64,000 nucleotides of DNA from Entophlyctis helioformis (lineage: Eukaryota > Chytridiomycota > Chytridiomycetes > Chytridiales > Chytriomycetaceae). A model generated the notes under the pieces. That model had not been told where the DNA came from and did not search any database. It saw nothing but the letters and a program-made list of their open reading frames with translations. The position numbers and the translations under genes are program-made. Numbering within the stretch: position 1 is the stretch's first letter; every line of letters begins with the position of its first letter. Below are positions 1 to 64,000 of this stretch, piece by piece. The DNA is taken from assembly GCA_025526915.1 (NCBI GenBank), contig JAHLKH010000116.1, positions 21,765 to 85,764 of the forward strand, written 5' to 3'.

Positions 1-8
1 CTCTGCAG

Positions 9-3000
9 ACGCTCCTCGTGCGCGGCTGGAAGTCGTCGGCCGCCTGGGGCTTCGCCAAGGGCAAGATCAACAAGGACGAGCCCGAGATCGAGTGTGCCGT
101 GCGCGAGGTCTACGAAGAGACGGGCTTTGACGCGTCGCCCTACATCCGCCAGAACGAGTACATTGAGCGCACGATCCAGCAGCAGCGCATCCGCCTGTAC
201 ATCATTGCCGGCATCCCCGAGACCACGACCTTTGCCACGCGCACGCGCAAAGAGGTTGGCGACATCCGCTGGTTCGAGCTGTCGTCGCTGCCGGGCTTTG
301 ACAATGCCGAGTCGGACACGGGTGGTGGTGGTGGCGGCGGCGTCGGTGGCGGTGGGAAACGCCCTGCTGTGAGCGTCGGCGTCACGGGCGGCAAAAAGTT
401 CAAGTTCTTCTTCGTGACAGCGTTTGCCGCGGCGCTCCGTCGCTGGATCCGCCGCTTCAAGAAAGCCAAACGACAGGGCAAGGACCGTTCGCGTGCACAC
501 CTCAAGCTCGTGCTCGGGTACGCGTCCAACACGGACAGCGACAATGAGGGCGTGAGCACCTCGGATGCTGCTGCCTCTGCTACTGCCGGCGGCGGCGGCG
601 GCGGTAGTCATGCAAAGGGCGGGTCGCGTCGGTCGACCACGGCGATCTCGAGCTCGGTCACGGCGACGCCTGTTGCGTCTGCCCTGCAGTCGTCGATGCC
701 CACGACACCAGCTGCGGCATCAGCACCCGCCTTCAACAGCCAGTACGACATCTCGCAGACGGACGTGCCGTTCCTCGAGAGCTACCTCAAGCAGATGATT
801 GGCATCGGGTCGGCTGGCGGGGGCGTGGGCACGCCGTCCATGTCTGCCCCAACCTCGACCACCACGCACGTCTTTGGACCCATTCTCAGCGGCTATGGCG
901 CGGGTCCTGCTGGCGCTGCTGCGACGCCTACTGGCATGCCGCTCCCGCTCTACTATCGTGACGCGGTATCGCCGGGCGACCAGCATCCCGTTTACGATCC
1001 GAATGCAGCGTCTATGGGCATGGGCATGGGCATGAGCGGTGGGATGCCTCCGCTTCCTGTGCACCACTACCAGCAGCAGCAGCAGCAGCAGCAGCAGATG
1101 CTCTCGGATGCATCTGCACTGCTCGAGCTTATGGGTGTGCAGTCTTTACAGCAAGTGCAGCAGCCCAGTCCTCGCGTCACGTTTGATCTGCCTCCTGTCG
1201 GCGACGGCCCGACACACGGCCCCGATCCGTCCGAGATCCCGAGCCCGGCATCGATCCCCCTGCCGCCCGTGTCGATGCTCGCCAGCCATGGGGTGGCGGC
1301 ATACCAACCCACGCAGCCTCAGCAGGCGTACCAGTCACGGCCGTTCAACCAAAACCAGGCATTGCCAGTGACGACGCCGACAACGCCGACCGCGGCGACT
1401 GCAGCGACCGTGGCCGCGGCACTCGAAGACAAGAAAAAGTCGCTGCTGCAGCTGCTCAAGGGAAACCCGCCGCCGCCGTCTTCCACTTCACCTTCCTCGC
1501 CGCCATCTTTGCCGTCGTCGTCATTGTCTCCGACCGCTTCGGCCACTCCGTCTTCGATACTGGCGGATGCTGCCTCGCGTGCACGGAGCCCCGAGGCATC
1601 GCTCGTGCCCACGCCGTCGTCGCGGCTGCAACAACACGCACAGCAGCCGTACCGGGGAGCGCCGTCCCACGCAACGCCCCTGCGTGCGATGACGACTGCG
1701 GACGAGTGGATTGCGGACGGTGTCATGGGTGCGCTCCATGCCAAGAAAAACGCGGTGGCGGGTATTGGCGGTGGAAACCGTGGTGCTGGTGCGGCAGGTG
1801 CGGCGAGTGCGAGTGATATGCACCGGGATGCGCTGCTCGGTATTCTGCGTGGGAATGGCGGTGGGTCGATGGCTGCTTCACCAGCCCCTTCCCCTGCACC
1901 TGTTCCTGCACATGCTCCTGCACATGCTCCGGCGGATAATGACCATGTGGGTCAGCTGCTCGGCGCGTTGATTGGCGCGGGCACGTCTGCATCGACGGCT
2001 ACGACTTCCGTTGCCGCCTCTCCTGCCTCTGCTGCCTCTGCTGCCTCTGCTGCCTCTGCTGGTGGCGTTGGCAGTGCAACGCCACGTGCTCCGGATGCGT
2101 CGGTCGACAAGGCGGCGCTGTTGTCTGCGCTCTTGGGCGGCTTGTCGATGAATCAGCCGACGGCATACTACCAGCAACAGCCTCAACAGCCTCAACAGCC
2201 ACAACAGATGCTGCCGACGACCAAGGATGCAACGACACCGGCGAGCGCGACGGGCACGCAACACGCGGCCGACCTTGTGGATCTGCTCCTTGGAGCGCGG
2301 TCGACGCAAGCGGCTTTGCCTGCGCCTGTTGTCACGGTCGCTGATGCGAGCGACCAGCTGCGCGCTGTTTTGCTCGGCGGCGGCGGTGGCGGTGGCAGTG
2401 GCAGTGGTGGCGTGTCTGGTGGCATGCCGAGTAGTGGCGGCAGTGGTGGCAGTAGTGGTCCCCGCGAGTCGCCACTCGTGTACCAGCCGCCACCTTACCA
2501 GCCTCAACAACAGCAGCAGCAGCAGGAGGAGCCCGGCGCCGTGTACCGAACGATTGGGCATCGGCAGTCGCTGCTGGATCTGCTGGCGGGGCCGGCGCAG
2601 CCTGTTGGCGTCGTCACGCAGCTGCCTGTTGGCAAGAGCGACGAGCGGGTCGCGTCTGCGGTCAGCCGGAGTCTTGGCTCGGCGGGAGGGCCAGCGTCTG
2701 CGACTGTGTCTAGCGGCGGCGGGCAGTCGAAGCAGCGCGGTACGGATGCCGAGCGGCTTGACGCGCAGTCGAGCGAACTGATGTATTTGTTGCGTGGCGG
2801 CGGCGGCAGCGGCGGTGGTGGGGGCAGACCGCCTGTCCCGCCGTCGATGCTCGAGATACCTGGTGTGGCGACGACGACTGGCGGCGGCGGTGGCGGTTCT
2901 ACAAGTGCGGGAACCAGTGCGGGTGGCAGCCGCATGATTCAAAGCCCGCAAGCGTCGCTGCTCAATGTGCTGCTGCAGAGCCCTGTGTCTCCGTCGGTGG

Positions 3001-3127
3001 TCACGGTGTTCCACGGCGCGTCCACGGCGACTGCGTCAGTGTCTGCGTCGTCTGTATCTGCGTCGTCTGTATCTGCGTCTGTATCTGTCTCGAGTGGTGT
3101 TGGGCCGAGTGTGCGGCCATTGCAACA

Positions 3128-3179
<52 letters not shown>

Positions 3180-3260
3180 GGAGACGCGCGCTCTGCTTTG
3201 CTACACCTGTTGCTGAGTGGCGCTGCTGGCAACAGTGCCCAGCAGACGCCACGGTCTTGA
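9..3260 (+). CDS. DCP2: DCP2-like mRNA decapping enzyme, 5' end outside window
   Basis: Nudix hydrolase that removes the 5' cap of mRNA in P-bodies. The first bases look like an intron end (ctctgcag), so this exon probably starts at base 9; the N-terminal regulatory domain lies upstream, outside the window. The protein opens with LLVRGWKSSAAWGFAKGKIN, followed by the Nudix box with REVYEETGF, and then a Box-B-like segment (KEVGDIRWFELSSLPGF) near bases 255-300. The remaining roughly 950 residues are disordered, rich in Ser, Ala, Gly and Gln. They carry about eleven short leucine-rich helical motifs (for example SLLQLLKG, ALLGILRG, ALLSALLGGL, SLLDLLAG, ALLHLLLSG), the class that binds the Edc3 LSm domain in yeasts. 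PolyQ tracts lie near 1073-1098 and 3121-3180. The family call is firm; the Edc3-binding role is inferred from motif shape. Confidence 0.93.
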
Positions 3261-3472
3261 ATAAACCGTTTCCATTCATACGCGATCCTTGGTGCCCCGT
3301 TGTCTCTCAATAGGTCATGAGCCTGTCTACTTCGACCGGGTGTGCTACGGGTGTAGTGGGCACGGGCACAGGCGGCGGACCAGCTGTGGTCCAGTGTAAG
3401 TGCACACGGGACGGTGTGCAAGACTGTAATGACAGGAGACAGGGCCAGGGACGTCCTTGGACGCGAGATCAA

Positions 3473-3784
3473 TCACAGCGGCCGGATAGCCATCCAAGCG
3501 TAGTACACACCGCCGCCGAGCAACGCCAGCAGGATCAGTGCAGGAACAATGCCCGACGTTGCAACGACCGCAATGATCATCAAGAAGAGCTGGTTCAGAC
3601 TCATGATGAGGACGGCGGTGAAGACAAGTAGGCCGCCCGTGTTGACAGTAACGGGGGCCTTGACGGCGCCTTCGGCCACAGCGCCTTTGAAATCGGCCTG
3701 GACAGCTCCCTCGGGGATGTCAACATTGGCAAGAGCTGCTCTGCCAAACATCCCACCAATAAAGCCTTCAACAAGTGCGGCCAT
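3473..3784 (-). CDS. small two-TM membrane protein, unknown function
   Basis: Single-exon protein of 103 residues. I chose the ATG at 3784 (MAALVEGFIGGMFGRAAL) because upstream sequence in frame is low-complexity CAA/AAC repeat that looks like 5' UTR, and a TATAAAAG element lies about 80 bp upstream. Two hydrophobic helices occupy the C-terminal half: one starting at GGLLVFTAVLIMSLNQLFL and one around GIVPALILLALLGGGVYYAW. The short N-terminal part before them is Val/Ala/Gly-rich. I do not recognise the family. It stands alone, with its 3' end facing the DCP2 3' end about 210 bp away. Confidence 0.6.
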   Translation of the reverse strand: MAALVEGFIGGMFGRAALANVDIPEGAVQADFKGAVAEGAVKAPVTVNTGGLLVFTAVLIMSLNQLFLMIIAVVATSGIVPALILLALLGGGVYYAWMAIRPL

Positions 3785-3862
3785 GCTGTCGTTTGTTGTT
3801 TGTTGTTTGTCGTTTGTCGGTTGTTGTAGGTTGTTGTGGGTTGTGGGCAGGGGCCAACCGCT

Positions 3863-3874
3863 GCTTTTATATGG
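3863..3874 (-). promoter_or_regulatory. TATA-box for the small membrane protein
   Basis: On the minus strand the sequence reads gccatataaaagc, a good TATA match about 80 bp before the ATG at 3784. The transcribed leader between them is built of caaac/caacaaac repeats. Confidence 0.55.
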
Positions 3875-4087
3875 CACGGCCTTTTGTCATATGACGATGT
3901 CACATCCGAGAACCTGCCATATCACTTGAATTCACCTGTGAAGCCACATCCAAGACCAATGTGATATGCTAGCACCGTCAATCGAGTCATTGTCATCGGT
4001 ATGGATTGGACAGAACGGAACGCTGGATGAGCCACTGAGGGCAGTGGATGGTTGCAACAGGACGATGTGCAACGAGACGATGGGCGG

Positions 4088-4198
4088 TCTGACAGACGGC
4101 GGGTTTCAGTACACAAGGATATTCATTGGTATAGCTTCGTAGTAATAAAGGCATATGCACGGGCAGTACCTGACAGACGGCGGGTTTCAGTACACAAG
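4088..4198. repeat. direct repeat of about 30 bp, spaced 81 bp
   Basis: The string ctgacagacggcgggtttca followed by gtacacaagg occurs at about 4088-4117 and again at about 4169-4198. The intervening bases are unrelated. No coding function is evident; it may be a mobile-element footprint or a regulatory site. Confidence 0.6.
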
Positions 4199-4607
4199 GC
4201 GACGACTGGGGCAAGTCGCCTTGTGGTCTGTCAGGATTCAAGTGGGACGCGCGACCGGTTGCACGCGTGTCACGTGATCACGGCTGACTGTTACAATGGT
4301 CGTGAGAGCAACAGGACATTAAGCCAGATTGTGCATACCAGATACGGTGCGACGCTGGGTCTTGTTGTCTTGTTTGCTCTTGTGAGCTGCATGAGGCAGC
4401 GGCATGCGCGTTGGTTCCGGTGCTTGCCCATGGCGCTGATGGCCACAACGATGGATGGCTCTTTCGGTCGATTCAGTGGAACAGCAACTCAACCTTGTTG
4501 CTGTCCCTGCCATGGTTGATGGCTCTTGATGCCTTGAGCAGTGACGATCGGACAAGAGCGAGACACGCCTGTGACTGATGGCATATGCTCATTCATTTAT
4601 CTGCAGC

Positions 4608-7600
4608 TCATAAATACTCGTCATCTTCAAACTCGAGCTGGATGTAAGTCTCCTTGTCGCCTTGCTCGTCTGAGTGGTCGTCCCATGCTTCGTCCATGTC
4701 CACATCATCGCCAGTGACCTCGTCCCAATTGCTGGTGCTAGAGCATGCACTCTGCCGCTCATCCATTGCCGCCAGGTCTCCTGCTGCTTGCCACCATGTC
4801 AGTTTCACAGAATAGGCTGCAGACATGGGTACGGCCACTCGTACCAGATGCACTTGCGCGTCTGATATCCTCGAACAAGTGGCTGTGTTTCTGTTGGAAC
4901 ATGTTAGCACTTGAAATGACACGACGCACCACTCTGTTGGCAGATGCAGCAAGCGTGAGTAACAGATATGCCGTGCATGACAATGTTGACTTACACAGCA
5001 AACAACAGAATGACTTGCTTGCATGACCATTGCTGCGCGTCCGGATGTGCCATCCATTCATCCAGCTGCTCGCTGCATCGAATCATGGTGTACTTGCTCT
5101 GCCCATATTGCAAAATCAGCTGTATCTCTTCCCTGCCACACAGTGCCAGTCAAATCGTGTCAGTTTTCAGCCACACACAAAGCAAGCATCGAGAGAGCAA
5201 CCTTTGAATGCGCGACTCTTCAGCTGTGAGTGGTCTTTGCTTGCTGTTGATGCCTTTCTTGGATGGATTTGGAAACAATCGACGCCTGATCTGTTCAACG
5301 GTTGAGCCAGCTGGGTCGGGCAGCTGACCAATGTGCTTTGGTGCAACATCTCTGAGCATCCCGACGGTCGCAGATATGAGCGCCACAACAAGCTGCTGTT
5401 GTTGGTCTTGCGTCAACGAAGCGACTGTCAGATCCAGAGATGGAACATCGAGCCGGCTGCTGATTGTCTCATCATCCACAGACTGGCATGCGTCCTGCCA
5501 TGCTTGCAAGATGGCGCGGGCTACATCGGCTGTTATCTCCGAGACAGCCCAATCATTGCATTAATGGTCTCACATTCCAGCTGCTCATGCAAACATCCAA
5601 AGTAGATCCATCCATCCTGCTTACCAGATGCACTTGCTGTTCTGATCTCCTCACACAGGTCATTGTATGTATGCTGGAATTGTGAAGCATTTACAATGAC
5701 GCGGCACACCACTCTGTTGGCAGATGCAGCAGGCGTGAGTGACAGATATGCCGTGCATGACCATGTTGACTTACGCAGCAAACAACAGAATGACCTGCTT
5801 GCATGACCATTGCTGCGCGTCTGGATGTGCCATCCATTCATCCAGCTGCTCGCTGCATCGAATCATGGTATACTTGCTGGTCCCATGCTGCAAAATCAGC
5901 TGTATCTCTTCCCTGCCACACAGTGCCAGTCAATCGTGTCAGTCTCCAGCCACACACACAACAGCCATCAAACGAGCAACCTTTGAATGCGCGACTCTTC
6001 CTCCGTGAGTGACCGACGTTCCTTTGAGCCTGGCTTGGATGGATTTGGAAACAGGCGACGCTTGGTCCGCTCAAGAGATGAGCCAGCTGGATCGGGCAGC
6101 TGGCCAAGATTCCTCGGCGCAACGTCACTGAGCATCCAGGCATTCAATGTCTTGAGTGCCGCGACAAGCTGCTGTTGTTGGTCTTGCGTCAATGAGGCGA
6201 CTGCCAGATCCAGAGACGGGACATCGAGCCGGCTGCTGATTGTCTCGTCATCCACAGACTGGCATGCGTCTTGCCATGCTTGCGAGGTGGCGCGGGCTAC
6301 ATCGGCTGTTATCTCTGAGACAGCCCAATCATCGCATTAATGGCCTCATATGCCAGCTGCTCATGCAAACATCCAAGGCAGATCCATCCATCCTGCTTAC
6401 CAGATGCACTTGCTGTTCTGATCTCCTCACACAGGTCATTGTGTGTATGCTGGAATTGTGAAGCATTTACAATGACGCGGCACACCACTCTGTTGGCAGA
6501 TGCAGCAAGCGTGAGTAACAGATATGCCGTGCATGACCATGTTGACTTACGCAGCAAACAACAGAACGAACTGCTTGCATGACCATTGCTGCGCGTCTGG
6601 ATGTGCCATCCATTCATCCAGCTGCTCGCAGCATCGGAGCATGGTATACTTGCTCTGCCCATGCTGCAGTATCAGCTGTATCTCTTCCCTGCCATGCATT
6701 GCCATTCAGTCATGTCAGTCTCCAGCCACACACACAACAGCCATCAAACGAGCAACCTTTGAATGCGCGACTCGTCTTCTGTGAGTGGTCTTCGCTTGCT
6801 GTTGATGCCTGGCTTGGATGGATTTGGAAACAGGCGACGCTTGATCTGTTCAGCGGTTGAGCCAGCTGGGTCGGGCAGCTGACCAATGTGCTTTGGTGCA
6901 ACGTCTCTGAGCATCCAGGCATTCGAAGTCTTGAGTGCCGCGACAAGCTGCTGTTGTTGGTCTTGCGTCAATGAGGCGACTGCCAGATCCAGAGATGGAA
7001 CATCGAGCCGGCTGCTGATTGTCTCATCATCCACAGACTTGCATGCGTCTTGCCATGCTTGCGAGGTGGCGCGGGCTACATCGGCTGTTATCTCTGAGAC
7101 AGCCCAATCATCGCATTAATGGCCTCACATTCCAGCTGCTCATGCAAACATCCAAGGCAGATCCATCCATCCTGCTTACCAGATGCACTTGCTGTTCTGA
7201 TCTCCTCAAACAAGTCATTGTGTGTATGCTGGAATTGTGAAGCATTTACAATGACACGACGCACCACTCTGTTGGCAGATGCAGCAGGCGTGAGTGACAG
7301 ATATGCCGTGCATGGCCATGTTGACTTACGCAGCAAACAACAGAACGAACTGCTTGCATGACCATTGCTGCGCGTCTGGATGTGCCATCCATTCATCCAG
7401 CTGCTCACAGCATCGGAGCATGGTATACTTGCTCTGCCCATGCTGCAGTATCAGCTGTATGTCTTCCCTGCCACACAGTGCCAGTCAAATCGTGTCAGTT
7501 TTCAGCTACACACACAACAGCCATCAAACGAGCAACCTTTGAATGCGCGACTCGTCCTCTGTGAGTGGTCTTTGCTTGCTGTTGATGCCTGGCTTGGATG

Positions 7601-10600
7601 GATTTGGAAACAGGCGACGCCTGATCTGTTCAGCGGTTGAGCCAGCTGGGTCGAGCAGCTGACCAATGTGCTTTGGTGCAACGTCTCTGAGCAGCCATGT
7701 ATTCGAAGTCTTGAGTGCCGCGACAAGCTGCTGTTGTTGGTCTTGCGTCAATGAGGCGACTGCCAGATCCAGAGATGGAACATCGAGCCGGCTGCTGATT
7801 GTCTCATCATCCACAGACTGGCATGCGTCTTGCCATGCTTGCAAGATGGCGCGGGCTACATCGGCTGCTATCTCCGAGACAGCCCAATCATCGCATTAAT
7901 GGCCTCACATTCCAGCTGCTCATGCAAACATCCAAGGCAGATCCATCCATCCTGCTTACCAGATGCACTTGCTGTTCTGACTTCCTCAAACAGGTCATTG
8001 TGTGACTGTTGGAACTTTCCTGCCCTGTCACTGACGCGACGCACCACTCTGTTGGCAGATGCAGCAGACGTGAGTAACAGATATGCCGTGCATGACCATG
8101 TTGACTTACGCAGCAAACAACAGAACGAACTGCTTGCATGACCATTGCTGCGCGTCTGGATGTGCCATCCATTCATCCAGCTGCTCGCTGCATCGGAGCA
8201 TGGTATATTTGCTGGTCCCATGCTGCAAAATCAGCTGTATGTCTTCCCTGCCACACAGTGCCAGTCAAATCGTGTCAGTTTTCAGCTACACACAAAGCAA
8301 GCATCGAGAGAGCAACCTTTGAATGCGCGACTCGTCTTCTGTGAGTGGTCGACGTTCCCTTACGCCTGGCTTGGATGGATTTGGAAACAGGCGACGCCTG
8401 ATCTGTTCAACGGTTGAGCCAGCTGGGTCGGGCAGCTGACCAATGTGCTTTGGTGCAACGTCTCTGAGCATCCCGACATTTGACGTCCTGAGTGCCCTGA
8501 CAAGCTGCTGTTGTTGGTCTTGTGTCAACGAAGCAACTGCCAGATCCAGAGATGGAACATCGAGCCGGCTGCTGATTGTCTCATCATCCACAGACTTGCA
8601 TGCGTCTTGCCATGCTTGCGAGGTGGCGCGGGCTACATCGGCTGTTATCTCTAAGACAGCCCAATCATTGCATTAGTGGCCTCACATGCCAGCTGCTCAT
8701 GCAAACATCCAAGGCAGATCCATCCATCCTGCTTACCAGATGCACTTGCTGTTCTGACTTCCTCACACAGGTCATTGTATGTATGCTGGAATTGTGAAGC
8801 ATTTACAATGACGCGGCACACCACTCTGTTGGCAGATGCAGCAGACGTGAGTAACAGATATGCCGTGCATGGCCATGTTGACTTACGCAGCAAACAACAG
8901 AATGACCTGCTTGCATGACCATTGCTGCGCGTCTGGATGTGCCATCCATTCATCCAGCTGCTCGCTGCATCGGAGCATGGTATACTTGCTGGTCCCATGT
9001 TGCAATATCAGCTGTATCTCTTCCCTGCCATGCATTGCCATTCAGTCATGTCAGTCTCCAGCCACACACACAACAGCCATCAAACGAGCAACCTTTGAAT
9101 GCGCGACTCTTCCTCCGTGAGTGACCGACGTTCCTTTGAGCCTTTCTTGGATGGATTTGGAAACAGGCGACGCTTGGTCCACTCAAGAGATGAGCCAGCT
9201 GGATCGGGCAGCTGGCCAAGATTCCTCGGCGCAACGTCACTGAGCATCCAGGCATTCAATGTCTTGAGTGCCGCGACAAGCTGCTGTTGTTGGTCTTGCG
9301 TCAATGAGGCGACTGCCAGATCCAGAGATGGAACATCGAGCCGGCTGTTGATTGTCTCATCATCCACAGACTGGCATGCGTCTTGCCATGCTTGCGAGGT
9401 GGCGCGGGCTACATCGGCTGTTATCTCCGAGACAGCCCAATCATCGCATTAATGGCCTCACATGCCAGCTGTTCATGCAAACATCCAAGGCAGATCCATC
9501 CATCCTGCTTACCAGATGCACTTGCTATTCTGACTTCCTCAAACAGGTGTCTGCGTGTCTGCTGGAACACTTTAGCATTGCCAAGGATGCGATGCACCAT
9601 TCTGTTGGCAGATGCAGCAGACGTGAGTTTCAGATATGCCGTGCATGACAATGTTGACTTACACAGCAAACAACAGAACGAACTGCTTGCATGACCATTG
9701 CTGCGTGTCTGGATGTGTCATCCATTCATCCAGCTGCTCGCTGCATCGAATCATGGTATACTTGCTAAACCCATGCTGCAGTATCAGCTGTATCTCTTCC
9801 CTGCCACACAGTGCCATTCAGCCGTGTCAGTTTCCAGCAACACACAAAGCAAGCATCGAGAGAGCAACCTTTGGATGCGCGACTCTTCAGCAGTCAGTAG
9901 TCTTTGCTTGCTGTTGATGCCTCGTTTGTTTGCATTTGGAAGCAGGCGATGCTTGATCCGTTCAGCGGTTGAGCCAGCTGGGTCGGGCAGCTGGCCAAGA
10001 TTCCTCGGCGCAACGCCTGTGAGCATCCCGACATTCGACGTCTTGAGTGCCGCGACAAGCTTCTGCTGCTGGTCTTGCGTCAATGAGGCGACTGTCAGAT
10101 CCAGAGACGGGACATCGAGCCGGCTGCTGATTGTCTCATCATCCACAGACTGGCATGCGTCCTGCCATGCTTGCGAGGTGGCGCGGGCTACATCGGCTGT
10201 TATCTCTGAGACAGCCCAATCATCGCATTAATGGTCTCACATTCCAGCTGCTCATGCAAACATCCAAGGCAGATCCATCCATCCTGCTTACCAGATGCAC
10301 TTGCTATTCTGACTTCCTCAAACAGGTGTCTGCGTGTCTGCTGAAAATTTGTAGCATTGCCAATAACACGACGCACCACTCTGTTGGCAGATGCAGCAGG
10401 CGTGAGTGACAGATATGCCATGCATGATCATGTTGACTTACGCAGCAAACAACAGAACGAACTGCTTGCATGACCATTGCTGCGTGTCTGGATGTGCCAT
10501 CCATTCATCGAGCAGCTCGCTGCATCGGAGCATGGTATACTTGCTAAACCCATGCTGCAGTATCAGCTGTATCTCTTCCCTGCCGTACAGTGCCATTCAG

Positions 10601-12531
10601 CCGTGTCAGTTTCCAGCGACACACAAAGCAAGCATCAAACGAGCAACCTTTGAATGCGCGACTCTTCCTCCGTGAGTGACCGACGTTCCTTTGAGCCTTT
10701 CTTGGATGGATTTGGAAACAGGCGACGCTTGATCAGCTCAACGGTTGAGCCAGCTGGATCGGGCAGTTGATCACTCCTTGGCGCAACGCCTGTGAGCATC
10801 CCGACATTCGACGTCCTGAGTGCCGTGACAAGCTTCTGCTGCTGGTCTTGCGTCAACGAAGCGACTGTCAGATCCAGAGACGGGACATCGAGCCGGCTGC
10901 TGATTGTCTCATCATCCACAGACTGGCATGCGTCCTGCCATGCTTGCGAGGTGGCGCGGGCTACATCGGCTGTTATCTCTGAGACAGCCCAATCATCGCA
11001 TTAATGGCCTCACATTCCAGCTGCTCATGCAAACATCCAAAGTAGATCCATCCATCCTGCTTACCAGATGCACTTGCTGTTCTGATCTCCTCACACAGGT
11101 CATTGTGTGACTGTTGGAACTTTCCAGCCCTGTCACTGACGCGACGCACCACTCTGTTGGCAGATGCAGCAGGCGTGAGTAACAGATATGCCGTGCATGA
11201 CCATGTTGACTTACGCAGCAAACAACAGAACGAACTGCTTGCATGACCATTGCTGCGCGTCTGGATGTGCCATCCATTCATCCAGCTGCTCGCTGCATCG
11301 GAGCATGGTATATTTGCTGGTCCCATGCTGCAAAATCAGCTGTATGTCTTCCCTGCCACACAGTGCCAGTCAAATCGTGTCAGTTTTCAGCTACACACAA
11401 AGCAAGCATCGAGAGAGCAACCTTTGAATGCGCGACTCGTCTTCTGTGAGTGGTCGACGTTCCCTTACGCCTGGCTTGGATGGATTTGGAAACAGGCGAC
11501 GCCTGATCTGTTCAACGGTTGAGCCAGCTGGGTCGGGCAGCTGACCAATGTGCTTTGGTGCAACGTCTCTGAGCATCCCGACGGTTGCAGATATGAGTGC
11601 CGCGACAAGCTGCTGTTGTTGGTCTTGCGTCAACGAAGCGACTGCCAGATCCAGAGACGGGACATCGAGCCGGCTGCTGATTGTCTCGTCATCCACAGAC
11701 TGGCATGCGTCTTGCCATGGCTGCGGGGTGGCGCGGGCTACATCGGCTGTTGCTGTTGATGATGGCGAGCCTGTGCGTTGTTCGAGTGGCTCGGCCCTGC
11801 GTCTGCGAGCCTGGCGATGCTGATCAGGCGATACAAGCGAATAGCTGCTGTCTGCATCAAGTGGATCAGATGCGACCGATGTGGCCGATGACGAGCGAGA
11901 TCGCTTGGCAACGTGGCCGGTGTGGACGGCATCTGGTGCGTCTGCATCGACAGCCATGCTGCGCTGTGCCATCAACAGCGGCTGTCCATCATGGCGTGCC
12001 TCGTGCTGCTGGACCATCGACAACGGCGACGGTGTTGTGCTGCAAGCGGTCAGCCAGACGGCGCAGGCTGGACAGCAGAGGCAGGCCAGAGCGACGGGCA
12101 CAGACTCACTCGGTGTCTGCACGAGAGGCAGGCTGCGCAACAGCACCTGTGGCCGTCTGCGTGGGCCGTCTGTTGGCTGCAGCGGGCTCGCTGGACGCTT
12201 GTGCCGGCTCGCCGCTCGGCTGCCCGTGTACCTCGTATCGGTGGCCGGCCGTGTGGCGCGGTTGCCGCAGCAGCTCCTGTGGTGCATGCAGTGTGAGCCA
12301 GCCAGCCAGCCACGGCAGCCAGCCACGGCAGCCCGCCGCACTCACCGCCACATCCGCCAGTGTCGGCTGGCTGCCGTTCCTCGCGTGCTCATTCGTGCTG
12401 CCGCTTGAGCGTGTTGCTGTGAGCCAAGCAAACCATCTGCTTGCCATCCACAACACTCCCAGATCGCGGCTGGTCAGCATCATCAGCGACCGGAACTCGG
12501 CCATGAACCCCTCCATCGACTGTGCTACCAT
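4608..12531 (-). CDS. giant internally repeated protein of nine 186-residue units (about 1,940 aa)
   Basis: About thirty exons on the minus strand. Exon 1 is 12346-12531, exon 2 12110-12276, exon 3 11422-12039; then the same three-exon block recurs (B 138 nt, C 89 nt, A about 331 nt) nine times. The last exon, 4608-4780, ends in an acidic tail (EDDEYL). A exons end at 11422, 10648, 9869, 9093, 8317, 7537, 6757, 5981 and 5202. Splice phases are the same in every unit (A to B phase 2, B to C phase 2, C to A phase 1), and the block is 558 coding nt, so each duplication keeps frame. Each unit starts ITADVARATSQAWQDAC, has SLTQDQQQQLV in A, DEWMAHPDAQQW in B and ASAS at the end of C. The N-terminus holds a basic patch, KRSRSSSATS. 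I recognise no domain; function is unknown. The exact first ATG is uncertain. Confidence 0.75.
4845..11757 (-). repeat. nine tandem units of 774-780 bp
   Basis: Exon ends recur every 774, 779, 776, 776, 780, 780, 776 and 779 bp. Introns are as conserved as exons between units, which points to recent amplification or gene conversion, not selection on protein alone. Patchwork variation (INSKRR, VRERR or SKERR in the same place; acaaagcaagcatcg versus cacaacagccatca in the A-B intron) is shared by non-adjacent units, suggesting exchange between them. The array is coding, with spliced exons inside each unit. Confidence 0.9.
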
Positions 12532-12805
12532 CCAGCGTGATGGATCCTATCAACCACCACATACGCTCTGCTCCTGACGGCAGCCTGGTTAGACAGCTGA
12601 CGACGGCCGCTGGCAGATGCTGCCAGCAGGTGAAAGGCATCGCGTGTGCAAGATGGCCAGGAGACTCGCGGCTCGCATCAAGCGCGTGGTTGCGCGTGGT
12701 TGAATGCCCACCGGCTTGGCTGTGCCCGTCGTCTCTCAATACCCAACACTCTACACGTCCTCCAAAGCAGTTTATTAGAAATACATACGATGCGGCAGCT
12801 TCCGG

Positions 12806-15800
12806 TCAGTCCGTGCCGGACGGATGGGACGTGCGTCTGCCACGGTGCCGCGGAGTGCCTTGGACAGGCGTGTCGTCGCCGCCGCCGCCGCCGCCCGTTG
12901 TCGCCACATGGTGGTTGCCGAGCCGGCCCGGCTCGCCCTCATGCATGCGATGCACGGCATAATGCGCAGGCGGCCGGCCCGGCCCCGACCGTGACGTCTC
13001 GGTGCCAACCTCGCTCCCGCCGCTGCCGCCGGCCAAACTTGTCTGGCTCGCCATCCATGCACCCGACGCGGTGTACACGTGCGATAATGACGATACAGAG
13101 GATGGTGCACGCAGCCGCCCCCCACCGCCACCGACGCCACTGCCGCCAGTGCTCTCATACTGCACGGGCGAATGCATACTGCCGCCTGTGTCGTCGTCGC
13201 CACGTCGGCTCGAGGCTGCTGACCCCAGTCTCGACCGCTTGCGTCTGACTGCACGGTGGCCGCTGCCGCCCGCAACACCTCCGCCGCCGCCACCGCCACT
13301 GCTGCTGCTGTTACCACCGCCACCGCCGCCGCCGCCGCCGATAGACGTCAAACTGCCATGTGTCGACGAGTGATAGTCGTCTGCATCATCCAGCGACGAC
13401 GGCGGCGCGGACGTCGAGATGGATAGGCCCAGCACCGAGAACACGCGCGACGGTTTCTGTTTGAGCGACGTCGGCCGGCGTGTGCCTCCTCCACCACCAC
13501 CTCCACCACCACCATGCGCCGTGGTGTCCAGCGACATGGACGAGTCCGACACGGCAGGATCAAAGTCCAGCGAGCCGCCATGGCGACCGCCGTCGAGGTG
13601 CGCGCCGGGCTGGTACCGCGCATACGGCTGCTGGCCCGCGACACCTGCCGACGGATGGCCGTATGCCGCGCGCGGCGAGTGTGCATCAGACACTGACGAC
13701 ATGGACGTCGTCGACACACGGTGCCGCAGCGTGTCGTGCGACCGCGTGACGTGATTCTCGGCCGGCTGTCGATGGTGTTGGTGCAGTGGATGCTGCGGAT
13801 GCTGCGGATGGTGGGCGTGGTGGGCGTGTCCGGCATGCTGGCTGTCGCCTGCCCATGGCCGTGTCGCGACAGGCTGCAGCGGTGGCTGCAACGGCACCGA
13901 CTGTGGCTGGTGCCGTCCATCGTCTGTCAACGACGATCGCTGGCTGCCGGTCCCGCCTGGCGACACGTCGTCGCCGATCTCGTCGACAGGCTTATCAGGC
14001 GTCAATCCCAGCGAGTCAATCGCCTTGAGGCCGATCGTCGCCGCCGTCGCTTTGAGGTAGTTCTGGTACGACGTGGACGTCTGTCGAGCGTAGTTGAGTG
14101 CAGGCGACGTGTAGGTCGATACGGACGCAACGACATTGCGCGCAGCGCCGTCGATGCCGTAGTGGCGGGCGATGCTGCCGAGACGATAGGCTGCCGAGCC
14201 GAGGTAGTTGAGGTACGCTGGCGAGGATGTGCGCGAACCGTCGAATGAGCCCGTCGAGCCTGGCCGGTCAGAGTCTGACGATGTTTCCGAGAGTCGGCTG
14301 GCTAATGGCGGCATCTCTGGTGGACTCGGCACGTCAGTGTATGCATGTGTGTGTGTCGTTGCGGCTGCGGTTGCGGTTGCGGTTGCAGGTGGGGTTGCGT
14401 GGCCTGCAGCAGCCGGATGAGAGGCGGGTGTTGCTGACACGGGCACCGACCCAACACCCGACGCGCTGTCGAATGCTGCCACATAGCTGACACGCGCACC
14501 TGTCGTGCTGTTGCTGCACAGACTCTCTGCGTCAGAGTACGACGTGGCGTCCATGCTGTCGGCATGGTTGCCGGCATTGCTGCTGACATGGCTCTGGCTG
14601 AGATCGCGTCGACCGGCACCGTGTCTTGTTGCCGCAGCCGGGCCAGCAAGCAGTCCCTGCAGAGCAGGCACAGCCTGGCCATCAGAAGGAGAGCCAGGAA
14701 GCTCAACGCCCATGTCGTTTGACGACACAGAGTGCCGGTGCCAGAGCCCGTTGACGCCGTGAAAGGGAAGCCCGTCCAGATCCGCCTCGTCGTCATTGTA
14801 GATGTCGGCGAGAATGTCTTGCGGCCGCAGCTGGTGCAGGCTGGGCCGACTGCTGTGGTGGCTGTGGCGGCGGATGGATGTCTCGACAGCCTCGCCGGCC
14901 AGCGACGCAGCGACCATGGACTCTGCATCGCTCTCGAATCCAGACATGGACTGTGGCAGTTGACGCGGCTGCTGCGGAGAAGCCGAAACAGATTGTTGAT
15001 GTTGTTGCTGATGCTGCTGGTAGTGGTGGTGGTGATGTTGATGCTGGTGTTGTGCTGCTGGCCGCGACCGCGACGGACCGTGAGTCTGTCCGTGCTGGCT
15101 GGCGTATCCTGCTGCTGCTGCGATCCCGGCTGCGTGGGGGTACGGCTGCTGATGTGGCGGCCCATACAGACGCCCGCGTAGATCGGCATCCTCGTCCTCA
15201 TCCTCAATGCCATCGCCGCTCCCGCCGCCACGGAGGAGCGTCGATCCGCCAGCACCGGTTGCCAGCCCGCTGTCCAGATCCGTGCTCCGGTCGTACCCAC
15301 GCTCCAGCACATCGTCGTAGATGGGATGGTAGCCATCCATGACGCTGGATCGGTCGCCGTCCGTCTCAAACTCGTCATGGTCGTCGCCCGAGTCGTCAGA
15401 GTCATCTCCGCCAAACGGAAACGTGCCGATGATGTCTTCAAACGGCGTAAACGACAGATCGTCCATGTTGGGCAGCATAAACGACTCTTCGAGGGCCTCC
15501 TTGATGCGCCTCTCAATGACCTGGTTGACCATCTGGATCTTGATGAGCTTGTTGGAGATGATGGGCTCGACTTCGAGCTCCAGCTTGAGCTCGGGCTTGC
15601 GGTAGAAGCCGAACCAGATGCGGTTGGTTTCCCAGAACGGCTTGACCTTGAGCAAGACACGCGCCGAGAAGCGCTTGATCTTGACGGCGACGACGATGGG
15701 CACGGTGATGGGCTTCATGTAGGCGTCCCAGGCCGGCACAGAGAGCGTGGCGACAGTCGCCGCCTCGATGCGCACACCGCCCGTGTAGTCAATGTCCATC

Positions 15801-17446
15801 TCGATGTTCATGTCGCCCTCGACCGAGATGTTGACCAGCTTGGGGTTGGACAGCACGGGGAGCGAGTTGCCAACGTTCAGGTCCTGGATGACAATGTCGC
15901 CGAGAAACGACGAGGTCTCGGTCTGCTGCGGCGCGCGGCGTGTCAGACGGTGAATGAACCAGTCCTTGATGTAAGGGTTGGAGTGCACGGCGACAAAGAC
16001 GCGGCCGACGAGCGCGTTGAGCCAGGCCGTGGCCTGGTGCTCGGGCGACGCACCCAGGCCGGTGGACGTGTTCTGGATGAGCTTGTCCATGGCCTCGGTG
16101 TATGCGCGCATGGGATCCGCCTCTTGGTAAAAGGCCGACAGCGCGCCGCTGTCTGCAAAGGCGGGCAGCTTGGACGAGCGGCGCAGCATAAAGAACCAGT
16201 CCTCCTTGTCGGATCCCGTCGGCGCGTAGATGAACAGCTCCTGCTGCTGCTGCTGGGCGAGCGGCGTGCCGGCGGACATGGAGCGCGACAGCGACGAGTT
16301 TTTTGGGATGAGCGCAATGGGGTGCGAGCGCAGGTACATTTCCGAGTCTGGGATGTGCAGCGGGAAGGGGCTGACTCTGTACTGGGGCAGCAGGATGACC
16401 TGCGTGCATTCGATCTGGCGCTCGTCCGTGTAGAGGAAGAGCGTCTTGTGCTTGAGCACGCCGAACGCATTGCGCCATTTTGGCGGAGCAGGCGCCTGGT
16501 TGGCCGCATCGTCCTGGTCCTTGCGAGAGCCGGCGGCGGCAGCAGCGGCAGCAGCAGCCGACGACGACGAGAACGCGTCAGGCACGGGCAGGTCCTCGCC
16601 CTTGAAGCGCGCGATCAGAAACGACGACAGCGCGTATGTCGTTGAGTAGGCGGACTTTATGGTGGACGACAGGCCGGATATGCGGCCGGCGGAAGCTGTT
16701 TTGAGGGGCAGATGGTGCGTGTCAGTTGCTGTGCAATGGCATCTGGCATGCGCGGCGGATGCAGCGATGCGCGATTGAGGATTCCAAGCCGAGCGAGCCG
16801 TTCAACCGTCAAGCCTCGGACAGACAGGCGGCGCAATAGGCAGACGGCGCACAGACAGGCAGACAGGCAGCCAGACAGACGCACCCTTGAGGCGGCTGGT
16901 CAGCGACGATCGGTGCTGCAGCAGCCGGGCGTGGGCGGGCGGCAGCGGGCCGCCAGCGGCCTTTGCGCCGGGCGGGCCGAGCGCAGGCAGCGAGGGCAGG
17001 GCCGGCAGCGGGTCGTCCTGGCAGAACAGCTCCTGCTCGGACAGCGGCACCAGCGACACCCGGATCCAGCCGCAGCGGTTGAGGTGCGGGTCAAAGTTGG
17101 GGTCGCTTGGTTGTGCTGCGCCAGTGGTAGCCGCCGGCTGTTGGGCCAGCTGTTGGGCCAGCTGTTGGGTCTGTTGGGCCAGCTGGTGCTGCGGAATGAG
17201 CGGGCGGTGGGCCTTGAGCGGCAGCACGTAGTAGGGCAGCCAGTGGATGTACAGGATGACGCCGGCGACCAGCACCACGAGCGCCGAGCCCAGGCCCAGA
17301 CAGAACGCGGCGCCGTGCGTCCACACCCACAGCGGCAGGCCCAGTGGCAGTCCGAGTGGCAGCGACAGGCTCAGGTTCGAGAGCGAGAGCATGCGTCCAA
17401 TGGCCAGCCACGTGAAAGCCGGGCAGGTCTGGATTCGGGAATGCAT
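12806..17446 (-). CDS. PH-like plus SMP-domain lipid-transfer protein (Nvj2/TEX2-like)
   Basis: Two exons, 16885-17446 and 12806-16695, joined in phase 1; about 1,483 residues. The N-terminus has a hydrophobic anchor (FCLGLGSALVVLVAGVILYI), then a segment with GWIRVSL, a PH-like fold (roughly residues 260-365, containing WRNAFGVLKHKTLFLYTDE and EDWFFMLRRSSK) and an SMP tubular lipid-binding domain (about 385-600; WLNALVGRVFVAVHSNPYIK, then FWETNRIWFGFYRKPELKL). This TM-PH-SMP order is that of Nvj2 and TEX2, ER proteins that move lipids at membrane contact sites. The last 850 residues are disordered, with His, Ser, Gln and poly-Gly tracts. The start at 17446 directly follows an in-frame stop; an alternative is the Met 18 codons later. 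The 3' end of the AlkB-like gene on the same strand is only 70 bp away. Confidence 0.85.
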
Positions 17447-17516
17447 TCAAGGCGGCCTCGATCGGCTGATCCATCGCTCATCGTCCACTCATCTGTCGCT
17501 CGCTTCATTCATTCAT

Positions 17517-19083
17517 TCATGGCTCCAGGCAGCCGGCATCGAACCACTCAAAGTGCTCGCACCGCACCGGCTCGCTGGGCTGACTTGGCTCGCTGGGCTC
17601 GCTTGGCTCGCTGTCTCCACTTGGCCCACCGCGTTCACGTCCACCGCGTCCACCGCCGCACGACCAAAAGTACCACCCCAGACTGCCCGCCGCCTTGATC
17701 ACCGGCCGCAGCTCGCACGGCGCCCCGCAGCCGCACACCGGAATGCGGCGCGCCAGCTCGTCCCGCACCATGCGGAACGTCAGGTTGATGCGCCGCTCGC
17801 CGCTCGTCGCGTGCGGGATCAGCACGCCCGTGCTGCGTCGCAGGCTCGCCCCCACCCTCGGCACCTCGTGCTTGTACTCTTCCTGTGCCACGGCCGCCGG
17901 CGTGTCAGCTGTCTGGCCGCCACCTATTGGCACCCACACCCACACCTGCACCCCCACCCGCATGCCAGTCTACCTGCAGAGGCGGGAACATGATCAGCAG
18001 CGAGTTGTGCGGCAGCAGCAGGTCGTACGTCTGTCCGCCTCCGCTGCCGGCTCCCGTGCCATTGGCATTGGCATGGCCGTTGCGTCGCACGCGGAACGTG
18101 CGCGTCGCTCCAAGCGTGAGCGATGCAATCACCGGTCTCGGCCCTATGTAGGTCAGCTTATCGGTATGCCCTCCAACAGCCTCGCTGCCATCGTTGTACG
18201 AGTTGGCAACCGCGATCGTCGGCACCCACTTGCCCTGCACCTCCAGCGGGCTGCGCTCACGCAGGTCATACCGCTCATTGACACGCTCAGCCACCACGGC
18301 GGCCGCGGCAGCCATGGACGGCAGCCAGTCGCGCGTGCGCGTCTTGCGGCCGCTGTAGTACAGATCTGGTAGCGAGCCGCCGTGTCGGCTGTCGACATAC
18401 AGAAACGTGTTGTGGTACGACTCGAGCGTCTTGTCAAACATGACGACCCGCAGGCGGTGCCACGACGCTGCTTCGGCCAGCATGTCGCGGAGGAGCGTGT
18501 CTGCGTCCTGGTCCGTGAGCACGTCCAGCAGGAGCTCGCACGGAATGTGCGATGCCACGGTGGATGCCGTCAGCGTCATGGGCGGCCGTCGCTGCGGGTC
18601 CGATGGCGCGGCTGTCTGTGACCGAGCCGCGCTCAGCAGCGTCTGGAAGGCATCGGTACCTGGCGTGTCTGCAGGCTGGCTCGGTTGGCCGCTGTCGTCT
18701 GCGATCCGCTGCCGCTTGGCGCCAGTCCCGTCGGCTGTGACGGCTGTGTCCGCTGGACTCCTGCATGGCGCACCGAGCCCAAGCATGCCCAGCAGCCGCT
18801 TCTTGTTGGCGGCAGGGGTGGCTGCGCCGTGCCGGTGCACTTGTCCGGATCGGCCGTGCGCGGCTGCAGGGGCTGGAGCTGGAGCACGAGCCGCAGCCAG
18901 CGACGCCAGGCGGGCCGATGCGGCAGCCTCGTTGCCTGCGCACTGCAGCAGCACGTCCAGACACACCTCGTCGGGCAGCCGGTCCTGGAAGCGCTGCACC
19001 AGCCGGGCAAAGGCGCCGTCCACGTCGACCACGTCGTCGCTCAACTCGTCGCTCGTTTGCTGCTGATCTTGCGCGTCGCTCAT
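17517..19083 (-). CDS. AlkB-family 2OG-Fe(II) dioxygenase with N-terminal CUE-like and C-terminal GRF zinc finger
   Basis: Exons 17974-19083 and 17517-17882, phase 0, giving 491 residues. The N-terminus resembles a CUE/UBA ubiquitin-binding helix bundle ([20 protein letters not shown]). The catalytic core shows NSYNDG, the metal ligands in GGHTD, then after the intron the second His in YKHEVPR and the 2-oxoglutarate Arg in RINLTFR, the same layout as ALKBH2/ALKBH3 nucleic-acid demethylases. The C-terminus carries a GRF-type zinc finger ([27 protein letters not shown]) expected to bind single-stranded nucleic acid. Repair of alkylated DNA or RNA is the likely role. The ATG at 19083 is immediately back to back with the ATG of the plus-strand gene. 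Confidence 0.88.
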
Positions 19084-19086
19084 ATG
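19081..19086. other. abutting head-to-head start codons (CATATG)
   Basis: The palindrome CATATG contains the ATG of the AlkB-like gene (minus, 19081-19083) and the ATG of the glucosidase-II-beta-like gene (plus, 19084-19086) with no base between. If both starts are right, each 5' UTR and promoter must lie inside the other gene's coding sequence. Confidence 0.6.
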
Positions 19087-19787
19087 ATTCTCGGCTGCCG
19101 GCCAAGGCGCAGTGCTCGCTCGGCGCTTGTGGTAGGGCTGGCCGGGCTGGCGTGTCTGGCCTGCATCGTGTCGGTGCTGCACACGCTGCTGCCGCCCTCG
19201 TCTGCGCCGCTCGCCCACCACGACAGCCGTGCACAGCGCCAACTCGAAGGCCAAGGCCAACCACAGCACCACGCACAGCAGCAGCACGCTCAGCAGCAGA
19301 CCGCCAAGCTGCGCGGCCTCGTGCATCGAGGTGTGTGCGGCTGCTCGCCCTGCCCACGGGCTCTGTGCTGGCCCGAAGCACATGCTCAGCACTGACTGCG
19401 CGCCATGGCTCCGCAGATGCGTCCAAGTACAGGCCGGTGCTGGTCGGCGGCGCTCCCATGTTCGCCTGCATCGCCAACGAGTCGCTCGCCATCCCGTTCG
19501 CGGCCGTCAACGACGACTTCTGCGACTGCCCCGACGGCAGCGACGAGCCTGGCACCGCCGCATGCGCTGGCCTCTCGCTCCCGCCCGTGCCCAAGCCATC
19601 GGCTGCTGGCCGCAACCGTGCAAAGGACAGGCTGAATGCCTTGGACGGCAGCTCGGGCCCCGTCTGGCTCTGCGAGCGATCTGGCGCGAGCATCCCCGTC
19701 TCACGCGTGGACGACGGCCTGTGCGACTGCTGCGATGCCAGCGACGAGTCGGTGTCCCCATGCACACGCCTGCCGCACTGCCTCTGA
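19084..19787 (+). CDS. short PRKCSH-like protein with two LDL-A modules and a signal anchor
   Basis: Exons 19084-19330 and 19417-19787, phase 1, giving 205 residues. The N-terminus is a type II anchor or signal sequence ([20 protein letters not shown]). After the intron it reads [10 protein letters not shown] and then two cysteine-rich modules, [20 protein letters not shown] and [16 protein letters not shown], the paired LDL-A motifs at the N-terminus of glucosidase II beta (PRKCSH). The protein stops right after them, so the Glu-rich middle and the mannose-6-phosphate-receptor-like lectin domain of full-length PRKCSH are missing. Location would be the ER or secretory lumen. Whether it acts with a glucosidase is unknown. 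Confidence 0.72.
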
Positions 19788-19910
19788 CCCTCCCTCTCAG
19801 CAACCACGAGCCTGTGGCATACCGGGTTGTCGAGCTACAAACGCGCAGACTGCACCAAGGCACACGTTGGTGGCCGCAATCTCAAGCATGCCATCAGCTC
19901 CAACACTCGT

Positions 19911-21190
19911 CTATTTGTGTAGTGCTGCAGTGGACACAGAGGCAGTCACGATCCGACTCAACACAACCGCAACGCTCGAGCTCTTGTCATCCCCTGTCTC
20001 GTCCGTGGCCGTCGCGTTGGGATCCACTATCGGCGTGTCCAGCAGGCTCTTGAGCTCCCTGAAGAGCACGGATGCGGCCATGTGGTGCACTGCAATCACT
20101 GCCATAAAGATCTGGCCATACGCCGTCGATCGTCGCCGCTCTGGCGTGCCGTGGTCGCCATAAGTCACCAGCGTTGCAAAGAGAAGATACACGCCGAGAA
20201 TGTCAAATGCAAAGAAAAAGACAATGAACCCGTGGATAATAGTGAGCGCCGACTGCCAGTCTCGTTGTCGTCGCTGTGTGAGATGTGCCAGCCGCTTCTT
20301 TACAGTCATTCGCGGTTTTTGCTTAATGGGTGCGGCCCCCTTGTCCGTGCGTGTTTCGTTGATCATGTTGTGCGATGCGCCGTGGAACGTGGTTGTGTCA
20401 ATGGACACGTCTTGGTCGTCATCCTGAAAGCTCTGGTCTTGGCTGTTGTATGGCACGCTGCTCTCGACATTGCAGCTGTTGCCGCTGCTGTTGCCGCTGC
20501 TGTCTTTGTTGCTGCCGACATCGTACTTTAAGATTTGGGTCGTGCGCTCTCTGACAATGGTCACAATGCGAACGACCCATATGCCGACTGCCGCGTCAAA
20601 GGTGATCAGGCAGGTGAAGAACACGAGCGAGCCACACGCGAGCCACTGTCAGCAACAATGCGAGTGGTCAGTTTGTGTTTGTGACCATACAATGGCCGTA
20701 ACGCTTGGCCACGCACCATGTTTGCCCAGTAGACATCGGGATGGTACATGATGATGCGCCGTGCGAGAATGGGAGTGCCCGACACGGCCGTGTAGGAGAT
20801 GACAAACACCTTTGCCCAATGCACGACGCTCGGCCGCACGAGCTGGCTGCTCTGCAGCGACTGCATGACGCCGAGGTACAGGAAATTGAACAGCGGCACT
20901 CGGACAACCAGGAGGATATCGAACACCATCTCGACCACGTAGGGCACGCGGCAGTACACCACGACGACCCCGAGTACCAGACTGCTCGACAGCACAGCCG
21001 AGCTCGCGAGACCGAGACGGAGGACGTGCGTCGGCCCGTTGTGGTAGATGCTCCTGATGTACGTGGCGGTGATGTAGATGGACAGGGCGATGGCCAGCGC
21101 CGACGCAGTGACCGCCATGTACTCGAGGGGGTGGTCGAAACGCGGCCTGTCGATCTCAAAGTACGGATCGTACGTGAGCAGAATGCTCAT
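19911..21190 (-). CDS. seven-TM membrane protein, unknown family
   Basis: Exons 20717-21190 and 19911-20645, phase 0, 402 residues. I see four hydrophobic helices in exon 1 (for example YMAVTASALAIALSIYITA and LASSAVLSSSLVLGVVVVYC) and three in exon 2 (WLACGSLVFFTCLITFDAAV, a long one from ALTIIHGFIVFFFAFDILG, and YGQIFMAVIAVHHMAASVLF). A long polar Ser/Asn/Asp loop with basic stretches lies between helices 5 and 6. The short extracellular-type N-terminus and seven helices would suit a GPCR-like receptor, but I see no signature that proves it. The start ATG at 21190 fits the divergent promoter shared with the disordered protein starting at 21444. It converges on the PRKCSH-like gene with 123 bp between stops. 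Confidence 0.68.
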
Positions 21191-21443
21191 TGCGGTGTCG
21201 GTGGTTCTGTTCGTGGCGACGAATGCTTTATTGTGATGGCGCGAGGCTACATGCGGCGCGTTGTTGAGATTTCCGCGGCGCCACAAAATTTCCTCAACGG
21301 ACGGCAAGATTTTTCCCTCTAATCTTGCTGCAGGCACACGGCGACGAGGTGCGTGCGATGCCGCTTACGGCTGCTGCTGTCACGACTATGGCGACGACGA
21401 CTGACGATGACTGACTGTGCACTGCGCCGCTCAGACGCCCGGC

Positions 21444-24400
21444 ATGCTCAAGCTGTTCAAGAAGAAAAAGGACCCAGCGCCGGCGGCTGCAACGGCGCCA
21501 GCTGCAACGGCCCGCCCAGGCTCGCCGGCACCACCACAAACGACGACGGCGACGACGACGACGGCAGGCAGCCCAGCGCCGCCGTCTGCCACGGATCATC
21601 GCAGAGGCTCCGTGCCCATGAAGGCCGTGCTGGTGCGGCCGCACAACACCCCAAGCGAAGCGTCGTCTGCGCTCAGCACCATCAGCGGCGCCAGCGACAG
21701 CAGCATCCAAGGCATTGTCGCCGGCAACCGCACACGCCCAAGCATTGATTCAACGGGCGGCCGTGTGCACCACCAGCCGTCGCTCGACGACGACGAAGAG
21801 CGGCTCAACACCGAAGCAACCGAGCGCTGGATCCGCCGTCCGAGCGTGGGCCTGCCCGTACCGGCTGCTGCTGCCGGCACGCCCTCCACCGTCGCCGCCG
21901 CCGCCAATGCTGCTCCTGGCGGTGTGCCCGCCGTGGCTTCACCGTCGGCGCCAGCTTCCGCACCCACAGCCACGCAACGCCGCATGGTCAGCGACGCTGC
22001 CGGCTCAGCACAGTCTGCCGGCCCGAGCGGCGAGATGCAGTCCCGCAAGTCCCGCGTGCGCGAGCTGGCCACGATGCACCAGCTGTCCATTGCGCCGTCG
22101 TCGGCATCCAAGCCCAAGAAGCTCAAAAAGGCCAAGGCGGCCAAGCTGGCCAAGGCCGGCAAGGCCGGCAAGGCGGGCAAGACGCCAAAGACGCCAAAGA
22201 CGCCGATCCAGCGCACGGCATCGACGCACTCGGCCTCGACCATCGTCTCGGACGCCGGCGATCGCATGGTCGTGCGCCGCCCGTCGCTCTCGTCCATCTA
22301 CACCCACATCGACATGGACGGCGCGCCGGCCTCGCCCGCCATGTCGTTTGCCGCCGTCGATTCGCCGCGTCCGGGCTCGATCCCCGAGTCGTTTGTGTTC
22401 CCCGTCGCGCCGGCCTCGCCCGTGCTCCGCTCGCCGTCCCTCATGTCGATCGAGGTGGCGGGCTTTGTCCGCCGCGGTGCGTCGCACGGCGCGTCCATCC
22501 ACAAGCAGCTGAGTGTCCGTGCCGTGCGTGCGCGGCTCAGCATGTACGAGGAGCTGAGCATGGTCGGCCGTGATGGAGGTGCCGATGCGGGCGAGGACGA
22601 GGAGGCTGCGCACGGCGAGGACGAGTACGAGTACTCGGACGGCCAGGACCACGATGTCGACGATGTTGACGACGAAGGTGACGACGACGATGGCGAGGAC
22701 GAGGGCGAGGAGGAAGAGTATGACGAGGACGGCGTCGAGTACGAGTACGAGTACGACGAGGACGGCAACATCATTTATGGCGACGACGCGGACGACGAGT
22801 TTGGCCAGAATGGCAGCGACGGTGCACGCGGCGAGGACGATGCGCCTCCCAGTGCCAGCGTGACCACGCCCAGCACAGTCACGGTCATGGCAGCTGCCGC
22901 CACTGCCGTCGCTGCCGCTTCCGCAATCTCAGACGATGTGACACCAACACCGACCCGGCCCGGCCCGCCGCCTGTCCACTACAGCACGCCAGAGTCGGTT
23001 CTCGGCCACATGTACGAACGCGATCTGCCTGCGACACCCGAGAGCGTCGTTAGCACGACGGTTGGCGAACCCGACGACATCTCGGACAGCCAGACGGACA
23101 CTCGCACCGAGACGGCGACTGCAACCGTCGTCGCACCCGTCGCACCCGTCGCACCCGTCGCACCCGTCGAGCACGCGATTGCACCAACGGTCGCCGAACC
23201 CGTCGCCGTGATTGCGCCTATCCCGATCGCGGCAGTGCCAGCCCCCGTGCCCGCCCCCGTGCCGCCCCGAATGACGATCGACGAGCTCATGAACGAAGTG
23301 CAGCAGTTCCTCGACGACTGCGACGTGTCGAGCGTCTCTGGCGCCGGCACCCCCTCGGCCACCCTGTCGCGCAATGCTTCCCGCACGGCTGCCGAGAACT
23401 TGGAAGCGGTTGCACGCCTTGCCTATAACATGGCCGACGGCATGGACGTGTCGACGGTTGTGGGCGGTGCTGACGCGAGCGATACCGGCACGGTCGTCGC
23501 GCTGGATGGCGGCCACACTGAATCTGCTCTTCTGCGTGCACCGACGCCTGTGTCTGCACCAACACGAGTTCCGACGCCTGTCTCTGCACCGACACGCGTG
23601 CCGACGCCTATGCTTGCACCAACACCTATCCGCGCACCAACGCCAGCCGCTGCAGAAACACTGCAACGCGCCAGGTCGCCGCTCGGCGAGGCCAGGCTCC
23701 CTGGTGCTTCCATCTTCCGAAGCCACAGTCTGCGGTTACCGACCCTGAAACGGTTCAGTCTGTCGCCCCCGCCTGCTGCCTCGCGACGCGTGACGATCAG
23801 CTCGACCTCTGCTGGCGATATCGAGGGCGGTGTGGTTGCTCCCACGCCCACACGTCCAGGGCTCCTGCGCACGTTTAGTCTCAACCGCGGTGGGCGGCTC
23901 GGACGCAAGGAGCCGCTGGCGGATGCCACGCCGCACGCGCAGTCGCGCGGCAAGGGTGCAAGCGACAACTCGACCGGCGGACGCTACTCGATGCCGTTTG
24001 AAGTCTCGTCGACCATGCTGCTGCCGTCTGGTGAAGCATCACAGATCCAGCACGACGCCAGCAACGATGAAGACGAGGATGACGACAATGTGTGCATGCT
24101 CACACCGGTTGCGGAGGTGCCGGACGAAGACGCCGCCCGCACGCGCGACTCGGCGTTTTTCTCGCGCGGCTCGCATCTGATGCTCGAGCGATACCTTGCC
24201 CAACAGGCCGGCTCCACCCTCTCTGGCAGCAGCGGCATGCATGCGGACACCGACCCGTACACTCATGTCCGCGCCGCCTCGCCTGCGCTGGGCATGCTGC
24301 GGACATCGTCGCCCCACGCGGGCAGCCCGGCGTACACGACCGGATACCGGCGGCCGTCCGACTACGTGCAAGACATTCTGAGCGGATCGACGCTGTTTGC

Positions 24401-24830
24401 GTCGGCGTCCATGCCCTCGGGCGGCGATCTCGCCACATGGATTGCTGGCCAACGCATGGCGCACGTGTCGCCTGAGCCGCGCTCGGTGATGTCGTCGGCG
24501 CCGTCGGTCGATCGTGCCTTGTCGCCTGTCCCGCCGACTGTCATTGCCAGCGCTGCCTTGCCGGTGTCGGCTCCCGTGAATGGGAACGTGTCGCCGCCCA
24601 CGTCCGACACGCGTGTCGTCTCTGCCACGTCGTCGGACCCCAAACCGCATGGCGCAACAACCAGTGGTGGTGGTAGCACGGGTGCGGGCAGCGCCACCAA
24701 ACCAGACAAGAAACTTGGATTCTTCTCGCGCATGGCAGCACGCGCCGGACCCAAGGATCCATCCAAACGGCGGCCGTCTGATCCCGGCGCGGCCACCGTC
24801 CCGCTCGGCCAACTCGCTGCCCTGCACTAA
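21444..24830 (+). CDS. large intrinsically disordered Ser/Pro/Ala-rich protein
   Basis: Single long frame of 1,128 residues. The ATG at 21444 (MLKLFKKKKDPAP) is the first one in frame. The protein is almost wholly low complexity: Thr/Ala/Pro runs, a basic Lys/Ala block (KLKKAKAAKLAKAGKAGK) near 22120-22200, Ser-rich phospho-like segments, a strongly acidic Asp/Glu/Tyr block at about 22590-22810, short APV and TPVSAPTR-type repeats near 23140 and 23550, and a possible helix at DELMNEVQQFLDDCD. The C-terminus is KKLGFFSRMAARAG followed by a basic Ser/Pro tail. No catalytic domain is visible. A scaffold or polarity protein is a guess. Codon usage and the absence of stops over 3.4 kb support it being real. 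Confidence 0.75.
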   Translation: MLKLFKKKKDPAPAAATAPAATARPGSPAPPQTTTATTTTAGSPAPPSATDHRRGSVPMKAVLVRPHNTPSEASSALSTISGASDSSIQGIVAGNRTRPSIDSTGGRVHHQPSLDDDEERLNTEATERWIRRPSVGLPVPAAAAGTPSTVAAAANAAPGGVPAVASPSAPASAPTATQRRMVSDAAGSAQSAGPSGEMQSRKSRVRELATMHQLSIAPSSASKPKKLKKAKAAKLAKAGKAGKAGKTPKTPKTPIQRTASTHSASTIVSDAGDRMVVRRPSLSSIYTHIDMDGAPASPAMSFAAVDSPRPGSIPESFVFPVAPASPVLRSPSLMSIEVAGFVRRGASHGASIHKQLSVRAVRARLSMYEELSMVGRDGGADAGEDEEAAHGEDEYEYSDGQDHDVDDVDDEGDDDDGEDEGEEEEYDEDGVEYEYEYDEDGNIIYGDDADDEFGQNGSDGARGEDDAPPSASVTTPSTVTVMAAAATAVAAASAISDDVTPTPTRPGPPPVHYSTPESVLGHMYERDLPATPESVVSTTVGEPDDISDSQTDTRTETATATVVAPVAPVAPVAPVEHAIAPTVAEPVAVIAPIPIAAVPAPVPAPVPPRMTIDELMNEVQQFLDDCDVSSVSGAGTPSATLSRNASRTAAENLEAVARLAYNMADGMDVSTVVGGADASDTGTVVALDGGHTESALLRAPTPVSAPTRVPTPVSAPTRVPTPMLAPTPIRAPTPAAAETLQRARSPLGEARLPGASIFRSHSLRLPTLKRFSLSPPPAASRRVTISSTSAGDIEGGVVAPTPTRPGLLRTFSLNRGGRLGRKEPLADATPHAQSRGKGASDNSTGGRYSMPFEVSSTMLLPSGEASQIQHDASNDEDEDDDNVCMLTPVAEVPDEDAARTRDSAFFSRGSHLMLERYLAQQAGSTLSGSSGMHADTDPYTHVRAASPALGMLRTSSPHAGSPAYTTGYRRPSDYVQDILSGSTLFASASMPSGGDLATWIAGQRMAHVSPEPRSVMSSAPSVDRALSPVPPTVIASAALPVSAPVNGNVSPPTSDTRVVSATSSDPKPHGATTSGGGSTGAGSATKPDKKLGFFSRMAARAGPKDPSKRRPSDPGAATVPLGQLAALH

Positions 24831-24883
24831 TCCCACGCATATCCTATCTCATCCCGCCACTTTAATGAAAACGGGCTTTTTGT

Positions 24884-25758
24884 TCATGCTTGGCCTGCGT
24901 ACGCATTGAACCAGTCGGCAAACGGCACGCAGGTGATGGAGATGAGCGCATCGAGACGCGCCGTCGACAGCTGCGCGTCCTGGGGTCGTGTCGCTATCGG
25001 ATCGACTGGCGCGTCGGTGATGGGCACCAGGTGGCTCATGTCCAGTCCATACGCCTTGGCAATCACCTCTGCACATTTCGTGTCAGCCACGCCTCCGTCT
25101 CCACCAGTCACCTCCACCAGTCACTCCCACCAGTCACCGCCACTTACTGCACATGTCGTACTTGGTCATGCGCTCCTTGGCACTGAAATGCAGGATCCCG
25201 CCAGCAGCGTCGCGCACACCAGCCAGCCCGACAATCGCCCGCGCCACATCCGACACGTTGGTCGGGAACCGGCTCTGGTGGTGGTCCATGTCGGCCCGCT
25301 TGCCGGCACGGATCACGTCCAGCAGGACGTTGACGGCAGACTCGGACGCGGTCGTCACGCTCCCGTACAGCACTGGCACGCGCAGTATCGTTGCCGTGCG
25401 GCTGACGGATTCGACCGCCTTTTCGCCGCCGAGCTTCGTCTTGCCTGTGCGTGTCCATCGGTCGCATCGGTCAGTCGGTCGCATCGGTCGTATCGGTTGT
25501 CCGTGCCCATGCGATCTGTGCACGATGGATAGCCTCATGCAGCACACAAGGCACCGCACCGTAAAAGTTGAGGGGGTTCGGGGTGTCGGTGACCGAGTAG
25601 GGCGGCGCCGTGCCGTCAAAGACATAGTCGGTCGAGATGTACACGAGCCAGGCACCGACGGCCTCGGTCTGCTCGGCGAGGTTGCGGGTCGCATCCACAT
25701 TCAACTGCAGGTTCCCTTGTGGTGAGTCTCGGCTGACAGGCTGACAGACGCACGGATG

Positions 25759-25790
<32 letters not shown>

Positions 25791-26138
25791 TACACGCAGG
25801 GTGCCGGCCTCGTCACGGGCCGCCACATCTGGCCGGCGCTCGGCGGCGCAGTGCACCACAATGGCTGGCCGCTCTGCCGCCATGAAGGCCTTGACGTGCT
25901 CAAAGTCGGTCAGATCCAGCTTGACCAGCGGTGGCTCGGCGCGGGAGAATGCAGTGCCAACGACTGCAGCACGGCCCCGGCGAGCGGAGGGTTAGGGTGA
26001 GTCGAGTGCTACGACTGGGTTGCGGCTGGCGCATGTGCACGTACCTTGGTACGCTGGGTTGGATGCAAACGCTGCAAGCACGGCACGGCCGAGCAGGCCG
26101 GAAGCGCCAGTCACGACCACCTTGGTTGTCGATGCCAT
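24884..26138 (-). CDS. MAT2B-like / RmlD-type SDR reductase (methionine adenosyltransferase beta-like)
   Basis: Five exons (26045-26138, 25794-25963, 25560-25704, 25148-25444, 24884-25068) with matching phases, 296 residues. The protein starts [20 protein letters not shown], a Rossmann GxxGxxG nucleotide site. It then shows [23 protein letters not shown], the active-site region [26 protein letters not shown], and a C-terminal PITDAPV with a DAQLSTARL segment. This is the pattern of the regulatory beta subunit of S-adenosylmethionine synthetase (MAT2B) and its relative dTDP-4-dehydrorhamnose reductase; the AAERRPDV and PITD...AQL motifs favour MAT2B. The usual catalytic YxxxK Lys falls in the [11 protein letters not shown] region at the start of exon 4. 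The stop lies 53 bp from the end of the convergent disordered-protein gene. Confidence 0.86.
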
Positions 26139-26283
26139 TTCGTGGTCGATGGAGAAGAGTAGACCGGGGGGCTATCAAACGACGCTTTATATGTATATAT
26201 AAGAAACTAGTACGCATAAGGTGGGAGACTAGATGTGTGGGGTGTGGGGTGTGGGGAGCCGCTGACCGACGAGACGAGCATAC

Positions 26284-26847
26284 TCAGGCAGAGGCGGGAC
26301 GGTAGTACCAGAACTGCGCAGTGAACCGCTGGTCACGGATGCGTCCAACCTTCTTGGCATCGCATCTGGCGTTGTTGACAAGACCGTTCTTGGTGTTGGC
26401 GCGAATAACGTACTCGGTGCCGGCAAAGTAGTCGGTGGGCGAGCCGGGGACGAGGGAGGTGGTCTGGAACAGTGCGTAGTTGATGTCAAAGGCGTTTGCA
26501 AACTGCGACGTGCGGCGGACCCAGCGGCCGTTGACCTGCGAGCCAGTCGGGGTGTGCGTCCACGTGTGCTGGCCAATGGTGAGGTTGGTCGAGTACGAGC
26601 CGAGGAGCGTCTTGCGGCGGACGGTGTACAGCTTGGCCTCGAGCTTGGTGCGGACCCAGCTGGTCGTGTTGGTGCCCTCGGTAATCGCGCAGATGTAGTA
26701 GGCTTTGCCGCGGGCCTTGTGGACGGCGAAGCGGTTGAAGCCAGATGGGAGCTGAAGGGCAGCCTCGACTTCTGACTGAGTAGGCGTCGTCTGAGCAAGG
26801 ACGGAGAGGATGGACGCGAAGAGAACAAAGAGGGTCGTGAGCTGCAT
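26284..26847 (-). CDS. secreted DUF3455-like protein, copy 1
   Basis: Single exon, 187 residues. A clear signal peptide (MQLTTLFVLFASILSVLAQ) precedes a beta-rich domain with YYICAI, TNTTSWVRTKLEAKLYTV, GSYSTNLTIGQHTW, and a closing GTEYVIRANTKNG...ARCD...GRIRDQRFTAQFWYY. The closing pattern (tyrosine-rich strand, Thr/Asn-Gly, Cys-Asp, Phe-x-Ala-x-Phe-Trp-Tyr-Tyr) resembles the DUF3455 family of small secreted fungal proteins. Function is unknown. A near twin sits at 45149 on the opposite strand and a diverged, frame-broken copy at 51080. Signal peptide, leader and C-terminus are almost identical to the twin while the central third differs. Confidence 0.75.
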   Translation of the reverse strand: MQLTTLFVLFASILSVLAQTTPTQSEVEAALQLPSGFNRFAVHKARGKAYYICAITEGTNTTSWVRTKLEAKLYTVRRKTLLGSYSTNLTIGQHTWTHTPTGSQVNGRWVRRTSQFANAFDINYALFQTTSLVPGSPTDYFAGTEYVIRANTKNGLVNNARCDAKKVGRIRDQRFTAQFWYYRPASA

Positions 26848-27000
26848 GTTGTTTGGCTGGTTGGCTGGCTGGCTGGCTGGCTGGTTGTGTGGGATGGTGA
26901 GGTGGCACAGCGTCTGAACGGCAGCCTTTTGTACTCGAGCCTGCTGTCTGTGCAATCATTGATTCGAGGCGATACTTATCGGATTTATATCGCGGAGTTT
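26848..27000 (-). promoter_or_regulatory. promoter and leader of DUF3455-like copy 1
   Basis: On the minus strand a gatataaatcc TATA-type element lies at about 26980-26990. From there to the ATG the sequence is nearly identical to 45012-45148, upstream of copy 2, ending in tandem ccag repeats just before the ATG. The rest of the gap up to 27174 is unremarkable. Confidence 0.55.
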
Positions 27001-27174
27001 TATAAGATCTTATCATGAAACGCGGTCGTGAATATGGCGCAACCGAGGCGAAGCGACAACAGGCCATCCGCCCCCCTACCAGCCAGCATCAGCAATACGC
27101 TTGATTCAACATCTTCATTGCACATCACAGCAGATCGCATCGAGTTCACAGAATCACAAAAAGTTACACACGCC

Positions 27175-28471
27175 TCAGCGGTACCACTTGTCAGGTGTGT
27201 CGCCGAGGCACTCGCCAACCGTCACAAATCTGTATCCAATAGCAGTGTAGCGGTCAATCACAATCTTTGTCCACGCGTTGACCGTCTCGATGACATGGTC
27301 ATGCTGCAGCGTTATCAGCGAGGTCTGCGGGATGGACAGTCCAGCAAGCCCCAGTGAGTAGTTGTACTCGTCCTGCTGGATGGCGTTGGGTTGGCCCGTG
27401 TGCTCGTAGTCCTTGGAGTCGACGTTGAGCCAGATGACGCGGTATCCCCACGAGCCGAGAGCGTTGAGGACGGCATTGTTGGATGCACCATATGGCGGAC
27501 GCATGTACACGGGCCGCTTTCCAATAACCCTGGCGATGGCATCGTCGTTGAGACGCATCTGGTCCCACATGCCCTGCGTCGACAGCGTCGTGAGATCGGC
27601 GTGGGTCTGTGTGTGCGAGGCGATCTGCATGCAGCCGTCAAGCAAGCATCGTCGTCAGCAGCGAGCATCCACCGTGCAGTCAAGCGGTGAGTGCCAGTAC
27701 CTGGTGGCCCTCGGTGTATGCTCGCAGCAAGTAACCACGGTACGGCTCGATCGAGATATCGCCCCAGTTCCTTGCATTCACAAAGAACGTCGCCTTGATG
27801 TTGTTCGCCTTGAGCACGTCCAGAAGGTTCCCGGTGATGCTCGTTGGGCCGTCGTCAAACGTCAGCGCAAACAGGCCGGGTCTGGTGCACGTTGTGATCC
27901 ACGGAGCGCGCTTGGCAGGATCGATTGGTGGAGGCGTGCTCGGCCAGGTGGGGTAAGGCGACGACGACGGAGCAGGGGAGGGCGACGCGGTTGGTGACGC
28001 AGAGCAGATGCCGAATCCAGCTTGGCAGCCTGTGCCGCAATGGCCGGTTGTGGTCCCACACCAACCATACTGCGAGCAGCACATGGCTGAGCCGCACGTG
28101 TATCCGTTGCTGCCACATTGGCCATTGATCGTGAGCGGAAGGCCGGTTGGCGCAGGAGACGGCGACGGCGACGGCAGAGCATTGCATTGGCCGTACGCCG
28201 GCTGGCAGTTTGTGCCGCAGTGATTGACCGTCGTGCCGCACCAGCCGTATTGAGAGCAGCACTGGCCTGGGCTGCAGTAGTTGCCATTAAAGGTACCACA
28301 GCGATCGTCGGTCGTCAGAGCACGCTTGGAGAGCCGAGCGCGGTTGTGGAGCAGCCCAAGCGACGTGGCATTGCCAGCATCAGCAGGGTCAGATGCGGAA
28401 GATTTTGGGACGGCAAGCACGCGCGACTGAGCAGTAGCGGCGATGATCAGAAGGGCGGTGCGGGCCAGCAT
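27175..28471 (-). CDS. secreted chitin deacetylase with two chitin-binding type-1 domains
   Basis: Exons 27701-28471 and 27175-27624, phase 0, 406 residues. A signal peptide (LARTALLIIAATAQSRVLA) is followed by two hevein-like chitin-binding domains with eight-cysteine spacing (CSPGQCCSQYGWCGTT and CGSAMCCSQYGWCGTT, each closing with a CGT/GC-Q segment). A Ser/Pro linker leads to a NodB polysaccharide deacetylase domain: motif 1 LFALTFDDGPTS (catalytic Asp and metal Asp), motif 2 SHTQTHADL (metal His pair), motif 3 RPPYGASN, and a late LQHDH. It should remove acetyl groups from chitin in the wall to give chitosan. The Thr/Asp/His set is intact. Length and order are typical of fungal enzymes in family CE4. 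Confidence 0.94.
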
Positions 28472-28773
28472 CGTCGTGGGTGCACTCGTCGAGCCTGTGC
28501 TTGCTGAATGCCCTGAAGAGGATGCTGTGACACCAGCAGCCAGCAGCGCGAGTCTTTAACTGATCGCCATGTCGCAGGCGGGGCTGTGCGGCGCGTTGCT
28601 CCCTCCCTTTCCACTGCGTCTCCCTCCCTGCCTGCCGTGCTGCTTTGCGGTTGCCCATCCACCCATGCGCTGGCCCATCCACCGATCCATCCCAAGCAGC
28701 CAGAGCATCCCCGGCAACCAATGGCTTTGCATCCGCATCCATCGCACATTTATTTCGCCCCATCGAACCTACA
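28472..28773. other. intergenic, chitin deacetylase promoter side
   Basis: About 300 bp between the chitin deacetylase ATG (minus, 28471) and the prenylcysteine oxidase stop (minus, 28774). It must hold the chitin deacetylase promoter. I see pyrimidine-rich and ccatccacc-type low-complexity sequence but no clear TATA box or gene. Confidence 0.4.
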
Positions 28774-30648
28774 TCACAGCCCGTCTGCACTCTGACGAGC
28801 CTCGAATTGCCTGGCAACCAATTCAGCCACGTTGCGGCCGGCTATCGTCTCTGTCTCCATCGTGCTCACCAGTCCCTCAAACGCATTGACGTAGTACAGA
28901 CCATCCTTGTCAATCACCGTGTTGAGCCTCCATTTGTCGCCAGCATCGCTGCTGTCACCGCCAGTCTCAACCGGCGGCAAGTACGGGTAGCTGCCGGGCC
29001 GGTCCCATGCATATGCAAACGTGTATCCGCGGGCAACAAACATGCCGTCAAGGTGGCTGTCGCGCAGCGGCGCATTCGAGAACATCTTGACGACCACATG
29101 CGTGGCGTTGAGCGCGCGGTTGATGGAGAACGTGTGAAACGGCAGGTTGTCGTGCGGCGGCGACGGCGTCAGCAGCGTGCGCGGGATCTCCTTGCGTTCC
29201 TTGAGCCCAAAGAATGCCGGGTTCAGCTCGCCAACCACCACCGTCACGTACAGACGGACGTATCGGAAGAGCGGGAACGCGTTCACGTCGATGCCGTCAA
29301 ACGCTATGCCTGATGCATGGATCGGTGCTGCGATGACGACCGCGTCGGCAACAAGCGTTTCGCTGCCTGCGACCGATACATGGAACTCGGGCCTGCCGTC
29401 TGCAGCCTTGCTCGCCACCTTGGCGATGCGCGTGACCTGCTGGTTCAGCCGGACGTCTTTGCCGTCCAGCATGCGCTCAAAGATCAGGTAGTTGCCGCCC
29501 TTGACATTGTACATCTCCTCCGTGCCGCTGTACAGCGCAATGAGGCCGCCAAACGCGCGGATGGATCCAACGTCTTGGAGGTACGTGTTGCGCACAATGC
29601 CGCCAAGCATCTCTTCGGTGAATGTGGCGGAGATGCCCTTGGCATCCATGAACTCTTTGGCCGACTTGGAGACGGTGTCCTGGATGCCGAGATCGGCCAC
29701 GAGCTGCGCCACATTGTCGAATGGCCGGCCCTGGCCGAACCGCTCGTAGATCTTGATGAAAGCGTCGGCAGTGGCGCGGGCGATGCCGGCGGCCTGAATC
29801 GGGCCGTTGAAGAAGCCGTAGCGGGAGAGCAGACGGAACGTCGAGAGCCACGATCCAAACCATTTCCAGCCGCTCTTGGAGGACGGCGATTCGAGGTACC
29901 GCCAGTCGACGCCGTCCCACACACCAAACGATGCATAGAGGCTGTCGGCGAGGGGATCTTGGCCCGGGCCCTGTGTTTCGAGGCCGAGATCCCTGGATGC
30001 GTTCACGAGGTGGTGGTTGGCCTTTGCAAAGATGGATGCACCGAGCTCTATCGTGAGCTCCTCGATGCGGCACATGTCGTTGCTGCCTTCGCCATTGCCA
30101 TCGCCTGCAGATGCGGACGCTCGCTGCTGGCGGCCAGCCGACGGAGACGGGCCGGACGCAGGGTCGTCGCAGACAGTGACGTTGAGCGCCACAATGCGGG
30201 CTCGGCCGCCGATGCGCTCGGCACGTTCAAGCACGGTGACCTGTCGGGCATTGGACGGCGGAAGCTTGTCGAGATAGTACGACTGGCCGGCCGTTGCGTG
30301 TCAGTCTGTGTGTGTGCAGGTGTGCAGGGCAAGACGCTCCGCACTCACAAAGGAAGCACCGGCAGCACCAGCGCCAATGACTACAATCCTGGCTGGCTGC
30401 TCGGCCGTCCGGTGAGTGTGGCCCTGGCGGCCCGCTGCACTCGTCGCGGCCGCGATGCTGAACGGATCGGCGCTGGCCGGGTCGGCGTTGCTCTGCATGA
30501 CGAGGAGCGGCCCGCTGCGGCCGTCGACGAGCGCCGACATGTCGGCAGCCTCGTGCACGCCGACCGCATGCAGGCCCGCGGGCTCGTGGGCGGCCGCGAC
30601 AGCCACGGCGGCCGCCATTGTGGCCAGATGCAGCAATGCCCGTGTCAT
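28774..30648 (-). CDS. prenylcysteine oxidase-like flavoprotein
   Basis: Exons 30349-30648 and 28774-30282, phase 0, 602 residues. A signal peptide (MTRALLHLATMAAAVAVAAA) leads to an FAD-binding Rossmann motif, RIVVIGAGAAGASF, split from SYYLDKLPPS by the intron, then VTVLERAERIGGRAR. Later segments (IELGASIFAKANHHLV, FGVWDG, GGNYLIFERMLDG, VDAVVIAAPIHASGI) match the prenylcysteine lyase/oxidase family, which releases cysteine and an isoprenoid aldehyde from degraded prenylated proteins, using FAD and O2 in lysosome-like compartments. The C-terminus retains a GLYYVNAFEGLVSTMETETI segment typical of the family. Both introns and the signal peptide agree with a secretory or vacuolar location. 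Confidence 0.9.
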
Positions 30649-30901
30649 CCTAGTGATCTGACTCTAGTGGCAATAGGGCGAGGGAATGCCGGCAAACCGC
30701 CGGCAAATGGCCCGACATTCAAACAATTACCAAGCGTTTTGGAATTGGATTCGACCCGAGAGGCGACGGATGCAAGCGAGCACATCACACGATGGAAGGT
30801 TCGAGTCAGCAGCGAGCAGGCGACGACAGGCGGGCGAGGCACATCCAACGAGATGCTCACCTTGCACCATTGTTTGAATAATGATGTGATAAAGTGACCC
30901 G

Positions 30902-33900
30902 TTAGGTCGATCGGGAGGTGCCCCGATTCAAAGTGTTGGTGGTTGTGCTGGAAGTCAGAGCACGTGGAGTGGCACTTGACTTGCTGGCACGCTGTCTGCG
31001 TGTTGGACGCTGCTGGACGACAGGCGGATCTGGTGCTGGAGGCTGCTGGACGACAGGCGGATCGACTGGCGTGTGCGTCAAGTAGAGCGGCCGTTGTCCA
31101 AAGAGCAGATGCTCCAGTGCAACCATTCCGATGTTGGTGGCTCCAAGCACATCGCGGTGGTAGACAGTCTCGCAGTCTGTGCACTCGTAGCGTCGCAGGT
31201 TGGTGCGGTTCTTGTATGGGATCCGCTGCTTGCACTGCGGGCACATCTGGCTGGTCAGGTTCTCGTTGCAGCGGTAGATCTGTGTGTGTGTGTGTGTGCA
31301 TGATCGTGTGTCAGTTGGTGCACAGATGGATGGATGGATGGACAGCGTGGCATCAGACGCACATAGGCATATCCAGACGACCGCAGATGCCTGATGAGAA
31401 ACTTCTCAAACACAGCGTGCCTGCCACCTTGGCCTGTAAAGTCGATGCCAAATGCCCACACAACGGGAATGTCCTTCTCTGGGTTGCCGACAGGGAGGCC
31501 TTGAGATGCATCGGATGCGCGCTTGCCAGTGGTCGATCCTGCCAGCTTCATGATGCCCTCAAGAGCCTGTCCGCGATCTGACATGCGCTTGCAGCGCATG
31601 GCAAACCGCTTGTCCTTGACCTTCTGTGGAATGCCATGCCATGCCATGCCGTCCAGTGTGATCAGCAGGCAATCAAGCAGCATGGCGGCTGTGCCAATGG
31701 GCATCCAGAACCAGAGAAAATGTACCCGTGCATTCAGGAATGGCGAGCAGTACGCATGGCAGCGCAGATCCCAAAAGGCTCTCTCGCCTGCTGTGGCGTT
31801 TGGATCGGCATGCTTTGCTGTCTTGAATGCAATGGCCTCGTGGACGTCCGCAGCCTTGGCATATCGATTGTTGAGCCTGGCACAAGAGGCAGGCACTGTG
31901 AGTTGATCTGGTCAAGAGTGCACATGGCAGAGTCATTGCATGCATACCACCGCTGAAAGATGCGCTCAGCATGAAATACGCCAGAGGAGAGCACGTAGTT
32001 GGCCTCGAGCGTGTATGTCTCCTCCTTGACATTGACTAGCATGCTGGACGCACCAAACAGGTACCTTTCGCCCCAGTCAAAACTGACAACGTGAACAGTC
32101 TGGTAGCCTTGGTCGGTGAGCAGCTTGTTGGCATCAGCAACATCGGGCAGTCGCTGCGAGGCGTAAAAGTTGCACTTGACCTGTCATGCCATGGCATGAG
32201 TGAGGAATGTGCAATGCATGTGCACCAATGCGCGAGGTTGGCATGCAAGTGGCTTACAGGATTGGGCGTGTATGGCTTGGCGGCTGATGAGTCGGCTGGA
32301 TTGGCGGCTGTGGATGGCATGTCAGTCGGTGTGGACAACAAGTACGCGTCTGGATTGGCACAGCAACTCACATTCGCCATCAAGGCTATCATCCAAGTCA
32401 TCATCCAAGTCATCATCCAAGTCATCATCCAAGTCATCGTCAGAATCAGAGTCATCAGCATCCTCAACCTGACTGGGCTGCTCGTCTGAAGTCGCCGCGC
32501 TGGGACCTGCAGAGCAAGGCAGTGGTCAGAATCAATGCGTGCACCACAGCATCCAAGCACGCCACATACTGCGAGGCGACTTTGGACGGTTTGTGCGAAA
32601 CTCCAGAACAGTTTGAAAGACACTCTTCCCGTCGGTCTTGATGCTGCCAAATCTGACCGACTTGGTTGGTAGCACTTGAGGAAGAGCATCAACCTCGGCC
32701 TTGATCACGTCCACCGACTGCTTGTCGTCCAGTTGAAGATCGTCAGCCTTGGCTTCTTGTGTCACGTCCGCAGTTGCTCTGGCCTCTGCCGCGGTGTCGG
32801 CCGGGTCAATCTGCAACTTGGCCTGTGCTGGCGTTTGATAGCGCCGTGTATCAGAGGCGAGTCCAGGGAGGAGGAGATCCATGACGCACAGCTCATCACT
32901 TGAACTGAACGCCTTGTCGATGGCTTTGTTTGGCAATGCAAGCTCCAAGTCTTTCCAGTCAAGCTCTTTGAGAAGCCAGCCAGGCTCTTTGAGAAGAGTG
33001 GATTGTTAGCATCAAATCATAAAAAGATGGCATAGACAGGCAGTGTGACTGACTTATGGCAGCAAGAAGCTCCGATCTCAATGCTCGCAAGACGGGATCT
33101 TGTGACTTGCTGGTGCGATCCCTTTTCAGCCCCATAACCGCCCAGAAGAGGACGGTCTCGGTGATAAGAACAAAGGGATCACGACTTGCCGCCTGAGGAC
33201 AAAGCTTGATGCTCTCTCTTCCAGCGAGATCACGCAGTTGCTTGAAGCGTCCAACAGTTGACAGCGACATGTTGCGTATGATGGCCACGAGCTTGTGCAA
33301 TGCTGGCGGGGTCACGACAGCGCTCTTGTTCCCTGCGGTGCCCTTGGCGGCCGGCTTCTTGCCGCGTGCCTTCTTGGTCGCGCCGCTCTTGTCAGTGGCC
33401 GACGATGAGCTTGACGCGGTCTGCTCATGGCTTGCTGCAGGAGGGGTGGTGTCAAGATCAGCCGACGATGGGTTTGGCGCTGTACTCTTGCGCCTTGCTC
33501 TCTTGGGTTGTGTCGGGCTTGACGCGGCGTCCTCAGTGCTTGACGCCACACTCGTTTGTCTCCCTCTCTTGGCCGCCGATGGTCTTGGCGCGGTGTCCTT
33601 GGCAGCAGCAGCCTTGGCGGCCTTGTTGGCAGCAGGAGCCTTGGTGGCTTTGGCAGCAGCAGCCTTGGCGGCATCAGCTTCCTTGAACAGGGATTGAACC
33701 AACTCTTTCGCCTGCTCGCGAGACATTTCGGGAGCAAGCTTGATGGCTGCACCAACCGCCAGGTCGAATTGACTTCCAATGTAGTGCCGCGCGAGTATGG
33801 TGCTCACCTCTCTGGCGAGGTTGTTGAAGATGTCATCTGTTGCGCTCCCGCAGAGAGTGTTGTCCAGGCGGTATGGTAGAGCTGCCTGATACGTGACGTC

Positions 33901-36619
33901 CTCCTGCATGTCCGTCTGGATTGTGTCGGCCTGCTGCGCGCCATTCTTGTCCGCGTACATCTTGTCCGCACTGGCCTGCACCGTCCCGCGCGTCCATGCG
34001 CGGTGGATCATCAACTGCATGACAGTGACGACCCATGCATTGATCGTCTCCATCTTCAAATCTGGCTTGGCCATCTCCTTGCCGGTGAAAATGAACGACA
34101 GGTGGCGAAAGATGCAGGCCACAGTTGTCTCGCCGCCAGAGGTGCTGTTGATGAGTGCCGTGAACAGCTGGTTGGATGTCGGCACTGTTGGTGCTGCTGC
34201 TGCTGGCTGCTGAGGCTGCTGAGGCTGCTGAGGCTCGTCAGGTTGCTCGTGATCGTCAGGCTGCTCGTGAATGTTGGCATCCTCGTGAATGTCGGCATCC
34301 TCGGCGTCCTCAGGCTGCTCGGCGTCCTTTGACTCCTTGGCTATCTTAGGCTTCGTGACCTTCTTGGGCTTCTTGACCTTCTCAAACATAACGTGCTCGA
34401 GTCTTGTACCTGTCGCCAGTTGCACCGGATGTCCATACCGAGGCTCCTCGCTTTCGTGATTGTACAAACTCAAGCCGTACATGAGGCGGGCAGTGACGTC
34501 CTTTCCGAGGGTGAATCGACCCGAGAAGAGCTCCGCCTTGGTCACGCCGCCGAGGCAGTCGATGCTGGCATGGTCGCCGAGGTCGTCTGTCAGAGTTCCT
34601 GCTCGAGTGCAGCGAAGGCACAGGGAACTGCGGGTCTGCAACACAGACAGAGGGAGAGGAGCTGTCAGGCGACAGCGTCTGAGGCAGGCAAATGAATATG
34701 TATTGTAAGAAGTACCTGCAACACAGACAGAGGGAGAGGAGCTGTCAGGCGACAGCGTCTGAGGCAGGCAAATGAATAGAACAGCAAGGGAAAGGCAGAG
34801 ACGCAAGACATAGAGTTGGAAAAGCCAACAGACGATAATCTAACATCGTCGATACCCTTGAAGTCCAGGTCCAAGAAACAATACCGCGTCGTCTTGTCAT
34901 CGAGCCACTTGTACACGTGGTACTTGGGCGGGAGTGGCGCATCCGCGTTGAGATCAAGTAGCTCTTCGACGATGGCGCCAATCACGACGAACCCAGCATG
35001 CCGAACACCGACCGTGAACGAGTACACCTTTACAAATGTGTCCTCGATGATCAGACGCCGCGTCCATATCTTTGGCATCTTCCTGGCTTCGATGCCATAG
35101 ACCTTGGCGCTTCCTGGATCGCCCGACAACATTTTCTGTGCACCACGCCAACCTCTGAGTTAGTCCATGCAAAGCCATGCATGCAGGCAGAATGGCAATC
35201 CTAAATCGTACCTTAAGCAGCACTCTCGCGCCATGATGATCAGGCTCGTCCACGGCAGGCTGATCTGGCGCATCCACAGCAGGTTGATTGGTTGCTTGCT
35301 CTGCCGTTTGTTGATCATTGCTGCCGATCGCCGCAGAGAGGGACATGAGTGGCCCTGTAACAATGCGACCCAGCTTTCGAATCAGCAGATGTAGTGCCCA
35401 TCGTGAGCGACGCACAATTCTGCCAAAACACGTATGTCAGCAAGAGTACTCAAGGCAAATGGCACAGCATACATCACTTACCCCTGTCTCGAGCCACCAG
35501 GCAAACTACTGCGGGCAAAACGGCTCGACTTTCCCTTGTTTGCCTTGATGGCCCTCAGTGTCGCGGCCTTTGCAGCTTGCAATGCGCTACTCTTCATGAG
35601 CGCGGCCTCCTGCTTCTTTGTGAATTGAAGTCGTGGCTGTGGAGGTTGGATGCAGCATGAGCAATGCATTCCGAGTGCACACAATGCATATACAAGCGCC
35701 AATGGTACATCAGAACTAACCGTCGTCTTGGTGTCTAAATGTCGATTGAGAGAAAAGACCACGGGCTGTGCTTCTTCCACCTGAGCGTCAACAGAGGGCT
35801 GTGGTCGCTTACGCCGCTTGCGCCGCTTTGGAGGCCGAGCCTCCTGCCAATTGGAGAAATGAGTGATTGCGACAAGTCAGTACATGCACACACACAGTCA
35901 AGATGAAGACGCACCGAGGCTTCCTTGATGATCGACTCTAGCAGTTTGATGGCCTCGTTCAGCTGCTCGACAAGTGTCACTGATTCGCCATCCGTGCGAG
36001 ATTTCAGGTCGTTCAGCCGTTCGGTGGCCTTTCTGTGGATCTCGGCCAAGGATTTTTGGGGATCGTCCTGCTTGATGACCTTGCCTTTCTGCTTGCCTTT
36101 CTGCTTGCCTTTCTGCTTGCCTTTCTGCGTGCCTGGCTGCGTTTTTGGTTCTTGAATAGCACATTCAGCATAGAAGGTGTTGTCAGTACATGGCATCGAG
36201 TCATTCCAATGCAAGCCAAATGTACGTGGAGTTGAAATATCCTGAAAGGATACGCAGCAAGGATTCACAATTTTGCCCAGCTGCACCTTCATCCTCCGAG
36301 CTGCGCCCTGTCCAATGCACAGCGGATTGAGTTAGACAGTTCAAGGTGAGAGATGCACATGCATCCAAGTCATGCCATAACGTACATGTGTGTCCCAAAC
36401 AAGCCGATCAAGTCGACCAAGCTCTGCGTGTACTGTCGGTAAAAGGGATTGCTCACGGACAAGCTCCAACAGCTGCGCACTTGCTGTCCTGCTGATCTTG
36501 GCTAGAATGTCACGGCCTGCGACTCCATCGGGGTTGCGAGCAAGGTAACCTGGCACGTGCTTGACAATGCAGTCGAATGCAATCGGACATCGCTTGACCT
36601 CGTAAAAAGTTGTGGCCAT
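30902..36619 (-). CDS. Fanzor (eukaryotic TnpB-like) RNA-guided-nuclease homologue, multi-exon
   Basis: Thirteen exons with matching phases: 36386-36619, 35915-36307, 35721-35843, 35482-35636, 35212-35419, 34845-35135, 33054-34635, 32570-32986, 32372-32506, 32258-32307, 31948-32180, 31363-31876, 30902-31280. The C-terminal third shows the RuvC-like core of TnpB/Fanzor: RuvC-I Asp in VVSFDWGERYLF (codon 32076-32078), RuvC-II Glu in YRCNE (31263-31265), a four-Cys zinc ribbon MCPQCKQR...YECTDCE, and RuvC-III Asp in YHRDVLGATNIG (31151-31153). The N-terminal part is rich in Lys, with NLS-like PPKRRKRRKRP and QKGK repeats and an acidic DDDL repeat. One extra T in a TTT run at about 31260-31262 breaks the frame between RuvC-II and the zinc ribbon; it may be an error or a disabling mutation. 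Fanzors use a guide RNA from the element's 3' end to cut DNA; none was identified here. The ATG at 36619 may be internal to a longer gene (see FEN1-like gene). Confidence 0.75.
34636..34778 (-). repeat. tandem duplication of an intron 3' end including its acceptor
   Basis: A segment of about 62 bp (minus strand: ttcatttgcctgcctcag ... ctgtctgtgttgcag) occurs twice with an 80-bp period, at 34636-34697 and 34716-34778. Both copies end in a strong acceptor. The upstream copy reads ttgcag|gtacttct, an acceptor fused to a donor, so it could act as a zero-length exon. Confidence 0.8.
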
Positions 36620-36950
36620 TTCGCCGTTGTTGACAATCTTGTCAGGTGCCCGTCGATATCCTTCTGCGTCAGGTGCACAATTTCAGAGTCGGGATTGCGT
36701 TCTTGCCACTTGGAGTGTACAAGGAGGCAGCCAGCAGATGAGCATCTGCATCGCGATCCAACAATGACATCAAAGACAGGAACGCAGAGTCAGCAATGTG
36801 AGAGACTTCAAGAGATCGCATGCATGCGTACCTTGGTTGAGCCGCGGTGGTCGTGTTGGCAGCCTGGCTGCTGTCATTGCCACGTAGCAATGGATGGTCA
36901 GCATGGTGCTATGCATGCAAATGCATCTACAGTGCCACGTGCTTGGCCAG

Positions 36951-38338
36951 TCATGCAATGACTTGCCTCTGCCCTTGCACATCGCCAGATTGACCGTTGT
37001 TGCTGCTTGGGGCTTTGAACTGGCTGGCAATGTTTCCCGACTTGTCGTGGTACACGAAAACAGAGAAGGCATTGAGGAACGACTTGACGAGGTCCTCGCC
37101 TCCGATCGCCAACAACTCGTCAGAGTAGGCGGCCCTGACATCCTTCTTGAAGTCGCTGGCAATGTTGGGGGTGTGGAGCAGGACGCAGAACTCCTCCGGC
37201 GTGATATTCCTCTTGCGCGCCGCCTCCTCGACGTACCTGTTGACGGTGTTGACGGCAGTGCGCAGACCTGCAAGACGATGTGAGTAGCAACACGTGTTAG
37301 TCAACACCACAGTTTGGACGACAATACAGAGCATCAAGACAGGAATCGCACGCACCACGCCCGTAGCAATCAAAATAGTCACTCTTGCTCAATGCAACAA
37401 CAAGTTGGCAAGCTCCAGGGAATTCGTATACTCCGAGGGCAGACGCAAGAGATACGATGCCTGAATGGTTGAAAGACCGCAGGTTGGTGGCCTCCGCGTT
37501 CCGCATGGACATCATGATGACGGGACAACGTCCAGCACAGTGCGCGACGAGATCAGAGTCGTTACAAATGACGGCAATGGGAATGTCGCTGCTGCGAGAC
37601 AAAGACTGTTAGCCGTTGATCAACACAGACAGTTGCCATGGCGATCTATACCTTGGCTTGCTTGCATGGTAGGCTACATGGCGGGCAATGCAAACGTCCG
37701 CTTCGTGCTTGCACCAGCATACTGCACGCCACGGCTCAGACCTGTAGATCTCCGCGATCGCCTCGTAAATCAGCTGCTTGTCATTGTGCGTGAGCGTGAA
37801 CGAGAGCAGCAGCGCACGCTTCTCTTTCCTGGATCATTGACTGAGAGTTAGAATCGCCTCGATGCGGCAGGACAAAGTGGACATACTTGGATAAGCGCTT
37901 GTATCTCTTGCGTTTGCGGCGTCTGCGAATACACTGTAGAACTGTGCCCACCGCATTCAGGACCTTGATCGCACGGCCCTTGTGGACAATCTTAATCCCA
38001 GAGTCGCCAAGCCTGCCGTCAACGTGGAACATGTAGGCGTACTCGGGGCCAAACTTGTCCGTGAACGAGCTAAGTACCGGCTTGAGGATCGGTATCCACT
38101 CGGCCTTTGACAACGGGTGATCGGACCCTCCTCTCCTGAAGTGCGGAAAACACACACTCATCACATCGACAAGGAAGGCACCGCGGTTGCTGGGTGTGGC
38201 CGTGTTGGTGTCGTTTGGATCTTGTGACAGTCGTGCACTGCCAAGCACAAGCTTCGACACCAAGGACCAGGGCACGTCCTTGTGTACGCTGCCGCCGCCA
38301 TTCTCCACCACACACGAAACAACCGCAGAGACCCCCAT
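36951..38338 (-). CDS. FEN1/XPG-family structure-specific nuclease
   Basis: Exons 37887-38338, 37652-37828, 37356-37591 and 36951-37267, phases 2, 2, 1, about 390 residues. It starts MGVSAVVSCVV, the Met-Gly-Val start of FEN1-type nucleases. Counterparts of all seven FEN1 metal-binding carboxylates are present: D58 (FLVDVMS), D107 (FHVDGR), E193 and D195 (KHEADV), D221 and D223 (CNDSDLVAH), and D281 (SKSDYFDCYGRG), the last followed by the helix-hairpin-helix region GLRTAVNTVNRY. A very basic stretch (RRRRKRKRYKR) sits where the helical arch would be. It should cleave flap or branched DNA. The simplest stop is at 36951. Alternatively a GC-AG intron with donor AG|GCAAGT at 36966 continues into coding-like sequence (RNPDSEIVHL at about 36676-36705) and on into the Fanzor gene; this would make one fused double-nuclease gene. 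Confidence 0.72.
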
Positions 38339-38360
38339 GTCGTGCTCGCGTGTGCGCGGT

Positions 38361-38372
38361 TGTGCGTGTGTG

Positions 38373-38428
<56 letters not shown>

Positions 38429-38440
38429 TGGTTGTGCGTG
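38361..38440. repeat. GT/CA microsatellite
   Basis: About 80 bp of nearly pure tg dinucleotides with a few tgcg and tatg interruptions, directly upstream of the FEN1-like ATG at 38338. It is likely to be length-variable. Confidence 0.9.
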
Positions 38441-39219
38441 TATGGGGTTGCGTTATGGACAGGCAAGGGTGTGCTGAAGAGGGCAATGAGCGACAGGGAG
38501 TCTCGTCAAAAATGTATCAGTGTATGTGGATGGTCGAGCAACCACAGACGGGCCAACCGCTCTCTTTATGACAAACACAGCGGCCGTGTTGTTGCAACTG
38601 CCACAGATGATCACATCTGTGTGTCTGAGATTTGCAATGTTTGATTCATGATCAGTGGCACGTCACCAAAACGCGACCCAGGCACATGAACGCGTTGATC
38701 TGGAGTGTTGATTGCAAAAGATCACCATGCCTCATCCTCCACAAGCGCAGTCGTGGATGGCAAGCTGGCCTCGGCGGTGAGTCTGGCACGAGGTGTGTGC
38801 TCTTGTCGATGAGCATGCGCAGCTGGCTCGCCTTGATATCTGATCAGTTGACACCAAACTCAACTTGAATACTCATGGATACACAGTCACTCTGATCAGT
38901 GAACAGATGGCGTTGATGCAGCCCATCTTGGCTGTGGCGGCTTGATGGCCACTGGGCGGCACACCAAGGGCTCTCCTGCCTGTGGCAGTCTCAACTGGCA
39001 CCTGTTTGCATCCAGCCGGCACTCTTTTGCGTGCTGCAGAGACAACCGTGCCATAGCAGACCTGGATGCCTTGGTTGAATGAGCAACCAAAGACTTGCTT
39101 GATGCTCAACGGGGTTTGGGTGTTGGCATGGTAGCCACAGCACTGGTTGCCCATCCAGCCTTGTTCATAGGGTCCATGCCGCAGTTGGAATCACCAAGTG
39201 CGCATGGAATTGCTAGATC
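38441..39219. other. no confident gene upstream of the FEN1-like gene
   Basis: Several frames of 60-95 codons exist on both strands. One on the minus strand (38873-39154, ending RVTVYP) reads somewhat like protein (SIKQVFGCSFNQGIQVCYG), but I cannot join it to a complete exon structure. It may be a decayed exon of a mobile or multigene element. Confidence 0.3.
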
Positions 39220-39579
39220 TCATCCGTGTGAATACCTCCAGCCTGATGCCCAGCCCTCCTTTGTGCTCTGAGCAGTACTGAGATGCGCCATATCACTATC
39301 CGGCTCTTTGGAACAGAGATTGCCAACCAGTGCCATGACAATCCTCCAATCTTTGACCGAGTAGTCATCCCAGATCTCACAAATGTGTCGCACTTTCTTG
39401 TGATGATGGTGCAAGGCAAGTTTCTCCTTGGGCACAGTGTCTTCATTGCCGACTTTGGATGCTGTTGACTTCAGTCGCCAGCAGGTCTGGGACGACTTGT
39501 TCTTTGCAGCCTGCAGTCGATCAGCCCTTTGTTGTTGACCGAGACTGTGCATGCTGCTCGTCATTGCATTTGCGGGCAT
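39220..39579 (-). CDS. hypothetical protein or exon remnant
   Basis: A frame of 119 residues starting MPANAMTSSMHSLGQQQRAD and ending KEGWASGWRYSHG. It has mixed composition like a soluble helical protein (CEIWDDYSVKDWRIVMALVG) but no domain I recognise. It might be an exon of a larger gene with a donor at GG|TATTC near its end. Kept at low confidence. Confidence 0.3.
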   Translation of the reverse strand: MPANAMTSSMHSLGQQQRADRLQAAKNKSSQTCWRLKSTASKVGNEDTVPKEKLALHHHHKKVRHICEIWDDYSVKDWRIVMALVGNLCSKEPDSDMAHLSTAQSTKEGWASGWRYSHG

Positions 39580-39742
39580 GCTGACAAGTCAGGTGGGCGT
39601 GGCTGTTGGCTGTGGATGACGGGGTGCGACGACATCGTGCCTTGAATGAATGACATGTTGATTATCTGCGCTGCTGGCTGTTGCAAAGACACTCGTCGCT
39701 GTGACCTTGCTGTCTACACCAAGGCAGCCAGGGCAGGTTGAC

Positions 39743-40330
39743 ATGAGTGTGAGCAGGATTGCTGCAGGCATTCTGTGTGTATCGCCTCGACAGTTCTCAA
39801 AGTCAGACCAAGCCAAGCGCGATGCCTTACAGCAGCTTGATGATACGCAGCAGCTCAACGATACGCCGAGTGATCCATCCATGACCTCGTTGGTGAGCTC
39901 GTCTGCCTCTTGTGCGATGGCTGTCAACAGTTGCGACTCTGTTGACACTGTGTGCCTTGCCAATCTCAACGACAACAAGGACCTTGCAGGCGAGCCTGGA
40001 CAGCCAGCCGTTGCTGCAGCTGCCACGCCAACAGCCAGCCGCCAAAGAGCACCAAGCAAGCGGAAGAGAGCAGCAGCAGATGCCAGTGCGTCTGTGTCGC
40101 CTGTGACGTCGCCTGTTCGGACATTGCAGCAGGCCGCCCCAGCAGCACACACAAGAGGGCCGCCTGGAGGCAGAGGGGCAGCAGCCGCAACAGACAGTCG
40201 CACGACAGTTCTTGGTGACACTACCAACATGCAACCAACTGCTGCCCCTTGGACAGGCTCAGCAGTCCACAAGCAAGCGTCAAAGCGGGCACGACTTGAG
40301 AAGGCATCGCCTGCAGGCTGCTCAAAGTGA
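39743..40330 (+). CDS. hypothetical Ser/Ala-rich nuclear-type protein
   Basis: Single frame of 195 residues from the ATG at 39743 (MSVSRIAAGILCVSPRQF). The second half is disordered and carries two basic clusters resembling nuclear localisation signals, PSKRKRAAAD and SKRARLEK. No domain is recognised. An upstream exon is possible because the frame stays open to about 39701. The downstream AT-rich sequence (ttggaaattggatgcc) separates it from the MFS transporter start at 40522. Confidence 0.4.
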   Translation: MSVSRIAAGILCVSPRQFSKSDQAKRDALQQLDDTQQLNDTPSDPSMTSLVSSSASCAMAVNSCDSVDTVCLANLNDNKDLAGEPGQPAVAAAATPTASRQRAPSKRKRAAADASASVSPVTSPVRTLQQAAPAAHTRGPPGGRGAAAATDSRTTVLGDTTNMQPTAAPWTGSAVHKQASKRARLEKASPAGCSK

Positions 40331-40521
40331 CTGGGAATTCGGACAAGAATATGAAATTGGATTCAAAAAGATTGGAAATTGGATGCCAAATTGAACAAAA
40401 TTCGAGGCAAACCAGCCGACCAATCAGGTGCCGGCACAGGGCTCTCTATGGGAAAAACACAGAATTACCTGCAATAAATACACGCGAGCGTGTGCGATCC
40501 CGGCCTTTGGTGGAAACAAAC

Positions 40522-42711
40522 ATGGCCGCGGCATCCACGCAGCCACAGCAACAGCAACAACAGCAACAAGGCTGTCCCGCGACGGCAGCAACCAGCACTG
40601 CTGCCATTAGCAAATCCGCTGCTGTGTCACCAGCGGCGTCAGCAGGCCCATCTGCCAACAACGACGACGACGCGACGACGCTGCGGGCACAAGCAGCCAA
40701 CGAACACGACCCTGATGCCGATGCCGTCCATCCGCTCCCAATGTTTCGTGTCATGGTGCTTGCCTGCGCACTCTTTTGCAACACGTACGTGTCTCGCACT
40801 GGCCATGAACCGCTGCTCGGCATCTTGTCGCTGGTCCATCTAACCGCATTCGCGGGTTCACTGGCTTGCTTGCTCGCAGGTTCATGGGCACGATGCTGCT
40901 GCCGTTTCTGACTTTTATGGTCGATGACTTTCACATCGCTCCCAAACCAGAGAACATTGGCACCTACAGCGGGTATGTCTTGGATCATTGTTTGCATCTG
41001 AGAGTGCCAGGTTGGCGTGGCAGTGACGGATCGATAGATCGACTGACTGGCTGACTGGCTGACTGGCTGGCCCGCAGGTACCTCGTCTCTTCGTTCATGA
41101 TCGGACAGGCCATCTTCAGCTACCCGTGGGGCCACTGGTCAGACGTGTGGGGTCGTCGGCCCGTGCTGATCGCCGGCCTGCTTCTCACGGGCTCGTCGTT
41201 TCTCTGCTTTGGCTTCTCCATCTCGTACTGGATGGCGCTCGCGTGCCGCTTTGTCAATGGCGCTGTCAACGGCATCGTCGGCGTCACGATGACGTACATG
41301 AGGTGTGTTGCAAGCAGGCCATGGGGGATACAGAGTGCCTGCGCTCGCCGTGAGTAGCTGACAGCAGTGCACATCCAGCGAGATCACCAATGAGAAGAAC
41401 CAAGGGAGAGGCTTCGCGATCCTCGGTGTTTCACGGGCAGCTGGCATCATCTTTGGGCCTATTGTCGGTTTGTTATCGGGGGGCATGATTGTTGGCCGCA
41501 TATGCTGTGGCGCTGACAAGCACACTCGTGTTGAACAGGCGGCTTTCTTTGCATGCCGGCCAAAAAGTACCCGTGGCTGTTTCCAGAAGGCGGTCTATTT
41601 GATCGGTTAGTGGGCCGCATAGCCGCCTTGCGCACCTGCATGCATGCAGGGATCTGACTCGCGCAACAGGTTTCCGTATGTGCTGCCGTGCATGGTTGGA
41701 TTCTCGGTCGCCATGACAGGCGGACTGGTCGCCATTCTCGTCCTCGAGGAAACCAAGCCCAGAATCTCTGCAGCAACGCCATCCGAGCTCGAGTCCTGTT
41801 CAGGGAACCATAGTGACGACCAAGGCATTTGCATCGAGGACGAAAGCGATGACGGCCATGGAGACGAAGACGACGATCGCACGCCACTGCTGCTGTCGGC
41901 TTCAGCACAACCGCAATTGCCAGCAACAGCAGCCACGGCGTGTCCGGACCAGCAAGCCAAGCCCGAGCCACTTCTGACGCTCCTCAAGAGCCCAGCCGTG
42001 TCGATATCCGTGCTGTTGTACATGATACTCAACTCGATCTACATCCAGTACGATGAGACGTTTGTGTTGTGGTCGCGCATGCCGCCCAGCCGCGGCGGCC
42101 TTGGCTTCATCTCGAGCGACCAGGGAATCGCGTTCACGGTTGCGGGAATCTGCCTGTTTGTCTACCAGCTGTTTGTGTACGCGGCCGTCGAGCGGAGGTT
42201 TGGCACGCTGCGCACATTCCAGCTGGGCCTGCTGCTGAGTCTGCCGGGATTCATGATGATGCCGCTTGCCGCGAATGTGTACAACGAGCAGGCGCCGGCG
42301 TTCATGTGGGCGATTGTCGGTGTGGCGCAGATGCTGCGGACTGTCGGCGGCCTGCAGGCGTTTACGTGTACGTTTGTGATGATGTCCAACAGTGTGGCCA
42401 CCAAGTCGCGCGGCTCGTTGAATGGGTTCGGGCAGATGATGGGTGCCGTGGGCAGGTAAGCGGACAATCGCATGGATGCGATTCTATGTGCCAGAGGCGG
42501 CAGCATGCTGACGTGTGCTCCAACGGTCGCACGCAGAATGATTGGACCCATCATCGCAGGCAACATGTTCTCGTGGTCGCTGCAGAACCATCTCGGGCCG
42601 CCGCTGGACCACCGCTTCAACTTTGTGATGCTCGTTGCGCAGCAGATCGGCGCGCTGTGCCTGAGCCTGTGGGTGCCCGGATCGATCAACAGCAGGCACA
42701 AGGACGACTGA
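40522..42711 (+). CDS. MFS transporter, DHA1/ZIFL-like
   Basis: Seven exons (40522-40784, 40880-40972, 41078-41302, 41379-41467, 41539-41605, 41670-42455, 42537-42711), all phases consistent, 565 residues. The N-terminal 70 residues are Gln/Ala/Ser-rich and cytosolic. The MFS signature between helices 2 and 3 is GHWSDVWGRRPVLIAG, and the helix 4-5 region has ACRFVNGAVNGIVGVTMTYM followed by SEITNEKNQGRGFAILGVSR and GIIFGPIVGG, typical of drug:proton antiporters of the DHA1 group and of zinc-induced-facilitator-like proteins. A long acidic loop (41760-41900) separates the two halves. Helices 7-12 lie in exons 6 and 7. Substrate is unknown; a secondary exporter in plasma or vacuolar membrane is the reasonable inference. 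Confidence 0.9.
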
Positions 42712-42825
42712 CGGCGGCCAGTCTGCGTGTGGATGAATGAACTCGCATTTGACTGCGCCGATGCCGCACGTCGCCCTCTGAATGCGCCGAATTGCCTTCC
42801 CTTCACATTCGACTGGGATCGTGAC

Positions 42826-44844
42826 ATGGCGCAGACACAGGGCACAGGCACGCCAAAGAGCGGCAAGACGGGCGCAGTGTCCTTTCTCAACAACTCTGGC
42901 CGGCTGCCGTGGTGCGTCTGTCGCCGTGTCGCCGTGTCGCCGTGTCGCTGTCTGGCTGGCTGGCTGGTTGTCTGTCTGCCAGCCAGCGTCTGTCTGTCTG
43001 CCAGCCAAGTGGCCAACCAACGACTCAACTCGCCGCATTGAGCAGGTTCAACCAGACGGGCCACGTCGTCGAGCCGTACATCATCGGCATTGCGGGCGGC
43101 AGTGCGTCGGGCAAGACGTCGGTGTCGCAGCGCATCATCAAGCAGCTCGGCGTGCCGTGGGTCGTGCTGCTCTCCATGGACTCGTTCTACAAGAGCCTGA
43201 CGCCCGAGCAGATTGCCGCCGCCCACCGCAAGTGAGTGTGCCCGCCGTCACTCCGTCACGCCGTCCTGCCGTCGCTCACTCGCTCTGCGCACATGACCAA
43301 ACAACAGCGAACACAACTTTGACCACCCAGACTCGTTCGACTACGACCTGCTCTTCCAGGTGCTCAACAACCTCAAGCGCGGGTGAGTCGCTTGCACCTG
43401 CACCTGCCCGTGGCACCGTGCACACGGCAGATCGCTCCAGCAGCCCAACTCATCCCCTCTCGCCTTGCCACTCGACACCAGAATCAAGGTCGACGTGCCC
43501 GTCTACGACTTTGCCACCCACTCCCGCCTGAACAAGACGACCAAGATCTACGGCGCCAACGTCGTCATCTTCGAAGGCATCTTTGCCCTCTACGACAAGG
43601 CTGTCCGCGACGTCATGGATCTCAAGCTCTTTGTCGACACAGACGACGATGTCCGTCTGGCTCGCCGCAGTGAGTCCTGTTCCAACGCATACTCGCCGAT
43701 GTCGATCCAGCTAACCTCGGGCATGCAATGCCACAGTCCGTCGCGATATTGCCGAGCGTGGCCGTGACAAGCACGGCGTCCTGGACCAGTACCGCCGCTT
43801 TGTCAAGCCTTCCTTTGACGACTATATCTACCCAACCGTCAAGTTTGCTGATGGTACTTGCATGCATCCCGCCTGTCCTAGGCTGTTGCATAGGCTCTGA
43901 TCTGACCGACTGCACTGGCCACTCGACAGTCATCATCCCCCGTGGCTTAGACAACGTTGGTACGCTCCCATGGCCCAGCTGTTTGGTGGCGATGGTGGCG
44001 TTGCTGACCTTTTGCATACGGTTGCAGCTGCTATTGACCTGATCACAAAGCACGTCAGTCGCCAGCTCAACGAGCGCGGCCTTGTCCTCCGTCCCGCCCT
44101 CACTCAGTCTGACGTCGATGAGAAGCTGTCATCCAACATCAAGGTCCTTGAGCAGCGTCCTCAACTGCGCGCGCTGCACACGATTATCCGCGACGTCAAC
44201 ACCAACCGCCATGACTTTGTCTTTTACGCAGAGCGTTTGTCGCGCATGGTCGTTGAACGGTATGTCCGGCCACCTGCTGTACCATGCGTCGCTGATCAAC
44301 TGACTGGCTTGCACGGCATACCAACAGGGGTCTTGCCGAGCTGCCGTTTGTCGATCGCGACGTGCTCACGCCAACCGGTGCCATCTACAAGGGCACATCG
44401 CTTCAGGAGCTGCTCTGTGGTGTGTCCATCGTCCGCGCTGGCGCTTCAATGGAGCAGGGTCTCCGCAAGGTCGTCAAGGACATTCCCATTGGCAAAGTGC
44501 TCATCCAAACAGACCCGCGCACCGGCGAGCCGCAACTGCACTACTGCAAACTGCCGCACGACATTGCCAAGCGCTACGTCATCGTTGTGGATGCGCAGAT
44601 TGCCACCGGCGCAGCCGCCATGATGGCCATCCGCGTCATTCTTGACCACGATGTCCCGCAAGATCACATCATCTTTCTCTCGCTGCTGTCGTCGCCTGTG
44701 GGCCTGCACTCCATCTCGCACGCATTCCCGCAGGTGCGCATCGTGACGTCTGCCATCGACCCCGAGATCAACGACGCCTACCACATCGTGCCTGGCTTTG
44801 GCAACTTTGGCGACCGCTACTTTGGCACGCTCGACGACGAGTGA
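42826..44844 (+). CDS. URK1: uridine kinase fused to UPRT-like domain (URK1/UCKL1-like)
   Basis: Eight exons (42826-42911, 43046-43231, 43308-43382, 43482-43669, 43737-43853, 43930-43959, 44028-44259, 44328-44844), phases all consistent, 476 residues. The kinase half has the P-loop [49 protein letters not shown] and [10 protein letters not shown], the pattern of uridine-cytidine kinase. The C-terminal half is uracil phosphoribosyltransferase-like, ending in [12 protein letters not shown], with [14 protein letters not shown] at the PRPP loop position. Bacterial UPRT has an ATGGS-type loop there; the variant loop is that of UCKL1, so the domain may not be catalytic. It serves pyrimidine salvage (uridine to UMP). 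A 30-nt exon (43930-43959) is unusually small. Confidence 0.93.
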
Positions 44845-45148
44845 CCTGTCCCGTCCGCCTGTCTATGTGTGTGTGCGTGTGCGTGGAATGAAGAGCTGGT
44901 ATAGCGTTCCTGTGGATGTCGTGACGCCGTCAGTTGATGTATGTGAGAGGATGACACAATCATCTGAATGGAATGTCGGAGTTGCGGGCCATCACGTCTG
45001 GCCACGAATCTGATACGTATCGCCTCGAATCAATGATTGCACAGACAGCAGGCTCGAGTACAAAAGGCTGCCGTTCAGACGCTGTGCCACCTCACCATCC
45101 CACACAACCAGCCAGCCAGCCAGCCAGCCAACCAGCCAACCAAACAAC
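44845..45148 (+). promoter_or_regulatory. intergenic with promoter of DUF3455-like copy 2
   Basis: From about 45012 to the ATG at 45149 the sequence matches the minus-strand leader of copy 1 (26848-26985) almost base for base, including cgaatcaatgattgcacaga and the ccagccagcc run. The first 165 bp after the URK1 stop are unremarkable apart from a short gtgtgtgcgtgtg stretch. Confidence 0.55.
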
Positions 45149-45712
45149 ATGCAGCTCACGACCCTCTTTGTTCTCTTCGCGTCCATCCTCTCCGTCCTTG
45201 CTCAGACGACGCCAAACAAGACAGAGGTCGAGGCTGCCCTTCAGCTCCCGCCCGGTTTCAACCGCTTCGCCATCCACAAGGCCCGCGGCCGCACGTTCTA
45301 CGTGTGCAACCGCGTCGACGGCAACGTCACTGCGTGGATCCCCACCAAGCTCGAGGCCAAGCTGTTCACCGTGCGCCGCAAGACGCCCCTCGGCTCGTAC
45401 TCGACCAACCTCACCATCCCCGAGCACTCGTGGATCCACACCCCGACCAGCTCGCAGGTCAACGCCAAGGAGATTGCCACCACCGCTGCCTTTGCCAGTG
45501 GCAACGACCTGCCGGCCGCGTTGTACCAGACCACGTTCCTCTGGGCTGGCTCGCCCACCGACTACTTTGCCGGCACCGAGTACGTTATTCGCGCCAACAC
45601 CAAGAACGGTCTCGTCAACCCGCTGGCGCGATGCGATGTCAAAAAGGTTGGCCGCATCCGTGACCAGCGGTTCACTGCGCAGTTCTGGTACTACCGTCCC
45701 TTTGCCGCCTGA
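45149..45712 (+). CDS. secreted DUF3455-like protein, copy 2
   Basis: Single exon, 187 residues, the same length as copy 1. It shares the signal peptide MQLTTLFVLFASILSVLAQ and the C-terminal KVGRIRDQRFTAQFWYYRP with copy 1, differing mainly in the centre (SQVNAKEIATTAAFASGNDL here). NVT and NLT glycosylation sites are present. Function is unknown. The identical leader and ends with a diverged middle suggest gene conversion or diversifying change in the exposed part. It converges on the F-box/ankyrin gene, 173 bp between stops. Confidence 0.75.
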   Translation: MQLTTLFVLFASILSVLAQTTPNKTEVEAALQLPPGFNRFAIHKARGRTFYVCNRVDGNVTAWIPTKLEAKLFTVRRKTPLGSYSTNLTIPEHSWIHTPTSSQVNAKEIATTAAFASGNDLPAALYQTTFLWAGSPTDYFAGTEYVIRANTKNGLVNPLARCDVKKVGRIRDQRFTAQFWYYRPFAA

Positions 45713-45885
45713 GTCGGTTCATCTCCCAGCCTCCTGATCTTTATTTATGCGTCATATTCTATCACATAAAGCGTCTCTTGATACCCACCGACACTACCAG
45801 ACCACTGTGCCAGCGTTCATAGAAAGCATGGGAAAAGCTGTTCATTCAAATCAATAAGCAAGAAAGTGTTGGAAACAAAAGATTA

Positions 45886-47454
45886 TTACTTCTTGTGAGA
45901 AGAGCTAGAAGAGGCGGTGTTGATGTTACTCGTTTGGCTGCGCAGCCAGGCGACCACGTGCGTGTGTCTGTTTGCACTAGCGAGCTGCATGGCGCGCGGT
46001 GTACATCTGATACTGCGGTTCGCGTAAAGCCACTGCAGCACAGAAAGCCATCCACGCTCAGCTGCGCCATCCAAGGCCTTGGTCGTGCAGCCTTCCTTGC
46101 GATGCACGTGCAGCCACTGCACAACAGCAAGGTGTCCGCGCCCAGCAGCTTCGTCCATCGCGTCGGTCGTGCATCCTTCCGTGCGGTTGGCATGCAGCCA
46201 CTGCACAACATGCAGGTGTCCAAAGCCGGCTGCCAGATCCATCGCATCGGTCGTGCAGCCTTCCGTGCGGTTGGCATGCAGCCACTGCACCACCTCGAGA
46301 TGCCCTGTCCACGCCGCCCAATTCATCGCCTTTGTCGTGCATCCTTCGGTGCGGTTGGCGTGAAGGAACTTGACAACCTCGAGATGCCCATACTGCGCAG
46401 CGCGGTCCATCGCGTCGGTCGTGCATCCTTCACGGCGGTTCTCGTGCAGCCACTGCACCACAGCCAGACGGCCGCTCCATGCTGCGCCATTCATCGCAAG
46501 AACAGTTGCGCCTTCTGTCCGGTTGGCGTGGAGCCACTTGAGCACGTGCATACTGCCGCCGCCTGCCGCGTTGTCCATCGCCCACGTCGTGCATCCTTCG
46601 GTGCGGTTCTCGTGAAGCCAGATAATGACGTCCAAGTGTCCGTTCCATGCCGCCTCGTTCATCGCCGCGACAGTGCATCCTTCCGTCCGGTTGGCACTCA
46701 GCCACTGCACCGTCTCCAAGTGTCCACTGCCTGCCGCATTGTCGATGGCCTTGGTCGTGCATGACTGGTTGCCCGCCTCGTGCAGCATCTGGATCTGTGG
46801 CAGGTATCCGAACTTGGCGGCGAGATCCATCGCATGGTCGTCGTTCCACGTGGTGTAGTGCTGCAGCTGCAGCCCGTAGTGATCGACAAGGTGTTGCAGA
46901 AGAGTCAAGTGTCCGAAACGCAGCGCGTGCCAGCCGAGCGAGATGGGGTGCGACATGTCGAGCAGATCAGTCCATGCACGGCGCATGGGAACCTGGCGCA
47001 GGTGGTAGACGAGATCGATCGGACGAGGAGCATTGGCTGTCTTGTACGCGTTAAGCTGACTGTCGACCTTGGCGTACTCGTCGGCGTTGTTCTTGGCAGG
47101 GAACAGCGCGCACAGGCGGTGGTACATGGAGCGCGACTGCACATCAACGAGCTCCTTGACAGGCACTTCGATGGTTGGCAGCAGACGCAGATCGCCTCCC
47201 CAGTCCAGGATGAATGCCTCGCGCCACAGGTCTCGCTTGTCCTTGGTGGTGAGCTGGGCGGCCGTCTTGCCATGGAACGCCTGAAGGTTGTTGATGTGGC
47301 GAGTGAGCGGACTGACGAAGCGGAGCACGTGCAGCTGGATCTCTGCCGGCAGCTTGTCCCAGAGACTTGATCCGTGCGGCAACGGCGGCTCTGGCTGCAC
47401 GAGCCCGGCCTTGACGTTGTCATCGTCGGTTTTCATGCGCTTGCTTTGGCTCAT
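45886..47454 (-). CDS. F-box/ankyrin-repeat protein, intact
   Basis: Single exon, 522 residues. An F-box-like segment (SSLWDKLPAEIQLHVLRFVS) lies near residues 29-48, followed by a linker with SRSMYHRLCALFPAKNN. From about residue 175 there are about twelve ankyrin-type repeats of exactly 28 residues, consensus GHLEVVQWLHANRTEGCTTDAMDLAA. The C-terminus is a Ser-rich tail ending SHKK. The repeats are also visible as an 84-bp tandem pattern in DNA. By analogy with other F-box/ankyrin proteins it would recruit targets to an SCF ubiquitin ligase; the target is unknown. Two related loci, at 48963-50307 and 55563-57023, are broken. The upstream region carries a cluster of palindromic CATATG motifs. 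Confidence 0.87.
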   Translation of the reverse strand: MSQSKRMKTDDDNVKAGLVQPEPPLPHGSSLWDKLPAEIQLHVLRFVSPLTRHINNLQAFHGKTAAQLTTKDKRDLWREAFILDWGGDLRLLPTIEVPVKELVDVQSRSMYHRLCALFPAKNNADEYAKVDSQLNAYKTANAPRPIDLVYHLRQVPMRRAWTDLLDMSHPISLGWHALRFGHLTLLQHLVDHYGLQLQHYTTWNDDHAMDLAAKFGYLPQIQMLHEAGNQSCTTKAIDNAAGSGHLETVQWLSANRTEGCTVAAMNEAAWNGHLDVIIWLHENRTEGCTTWAMDNAAGGGSMHVLKWLHANRTEGATVLAMNGAAWSGRLAVVQWLHENRREGCTTDAMDRAAQYGHLEVVKFLHANRTEGCTTKAMNWAAWTGHLEVVQWLHANRTEGCTTDAMDLAAGFGHLHVVQWLHANRTEGCTTDAMDEAAGRGHLAVVQWLHVHRKEGCTTKALDGAAERGWLSVLQWLYANRSIRCTPRAMQLASANRHTHVVAWLRSQTSNINTASSSSSHKK

Positions 47455-47660
47455 GTTGTCAATGGCGGATGGCTGCAGGAGGCGAAGCAGCAGACAGCAG
47501 TGTCAGAGGACAGCAGCGCCAGCAGACAGTGTCGGCAAACAGGGCAGCAGCCAGGGCGGCAGACATGGTCAAGCGTCCTGCAACGAACCTGGCGAGTGCG
47601 AGTGTTTCAAAAGGAATGAGCAGCAAGCGGGGAAGCCGTTCTATTTATACCTGGCATGAT

Positions 47661-47741
47661 TTCATATGACGGTGATATGACGGTGATATGATATCATATG
47701 ACGATCATATGATATCATATGATATCATATGACGGTGATCT
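47661..47741 (-). promoter_or_regulatory. CATATGA/ATATCAT palindromic cluster upstream of the F-box/ankyrin gene
   Basis: About 80 bp made of repeated tcatatgacggtgat and gatatcatatg words, AT-rich in a GC-rich region, about 200-290 bp before the ATG at 47454. A related cluster lies upstream of the broken F-box/ankyrin copy (50526-50590), and a single tcatatgacgatg at 3888. The gap 47455-47660 holds the leader with agcag-type repeats and no gene. Confidence 0.5.
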
Positions 47742-47763
47742 GTTGTGAAAGTGATGACAGAAC

Positions 47764-48927
47764 ATGAGCATGGCATCGCACGAGGGGCCAGGGATGCCTG
47801 GCGCTTGGATACTCGCGAAAGCACTCAACTTCACGCCTGGACAGTGCTGGACGGTCGGCTCTGTGAATGTGGGCAACCAACAACAGGGTGCCAACCTCCG
47901 GGCCATCCGAGACACAAGAGCACGGGATGTGCATGATGATGAGGACCCCATCCTGATCATGGGAGACTGGAATCAGACGCACCAGATGCTTCGGCGGCAG
48001 CTGAACCAGTGGGGATTAGGACCTGGAGGTCTTGACGGCCAGCCCGGAGCTCGGCGCCACGCGGCCGTAGGTGCCGGGCGGGAGAGCGATGGCGATGTCT
48101 GTGGGGACGACAGCACGGCCCTTGGCGGGGACGACGGCATCGTGTGCGCTGCGAGCAGGCGGGCGGGCATCGGACATGTGAGCCGCTCAGATCGTTGCAG
48201 CACATGCGGGCGAAAGTATGGAGCGGCACAGACAGCCACAGCCGAAGCAGTCGCAGCAGTTCCAAACACACAAGCACGGCACCGTGTGTTTGACCACACA
48301 CTCTGCGCCAGATGCCATGGGAGCATTGCGCACTCCAACTTCTGGCAGCCGCTCATCGATCTTGACGATGAGGCTGACGTGGACACTGTGGCAAGCATGT
48401 TTGTGGCTGTATTGCAGGACGTCGTGGACCGAGCAGGGGGCTTCGTGTGGCTCCCCCAGAGTGCAAACAACGCAAGCTCTTCACACACGCAACGAGAGCC
48501 GCCATCAAGCTCAAGAATCAGACGTCTGTTTTGCAATGCCGGTCGGTGCACAGCCAAGCCGCCACTGGTGAGGAGGCGTCCGCCAAGGCTGTCCGCTGTC
48601 TGGCCTCGAGTTCAACTTGCCCCTCAACGACAGCCTCGATGGCATCCCCGAGATCAGCATCCGTGGACTGATGTTTGCAGACACGCAGAGTCGCATGCAG
48701 CACGGGCAGCCGCAGTGCGTGTCGTGGCGGCATGGGCGGACAAGTGGCAGATGGCGTTCGGTGTTGACAAGTGCATCTTCATTCGAACAGCGAGTCTTGG
48801 TTGTCCGTTCATCACTCGTATTGGGTTCCCTCGTTGGTGGCAGCATCGCCGTCATCCTCTTGGCTTGCATTGGGAATCTGCCCCCATGGATTGTCCAGTG
48901 GGAGGCTGCTTTGCGAAAAGGCGGTGA
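47764..48927 (+). mobile_element. degraded non-LTR retrotransposon (LINE) fragment
   Basis: A frame of 387 codons reads as patches of a LINE polyprotein. Near 47955 it has DPILIMGDWNQTHQ, like the late motif of the apurinic endonuclease domain. Near 48655-48690 another frame has IRGLMFADTQSRMQ, resembling the reverse transcriptase catalytic loop but with the second Asp replaced, and near 48741 the first frame has AAWADKWQMAFGVDKC, the usual segment after it. Most of the polymerase is missing between them, where a Cys-rich stretch of unclear origin lies. It is therefore a deleted, inactive remnant. Its 3' end runs into the broken F-box/ankyrin copy on the other strand. Confidence 0.5.
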
Positions 48928-48962
48928 TGGCGGCATTCGTAATAGGTTCGGGTGCTCCGGGC

Positions 48963-50307
48963 TCATCCGTTTCCGCATTCCCGCAAACGCCGCAGCATCT
49001 CGTCATTGCCGACAGCCAACACACGCTCAATAACAAAGTCTCTTGATGCGCGAGAGCCTTTCGAGTACATGTACTTGACGATATCCATGCATCCCGAGTA
49101 AATGGCCTTATCCAGTGCGGCATGCGTGCATCCTTCGTGGCGGTTGGCATCCAGCCACTTGATGACATGCAGGTGGCCGTTGCGAGCCGCGTAATCCATG
49201 GCATGAGTCGTGCATCCTTCGTGGCGGTTGGCATGCAGCACTTGACGACATGCAGATGGCCATCTATGGCAGCAAAGTCCATCGCCTTGGTCGTGCATCC
49301 TTCGCTTCTGTTGGCATGCAGCCACTCAATCACGTGCAGGTGGCCTTCGCCAGCCGCAAGATTCATCGCGGAAGTTGTACATCCTTCGCGGCGGTTGGCA
49401 TGCAACCACTTGACGACATGCAGATGGCCATATATGGCAGCAAAGTCCATCGCCAATCGTGCATCCTTCGTCCTGTTCTTGTGCAGCCACTGTACAATAT
49501 CAAGATGGCCGTATTCTGCCGCCAGTCCATGGCATGAGTCGTGCATCCCGTCACACACGGCCAAACAGGTACTGGATAACGTCGAGATGTCCATTGCCCG
49601 CTGCTTGATCGATGGCTTCGTACCAGTACCGGCTGGTTGGTTTATGATGGCCATCCAGTTCTTGAGTGTGCTGTACTTGTCGTCGAGATGCTTGAGCAGA
49701 TCGAGACAGCCAAAGCGGATGGCCCAGCGAGCGAGTGCGATCGGATACGTAAAGTCGAGCAGATCGAACCAGCCATGTCGCATGGGAATGAGAATCAGCC
49801 GACGGCTGTCGCACGGATCGTCCGTGAACGAGTCGTTGTAGTTGTTGTTGCGTGCGTCGACTTTGGCGCACTCGATCTCAGTGTGCTGAGGAAAGCGCTT
49901 GCAGAGACGGTCGTACATGGAGCGAGAGAGGGCGAGCAGCAGCCGTTGTGGACCGTCAGGTCACGTCAGGCAGCAGAGCCAGATCACCTTGCCAGTCCAT
50001 CTTGAACGCTTCGATCCACAGCTGCAGCTTGGTTGCTTCGTCGAGTGTGGCGGCCGTCTTGCCATGAACGCCTGAAGGTTGTTGATGTGGCGAGTGAGCG
50101 GCTGGCAAACCTGAACACGAGCAGCTGGATCTCTGCCGGCAGCTTGTCCCAGAGACTTGATTCGTGCGGCAACGGCTGCTTGTGCGGCGCTGGCTCGACC
50201 ATTTCGTGTTGGAAGCACATAACGGTGCTGCTGCTACTGGTCTTGAGTCGCTTGGCTGGCGGCGCTTGCTGCTGGTCTGGCAGCTCGTGCTGTGCTGGCT
50301 CGGCCAT
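48963..50307 (-). pseudogene. frameshifted F-box/ankyrin gene
   Basis: The sequence follows the intact gene at 45886 closely: MAEPAQHELPDQ, then the F-box SSLWDKLPAEIQLLVFRFAS, PLTRHINNLQAF, SRSMYDRLCKRFPQH and about seven 28-residue repeats, ending VGNDEMLRRLRECGNG. The reading frame changes at least five times: near 50100 (after FRFAS), near 50070 (after NLQAF), near 49520, near 49460 and near 49240. Where I can compare with the intact copy, each change is one missing base within a doublet or triplet (for example cc or gg). As it stands no full-length protein is possible. Real decay or assembly deletions could both explain it. Confidence 0.75.
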
Positions 50308-50525
50308 GTCGTTGTCGGGGCGCTTGCTTGAGTTGAAGCTGCAGGAAGGGAAGCGGCAGGCAGGGCAGTGGTAGACAACGCAGCAGCGTCAGGCAGAGCG
50401 GCAGCAAACAGAACGAGCAGTGAACGGTTGACACAGAAGCTAGCATCGAACCTGGCGAGTGCGAGTGCTAGGGAGTGGAGTGAGCAGCAAGCGGCGAAAC
50501 GGCTTGAGATATACTTTGTGCGGAA

Positions 50526-50590
50526 TGACATATGACGGTGATGTGATATCACATGATAATCGTATGACGGTGACATGACGGTGATCTGTG
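50526..50590 (-). promoter_or_regulatory. second CATATGACGGTGA cluster, upstream of the broken F-box/ankyrin gene
   Basis: The stretch contains catatgacggtgatgtgat, atcacatgat, cgtatgacggtga and catgacggtgatctgtg. It matches the cluster at 47661 in words and in distance from the ATG (about 220-280 bp). Confidence 0.5.
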
Positions 50591-51079
50591 GAGGACTGCC
50601 CAACAGAATGGGGCGAGAGGGGCGAGCCTGTGGTTGCTCGAAGACTGGACATTCGTGTCGAGTGGCCAGGTTGCTCGTTGCATGGTGCGCAAGGCTGATG
50701 CAAGGCTGGTGCAAGGCTGGATGCAAGGCTGGCGTGAGGTGAACTGTGCCGGCTGCCTGCTCAAGCGGCTTCAATGTCGCTTGACTCGCCCAAACTCCGA
50801 CATTGCGCCAACATTGCCATCTGAGATGTATCAAAGCGTGGCGGATTGCTTGATGATGTTTGTGAAGCCCAGATCCTTGTGCGATGGAGTATCATCAAGT
50901 TGCACACACCATCACAGCATCACAGCATCACAGTATCACAGTATCACAGCCGCGCAGAGTCACAAAGCGTCGCACATGCAAGCCAGAGTGCTTATAAGCA
51001 TGGCTGCATCCCCACTCGTGCTGACACAATCCGACCAACCAGCCAGCCAGCACACCGCACACCGCACACCGATCCCAAC
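50591..51079 (+). promoter_or_regulatory. intergenic with promoter of DUF3455-like copy 3
   Basis: It includes a short array of tcacagca/tcacagta words at about 50910-50950 and a TATA-like cttataagc at about 50992-51000, 80 bp before the ATG at 51080. I see no gene in the rest. Confidence 0.45.
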
Positions 51080-51666
51080 ATGCAAGTCACAGCCACTCTC
51101 CTCCTGCTGCTCAGCACCATCCAGCTTGCCTTTGCCATCGCCGTCCCACAAACATCCACACGCCGTCCCAGAGCGACGTCGAGAACCTCCTCTTGCTGCC
51201 CGCCGCCAACTCGCGCTACCAGGCTTTGACAGGCAGAGGCACATACACATACAAGTGCGTCCTTCTCCCAGGCAACCGCACCGCCTGGCAGGGCACCGAA
51301 GCCAAGGCCACGCTGTTCCGGCTCGAAACCAGCAGACGCGTCGGCAGCTACTTTGCCAACCTCGTCGCCAACACGCACACGTTCAAGTACACCGCCGACG
51401 ACTCGGTCGCTCTCGGCCGCCAGATCCGCACCAACGTGCGCTACTCGGGCGTCACCAACCTGCCGTGGGGTCTCATTGACATCAGCGAGGTGTGGCCGAC
51501 GGGCAACACCAACAAGTTCTTTGACACCAAGGCGAGCTATGTCATCCGCGCATTCACGATTGGCGGCCGCATCAACCCGTTGACGCAATGCACGCAGCTC
51601 AAGCACGTTGGCCGTGTCAAGGACCAGCGCTTCTCGGCCCAGTACTGGTTCTACCGCAAGAACTGA
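51080..51666 (+). CDS. secreted DUF3455-like protein, copy 3, apparent frameshift
   Basis: The ATG at 51080 gives a signal peptide (MQVTATLLLLLSTIQLAFA), but this frame ends soon after. The mature domain lies in another frame: SQSDVENLLLLPAANSRYQA, YTYKCVLLPGNRTAWQGTEA, RVGSYFANLVANTHTFKYTA, and the family ending GRVKDQRFSAQYWFYRKN. One base is missing between about 51138 and 51165, where there are ccc runs and one aaa run. No intron of realistic length fits (the only GT-AG pair would be 29 nt). Either a recent frameshift or an assembly error. The domain is clearly related to copies 1 and 2 but more diverged than they are from each other. Confidence 0.6.
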
Positions 51667-51979
51667 TCCTGTGACTCCACCTGGCTCTGCTTCTGGTTCT
51701 GTTTCCCGTGTCTCTTCTTTCCGGCGCCACTCCCTTCTCGAGTCGTGCCCATCTGCATCTAGTCTGCTCCCGTATCTGCCCCGTATCTGCTCCGTATCTG
51801 CTTCATAAACATGCCTTTTAGACTTGCCTGCTTCTCCCTCTCCTTCTCGCAGTGTGCGACACTCTCATCGCCACCATGCATGCATCCATGCACAGCAGAT
51901 GCTCAACGTGTACTGTACTGTATTGGGACAAAGGGGGTGGACAACAGAGGGTGGGCAACAGACGCCAGCCAGTAGTGCC
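51667..51979. other. convergent 3' region, no gene
   Basis: Between two convergent stops. It contains three near-copies of cgtatctgctc around 51770-51800, a gcatgcatccatgcacag segment, and no open frame with protein-like composition. Confidence 0.45.
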
Positions 51980-53284
51980 TCAGAGTCTGCTGGTGGTATG
52001 TGCATCAAGCGCAGACAGGTCGTATGACGGCGGCTGTCCAACCGTGATGGTCGCCGTGCTCTCCAGAGCAGGAAGGTCGGTGGATGCAGGCCGCTCCACT
52101 CGGCCCCGCCAGCGGTCGGGCTGCACCACCACGGGCTGGTCCAGAGGAAACTGCACGACAGACGACGACCGCGCGCGTCCGGATCTGAACGACGGCGTGA
52201 ACGATGCTCGTCTGGACTCGCGACTGGCGGCTGCGTTGGCGGCATCGACTGCGGCCAGATGCGAGTGGAGCGGGGCTGGCGTGATGGCGTCTGGGTTGGA
52301 GCGGATCGTGTCGAGGCTGGTTCGGCGTGGCGCAGGGTCGCTGTCGTGGAAGCGCAGGACGGGCGATCGTGGCCGTGACGGCGCAGTGGCAGCAGAGTCG
52401 GTCGAGCGGCGAGGCTGCTCGTCGCCATCACGTCCATCTGCTGCTGCTGCTGCTGCTGTGGACGCTCCCAGTCCAACTGCACCGGCTGCTGCCATGGTGC
52501 TCGGCTGCAGCGATCGCCGGCTCATGGACCCGATGCTGGCGACGGTCATGACGCTGGCACGGCGAGAGCCAGCCGCACCTGGCGGCACTCGCAGCGAGTC
52601 TCGGTCGTTGTCGTAAGCCACCTCGACCGAGTCCTCTCTTGTGACCTTTGGCCAGAACAGGCACCACGACAGATACGGCAGATACCGCAGACAGGCAAGG
52701 CCGGCCCCGCCGAAAAAGACCAGCAACGCAGGCGCAAGGAGGAACAGCGACGGGCTGGTTGAAGTCGCTGCTCCAGGCGGCAGCGCAGGCGGGGAGGATG
52801 TTGGCGTTGGGCTTGCTGATGCCGTTGACAAGAGCAACGTGGCGCTTTCTGTCGGTGCTGCTGCTGCTGTCGAGGATGGCGGCCAGGAAAGCAGCGACTG
52901 CGAGCCAGAGTCGGACAGGCGGGCAGCAGGTGCCTGCATGGGAATCGCCGAGTGGGACGTTGGCAGCGGCGCTGCTGCTGCTGCTGCTTCGGCTGCTGCT
53001 CCATGCGGCTGTGGATGCTGTGGATGCTGTGGATGCTGTGGGAGGCGTCGATGCAGCCGTTGATGCCTTGCGGCGGCTGCTTCGGCTGGCAGCGTTGGCG
53101 TGGCGGCCGGCTCGAGGGGCGGCTGTGTGCCAGTGTCCTCGCTGCTGCCACCACTGCCGCCACTGCTGCCACTTCCACTGCTGCCACTTCCACTGCCAGC
53201 GTCGGTGGCTTTGGGATGCGACAGCGCCAGCGTCCCGACTCGCAGGCGCAGCGACGCAATGTCTTGGTGCACAACAACGACCAT
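51980..53284 (-). CDS. single-pass membrane protein with C-terminal PPxY motif
   Basis: Single exon, 434 residues from the ATG at 53284. The N-terminal 190 residues are Ser/Gly/Ala/Pro/His-rich and disordered. One strong TM segment follows (LFLLAPALLVFFGGAGLACL, continuing to a Trp/Cys-rich LSWCLFWP). The C-terminal half is basic and Ser-rich (SMSRRSLQPS, PRRTSLDTIR, RGRVERPAST) with a PPSYDL motif near the end, the form recognised by WW domains of Nedd4/Rsp5 ubiquitin ligases. No family is recognised. It is divergent from the Brp/Blh gene, with 63 bp between start codons, so the two probably share a promoter. Confidence 0.6.
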   Translation of the reverse strand: MVVVVHQDIASLRLRVGTLALSHPKATDAGSGSGSSGSGSSGGSGGSSEDTGTQPPLEPAATPTLPAEAAAARHQRLHRRLPQHPQHPQHPQPHGAAAEAAAAAAPLPTSHSAIPMQAPAARLSDSGSQSLLSWPPSSTAAAAPTESATLLLSTASASPTPTSSPPALPPGAATSTSPSLFLLAPALLVFFGGAGLACLRYLPYLSWCLFWPKVTREDSVEVAYDNDRDSLRVPPGAAGSRRASVMTVASIGSMSRRSLQPSTMAAAGAVGLGASTAAAAAADGRDGDEQPRRSTDSAATAPSRPRSPVLRFHDSDPAPRRTSLDTIRSNPDAITPAPLHSHLAAVDAANAAASRESRRASFTPSFRSGRARSSSVVQFPLDQPVVVQPDRWRGRVERPASTDLPALESTATITVGQPPSYDLSALDAHTTSRL

Positions 53285-53347
53285 CGCCTGCCGATCTGTG
53301 CGCAAACTCAGCCCATCTCAGCCAAACTCAGCCAGACTCGGCCAGAC

Positions 53348-54775
53348 ATGGTGCGGCGGCTGCAGATCGCTGCAACCATCGCCATCACAGCGGTCGCCTG
53401 TGCAGCACCGCCAGCAGTGTACGCCATGCTCAGGACGCCCATCATGCTGCTGCTCGTGCTGGCGCTCGGCATCCCACACGGCGCATTCGATCATGTCATG
53501 CACGAGCATCTGCAGCACATCCGCCATCGCACGAGCCGCTCAGATCGCAGCCATGGCGCACTGCAGCTTCACGGCACGACAGCCGCCAGACACGGCACGC
53601 CAACAGGATCGTGGCTGGCATCCATGCCAAGCATGGCAGCCATGTACACCACGTATCTGCTCATCATGGCTGCATGGTCGCTCAGCTGGACCGTTGCGCC
53701 GTCTCTCACGCTCGCTGCCTTTCTGGCCGTGTCGGCATTCCATTTCGGCGAGGTGGGTGCCTGCCGCCTGCCGTATCCTGTGGCTGCAAGCACTTGTCCA
53801 CTCACCACACACCGCTCGTCGCTCACATCCCTCGGACTGCAGTCGGATCTGGATGCCATCGACTTTGCCGCTGCATATCCGCCGGCTGTGGCTCCAGCCG
53901 TGTTTGCGTCGCGCGGCATCTTGCTTGTCGGTCTCACCATGGCATCCGATCCGTCCATTTCCGTGCCCATCCTCACAGAGTTGGTCGGCCATGACTGCCA
54001 CGCCTCGCACCCGTGGCTGTATCCAGCCATTGTCACGCAGCACGTGGCGGTTCTGTCTGCGCTTGCGGTGCTCCATCCGTCGCTGGCATCTGCATCTGCC
54101 TGCGGCCATCACAAGACGCGGTCGGTTGCTGGCAGACACGACTCTCACGCGCGGTTTCCAGCAGCGTCCACTGTCAGTGCGCCGTCAGCACGGCTGTGGA
54201 TGTGCGAGATGTGCCGCGCTCTCCTCTATGTGGCCGTGTTCCGGCTGACAGATCCGTTGATGGGGTTTGCCGTGTACTTTGGGCTGTGGCACTCGCTGGG
54301 ATCCATGGCGGCCGACATTGCGTTTCTCAAGGCTGGCAGCCATCCGATGTTTGGCCCATCTGTGGCATCCTTGGACGGCACTGGCAGCAACAGCGGCAAC
54401 AACGAGAAGGATGCCATCGATGCCATTGCAGCACACCAAGACAGAGTGACACTCGGCGACTTTGCGCGGTGCTACAGGGCTGCTGTGCCCTACACGGCCG
54501 TGGCCATTCTGTCCATGGCAGGCTTCTATGCCGTGTTTCCATTGCTGCGCAACGACGCCACAAATGCCACCAGATCGACCGTAGAGACCGCAGCGACCGG
54601 ATCGCAGCAGGTGGATACAAGTGTGCGGCTGTGGGCCGTGTTTGTCATGGCCATCTCGGTGCTCACAGGGCCGCATGTGTGGGTCGTGGCTGTCAAGCAC
54701 TCGCTGCCGGTGCCGCCGCCGCCTGTGCACCACAGCGACTCGGGCATTGACGTTGCAGACTCGCAGGCAGGCTGA
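53348..54775 (+). CDS. Brp/Blh-type beta-carotene 15,15'-oxygenase-like protein
   Basis: Single exon, 475 residues, polytopic membrane protein. The ATG at 53348 begins MVRRLQIAATIAITAVACAA. Conserved blocks of the Brp/Blh family are visible: LALGIPHGAFDHVMHEH (metal His), AVSAFHFGE, FGLWHSLGSM and LTGPHVWVVAVKH, each inside or next to hydrophobic helices. Members cleave beta-carotene to retinal and are best known from rhodopsin-bearing bacteria, archaea and some protists. The insert between the FHFGE helix and the later blocks (53755-54200) is longer than usual and polar. In a zoosporic fungus retinal could feed a rhodopsin-based eyespot; that is inference, since no opsin or carotenoid gene lies in the window. 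Confidence 0.8.
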   Translation: MVRRLQIAATIAITAVACAAPPAVYAMLRTPIMLLLVLALGIPHGAFDHVMHEHLQHIRHRTSRSDRSHGALQLHGTTAARHGTPTGSWLASMPSMAAMYTTYLLIMAAWSLSWTVAPSLTLAAFLAVSAFHFGEVGACRLPYPVAASTCPLTTHRSSLTSLGLQSDLDAIDFAAAYPPAVAPAVFASRGILLVGLTMASDPSISVPILTELVGHDCHASHPWLYPAIVTQHVAVLSALAVLHPSLASASACGHHKTRSVAGRHDSHARFPAASTVSAPSARLWMCEMCRALLYVAVFRLTDPLMGFAVYFGLWHSLGSMAADIAFLKAGSHPMFGPSVASLDGTGSNSGNNEKDAIDAIAAHQDRVTLGDFARCYRAAVPYTAVAILSMAGFYAVFPLLRNDATNATRSTVETAATGSQQVDTSVRLWAVFVMAISVLTGPHVWVVAVKHSLPVPPPPVHHSDSGIDVADSQAG

Positions 54776-54857
54776 CAAGGGAATGAAGCGGACGTTGGTG
54801 GTACATATGGATGCTATTGGGATGTCTGTCTGGCAGTCTGTCTGTCTGTCTGGCAGC

Positions 54858-55291
54858 CTAGCTGCTGCCCAGCGTGATCCTGCACACCGGGCACGAGTGC
54901 GTCGCATCCTGTCCAAGCAGCACCTGTCAGTCCAAGCCAGCCAAGCCAGCCAAGCCAGCGGCCGAGCACAGCGGCAACACACCTTGAGGTCGTCGATGAA
55001 GAACGGCACCCACGACAGCGGGCAGCACACGACAAAGGTGACGCCTGCGACAATGTATGTGAGCAGGCTCGGGCTGATGTCCACCGTCGTCGACACGGTG
55101 TTGTGGCAGTTGGGACACACCACCACCACGCCGCTGGTGCCGCCGACTGCCGGCTTTGTGAACACCATCGGCGGCTGCACAGTGTAGGCCATCTGCGGCT
55201 GCGCAGCGGATTGCATCGGCATCTGCGCTTGTGGCTGTCCAGTGGTTGCAGCACCGCTGGCTGCAGGAAGCTGTGCCGCTGGCTGTTGGTC

Positions 55292-55343
<52 letters not shown>

Positions 55344-55363
55344 GCTGGTGCCGCTTCAGTCAT
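54858..55363 (-). CDS. LITAF-domain protein with polyQ N-terminus
   Basis: Exons 54983-55363 and 54858-54923, phase 0, 148 residues. After MTEAAPA comes a pure CAG-encoded polyQ tract of about 17-18 residues, a Pro/Gln/Ala-rich linker, and a LITAF domain: VVCPNCHNTVSTTVD (first zinc knuckle), a membrane-embedded amphipathic segment (LTYIVAGVTFVVCCPLSWVP), FFIDDLK, then after the intron DATHSCPVCRITLG (second knuckle). LITAF proteins sit on the cytosolic face of late endosomes and lysosomes. The gene ends about 80 bp from the convergent Brp/Blh stop. Confidence 0.9.
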
Positions 55364-55562
55364 TGCGTTTGTGAGAGAAAGTTCAAGCCAGCCACGTGCC
55401 GCTGTGGCTGCGTGGCAGTGCACACGATGACAAACAACAAGAAAGGTTTCGGCCGCATCTGGCCATTCATTCCACGCACTCAGGCACTCTCCAGTCGCTG
55501 CTGTGCAACCACACTGCCGCTGTCCATTGCATCCTGCAGCATCTCTGCTCGCTGCTCGTCGC

Positions 55563-57023
55563 TCAGAGTGCCCACAAGGTTCTGCACCAACTGCGCAACG
55601 AGGCGATCGCGCTGCTTGCTCTTGGTTGCTGCTGCTGCTGTTGTTGTTCTTGTTGTTGTTGTTGTTGCTGCTGCTGAGCCTGCTCCTCGATCGCAGCCAG
55701 CGTGAACCCCTCGCTGCGATGCGCCAGCAGGAACTGCACAACATCCACGTGTCCGTTCTTGGCTGCCCAGTTGACTGCTGCCGTGGTGCAGCCTTCGGTG
55801 CGATGAGTGTGCAGCCACTGCACAACAGCAAGGTGTCCGCTGCTTGCTGCCACGTTCATGGCTCGCTGTGTGCATCCCTCGGTCCGGTTGGCGTGCAGCC
55901 ACTGCACCACGTCCAGGTGTCCACGCAACGCCGCATGGTCCATGGCATTGGTGGTGCATCCCTCGCTGCGGTGCGCATGCAGCCACTGCACCACATCCAG
56001 ACGGCCGTGCAGCGATGCGTAGTCCATGGCATGCGACGAGCAGGCTGTGCTGCCTGCCTCGTGAAGAACAGCGAGCACGCCGACATGACCGAGTGACGCT
56101 GCAAGGTCCATTGGCCGATGCAGGCTGATCGTGGTGTTGGTGTTGCTGCTGATGCTGCTGCTGCTGCTGCTAGTGCTGCTGCTGCTCACGGCACCAGGCT
56201 GTGCGTCTGTGCTGGCGATGAACGGCACCCACTGTACGCTGCGCAGATCCACCAGCCTGCGCTCGCTCGTCAGCTGCCGCAGCAGCTCGGCGTGGCCGCA
56301 CGCAATGGCGTATGCCACCAGCGCCGGCGCCGTCCGCAGATCCAGCAGGTCGATCCAGCAGCGGTGCATCGCAATGTTGAGCAGCCGGCGGCGCATGTCG
56401 GGCAGCGGCGGCGTGTGGTGGTGCACAGCCAGATGGGCGACAGCAGCGGTGTTGCCGGCGACGCACTGCGAGGCGATCCAGTCGGTCAGCGCAAACAGCT
56501 GCGCAGGGTGAGTGTCGGACTGCAGCGGGAAGCGAGCGCACAGCCGATGGAACATGGAGCGCGAGCGCACGCCGAGCATGAGGGGCGAGCAGCGGCCGTG
56601 CGCTGCGTTGCTTGTGTTGCTTGTGTTGCTGCCGTCGCTGCCGTCAAAGGCGCCGCTGCCATCGAAGACGTCGCAGGCGGCCACGGATCGGCACAGGTCG
56701 ACGTCGGGCAGCGCGTGCAGGTCGCCGGCTCAGTCGAGCAGCAGCGCCTCGGCCCACAGCGCGCCGACGGCCGCGGGCGATGCCGGCGCCCACAGGCCGC
56801 ACAGGAAGCGGGTCAGCAGGCCGGCGTGCGCGAGCGTCTGGCGCCGCAGCTCGAGCGGCAGCGCATCCCAGCGGCTGCGAGGCGTCGCGCGGCCCATGGC
56901 GGCGCTGGTTTTGGCTTTCTGCTTGCCCGCAAAGCACGAATCCGCCAATGCCGACGCACGGACTCTTGGCTGCGACTGCGACTGCGGCGACTGCGCGACT
57001 GCGGCACCAACAGCAGCTGCCAT
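55563..57023 (-). pseudogene. F-box/ankyrin gene interrupted by an in-frame TGA
   Basis: Two frames in the same phase are separated by one TGA at 56730-56732. The upstream one (from ATG 57023, or 56900) carries the F-box RWDALPLELRRQTLAHAG and WAEALLLD. The downstream one continues AGDLHALPDVDL, RSRSMFHRLCARFPLQ and five 28-residue ankyrin repeats (GHLDVVQWLHANRTEGCTQR and relatives), then a polyQ stretch. The intact paralogue has ILDWGGDL where this has LLLD-stop-AGDL, so the stop replaces a conserved Trp (TGG to TGA). After the polyQ the present frame stops at 55563, but a shifted frame continues in protein-like fashion to 55480 (LVAQLVQNLVGTLSDEQRA), suggesting slippage in the repeat. Its 5' end overlaps the start of the plus-strand transporter by 76 bp. 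Confidence 0.65.
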
Positions 57024-59267
57024 GCCTGTGCTGTGCTAAGCCTGCGCCTGCGCCTGTGCCTACGCCTGCTCCCACCGAGCACACGCCGCTGGTGCACAGG
57101 CCCGTGCCGCCGTCGCCGTCCAATCGCTTTCCCCGCTCGGCCAGCGACATTGGGCCGCCGCCTGCCTTGAACGGCGACGGCAACGACGACAACAACAACG
57201 ACGACGACGCACACGCGGCCAAGGCCCGCCGCCCGTCGCCGTACCACGCCTGCGTGCCGCTGTTCCTGCACGTGTTTGCCGTCAGCCTGGCCATCGTGCC
57301 GCTGCAGCAGTGGATGATCCTGTACCTGTGCCGGCGCTTCCCGCAGCAGCACCAGCAGCTGCTGCCCGCTGCCGGCCAATGGCTCGACCTGCCCGTCGAA
57401 ACAGCGCCGCCCACGTCGGCGTTCCTGCCGGGCCTCTTCCACACGCCCGCCGTGTTCTCGGACGCCGACTGGCCCACGTGCTCGGCCAATGCGGCCGTCC
57501 AGGTGCGGCCCATGCCTTGTCGCTTGCCCTTGCCTTGTCCCTTGTCGGCTGCCAGCTGCCTGTGCGAGCGTCTGATTCCCCGCACCCGCCCAAGCACTGC
57601 CCATGGCAGCGGGCGGAGTGCGAGTCGGAGATGCGGACGTGGATCTGGTGCCCGTCTGCTGGCTGGCTGGCATCGCACGCTGCCACTGGACAGCCCCTGC
57701 CAGGACAGCCGCACTCGCTGACACCGCCGCACTCGCTGACACGTTGACACGTTGACAGGCACTCGCCGCGCGCTGGTCCATGGTGCTGTCGCTGTGCACA
57801 AGCACGCCGGCGCTCATTGCCGGCCCGTGCTTTGGCGCTCTCTCGGACTCGTGGGGCCGCAAGTTCATCATCATCATGCCCATCATCGGCTCGGCCCTCA
57901 ACTTTGTGTCGATCCTGTCCGTGTCCAACCTGGGCCTGGGTCTGTGGGCCCTCATTGTCGTGCACCTCATCCAGGGCCTCATGGGCTCGTGGTCGGTCAT
58001 CATGACGGCCGCGCTGTCATACTTTGCCGACACGACCGATGCTGAGAGCCGCAGCCGCACGTTTGTGTTTGCAGAGGCGTTCATCTTCCTCGCCTTTGCT
58101 CTCGGCCCGTTCCTCGGCGGCGTGTTCACACGGGTGCGTGCTGCTGCTGCCTGCCTGCCTGCCTGCTGCCTGCCTCTGCCTGCCGCCGCCTGCCGCCACA
58201 TCCCACTCACACACCACCGGTCCACCAACCACGCCTGACAGATCTCGCCGTCGGTCGACTACGTCTTTGCCATCTCCATCGCCCTCGAGATCGTCACTCT
58301 GCTTTACTCGGTCTTCATCCTGCCAGAGTCGCTGCCGGCAAAGACCAAGGCACGCGCCGACCGGTCGCGGTCCAGAGCCGCACTCAACAGGAGCAACGTC
58401 GGCCTGCGCAACCCGTCAACGGGCGAGCCGTCTGCCTCTGCCTCTGCACCGCATCCAGCAAGTCGCCGTGGCAGATTGCATCCAACGAGATCCACACAGT
58501 GTTCTCGGGGATGGCGCGCGTGTTCCACGTTGCAAGCAACCGCACCTTTGTGATCCTCGTCGTCGGTGGTCTGCTGCACGGTGGCGTCGCTCTCTGGCCG
58601 CATGAACTTTTTCAACTACGCCGCATACCGCTTTGGCTGGGACGCATACATCGAGGGCAAGTATATGCTCACGGGGTCCATGTCGCGCATCCTGCACATG
58701 CTGGTGACGTTCCCGCTGCTCGGTCGTGCGTTCAAGCTGATGCAGGCGAGTCCCGACGGCAAGATCCGGTTCGAGCTGCGTCTTGTGCAGGCGTGTCTGT
58801 GTGTTGGCGCTGTTGCCACGCTCGCGCTCGCTCTGGCGTGGGAGTCGTGGATGATCTTTGCGATTGCAGGCGTGGACGGGTTTGCCTCGCTTGCGTCGCC
58901 CAACATCCGCAGCCTGCTGTCGCGCTCTGTGCCGGAGCAGTCGCAGGGCCAGCTGTTCTCGTCGGTGCAGTTCCTCGAGCAGATTGTGTCGCTCATTTTT
59001 GGCATTGTGTTCCCCAACATCTGGGCGGCGACCGTCGGCACGTCCATGTCCAACCTGTTCCTGATTGTCTCGGCCGTGATCTACTGCTGCGCCGCCTCGG
59101 GTCTCTTGTTCACCCGCGTCGACGAGGTTGGCGGATACGTGCCGCTGCCTGACGACGAGTCTGGCGGCGCATCGTCTGCAAGTGTATCCGAAGCGGCGTC
59201 TGTGCGCAACAGCCACGGCTCAGAGTACCACAGCGTGTCGAGTGGCGACGACGAGCGGCGCCAGTAG
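56948..59267 (+). CDS. MFS transporter, SLC46/proton-coupled-folate-transporter-like, frame breaks in exon 3
   Basis: Exons 56948-57502, 57759-58133 and 58242-59267, phase 0 joins, about 580 residues. Exon 1 holds a Pro-rich cytosolic N-terminus and TM1 (PLFLHVFAVSLAIVPLQQWM). Exon 2 has the MFS loop GALSDSWGRKFIIIMPIIGS and FADTTDAESRSRTFVFAEAF, a pattern seen in SLC46 transporters. Exon 3 continues SPSVDYVFAISIALEIVTLL, then shifts frame at about 58460 (KSPWQIASNEIHTVFSGM) and again at about 58590 (SGRMNFFNYAAYRFGWD) and runs on to SGDDERRQ. The first shift might be an unrecognised intron (weak donor near 58370); the second has no AG to splice to and looks like an indel. Substrate is unknown. 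Confidence 0.75.
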
Positions 59268-59394
59268 CACGCTCTCTGCATTGCCCTGTCGATCCACCTA
59301 TCCCTGTGCATACCATTCGTTCCTGATTATAGCAAAGTACATCATTCTTTGACCATCCGTTTGCCGTGTCTGTTTGTGTGTGTCCACTGAGCCA

Positions 59395-59455
<61 letters not shown>

Positions 59456-59584
59456 GGGCATTGTCGCCACTGCATCGCCCCAGACAAAGCGGATCTCGGA
59501 AATCACGCAACTGTGGCCGTGCACATGCCGTGCACTGCCCTTCTTTGCACTGCCTGCTGGATTTTCTTCTCCCAAGCGACAACC
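59268..59584. other. intergenic upstream of the esterase-ABC gene
   Basis: Contains the end of the MFS 3' UTR, the CAG microsatellite at 59399-59453 and a stretch (59470-59584) that should be promoter or leader. The open frame through the repeat would add a polyQ, but a much better signal peptide starts at 59585. Confidence 0.45.
59399..59453. repeat. (CAG)n microsatellite, about 18 units
   Basis: An uninterrupted run of cag triplets about 130 bp upstream of the esterase-ABC start codon. Likely length-variable; a comparable CTG/CAG run encodes polyQ in the LITAF gene at 55282-55342. Confidence 0.95.
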
Positions 59585-62500
59585 ATGCCCTCCGTTCAAG
59601 GCAGTACGCCACCAGACGTCAACCGCCGCCTGTGCCGCCGCGGTGCGCTGCCTCTGCAGCCCAGCGTCGCTGTTGCTGTGTGTCTGTTGCTGTGCCTGTT
59701 TGGCGTTGCCAGTGCAGCCCCTCCCGTCGAGACGGTCACCATCGCCAGCACGGCCGGCCAGTATGTGCACCATCGCCCCTCGATCGTTGACGCCTCCAGC
59801 CGCCGCCTTGCTCACCCACTCGCCATGCTCGCCCCTGCCCCACTGCGCCTGCAGAATCACCGGCGGCCGCACTCTTTCCAACGGCTTCTCGTTTGTCGGC
59901 ATCCCCTTTGCGCAAGCGCCTCGCTGGTCGCCACCGTCGCCTGTCGCCGCATTCTCTGCGCCGTATCTTGCGCTTGCTCCACGCCCCAGCTGTCCCCAGA
60001 TCTGCCGCCGAGTGTCGTGCCCTCGGGACATTGACGAGGACTGCCTGTCGCTCAGTGTGTGGACGCCCTTCCGCAACACCTCGCAGCTGGCTGCTGCCTC
60101 TCAGCCGCTGCCTGTGTTTGTGTTCATCCACGGCGGCTCGTTTGAGCAGGTCAGTCTGCGCAGAGTCATGTCACTGCCACAAATACCGTCCAACATCGAC
60201 TGGATTGCTGACCTGTGCGCCATCCGGTACTTGCAACGGCGCCAACGGCAACCAACAGGGAGGCGCAGATGTCGCCGACATGCGCGCCAACGAGCTGTCT
60301 GCGGCCATCCAGGCGGTCGTCGTGACGTTCAACTACCGTCTTGGCATCTTTGGCTTCCCAGGCACCACCGCCTTTTTGCCAGCCCCTGCGTCGCCCACAT
60401 CGCGCACATCGCCCAACCTCGGCATCCTCGACCAGCGCATGGCCATCGAGTGGATCAGCGCCAACATCCGCGCGTTCGGCGGCGACCCTGCGCGGATGAC
60501 GCTTGCTGGCCAGTCGGCCGGCGCCATGTCGGCCATCATCCACATGGCCGATTCCGCCACAAAGGCACGCTTCCGCAACTTCATTCTCATGTCGCCGCCC
60601 GATGTTGCGCTGCGTCCCCCGCAGCTTGCCTTGGCCAGAGTGCTCAAGATCGCCGCGCGTGCTGGATGTGTGTCTGGTGGCGCTGCCGATGGCGCGGCTG
60701 TTGCAGCGTGCATGGCGTCCAAGTCGTCGCGCGAGCTGCTCGATGCTGTCGATGCCATTGACACGGACAGATCCAAGACGCAGACGCTCGACAGATCCCT
60801 TGCGCCTGTCTGTGAGTGCCTGAGCGGCATTGCCGTTTGTACCCATGCTAATGCCCCACAAACTCGCACTCACACTCGCACTCGCACTCAACGATCCACC
60901 ACCGGCTTGTGGCATCTCAGATGACGGCAGTCTCATCCCTCAACACCCCATTGACATGCTCGAGAACAGCGCCATTATGGCTGGCTTGAACGTCATGATC
61001 GGCGCCACGTCCAACGAGACAACGTACTTCTTTGACAAGCTGTCGGGAGTCGGTGCACCCGAGTCTTTCTACACCGTCGCAACCGATGCCATCTTCCCTG
61101 GTCGTGGCGCGGATGTCCGTCTCGCCTATGCAGACACAACCGCCGTCGAGTCCGCCAGCTTTGGCCGCGACTTGAACCCGCGACTCGCTCGCATCATGTC
61201 AGACTACCTGTTTGTCTGTGCCCCGCAGCGCAGCATGCGCCGTGTGTCGTCTGCGCCGACTGCTGCCTCCAACACGCCTGCGCCGCGCATCTATTCGTAC
61301 TTTTGGGAGACTCCGTTTGGAAGTACGCTCGACGATCCGGCTGGCCGTGTCTGCAAGGACGCCTGCCACACCACCGACCTGTTCTTCCTCCTGCGATCGC
61401 CAAGCGACCCACACGGGTCTCGCATCTCGGCTGCGTTTCGCCAGTATGTCGCCAACATGGTCTACAACAACGATCCCAACATCGCCGCGCCGTTCACTGC
61501 ATCCGCCTCTGCTCCTGTCGCCCCCAACACGAACGGATCGGCCGCACAGCTGCCGTCTCTGCCCGTGTGGCCCGCCTTTGCTGCGTCTGGACCCGCCGCA
61601 GTCACTGTCGGTGCATATCCAAGCGCACGCTTTGCTGCTCCCCCTGCTGATGCTGCCGGACTGTCCAGCGGCTCGTCTTCGTCCACCTCTGATGCCGCTG
61701 TTGTCGTGATCGAGCAGCAGCACCCTCTGTCGGCACAGTGCCAGTTCATGGACACGCTCACCTACGTGCACGAGCAAAAGACCAAGACCGAGATGCCAGA
61801 GACGGCGTCCATCTCCACGCTCAGCACCATTCTCTTCTGGATGCTCTTGGGTCTCGTCTGCCTTGCACAGGCGGCCATGCTCGTGCTTGCTCGGTGGCAA
61901 GCAACGCGTCTCGACTCGCAGTTTGCACAGCAGCGCCAGTTCAAGTCGGACGACTTTGACTTTGGCAGCACCGGTAGCATCAGCTCGAATGCAGGCAAGG
62001 GCTCTGTCGACGTGGAAGATGCGTCCAGCGTGCTTGATGCCGACTTTAAGCCTATCCCGGTGTCGGTCGAGTGCCGCCATCTGGCATACACGGTCGGGTC
62101 CAAGCTGCTGTCAAGACGATCCTGGACAATGTGTCGTTTGAGTGTGCTCCCAAGACGCTGACTGCGCTGATCGGACCCAGCGGTGCAGGCAAGACGTCTC
62201 TGATGGCTCTGGTGAGTGGCGTTGATTGCCGTGGCTGTCTTGCCGACCAGCCGCACTGGCTCTCTCTCACACACACACCTGATGATCTGTGTATCACGCT
62301 TGCCGCCTGTTCATGTCCAGCTTGCGCGTCGCATTGAACATCGAGACCGGAGCGGTTTGTCTACTATGGCGGCAAGCGTCTGTCCAAGATGACGCACAGC
62401 GAGTTCCAGCGTCTGGTTGGCTTTGTGCCTCAACACCATCCGCCGTTTGTCGGCATGACGCCCACCGAGGTGCTGCTGTCGTACGCCAAGCTGGAGCTGC

Positions 62501-64000
62501 CTGCGGGCACACCGCCCAACCGCCTGACACGCCGCGTGGCGCAGATCCTGGAGATGCTGGGTCTCGAGTCGTGCGCAGATGTCGTGATCCAGGATGCGGC
62601 CGACAACAAGGGCGGCATCTCGGCGGCCAGCTGCGCCGCCTTGCTGTCGCTGTCGCTCTCCTCAAGCAGCCCAGTGTTCTGATTCTTGGTGCGTGCCGTT
62701 GACACTTGCATGGCTTGGTTGTCCTGCCTGGCTCACATCTGACTACCCCAAAATCCAACCATATACACAGACGAGCCAACATCGGGTCTGGATGCACGCT
62801 CGTCTCTTGAAGTCATGAGTATCCTGTCGCACCTGTCTCGCCAGGGATACACGGTCATCGCGTCATCCACCAGCCTCGCCGCGAGATCTTTGAGATGTTT
62901 ACCGACGTCCTGCTCCTCGCCAAGGGCCACCTGCTGTTCAAGGGCGAGCCGCAGTCGTGCATCAAGTTTGCGCAGAGCGTGCGCAAGTCCACTGGACAGC
63001 TTGCACCAAGCATGGGCGGTCGCGAGTCCGAGTCGCACCACAAGGCGCATCTGTACAGCGTCACCAAGACACCGTGGGAGTACACCGTGAGCCGGTTCGT
63101 GTTCAGCGCGCCGGACAACGATCGCGACGCGTTCCTCAATCCTGCGGATGCGATCCTGGACATTGTTGCGGCGATCCCCGAGAGCGAGATTGCCCATGTG
63201 GCTGGCATGGGAGGGCGATGGGCCAAGGCACCGAGACCAGTGAGTATCGTGCCGGTAGCACGGCCCGCACTCGCGACTGGCAGCAACTTTGACATGCAAG
63301 GCAGCGAGCAAGGCGGTGGCGTGGGTGATCTGCACAACAACAGCAGCAGCAGCAGCTCAAGCGACCGTGGCAGCGATTCTGCCAAGAACGCTGGACTCGG
63401 GCTGCCAAGACAGACAGGGCAGGAGGGAAAGCAGCGCCGTGGGTTCATGCAACGCCTCGGCTCGTTGACTCTCGGATCAGACGACGCCACTCTGGAGAGC
63501 ACGCAGTCTGACACGACTGAAGCGCAGACGGGCCGCATCGGTGTTGTCGAGCAAGTGTCGGTGGTCAACGCGCGCTGGTGGCGCAGGCGACCGCTGTTCC
63601 GCAAGTTCTGGATGCTCTTTCTGGCCATTGCCAGCACGCTGATTGTAGGCGTGATCCAGCGGCGGGTGACGGACGATCTGATTTCACTGACTCTGCAGAT
63701 CAAGGGACTCATTCTTGGTGAGTGTCGCATGCGATGCGCGTGTTGCGTGTGATGACTGTGCTTTGTGCGCTGACACGCTCTTGTGCTCCAACGTGGCGCT
63801 GCTGCTGGTGTCCCGCAGTGAGCATGGGTCTGGTCGCACTCAAGAACATCAGCATTGCCATGGACTACTACGACGACCGCGATGTGTACAACTACGACAC
63901 GCTCAACGGATCGGTGCACTTGGTTGCATTCTGGGTGCATCGCACCGTGTACGAGACAGCCACATCGACACTCGAGTCTGTTGCCGTCGCTCTGTGCGCG
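59585..64000 (+). CDS. carboxylesterase fused to an ABCG-type ABC transporter, 3' end outside window
   Basis: Exons 59585-59760, 59855-60149, 60259-60811, 60921-62211, 62321-62688, 62771-63717 and 63819 onward. A signal peptide (SVAVAVCLLLCLFGVASA) precedes a type-B carboxylesterase: GFSFVGIPFAQAPRW, DEDCLSLSVWTP, FVFIHGGSF, VVVTFNYRLGIFGF, the nucleophile elbow LAGQSAGAMS, DGSLIPQHPIDML and GATSNETTYF. A TM helix follows (ILFWMLLGLVCLAQAAMLVL, near 61840), then a nucleotide-binding domain with Walker A GPSGAGKTS, a signature GGQLRR, Walker B VLIL-DEPTSGLD and an IHQPR H-loop, then the start of the transporter membrane domain (FWMLFLAIASTLIVGVI). Lumenal domain-TM-ABC order resembles yeast Adp1. 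Four or five one-base gaps (about 62113, 62355, 62623, 62864) break the frame inside the ABC part although every motif is preserved. The substrate may be the ester or its product. Confidence 0.8.

Follow-up and report, generated by a model that had tools for sequence, protein, structure and literature searches.

A repeated element of the chytrid Entophlyctis helioformis whose best gene model joins a predicted FEN1-like 5' nuclease to a Fanzor/TnpB-type nuclease

Results and discussion

A repeated element and its predicted gene

The window (the whole 64,000-nucleotide stretch of Entophlyctis helioformis DNA analyzed here) contains an element of about 9.8 kb, at 30,669-40,472 with its gene on the minus strand, that is repeated throughout the 29.6-Mb genome of this chytrid in well above a hundred copies. 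The region 30902..38338, singled out earlier from the letters of the window, falls inside this element, but the element is larger. Its features, with the grounds for each in brackets, are as follows.

30669..40472, minus strand: repeated element, window copy (homology limits against other copies)
38918..40472, minus strand: 5' region without coding evidence (codon pattern, open frames, Pfam)
36967..38338, minus strand: FEN1-like 5'-nuclease domain, exons 1-4 (gene model, carboxylates, fold, weak XPG_I_2 match, dN/dS)
38338-37887, 37828-37652, 37591-37356 and 37267-36967, minus strand: the four FEN1-like exons (spliced reading)
36868..36966, minus strand: intron 4, with a GC donor (splice sites compared over copies)
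36832..36867, minus strand: mini-exon 5, 36 nt, 11 whole codons (frame kept against four copies)
36386..36745, minus strand: link exon 6, running on from the FEN1-like frame to the Fanzor frame (dN/dS, public model P0005, co-occurrence)
32570..36307, minus strand: middle region, exons 7-13, partly of low complexity (gene model)
34588..34845, minus strand: interspersed-repeat insertion of about 258 bp (found in none of the other copies read)
30902..32180, minus strand: Fanzor/TnpB-type RuvC and zinc ribbon, exons 16-19 (PF07282, guided_TnpB, signature residues)
32180-31948, 31876-31726, 31623-31363 and 31279-30902, minus strand: the Fanzor-type exons (gene model)
30709..30901, minus strand: conserved 3' non-coding segment, the expected site of a guide (omega) RNA scaffold (13-copy alignment)
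30669..30708, minus strand: 3' terminal hairpin and end sequence of A-type copies (absent from copies ending GGGCC)

Of 17 copies read on the 3' side, 16 lose homology at 30667-30669 and the remaining one, L028, at 30709; on the 5' side homology starts at 40472 in L026, L031 and L035, the three copies that have a GAGGGGCAGG-type end. The other copies read have a few extra G/C-rich terminal bases; these are missing from both ends of the window copy, whose ends are atypical and whose gene is frame-broken. Copies are mosaic-like, with 3' parts in common and differing 5' parts, and the insertion at 34588-34845 has 42 matches in the genome, its own included. Long direct duplications were suspected around two copies (C95 and C112) and were not borne out.

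A transposase or second gene was sought in the 5' part of the element and rejected. Against 12 other copies, several of them partial, variable sites at 38918-40472 fall on all codon positions with no clear pattern and open frames are not maintained, and a Pfam scan of five open frames from this region returned no family at E 0.5.

The FEN1-like part

The sequence-only reading had proposed a FEN1-type N-terminus with seven carboxylates, and all seven are found once exons 1-4 of the window are spliced: the Asp in LVD, the Asp in FHVDG, the E and D in HEADVCIAR, two in NDSDL and one in SDYF. Relatives retain them wherever the alignment covers the sites. Seven carboxylates in this order form the active-site motif of the FEN-like 5' nuclease superfamily. 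Ratios of dN/dS for exons 1-4 against four copies range from 0.16 to 0.73, one value being undefined by saturation.

Family assignment is a different matter. The best curated-family match of the FEN-like part is XPG_I_2 (PF12813, E 0.0047), matched by 3 of 11 members; the public model P0001 scores 13.9 bits against it, under the cut-off of 24.2, the spliced window reading matches no family in Pfam, and neither PHROGs nor NCBIfam yielded a convincing match. The predicted domain resembles the host FEN1, EXO1 and XPG nucleases (L096, L095 and L094) in carboxylate order and in predicted fold, but it passes no curated XPG/FEN family model, and a profile comparison with host FEN1/EXO1/RAD2 gave P 0.019 and a probability of 2.5%. 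Because it scores below the curated models, we place it at superfamily level only, outside the FEN1, EXO1 and XPG families proper.

Structure prediction is supportive, not decisive, of a PIN-type/5'-nuclease fold. A first fold model was weak (pLDDT 48.1, best Foldseek E 0.016); for a second, with mean pLDDT 57.9 and pTM 0.41, the top 27 Foldseek rows all belong to the FEN-like superfamily (best E 3.6e-4, match TM-scores about 0.3-0.4). Sequence searches of solved structures gave no useful match for either this part or the Fanzor-type part. The fold matches include chains of XRN1, XRN2 and Rat1, as would suit a domain that acts on RNA, trimming the 5' end of its own element's guide RNA with no role in DNA repair, and tethering to a guided nuclease would place the domain beside that RNA. 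We consider this quite improbable, since FEN1, EXO1 and the plastid and bacterial 5' nucleases rank no lower among the matches and the element has no known RNA.

The Fanzor/TnpB-type part

A Fanzor-type RuvC/zinc-ribbon protein had been read on the same strand as the FEN1-like frame, and this identification holds: the zinc-ribbon family PF07282 (TNB) matches at E 1.4e-11 with 44.8 bits against a cut-off of 26.3, and at E 2.7e-10 with the last exon alone, while the NCBIfam model guided_TnpB matches at E 1e-6, under its cut-off. The published Fanzor/TnpB motif, D-X(125,275)-[TS]-[TS]-X-X-C4 zinc finger-X(5,50)-RD (PMC3627910), is found in a four-copy alignment as D42, 188 residues, T231 and S232, the zinc-finger cysteines C235, C238, C255 and C258, and R264 D265, all kept in the four copies. 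An alternative RuvC-II glutamate six residues ahead of the zinc finger, described as a mark of Fanzors in the accessible text of PMC10711439, is likewise present in 4 of 4 copies (E228, six residues, C235). The same text gives DPG at RuvC-I as near exclusive to Fanzors (PMC10711439), and RuvC-I reads DWG in all six copies read. Because of this DWG, we label the C-terminal part Fanzor/TnpB-type by its predicted residues and assign it to neither Fanzor1 nor Fanzor2.

A 1,536-residue query containing the RuvC part found no protein at E 0.001, its own species included, among candidates of 0.55-1.75 times the query length, a range outside which Fanzors of ordinary size fall; none of these candidates was a public model spanning the entire Fanzor part. 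Viral contigs contained no relative of the RuvC part.

The two parts are linked across the genome

Among the matches listed, a RuvC exon lies downstream on the same strand at 87 of 145 FEN1-like loci, and upstream at one. Link-exon matches show the same arrangement, 43 of the 45 listed being downstream of a match to the FEN1 C-terminus. Only 44 of the 105 FEN1 C-terminal matches listed are accompanied by a listed link-exon match, which counts against the fusion model. Order and strand are kept, with similar spacing, on dozens of contigs and in lineages that have diverged to about half protein likeness. This recurrence bears out the earlier suggestion of a mobile element with two nucleases. It had also been said that absence of the pair elsewhere would count against that suggestion; other copies do show the pair, but all within one genome, and protein searches with the FEN-like part gave Entophlyctis helioformis only and no second species. 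Chance neighborhood or an assembly artefact might be suspected from the broken frame and atypical ends of the window copy, but given the dozens of contigs with diverged lineages in one order, strand and similar spacing, this explanation is already refuted within the Entophlyctis helioformis genome.

The junction and the joint reading frame

The sequence-only reading had placed a separate Fanzor gene about 300 bp beyond the FEN1-like frame while raising the possibility of a fusion. The shared strand stands, but the Fanzor-proximal frame appears to continue the FEN1-like frame. The proposed donor AG|GCAAGT at 36966 and phase-compatible small exons fit, at 36867-36832 (36 nt) and 36745-36386. Across the linking exons the shared frame has zero internal stops in four other copies, in a test that aligns codons, so that frameshifts in a copy do not appear as stops; frameshifts do occur in element copies, and the RuvC part does not stay in frame in L015 and L038. 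From exon 8 onward L022 and L024 closely resemble the window copy, so that these two copies test mainly the first seven exons. In a codon alignment, dN/dS of link exon 6 is 0.24-0.46 before ATG36619, the first possible start of a separate Fanzor protein, and 0.33-0.48 after it, and is thus below 1 upstream of that start as well; exons 7-10 give 0.43-1.84, and mini-exon 5 is too short for a selection test. Splice sites around the linking exons are mostly conserved, and the public gene model P0005 has a homologous link exon spliced to the FEN1 part, across the junction.

Because the linking exons look coding by stops, dN/dS, splice sites and P0005, the best gene model is a predicted fusion protein of about 1,980 residues, and the joint occurrence of link exon and FEN1 part adds to the support for the fusion suggested earlier. 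A single transcript would join both parts. In one further copy, L040, the joint frame over exons 4-6 was followed by eye; phases do not fit, other shifts are present, and this copy was left out of the support for the fusion. Neither the open frames of exons 7-13 nor the first 555 residues from ATG36619 gave a Pfam match over cut-off.

The window copy itself lacks one base near 36,644 that is present in 14 of 14 other copies aligned there. A missing base had been predicted in a GGG run near 36650; one base is indeed lost, but at a site five bases beyond the run. One of these 14, L009, has two further one-base gaps near this site.

Intron 4 has a GC donor in the window, L015, L022, L028 and L038 and a GT donor in L040 and L081; its length is 98-99 nt in 5 of 6 copies and 72 nt in L040. 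GC donors are weak donors, which counts against the fusion model. If intron 4 is retained, the FEN1-like frame closes at the 36951 stop, and the public model P0001 ends a FEN1-like protein at this read-through stop, before the link. One gene might accordingly give two products, a free FEN-like protein by retention of the GC-AG intron and the fusion by splicing, such that the element would control how much of the 5' nuclease is free and how much is fused. The GC donor kept in five copies, the similar read-through tail (RQVIA or RQVLA) in the window, L022, L028, L038, L091 and P0001, and the annotation of P0001 as the read-through form all favor such an arrangement, but most of this tail is splice-donor sequence and may be conserved as such, and L040 and L081, with GT donors, have other tails. 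We regard two products as somewhat unlikely.

A conserved 3' segment and a putative guide RNA

Directly beyond the last exon, about 190 nt at 30709-30901 are conserved, with a mean column identity of 78% in a 13-copy alignment. A 22-base motif from the 3' end of this segment occurs at 182 places in the genome, and the reversed control at none. Folding z-scores against shuffles were 0.39, -1.43, -0.83 and -1.49, the window copy folding no better than shuffles; compensatory change was seen at 0 of 49 predicted pairs, and Rfam gave no match to the segment. A putative guide RNA would be read from this conserved end.

Mobility

Among the frames of the element scanned against Pfam, no transposase was recognized. 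By eye, a 9-bp duplication is exact at one copy (C108), and matches at 8 of 9 positions at C235 and at 8 of 10 at C95. Of the 10 copies read at both ends, 7, including the window copy, show no clear duplication. Where present, the duplications point to a transposase supplied in trans. The fusion could be accessory cargo of an element that a cut-and-paste transposase moves in trans by its ends, a possibility we entertain tentatively, at less than an even chance. The 9-bp duplications and inverted G-rich ends are as in MULE-like elements, and PMC3627910 describes zygomycete Fanzor elements with MuDR-like ends, 9-bp duplications and no MuDR transposase; against this stand the seven copies with no clear duplication, window included, and the MULE transposase domain PF10551, the one transposase family looked for genome-wide as a source of activity in trans, which was not found in the genome at E 0.01.

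A proposed mechanism

The reading around which we organize these observations, and which we judge to have about an even chance of being right, is a DNA transposable element whose sole recognizable gene encodes one protein, with a FEN1-like 5' nuclease at the N-terminus, a long middle and a Fanzor/TnpB-type nuclease at the C-terminus, and which works by guided cutting. An RNA read out of the conserved 3' end and on into the flank would guide the Fanzor part to cut an unoccupied target or donor site. The tethered FEN-like domain would trim 5' flaps or resect 5' ends at the break, and the exposed 3' ends would favor repair in which a second copy, or the sister chromatid, serves as the template for the element. 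Both predicted nucleases would be active under this mechanism, and guided cutting would be coupled to 5' processing. A stronger version makes the element self-sufficient and transposase-free, one fused protein driving its copying by RNA-guided cutting and 5'-end processing. With cleavage and built-in resection as its engine, it would be an RNA-guided element of the homing type in a eukaryote. We find this version unlikely.

Guided cutting followed by end processing, in one fusion of a guided nuclease to a 5' nuclease, would be a concrete and testable answer to the role of Fanzors for their elements, a question left open in the available text of PMC10432273. If the protein is truly made in this form, the arrangement would be of a new kind, and a natural fusion of guided cutter and flap nuclease would be a design precedent from nature. 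The many diverged lineages within one genome make comparative tests possible.

Comparison with known elements

Academ DNA transposons carry an XPG-type nuclease; they have their own transposase and are not known to carry a Fanzor. Open-licence literature yielded nothing on Academ with XPG and nothing joining Fanzor, XPG and transposon, which does not imply absence from print.

One of the closest comparisons is Fanzor1 Spu-1 of Spizellomyces punctatus, for which the accessible portion of PMC10432273 describes a locus of about 2.1 kb holding one open reading frame, Fz proteins of 400-700 residues, and demonstrated RNA-guided cutting by the Spizellomyces punctatus Fanzor. Both are multicopy elements of chytrid hosts with inverted ends, a Fanzor-type nuclease, a conserved 3' end and no transposase found between the element ends (PMC10432273, same portion). 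Unlike Spu-1, the predicted Entophlyctis helioformis gene contains 17 shared introns and would encode about 1,980 residues, and it includes a FEN-like domain, of which that portion makes no mention for Spu-1 (PMC10432273).

Mariner PGv-1, as described in the available part of PMC3627910, also encodes a second nuclease next to a Fanzor, but as three proteins (transposase, endonuclease and Fanzor), and that description does not make the endonuclease FEN-like or part of a fusion. In Mucor, Rhizopus and Phycomyces, Fanzor1 elements (MCi-4, ROr-4, PBl-3 and MCi-2) encode no MuDR transposase but have 9-bp duplications, of which a few copies of the element described here show an exact or near example; the same part mentions no FEN-like nuclease in them (PMC3627910). 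Copies of MCi-2 have common 3' parts and differing 5' parts (PMC3627910, same part), a mosaic similar to that in Entophlyctis helioformis.

A repeated element with FEN1-like and Fanzor-type parts

The stretch in which the sequence-only reading had seen a FEN1-like nuclease beside a Fanzor nuclease proved to be part of a repeated element, with at least 57 matches in the genome to its Fanzor-side kilobase and at least 44 to its FEN1-side part.

Features of the window and its element copy
G000:C116:21765-85764: placement of the window in the 29.57-Mb genome
40,472 to 30,669, minus strand: repeated element, boundaries from copy comparison
ATG 38338 to stop 30902, minus strand: spliced model of 19 exons, built on the window copy

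Other copies were read with a few extra terminal bases (GAGGGG-type at the 5' end and, in copies with the 3' terminal hairpin, the inverse at the 3' end) that are absent from the window copy. With up to two mismatches allowed, a 22-base 3'-end motif has 182 genome matches, the reversed control having 0. Searches with the FEN-like part retrieved proteins of Entophlyctis helioformis only. Many copies (for example L063, L065-L069, L071, L075 and L080) have a 5' end of GA and a G run of highly variable length. At locus L058 (C139:8745-8960), an element 3' end lies about 23 bp ahead of a second element's 5' end in identical orientation.

The link between the two parts

Exon phases are consistent throughout the window model, save for one absent base near 36,644, a gap already suspected near 36650; the base is present in 14 of 14 other aligned copies, so copies free of the window lesion exist. 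The window copy has a spliced frame of 1,536 residues from ATG 36619 to the end of the gene, uninterrupted by internal stops, and a modeled fusion including the part upstream of this ATG would total approximately 1,980 residues. Intron 11 is unique to the window copy and sits within an inserted dispersed repeat of 258 bp, so that other copies have one intron fewer. This insertion (34588-34845) has intron-like GT..AG ends, and its family (42 matches, on both strands, of which eight, not counting the window's own, are listed as 100% identical) is a short, recently active element and perhaps introner-like.

The space between the two parts had been described as coding-like, and four lines of evidence support this. 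We compared the window with copies L022, L024, L028 and L038, pairing codons by alignment, which leaves frameshifts invisible; the shared frame holds only the terminal stop in 1,750-1,884 comparable codons per pair, and the other two frames have stops within most exons. Values of dN/dS were 0.16-0.73 for FEN1 exons 1-4 (one undefined among the four pairs), 0.24-0.46 for link exon 6 upstream of ATG 36619, 0.43 to 1.84 for exons 7-10, and in some cases above 1 in exons 14, 15 and 19; exon 5 is too small to assess, and L022 and L024, being nearly equal to the window after exon 8, mainly inform on the first part. Individual copies carry frameshifts, as old transposons would. Splice dinucleotides were compared at the 17 introns shared by L015, L022, L028, L038 and L040, and they occupy identical positions in 77 of these 85 cells; four of the remaining eight have an AG three bases off, at introns 2 and 4, and the intron 4 donor is GC in most copies and GT in L040 and L081. 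The third line is the public gene model P0005, in which splicing across introns 4 and 5 connects the link exon with the FEN1 C-terminus. In the fourth, a search with P0005, 43 of the 45 link-exon matches listed follow a same-strand FEN1 C-terminal match, 42 of them within 450 bp; conversely, at least 44 of 105 FEN1 C-terminal matches have a link exon among the matches listed. Against the link, public model P0001 terminates at an intron-4 read-through, and joint-frame phases could not be fitted to L040 by eye.

In most between-lineage comparisons among the window, L015, L022, L028, L038 and L040, introns (37886-31280) diverge less than four-fold sites of flanking exons; for exons 8-13 of the window and L038, identity is 88% in introns and 63% at four-fold sites.

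Whether the two nucleases adjoin elsewhere had been left as a question. Among 145 FEN1-like loci in this genome, at least 87 have a same-strand downstream RuvC match within 16 kb, 77 of these at 4.5-7.1 kb; among the matches listed, one locus has RuvC upstream and four have it on the opposite strand. The 87 is a lower bound because some of the 58 loci without a listed partner, on contigs C22 (L019) and C327 (L025), yet have one on direct reading. Fanzor beside another endonuclease is already described in PMC3627910; no fusion of a Fanzor-type protein with a FEN-like nuclease was found in the portions of open-licence literature searched.

The Fanzor-type domain

The C-terminal part matches the TNB zinc ribbon (E 1.4e-11) and, below its cut-off, the guided_TnpB profile (E 1e-6); it carries the Bao-Jurka motif (PMC3627910) and has the alternative glutamate six residues ahead of the zinc finger. 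The RuvC/zinc-ribbon assignment thus stands, but RuvC-I is DWG in six of six copies instead of DPG, which PMC10711439 gives as near exclusive in Fanzors. Together, motif, glutamate position, TNB match and DWG identify, at the sequence level, a TnpB-family nuclease with a Fanzor-like rearranged site.

Element ends and a proposed mechanism

The 3' 190 nt, the place where by analogy the guide RNA of a Fanzor would lie, are conserved in 13 copies from several lineages; compensatory change was seen in 0 of 49 pairs of their consensus structure. This segment also holds a splice-donor-like motif, AAGGTGAG (30863-30855, minus strand), past the stop codon. The element's 5' 1.5 kb gave no sign of coding.

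No transposase domain was recognised in the scanned frames of the element, and a transposase acting in trans is a serious alternative for its movement to new sites. In the ten copies with both ends readable, a 9-bp duplication, judged by eye, is exact at contig C108, 8/9 at C235 and 8/10 (matching bases) at C95, and is not seen in the other seven. Most likely, we suggest, the Fanzor part would make a guided cut, the tethered FEN-like part would trim or resect 5' ends there, and repair copying the element would thereby be favoured; this coupling of cut and 5' processing we infer. The trimming or resection step is proposed from the reactions that FEN/EXO1 nucleases are known to catalyse. The guided cut is proposed by analogy with the Spizellomyces Fanzor, for which PMC10432273 demonstrates it. 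Fanzor elements without their own transposase are already described in PMC3627910.

In plain GGGCC-end copies, AAG occurs by eye in the first nine flank bases in 13 of 15 cases (right flanks of L028, L040, L044-L053 and L058-L060), some TATAAAG-like, a possible target preference.

Mosaic history

Lineages that are close to saturation in their FEN1 parts have similar RuvC exons and 3' ends. At four-fold sites the window and L040 share 87% identity in exons 14-19 and 45% in exons 1-7. Between the window and L038, a 1-kb 5'-end stretch is 95% alike and the FEN1-side exons 69%. From these contrasting similarities, modules have evidently been swapped between element lineages, a pattern comparable to the Mucor MCi-2 elements, which share 3' parts and differ in 5' parts according to PMC3627910. 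At L096, the host FEN1 locus, a Fanzor-type zinc-ribbon fragment (1904-3010, minus strand) adjoins the host gene on the opposite strand, probably by coincidence.
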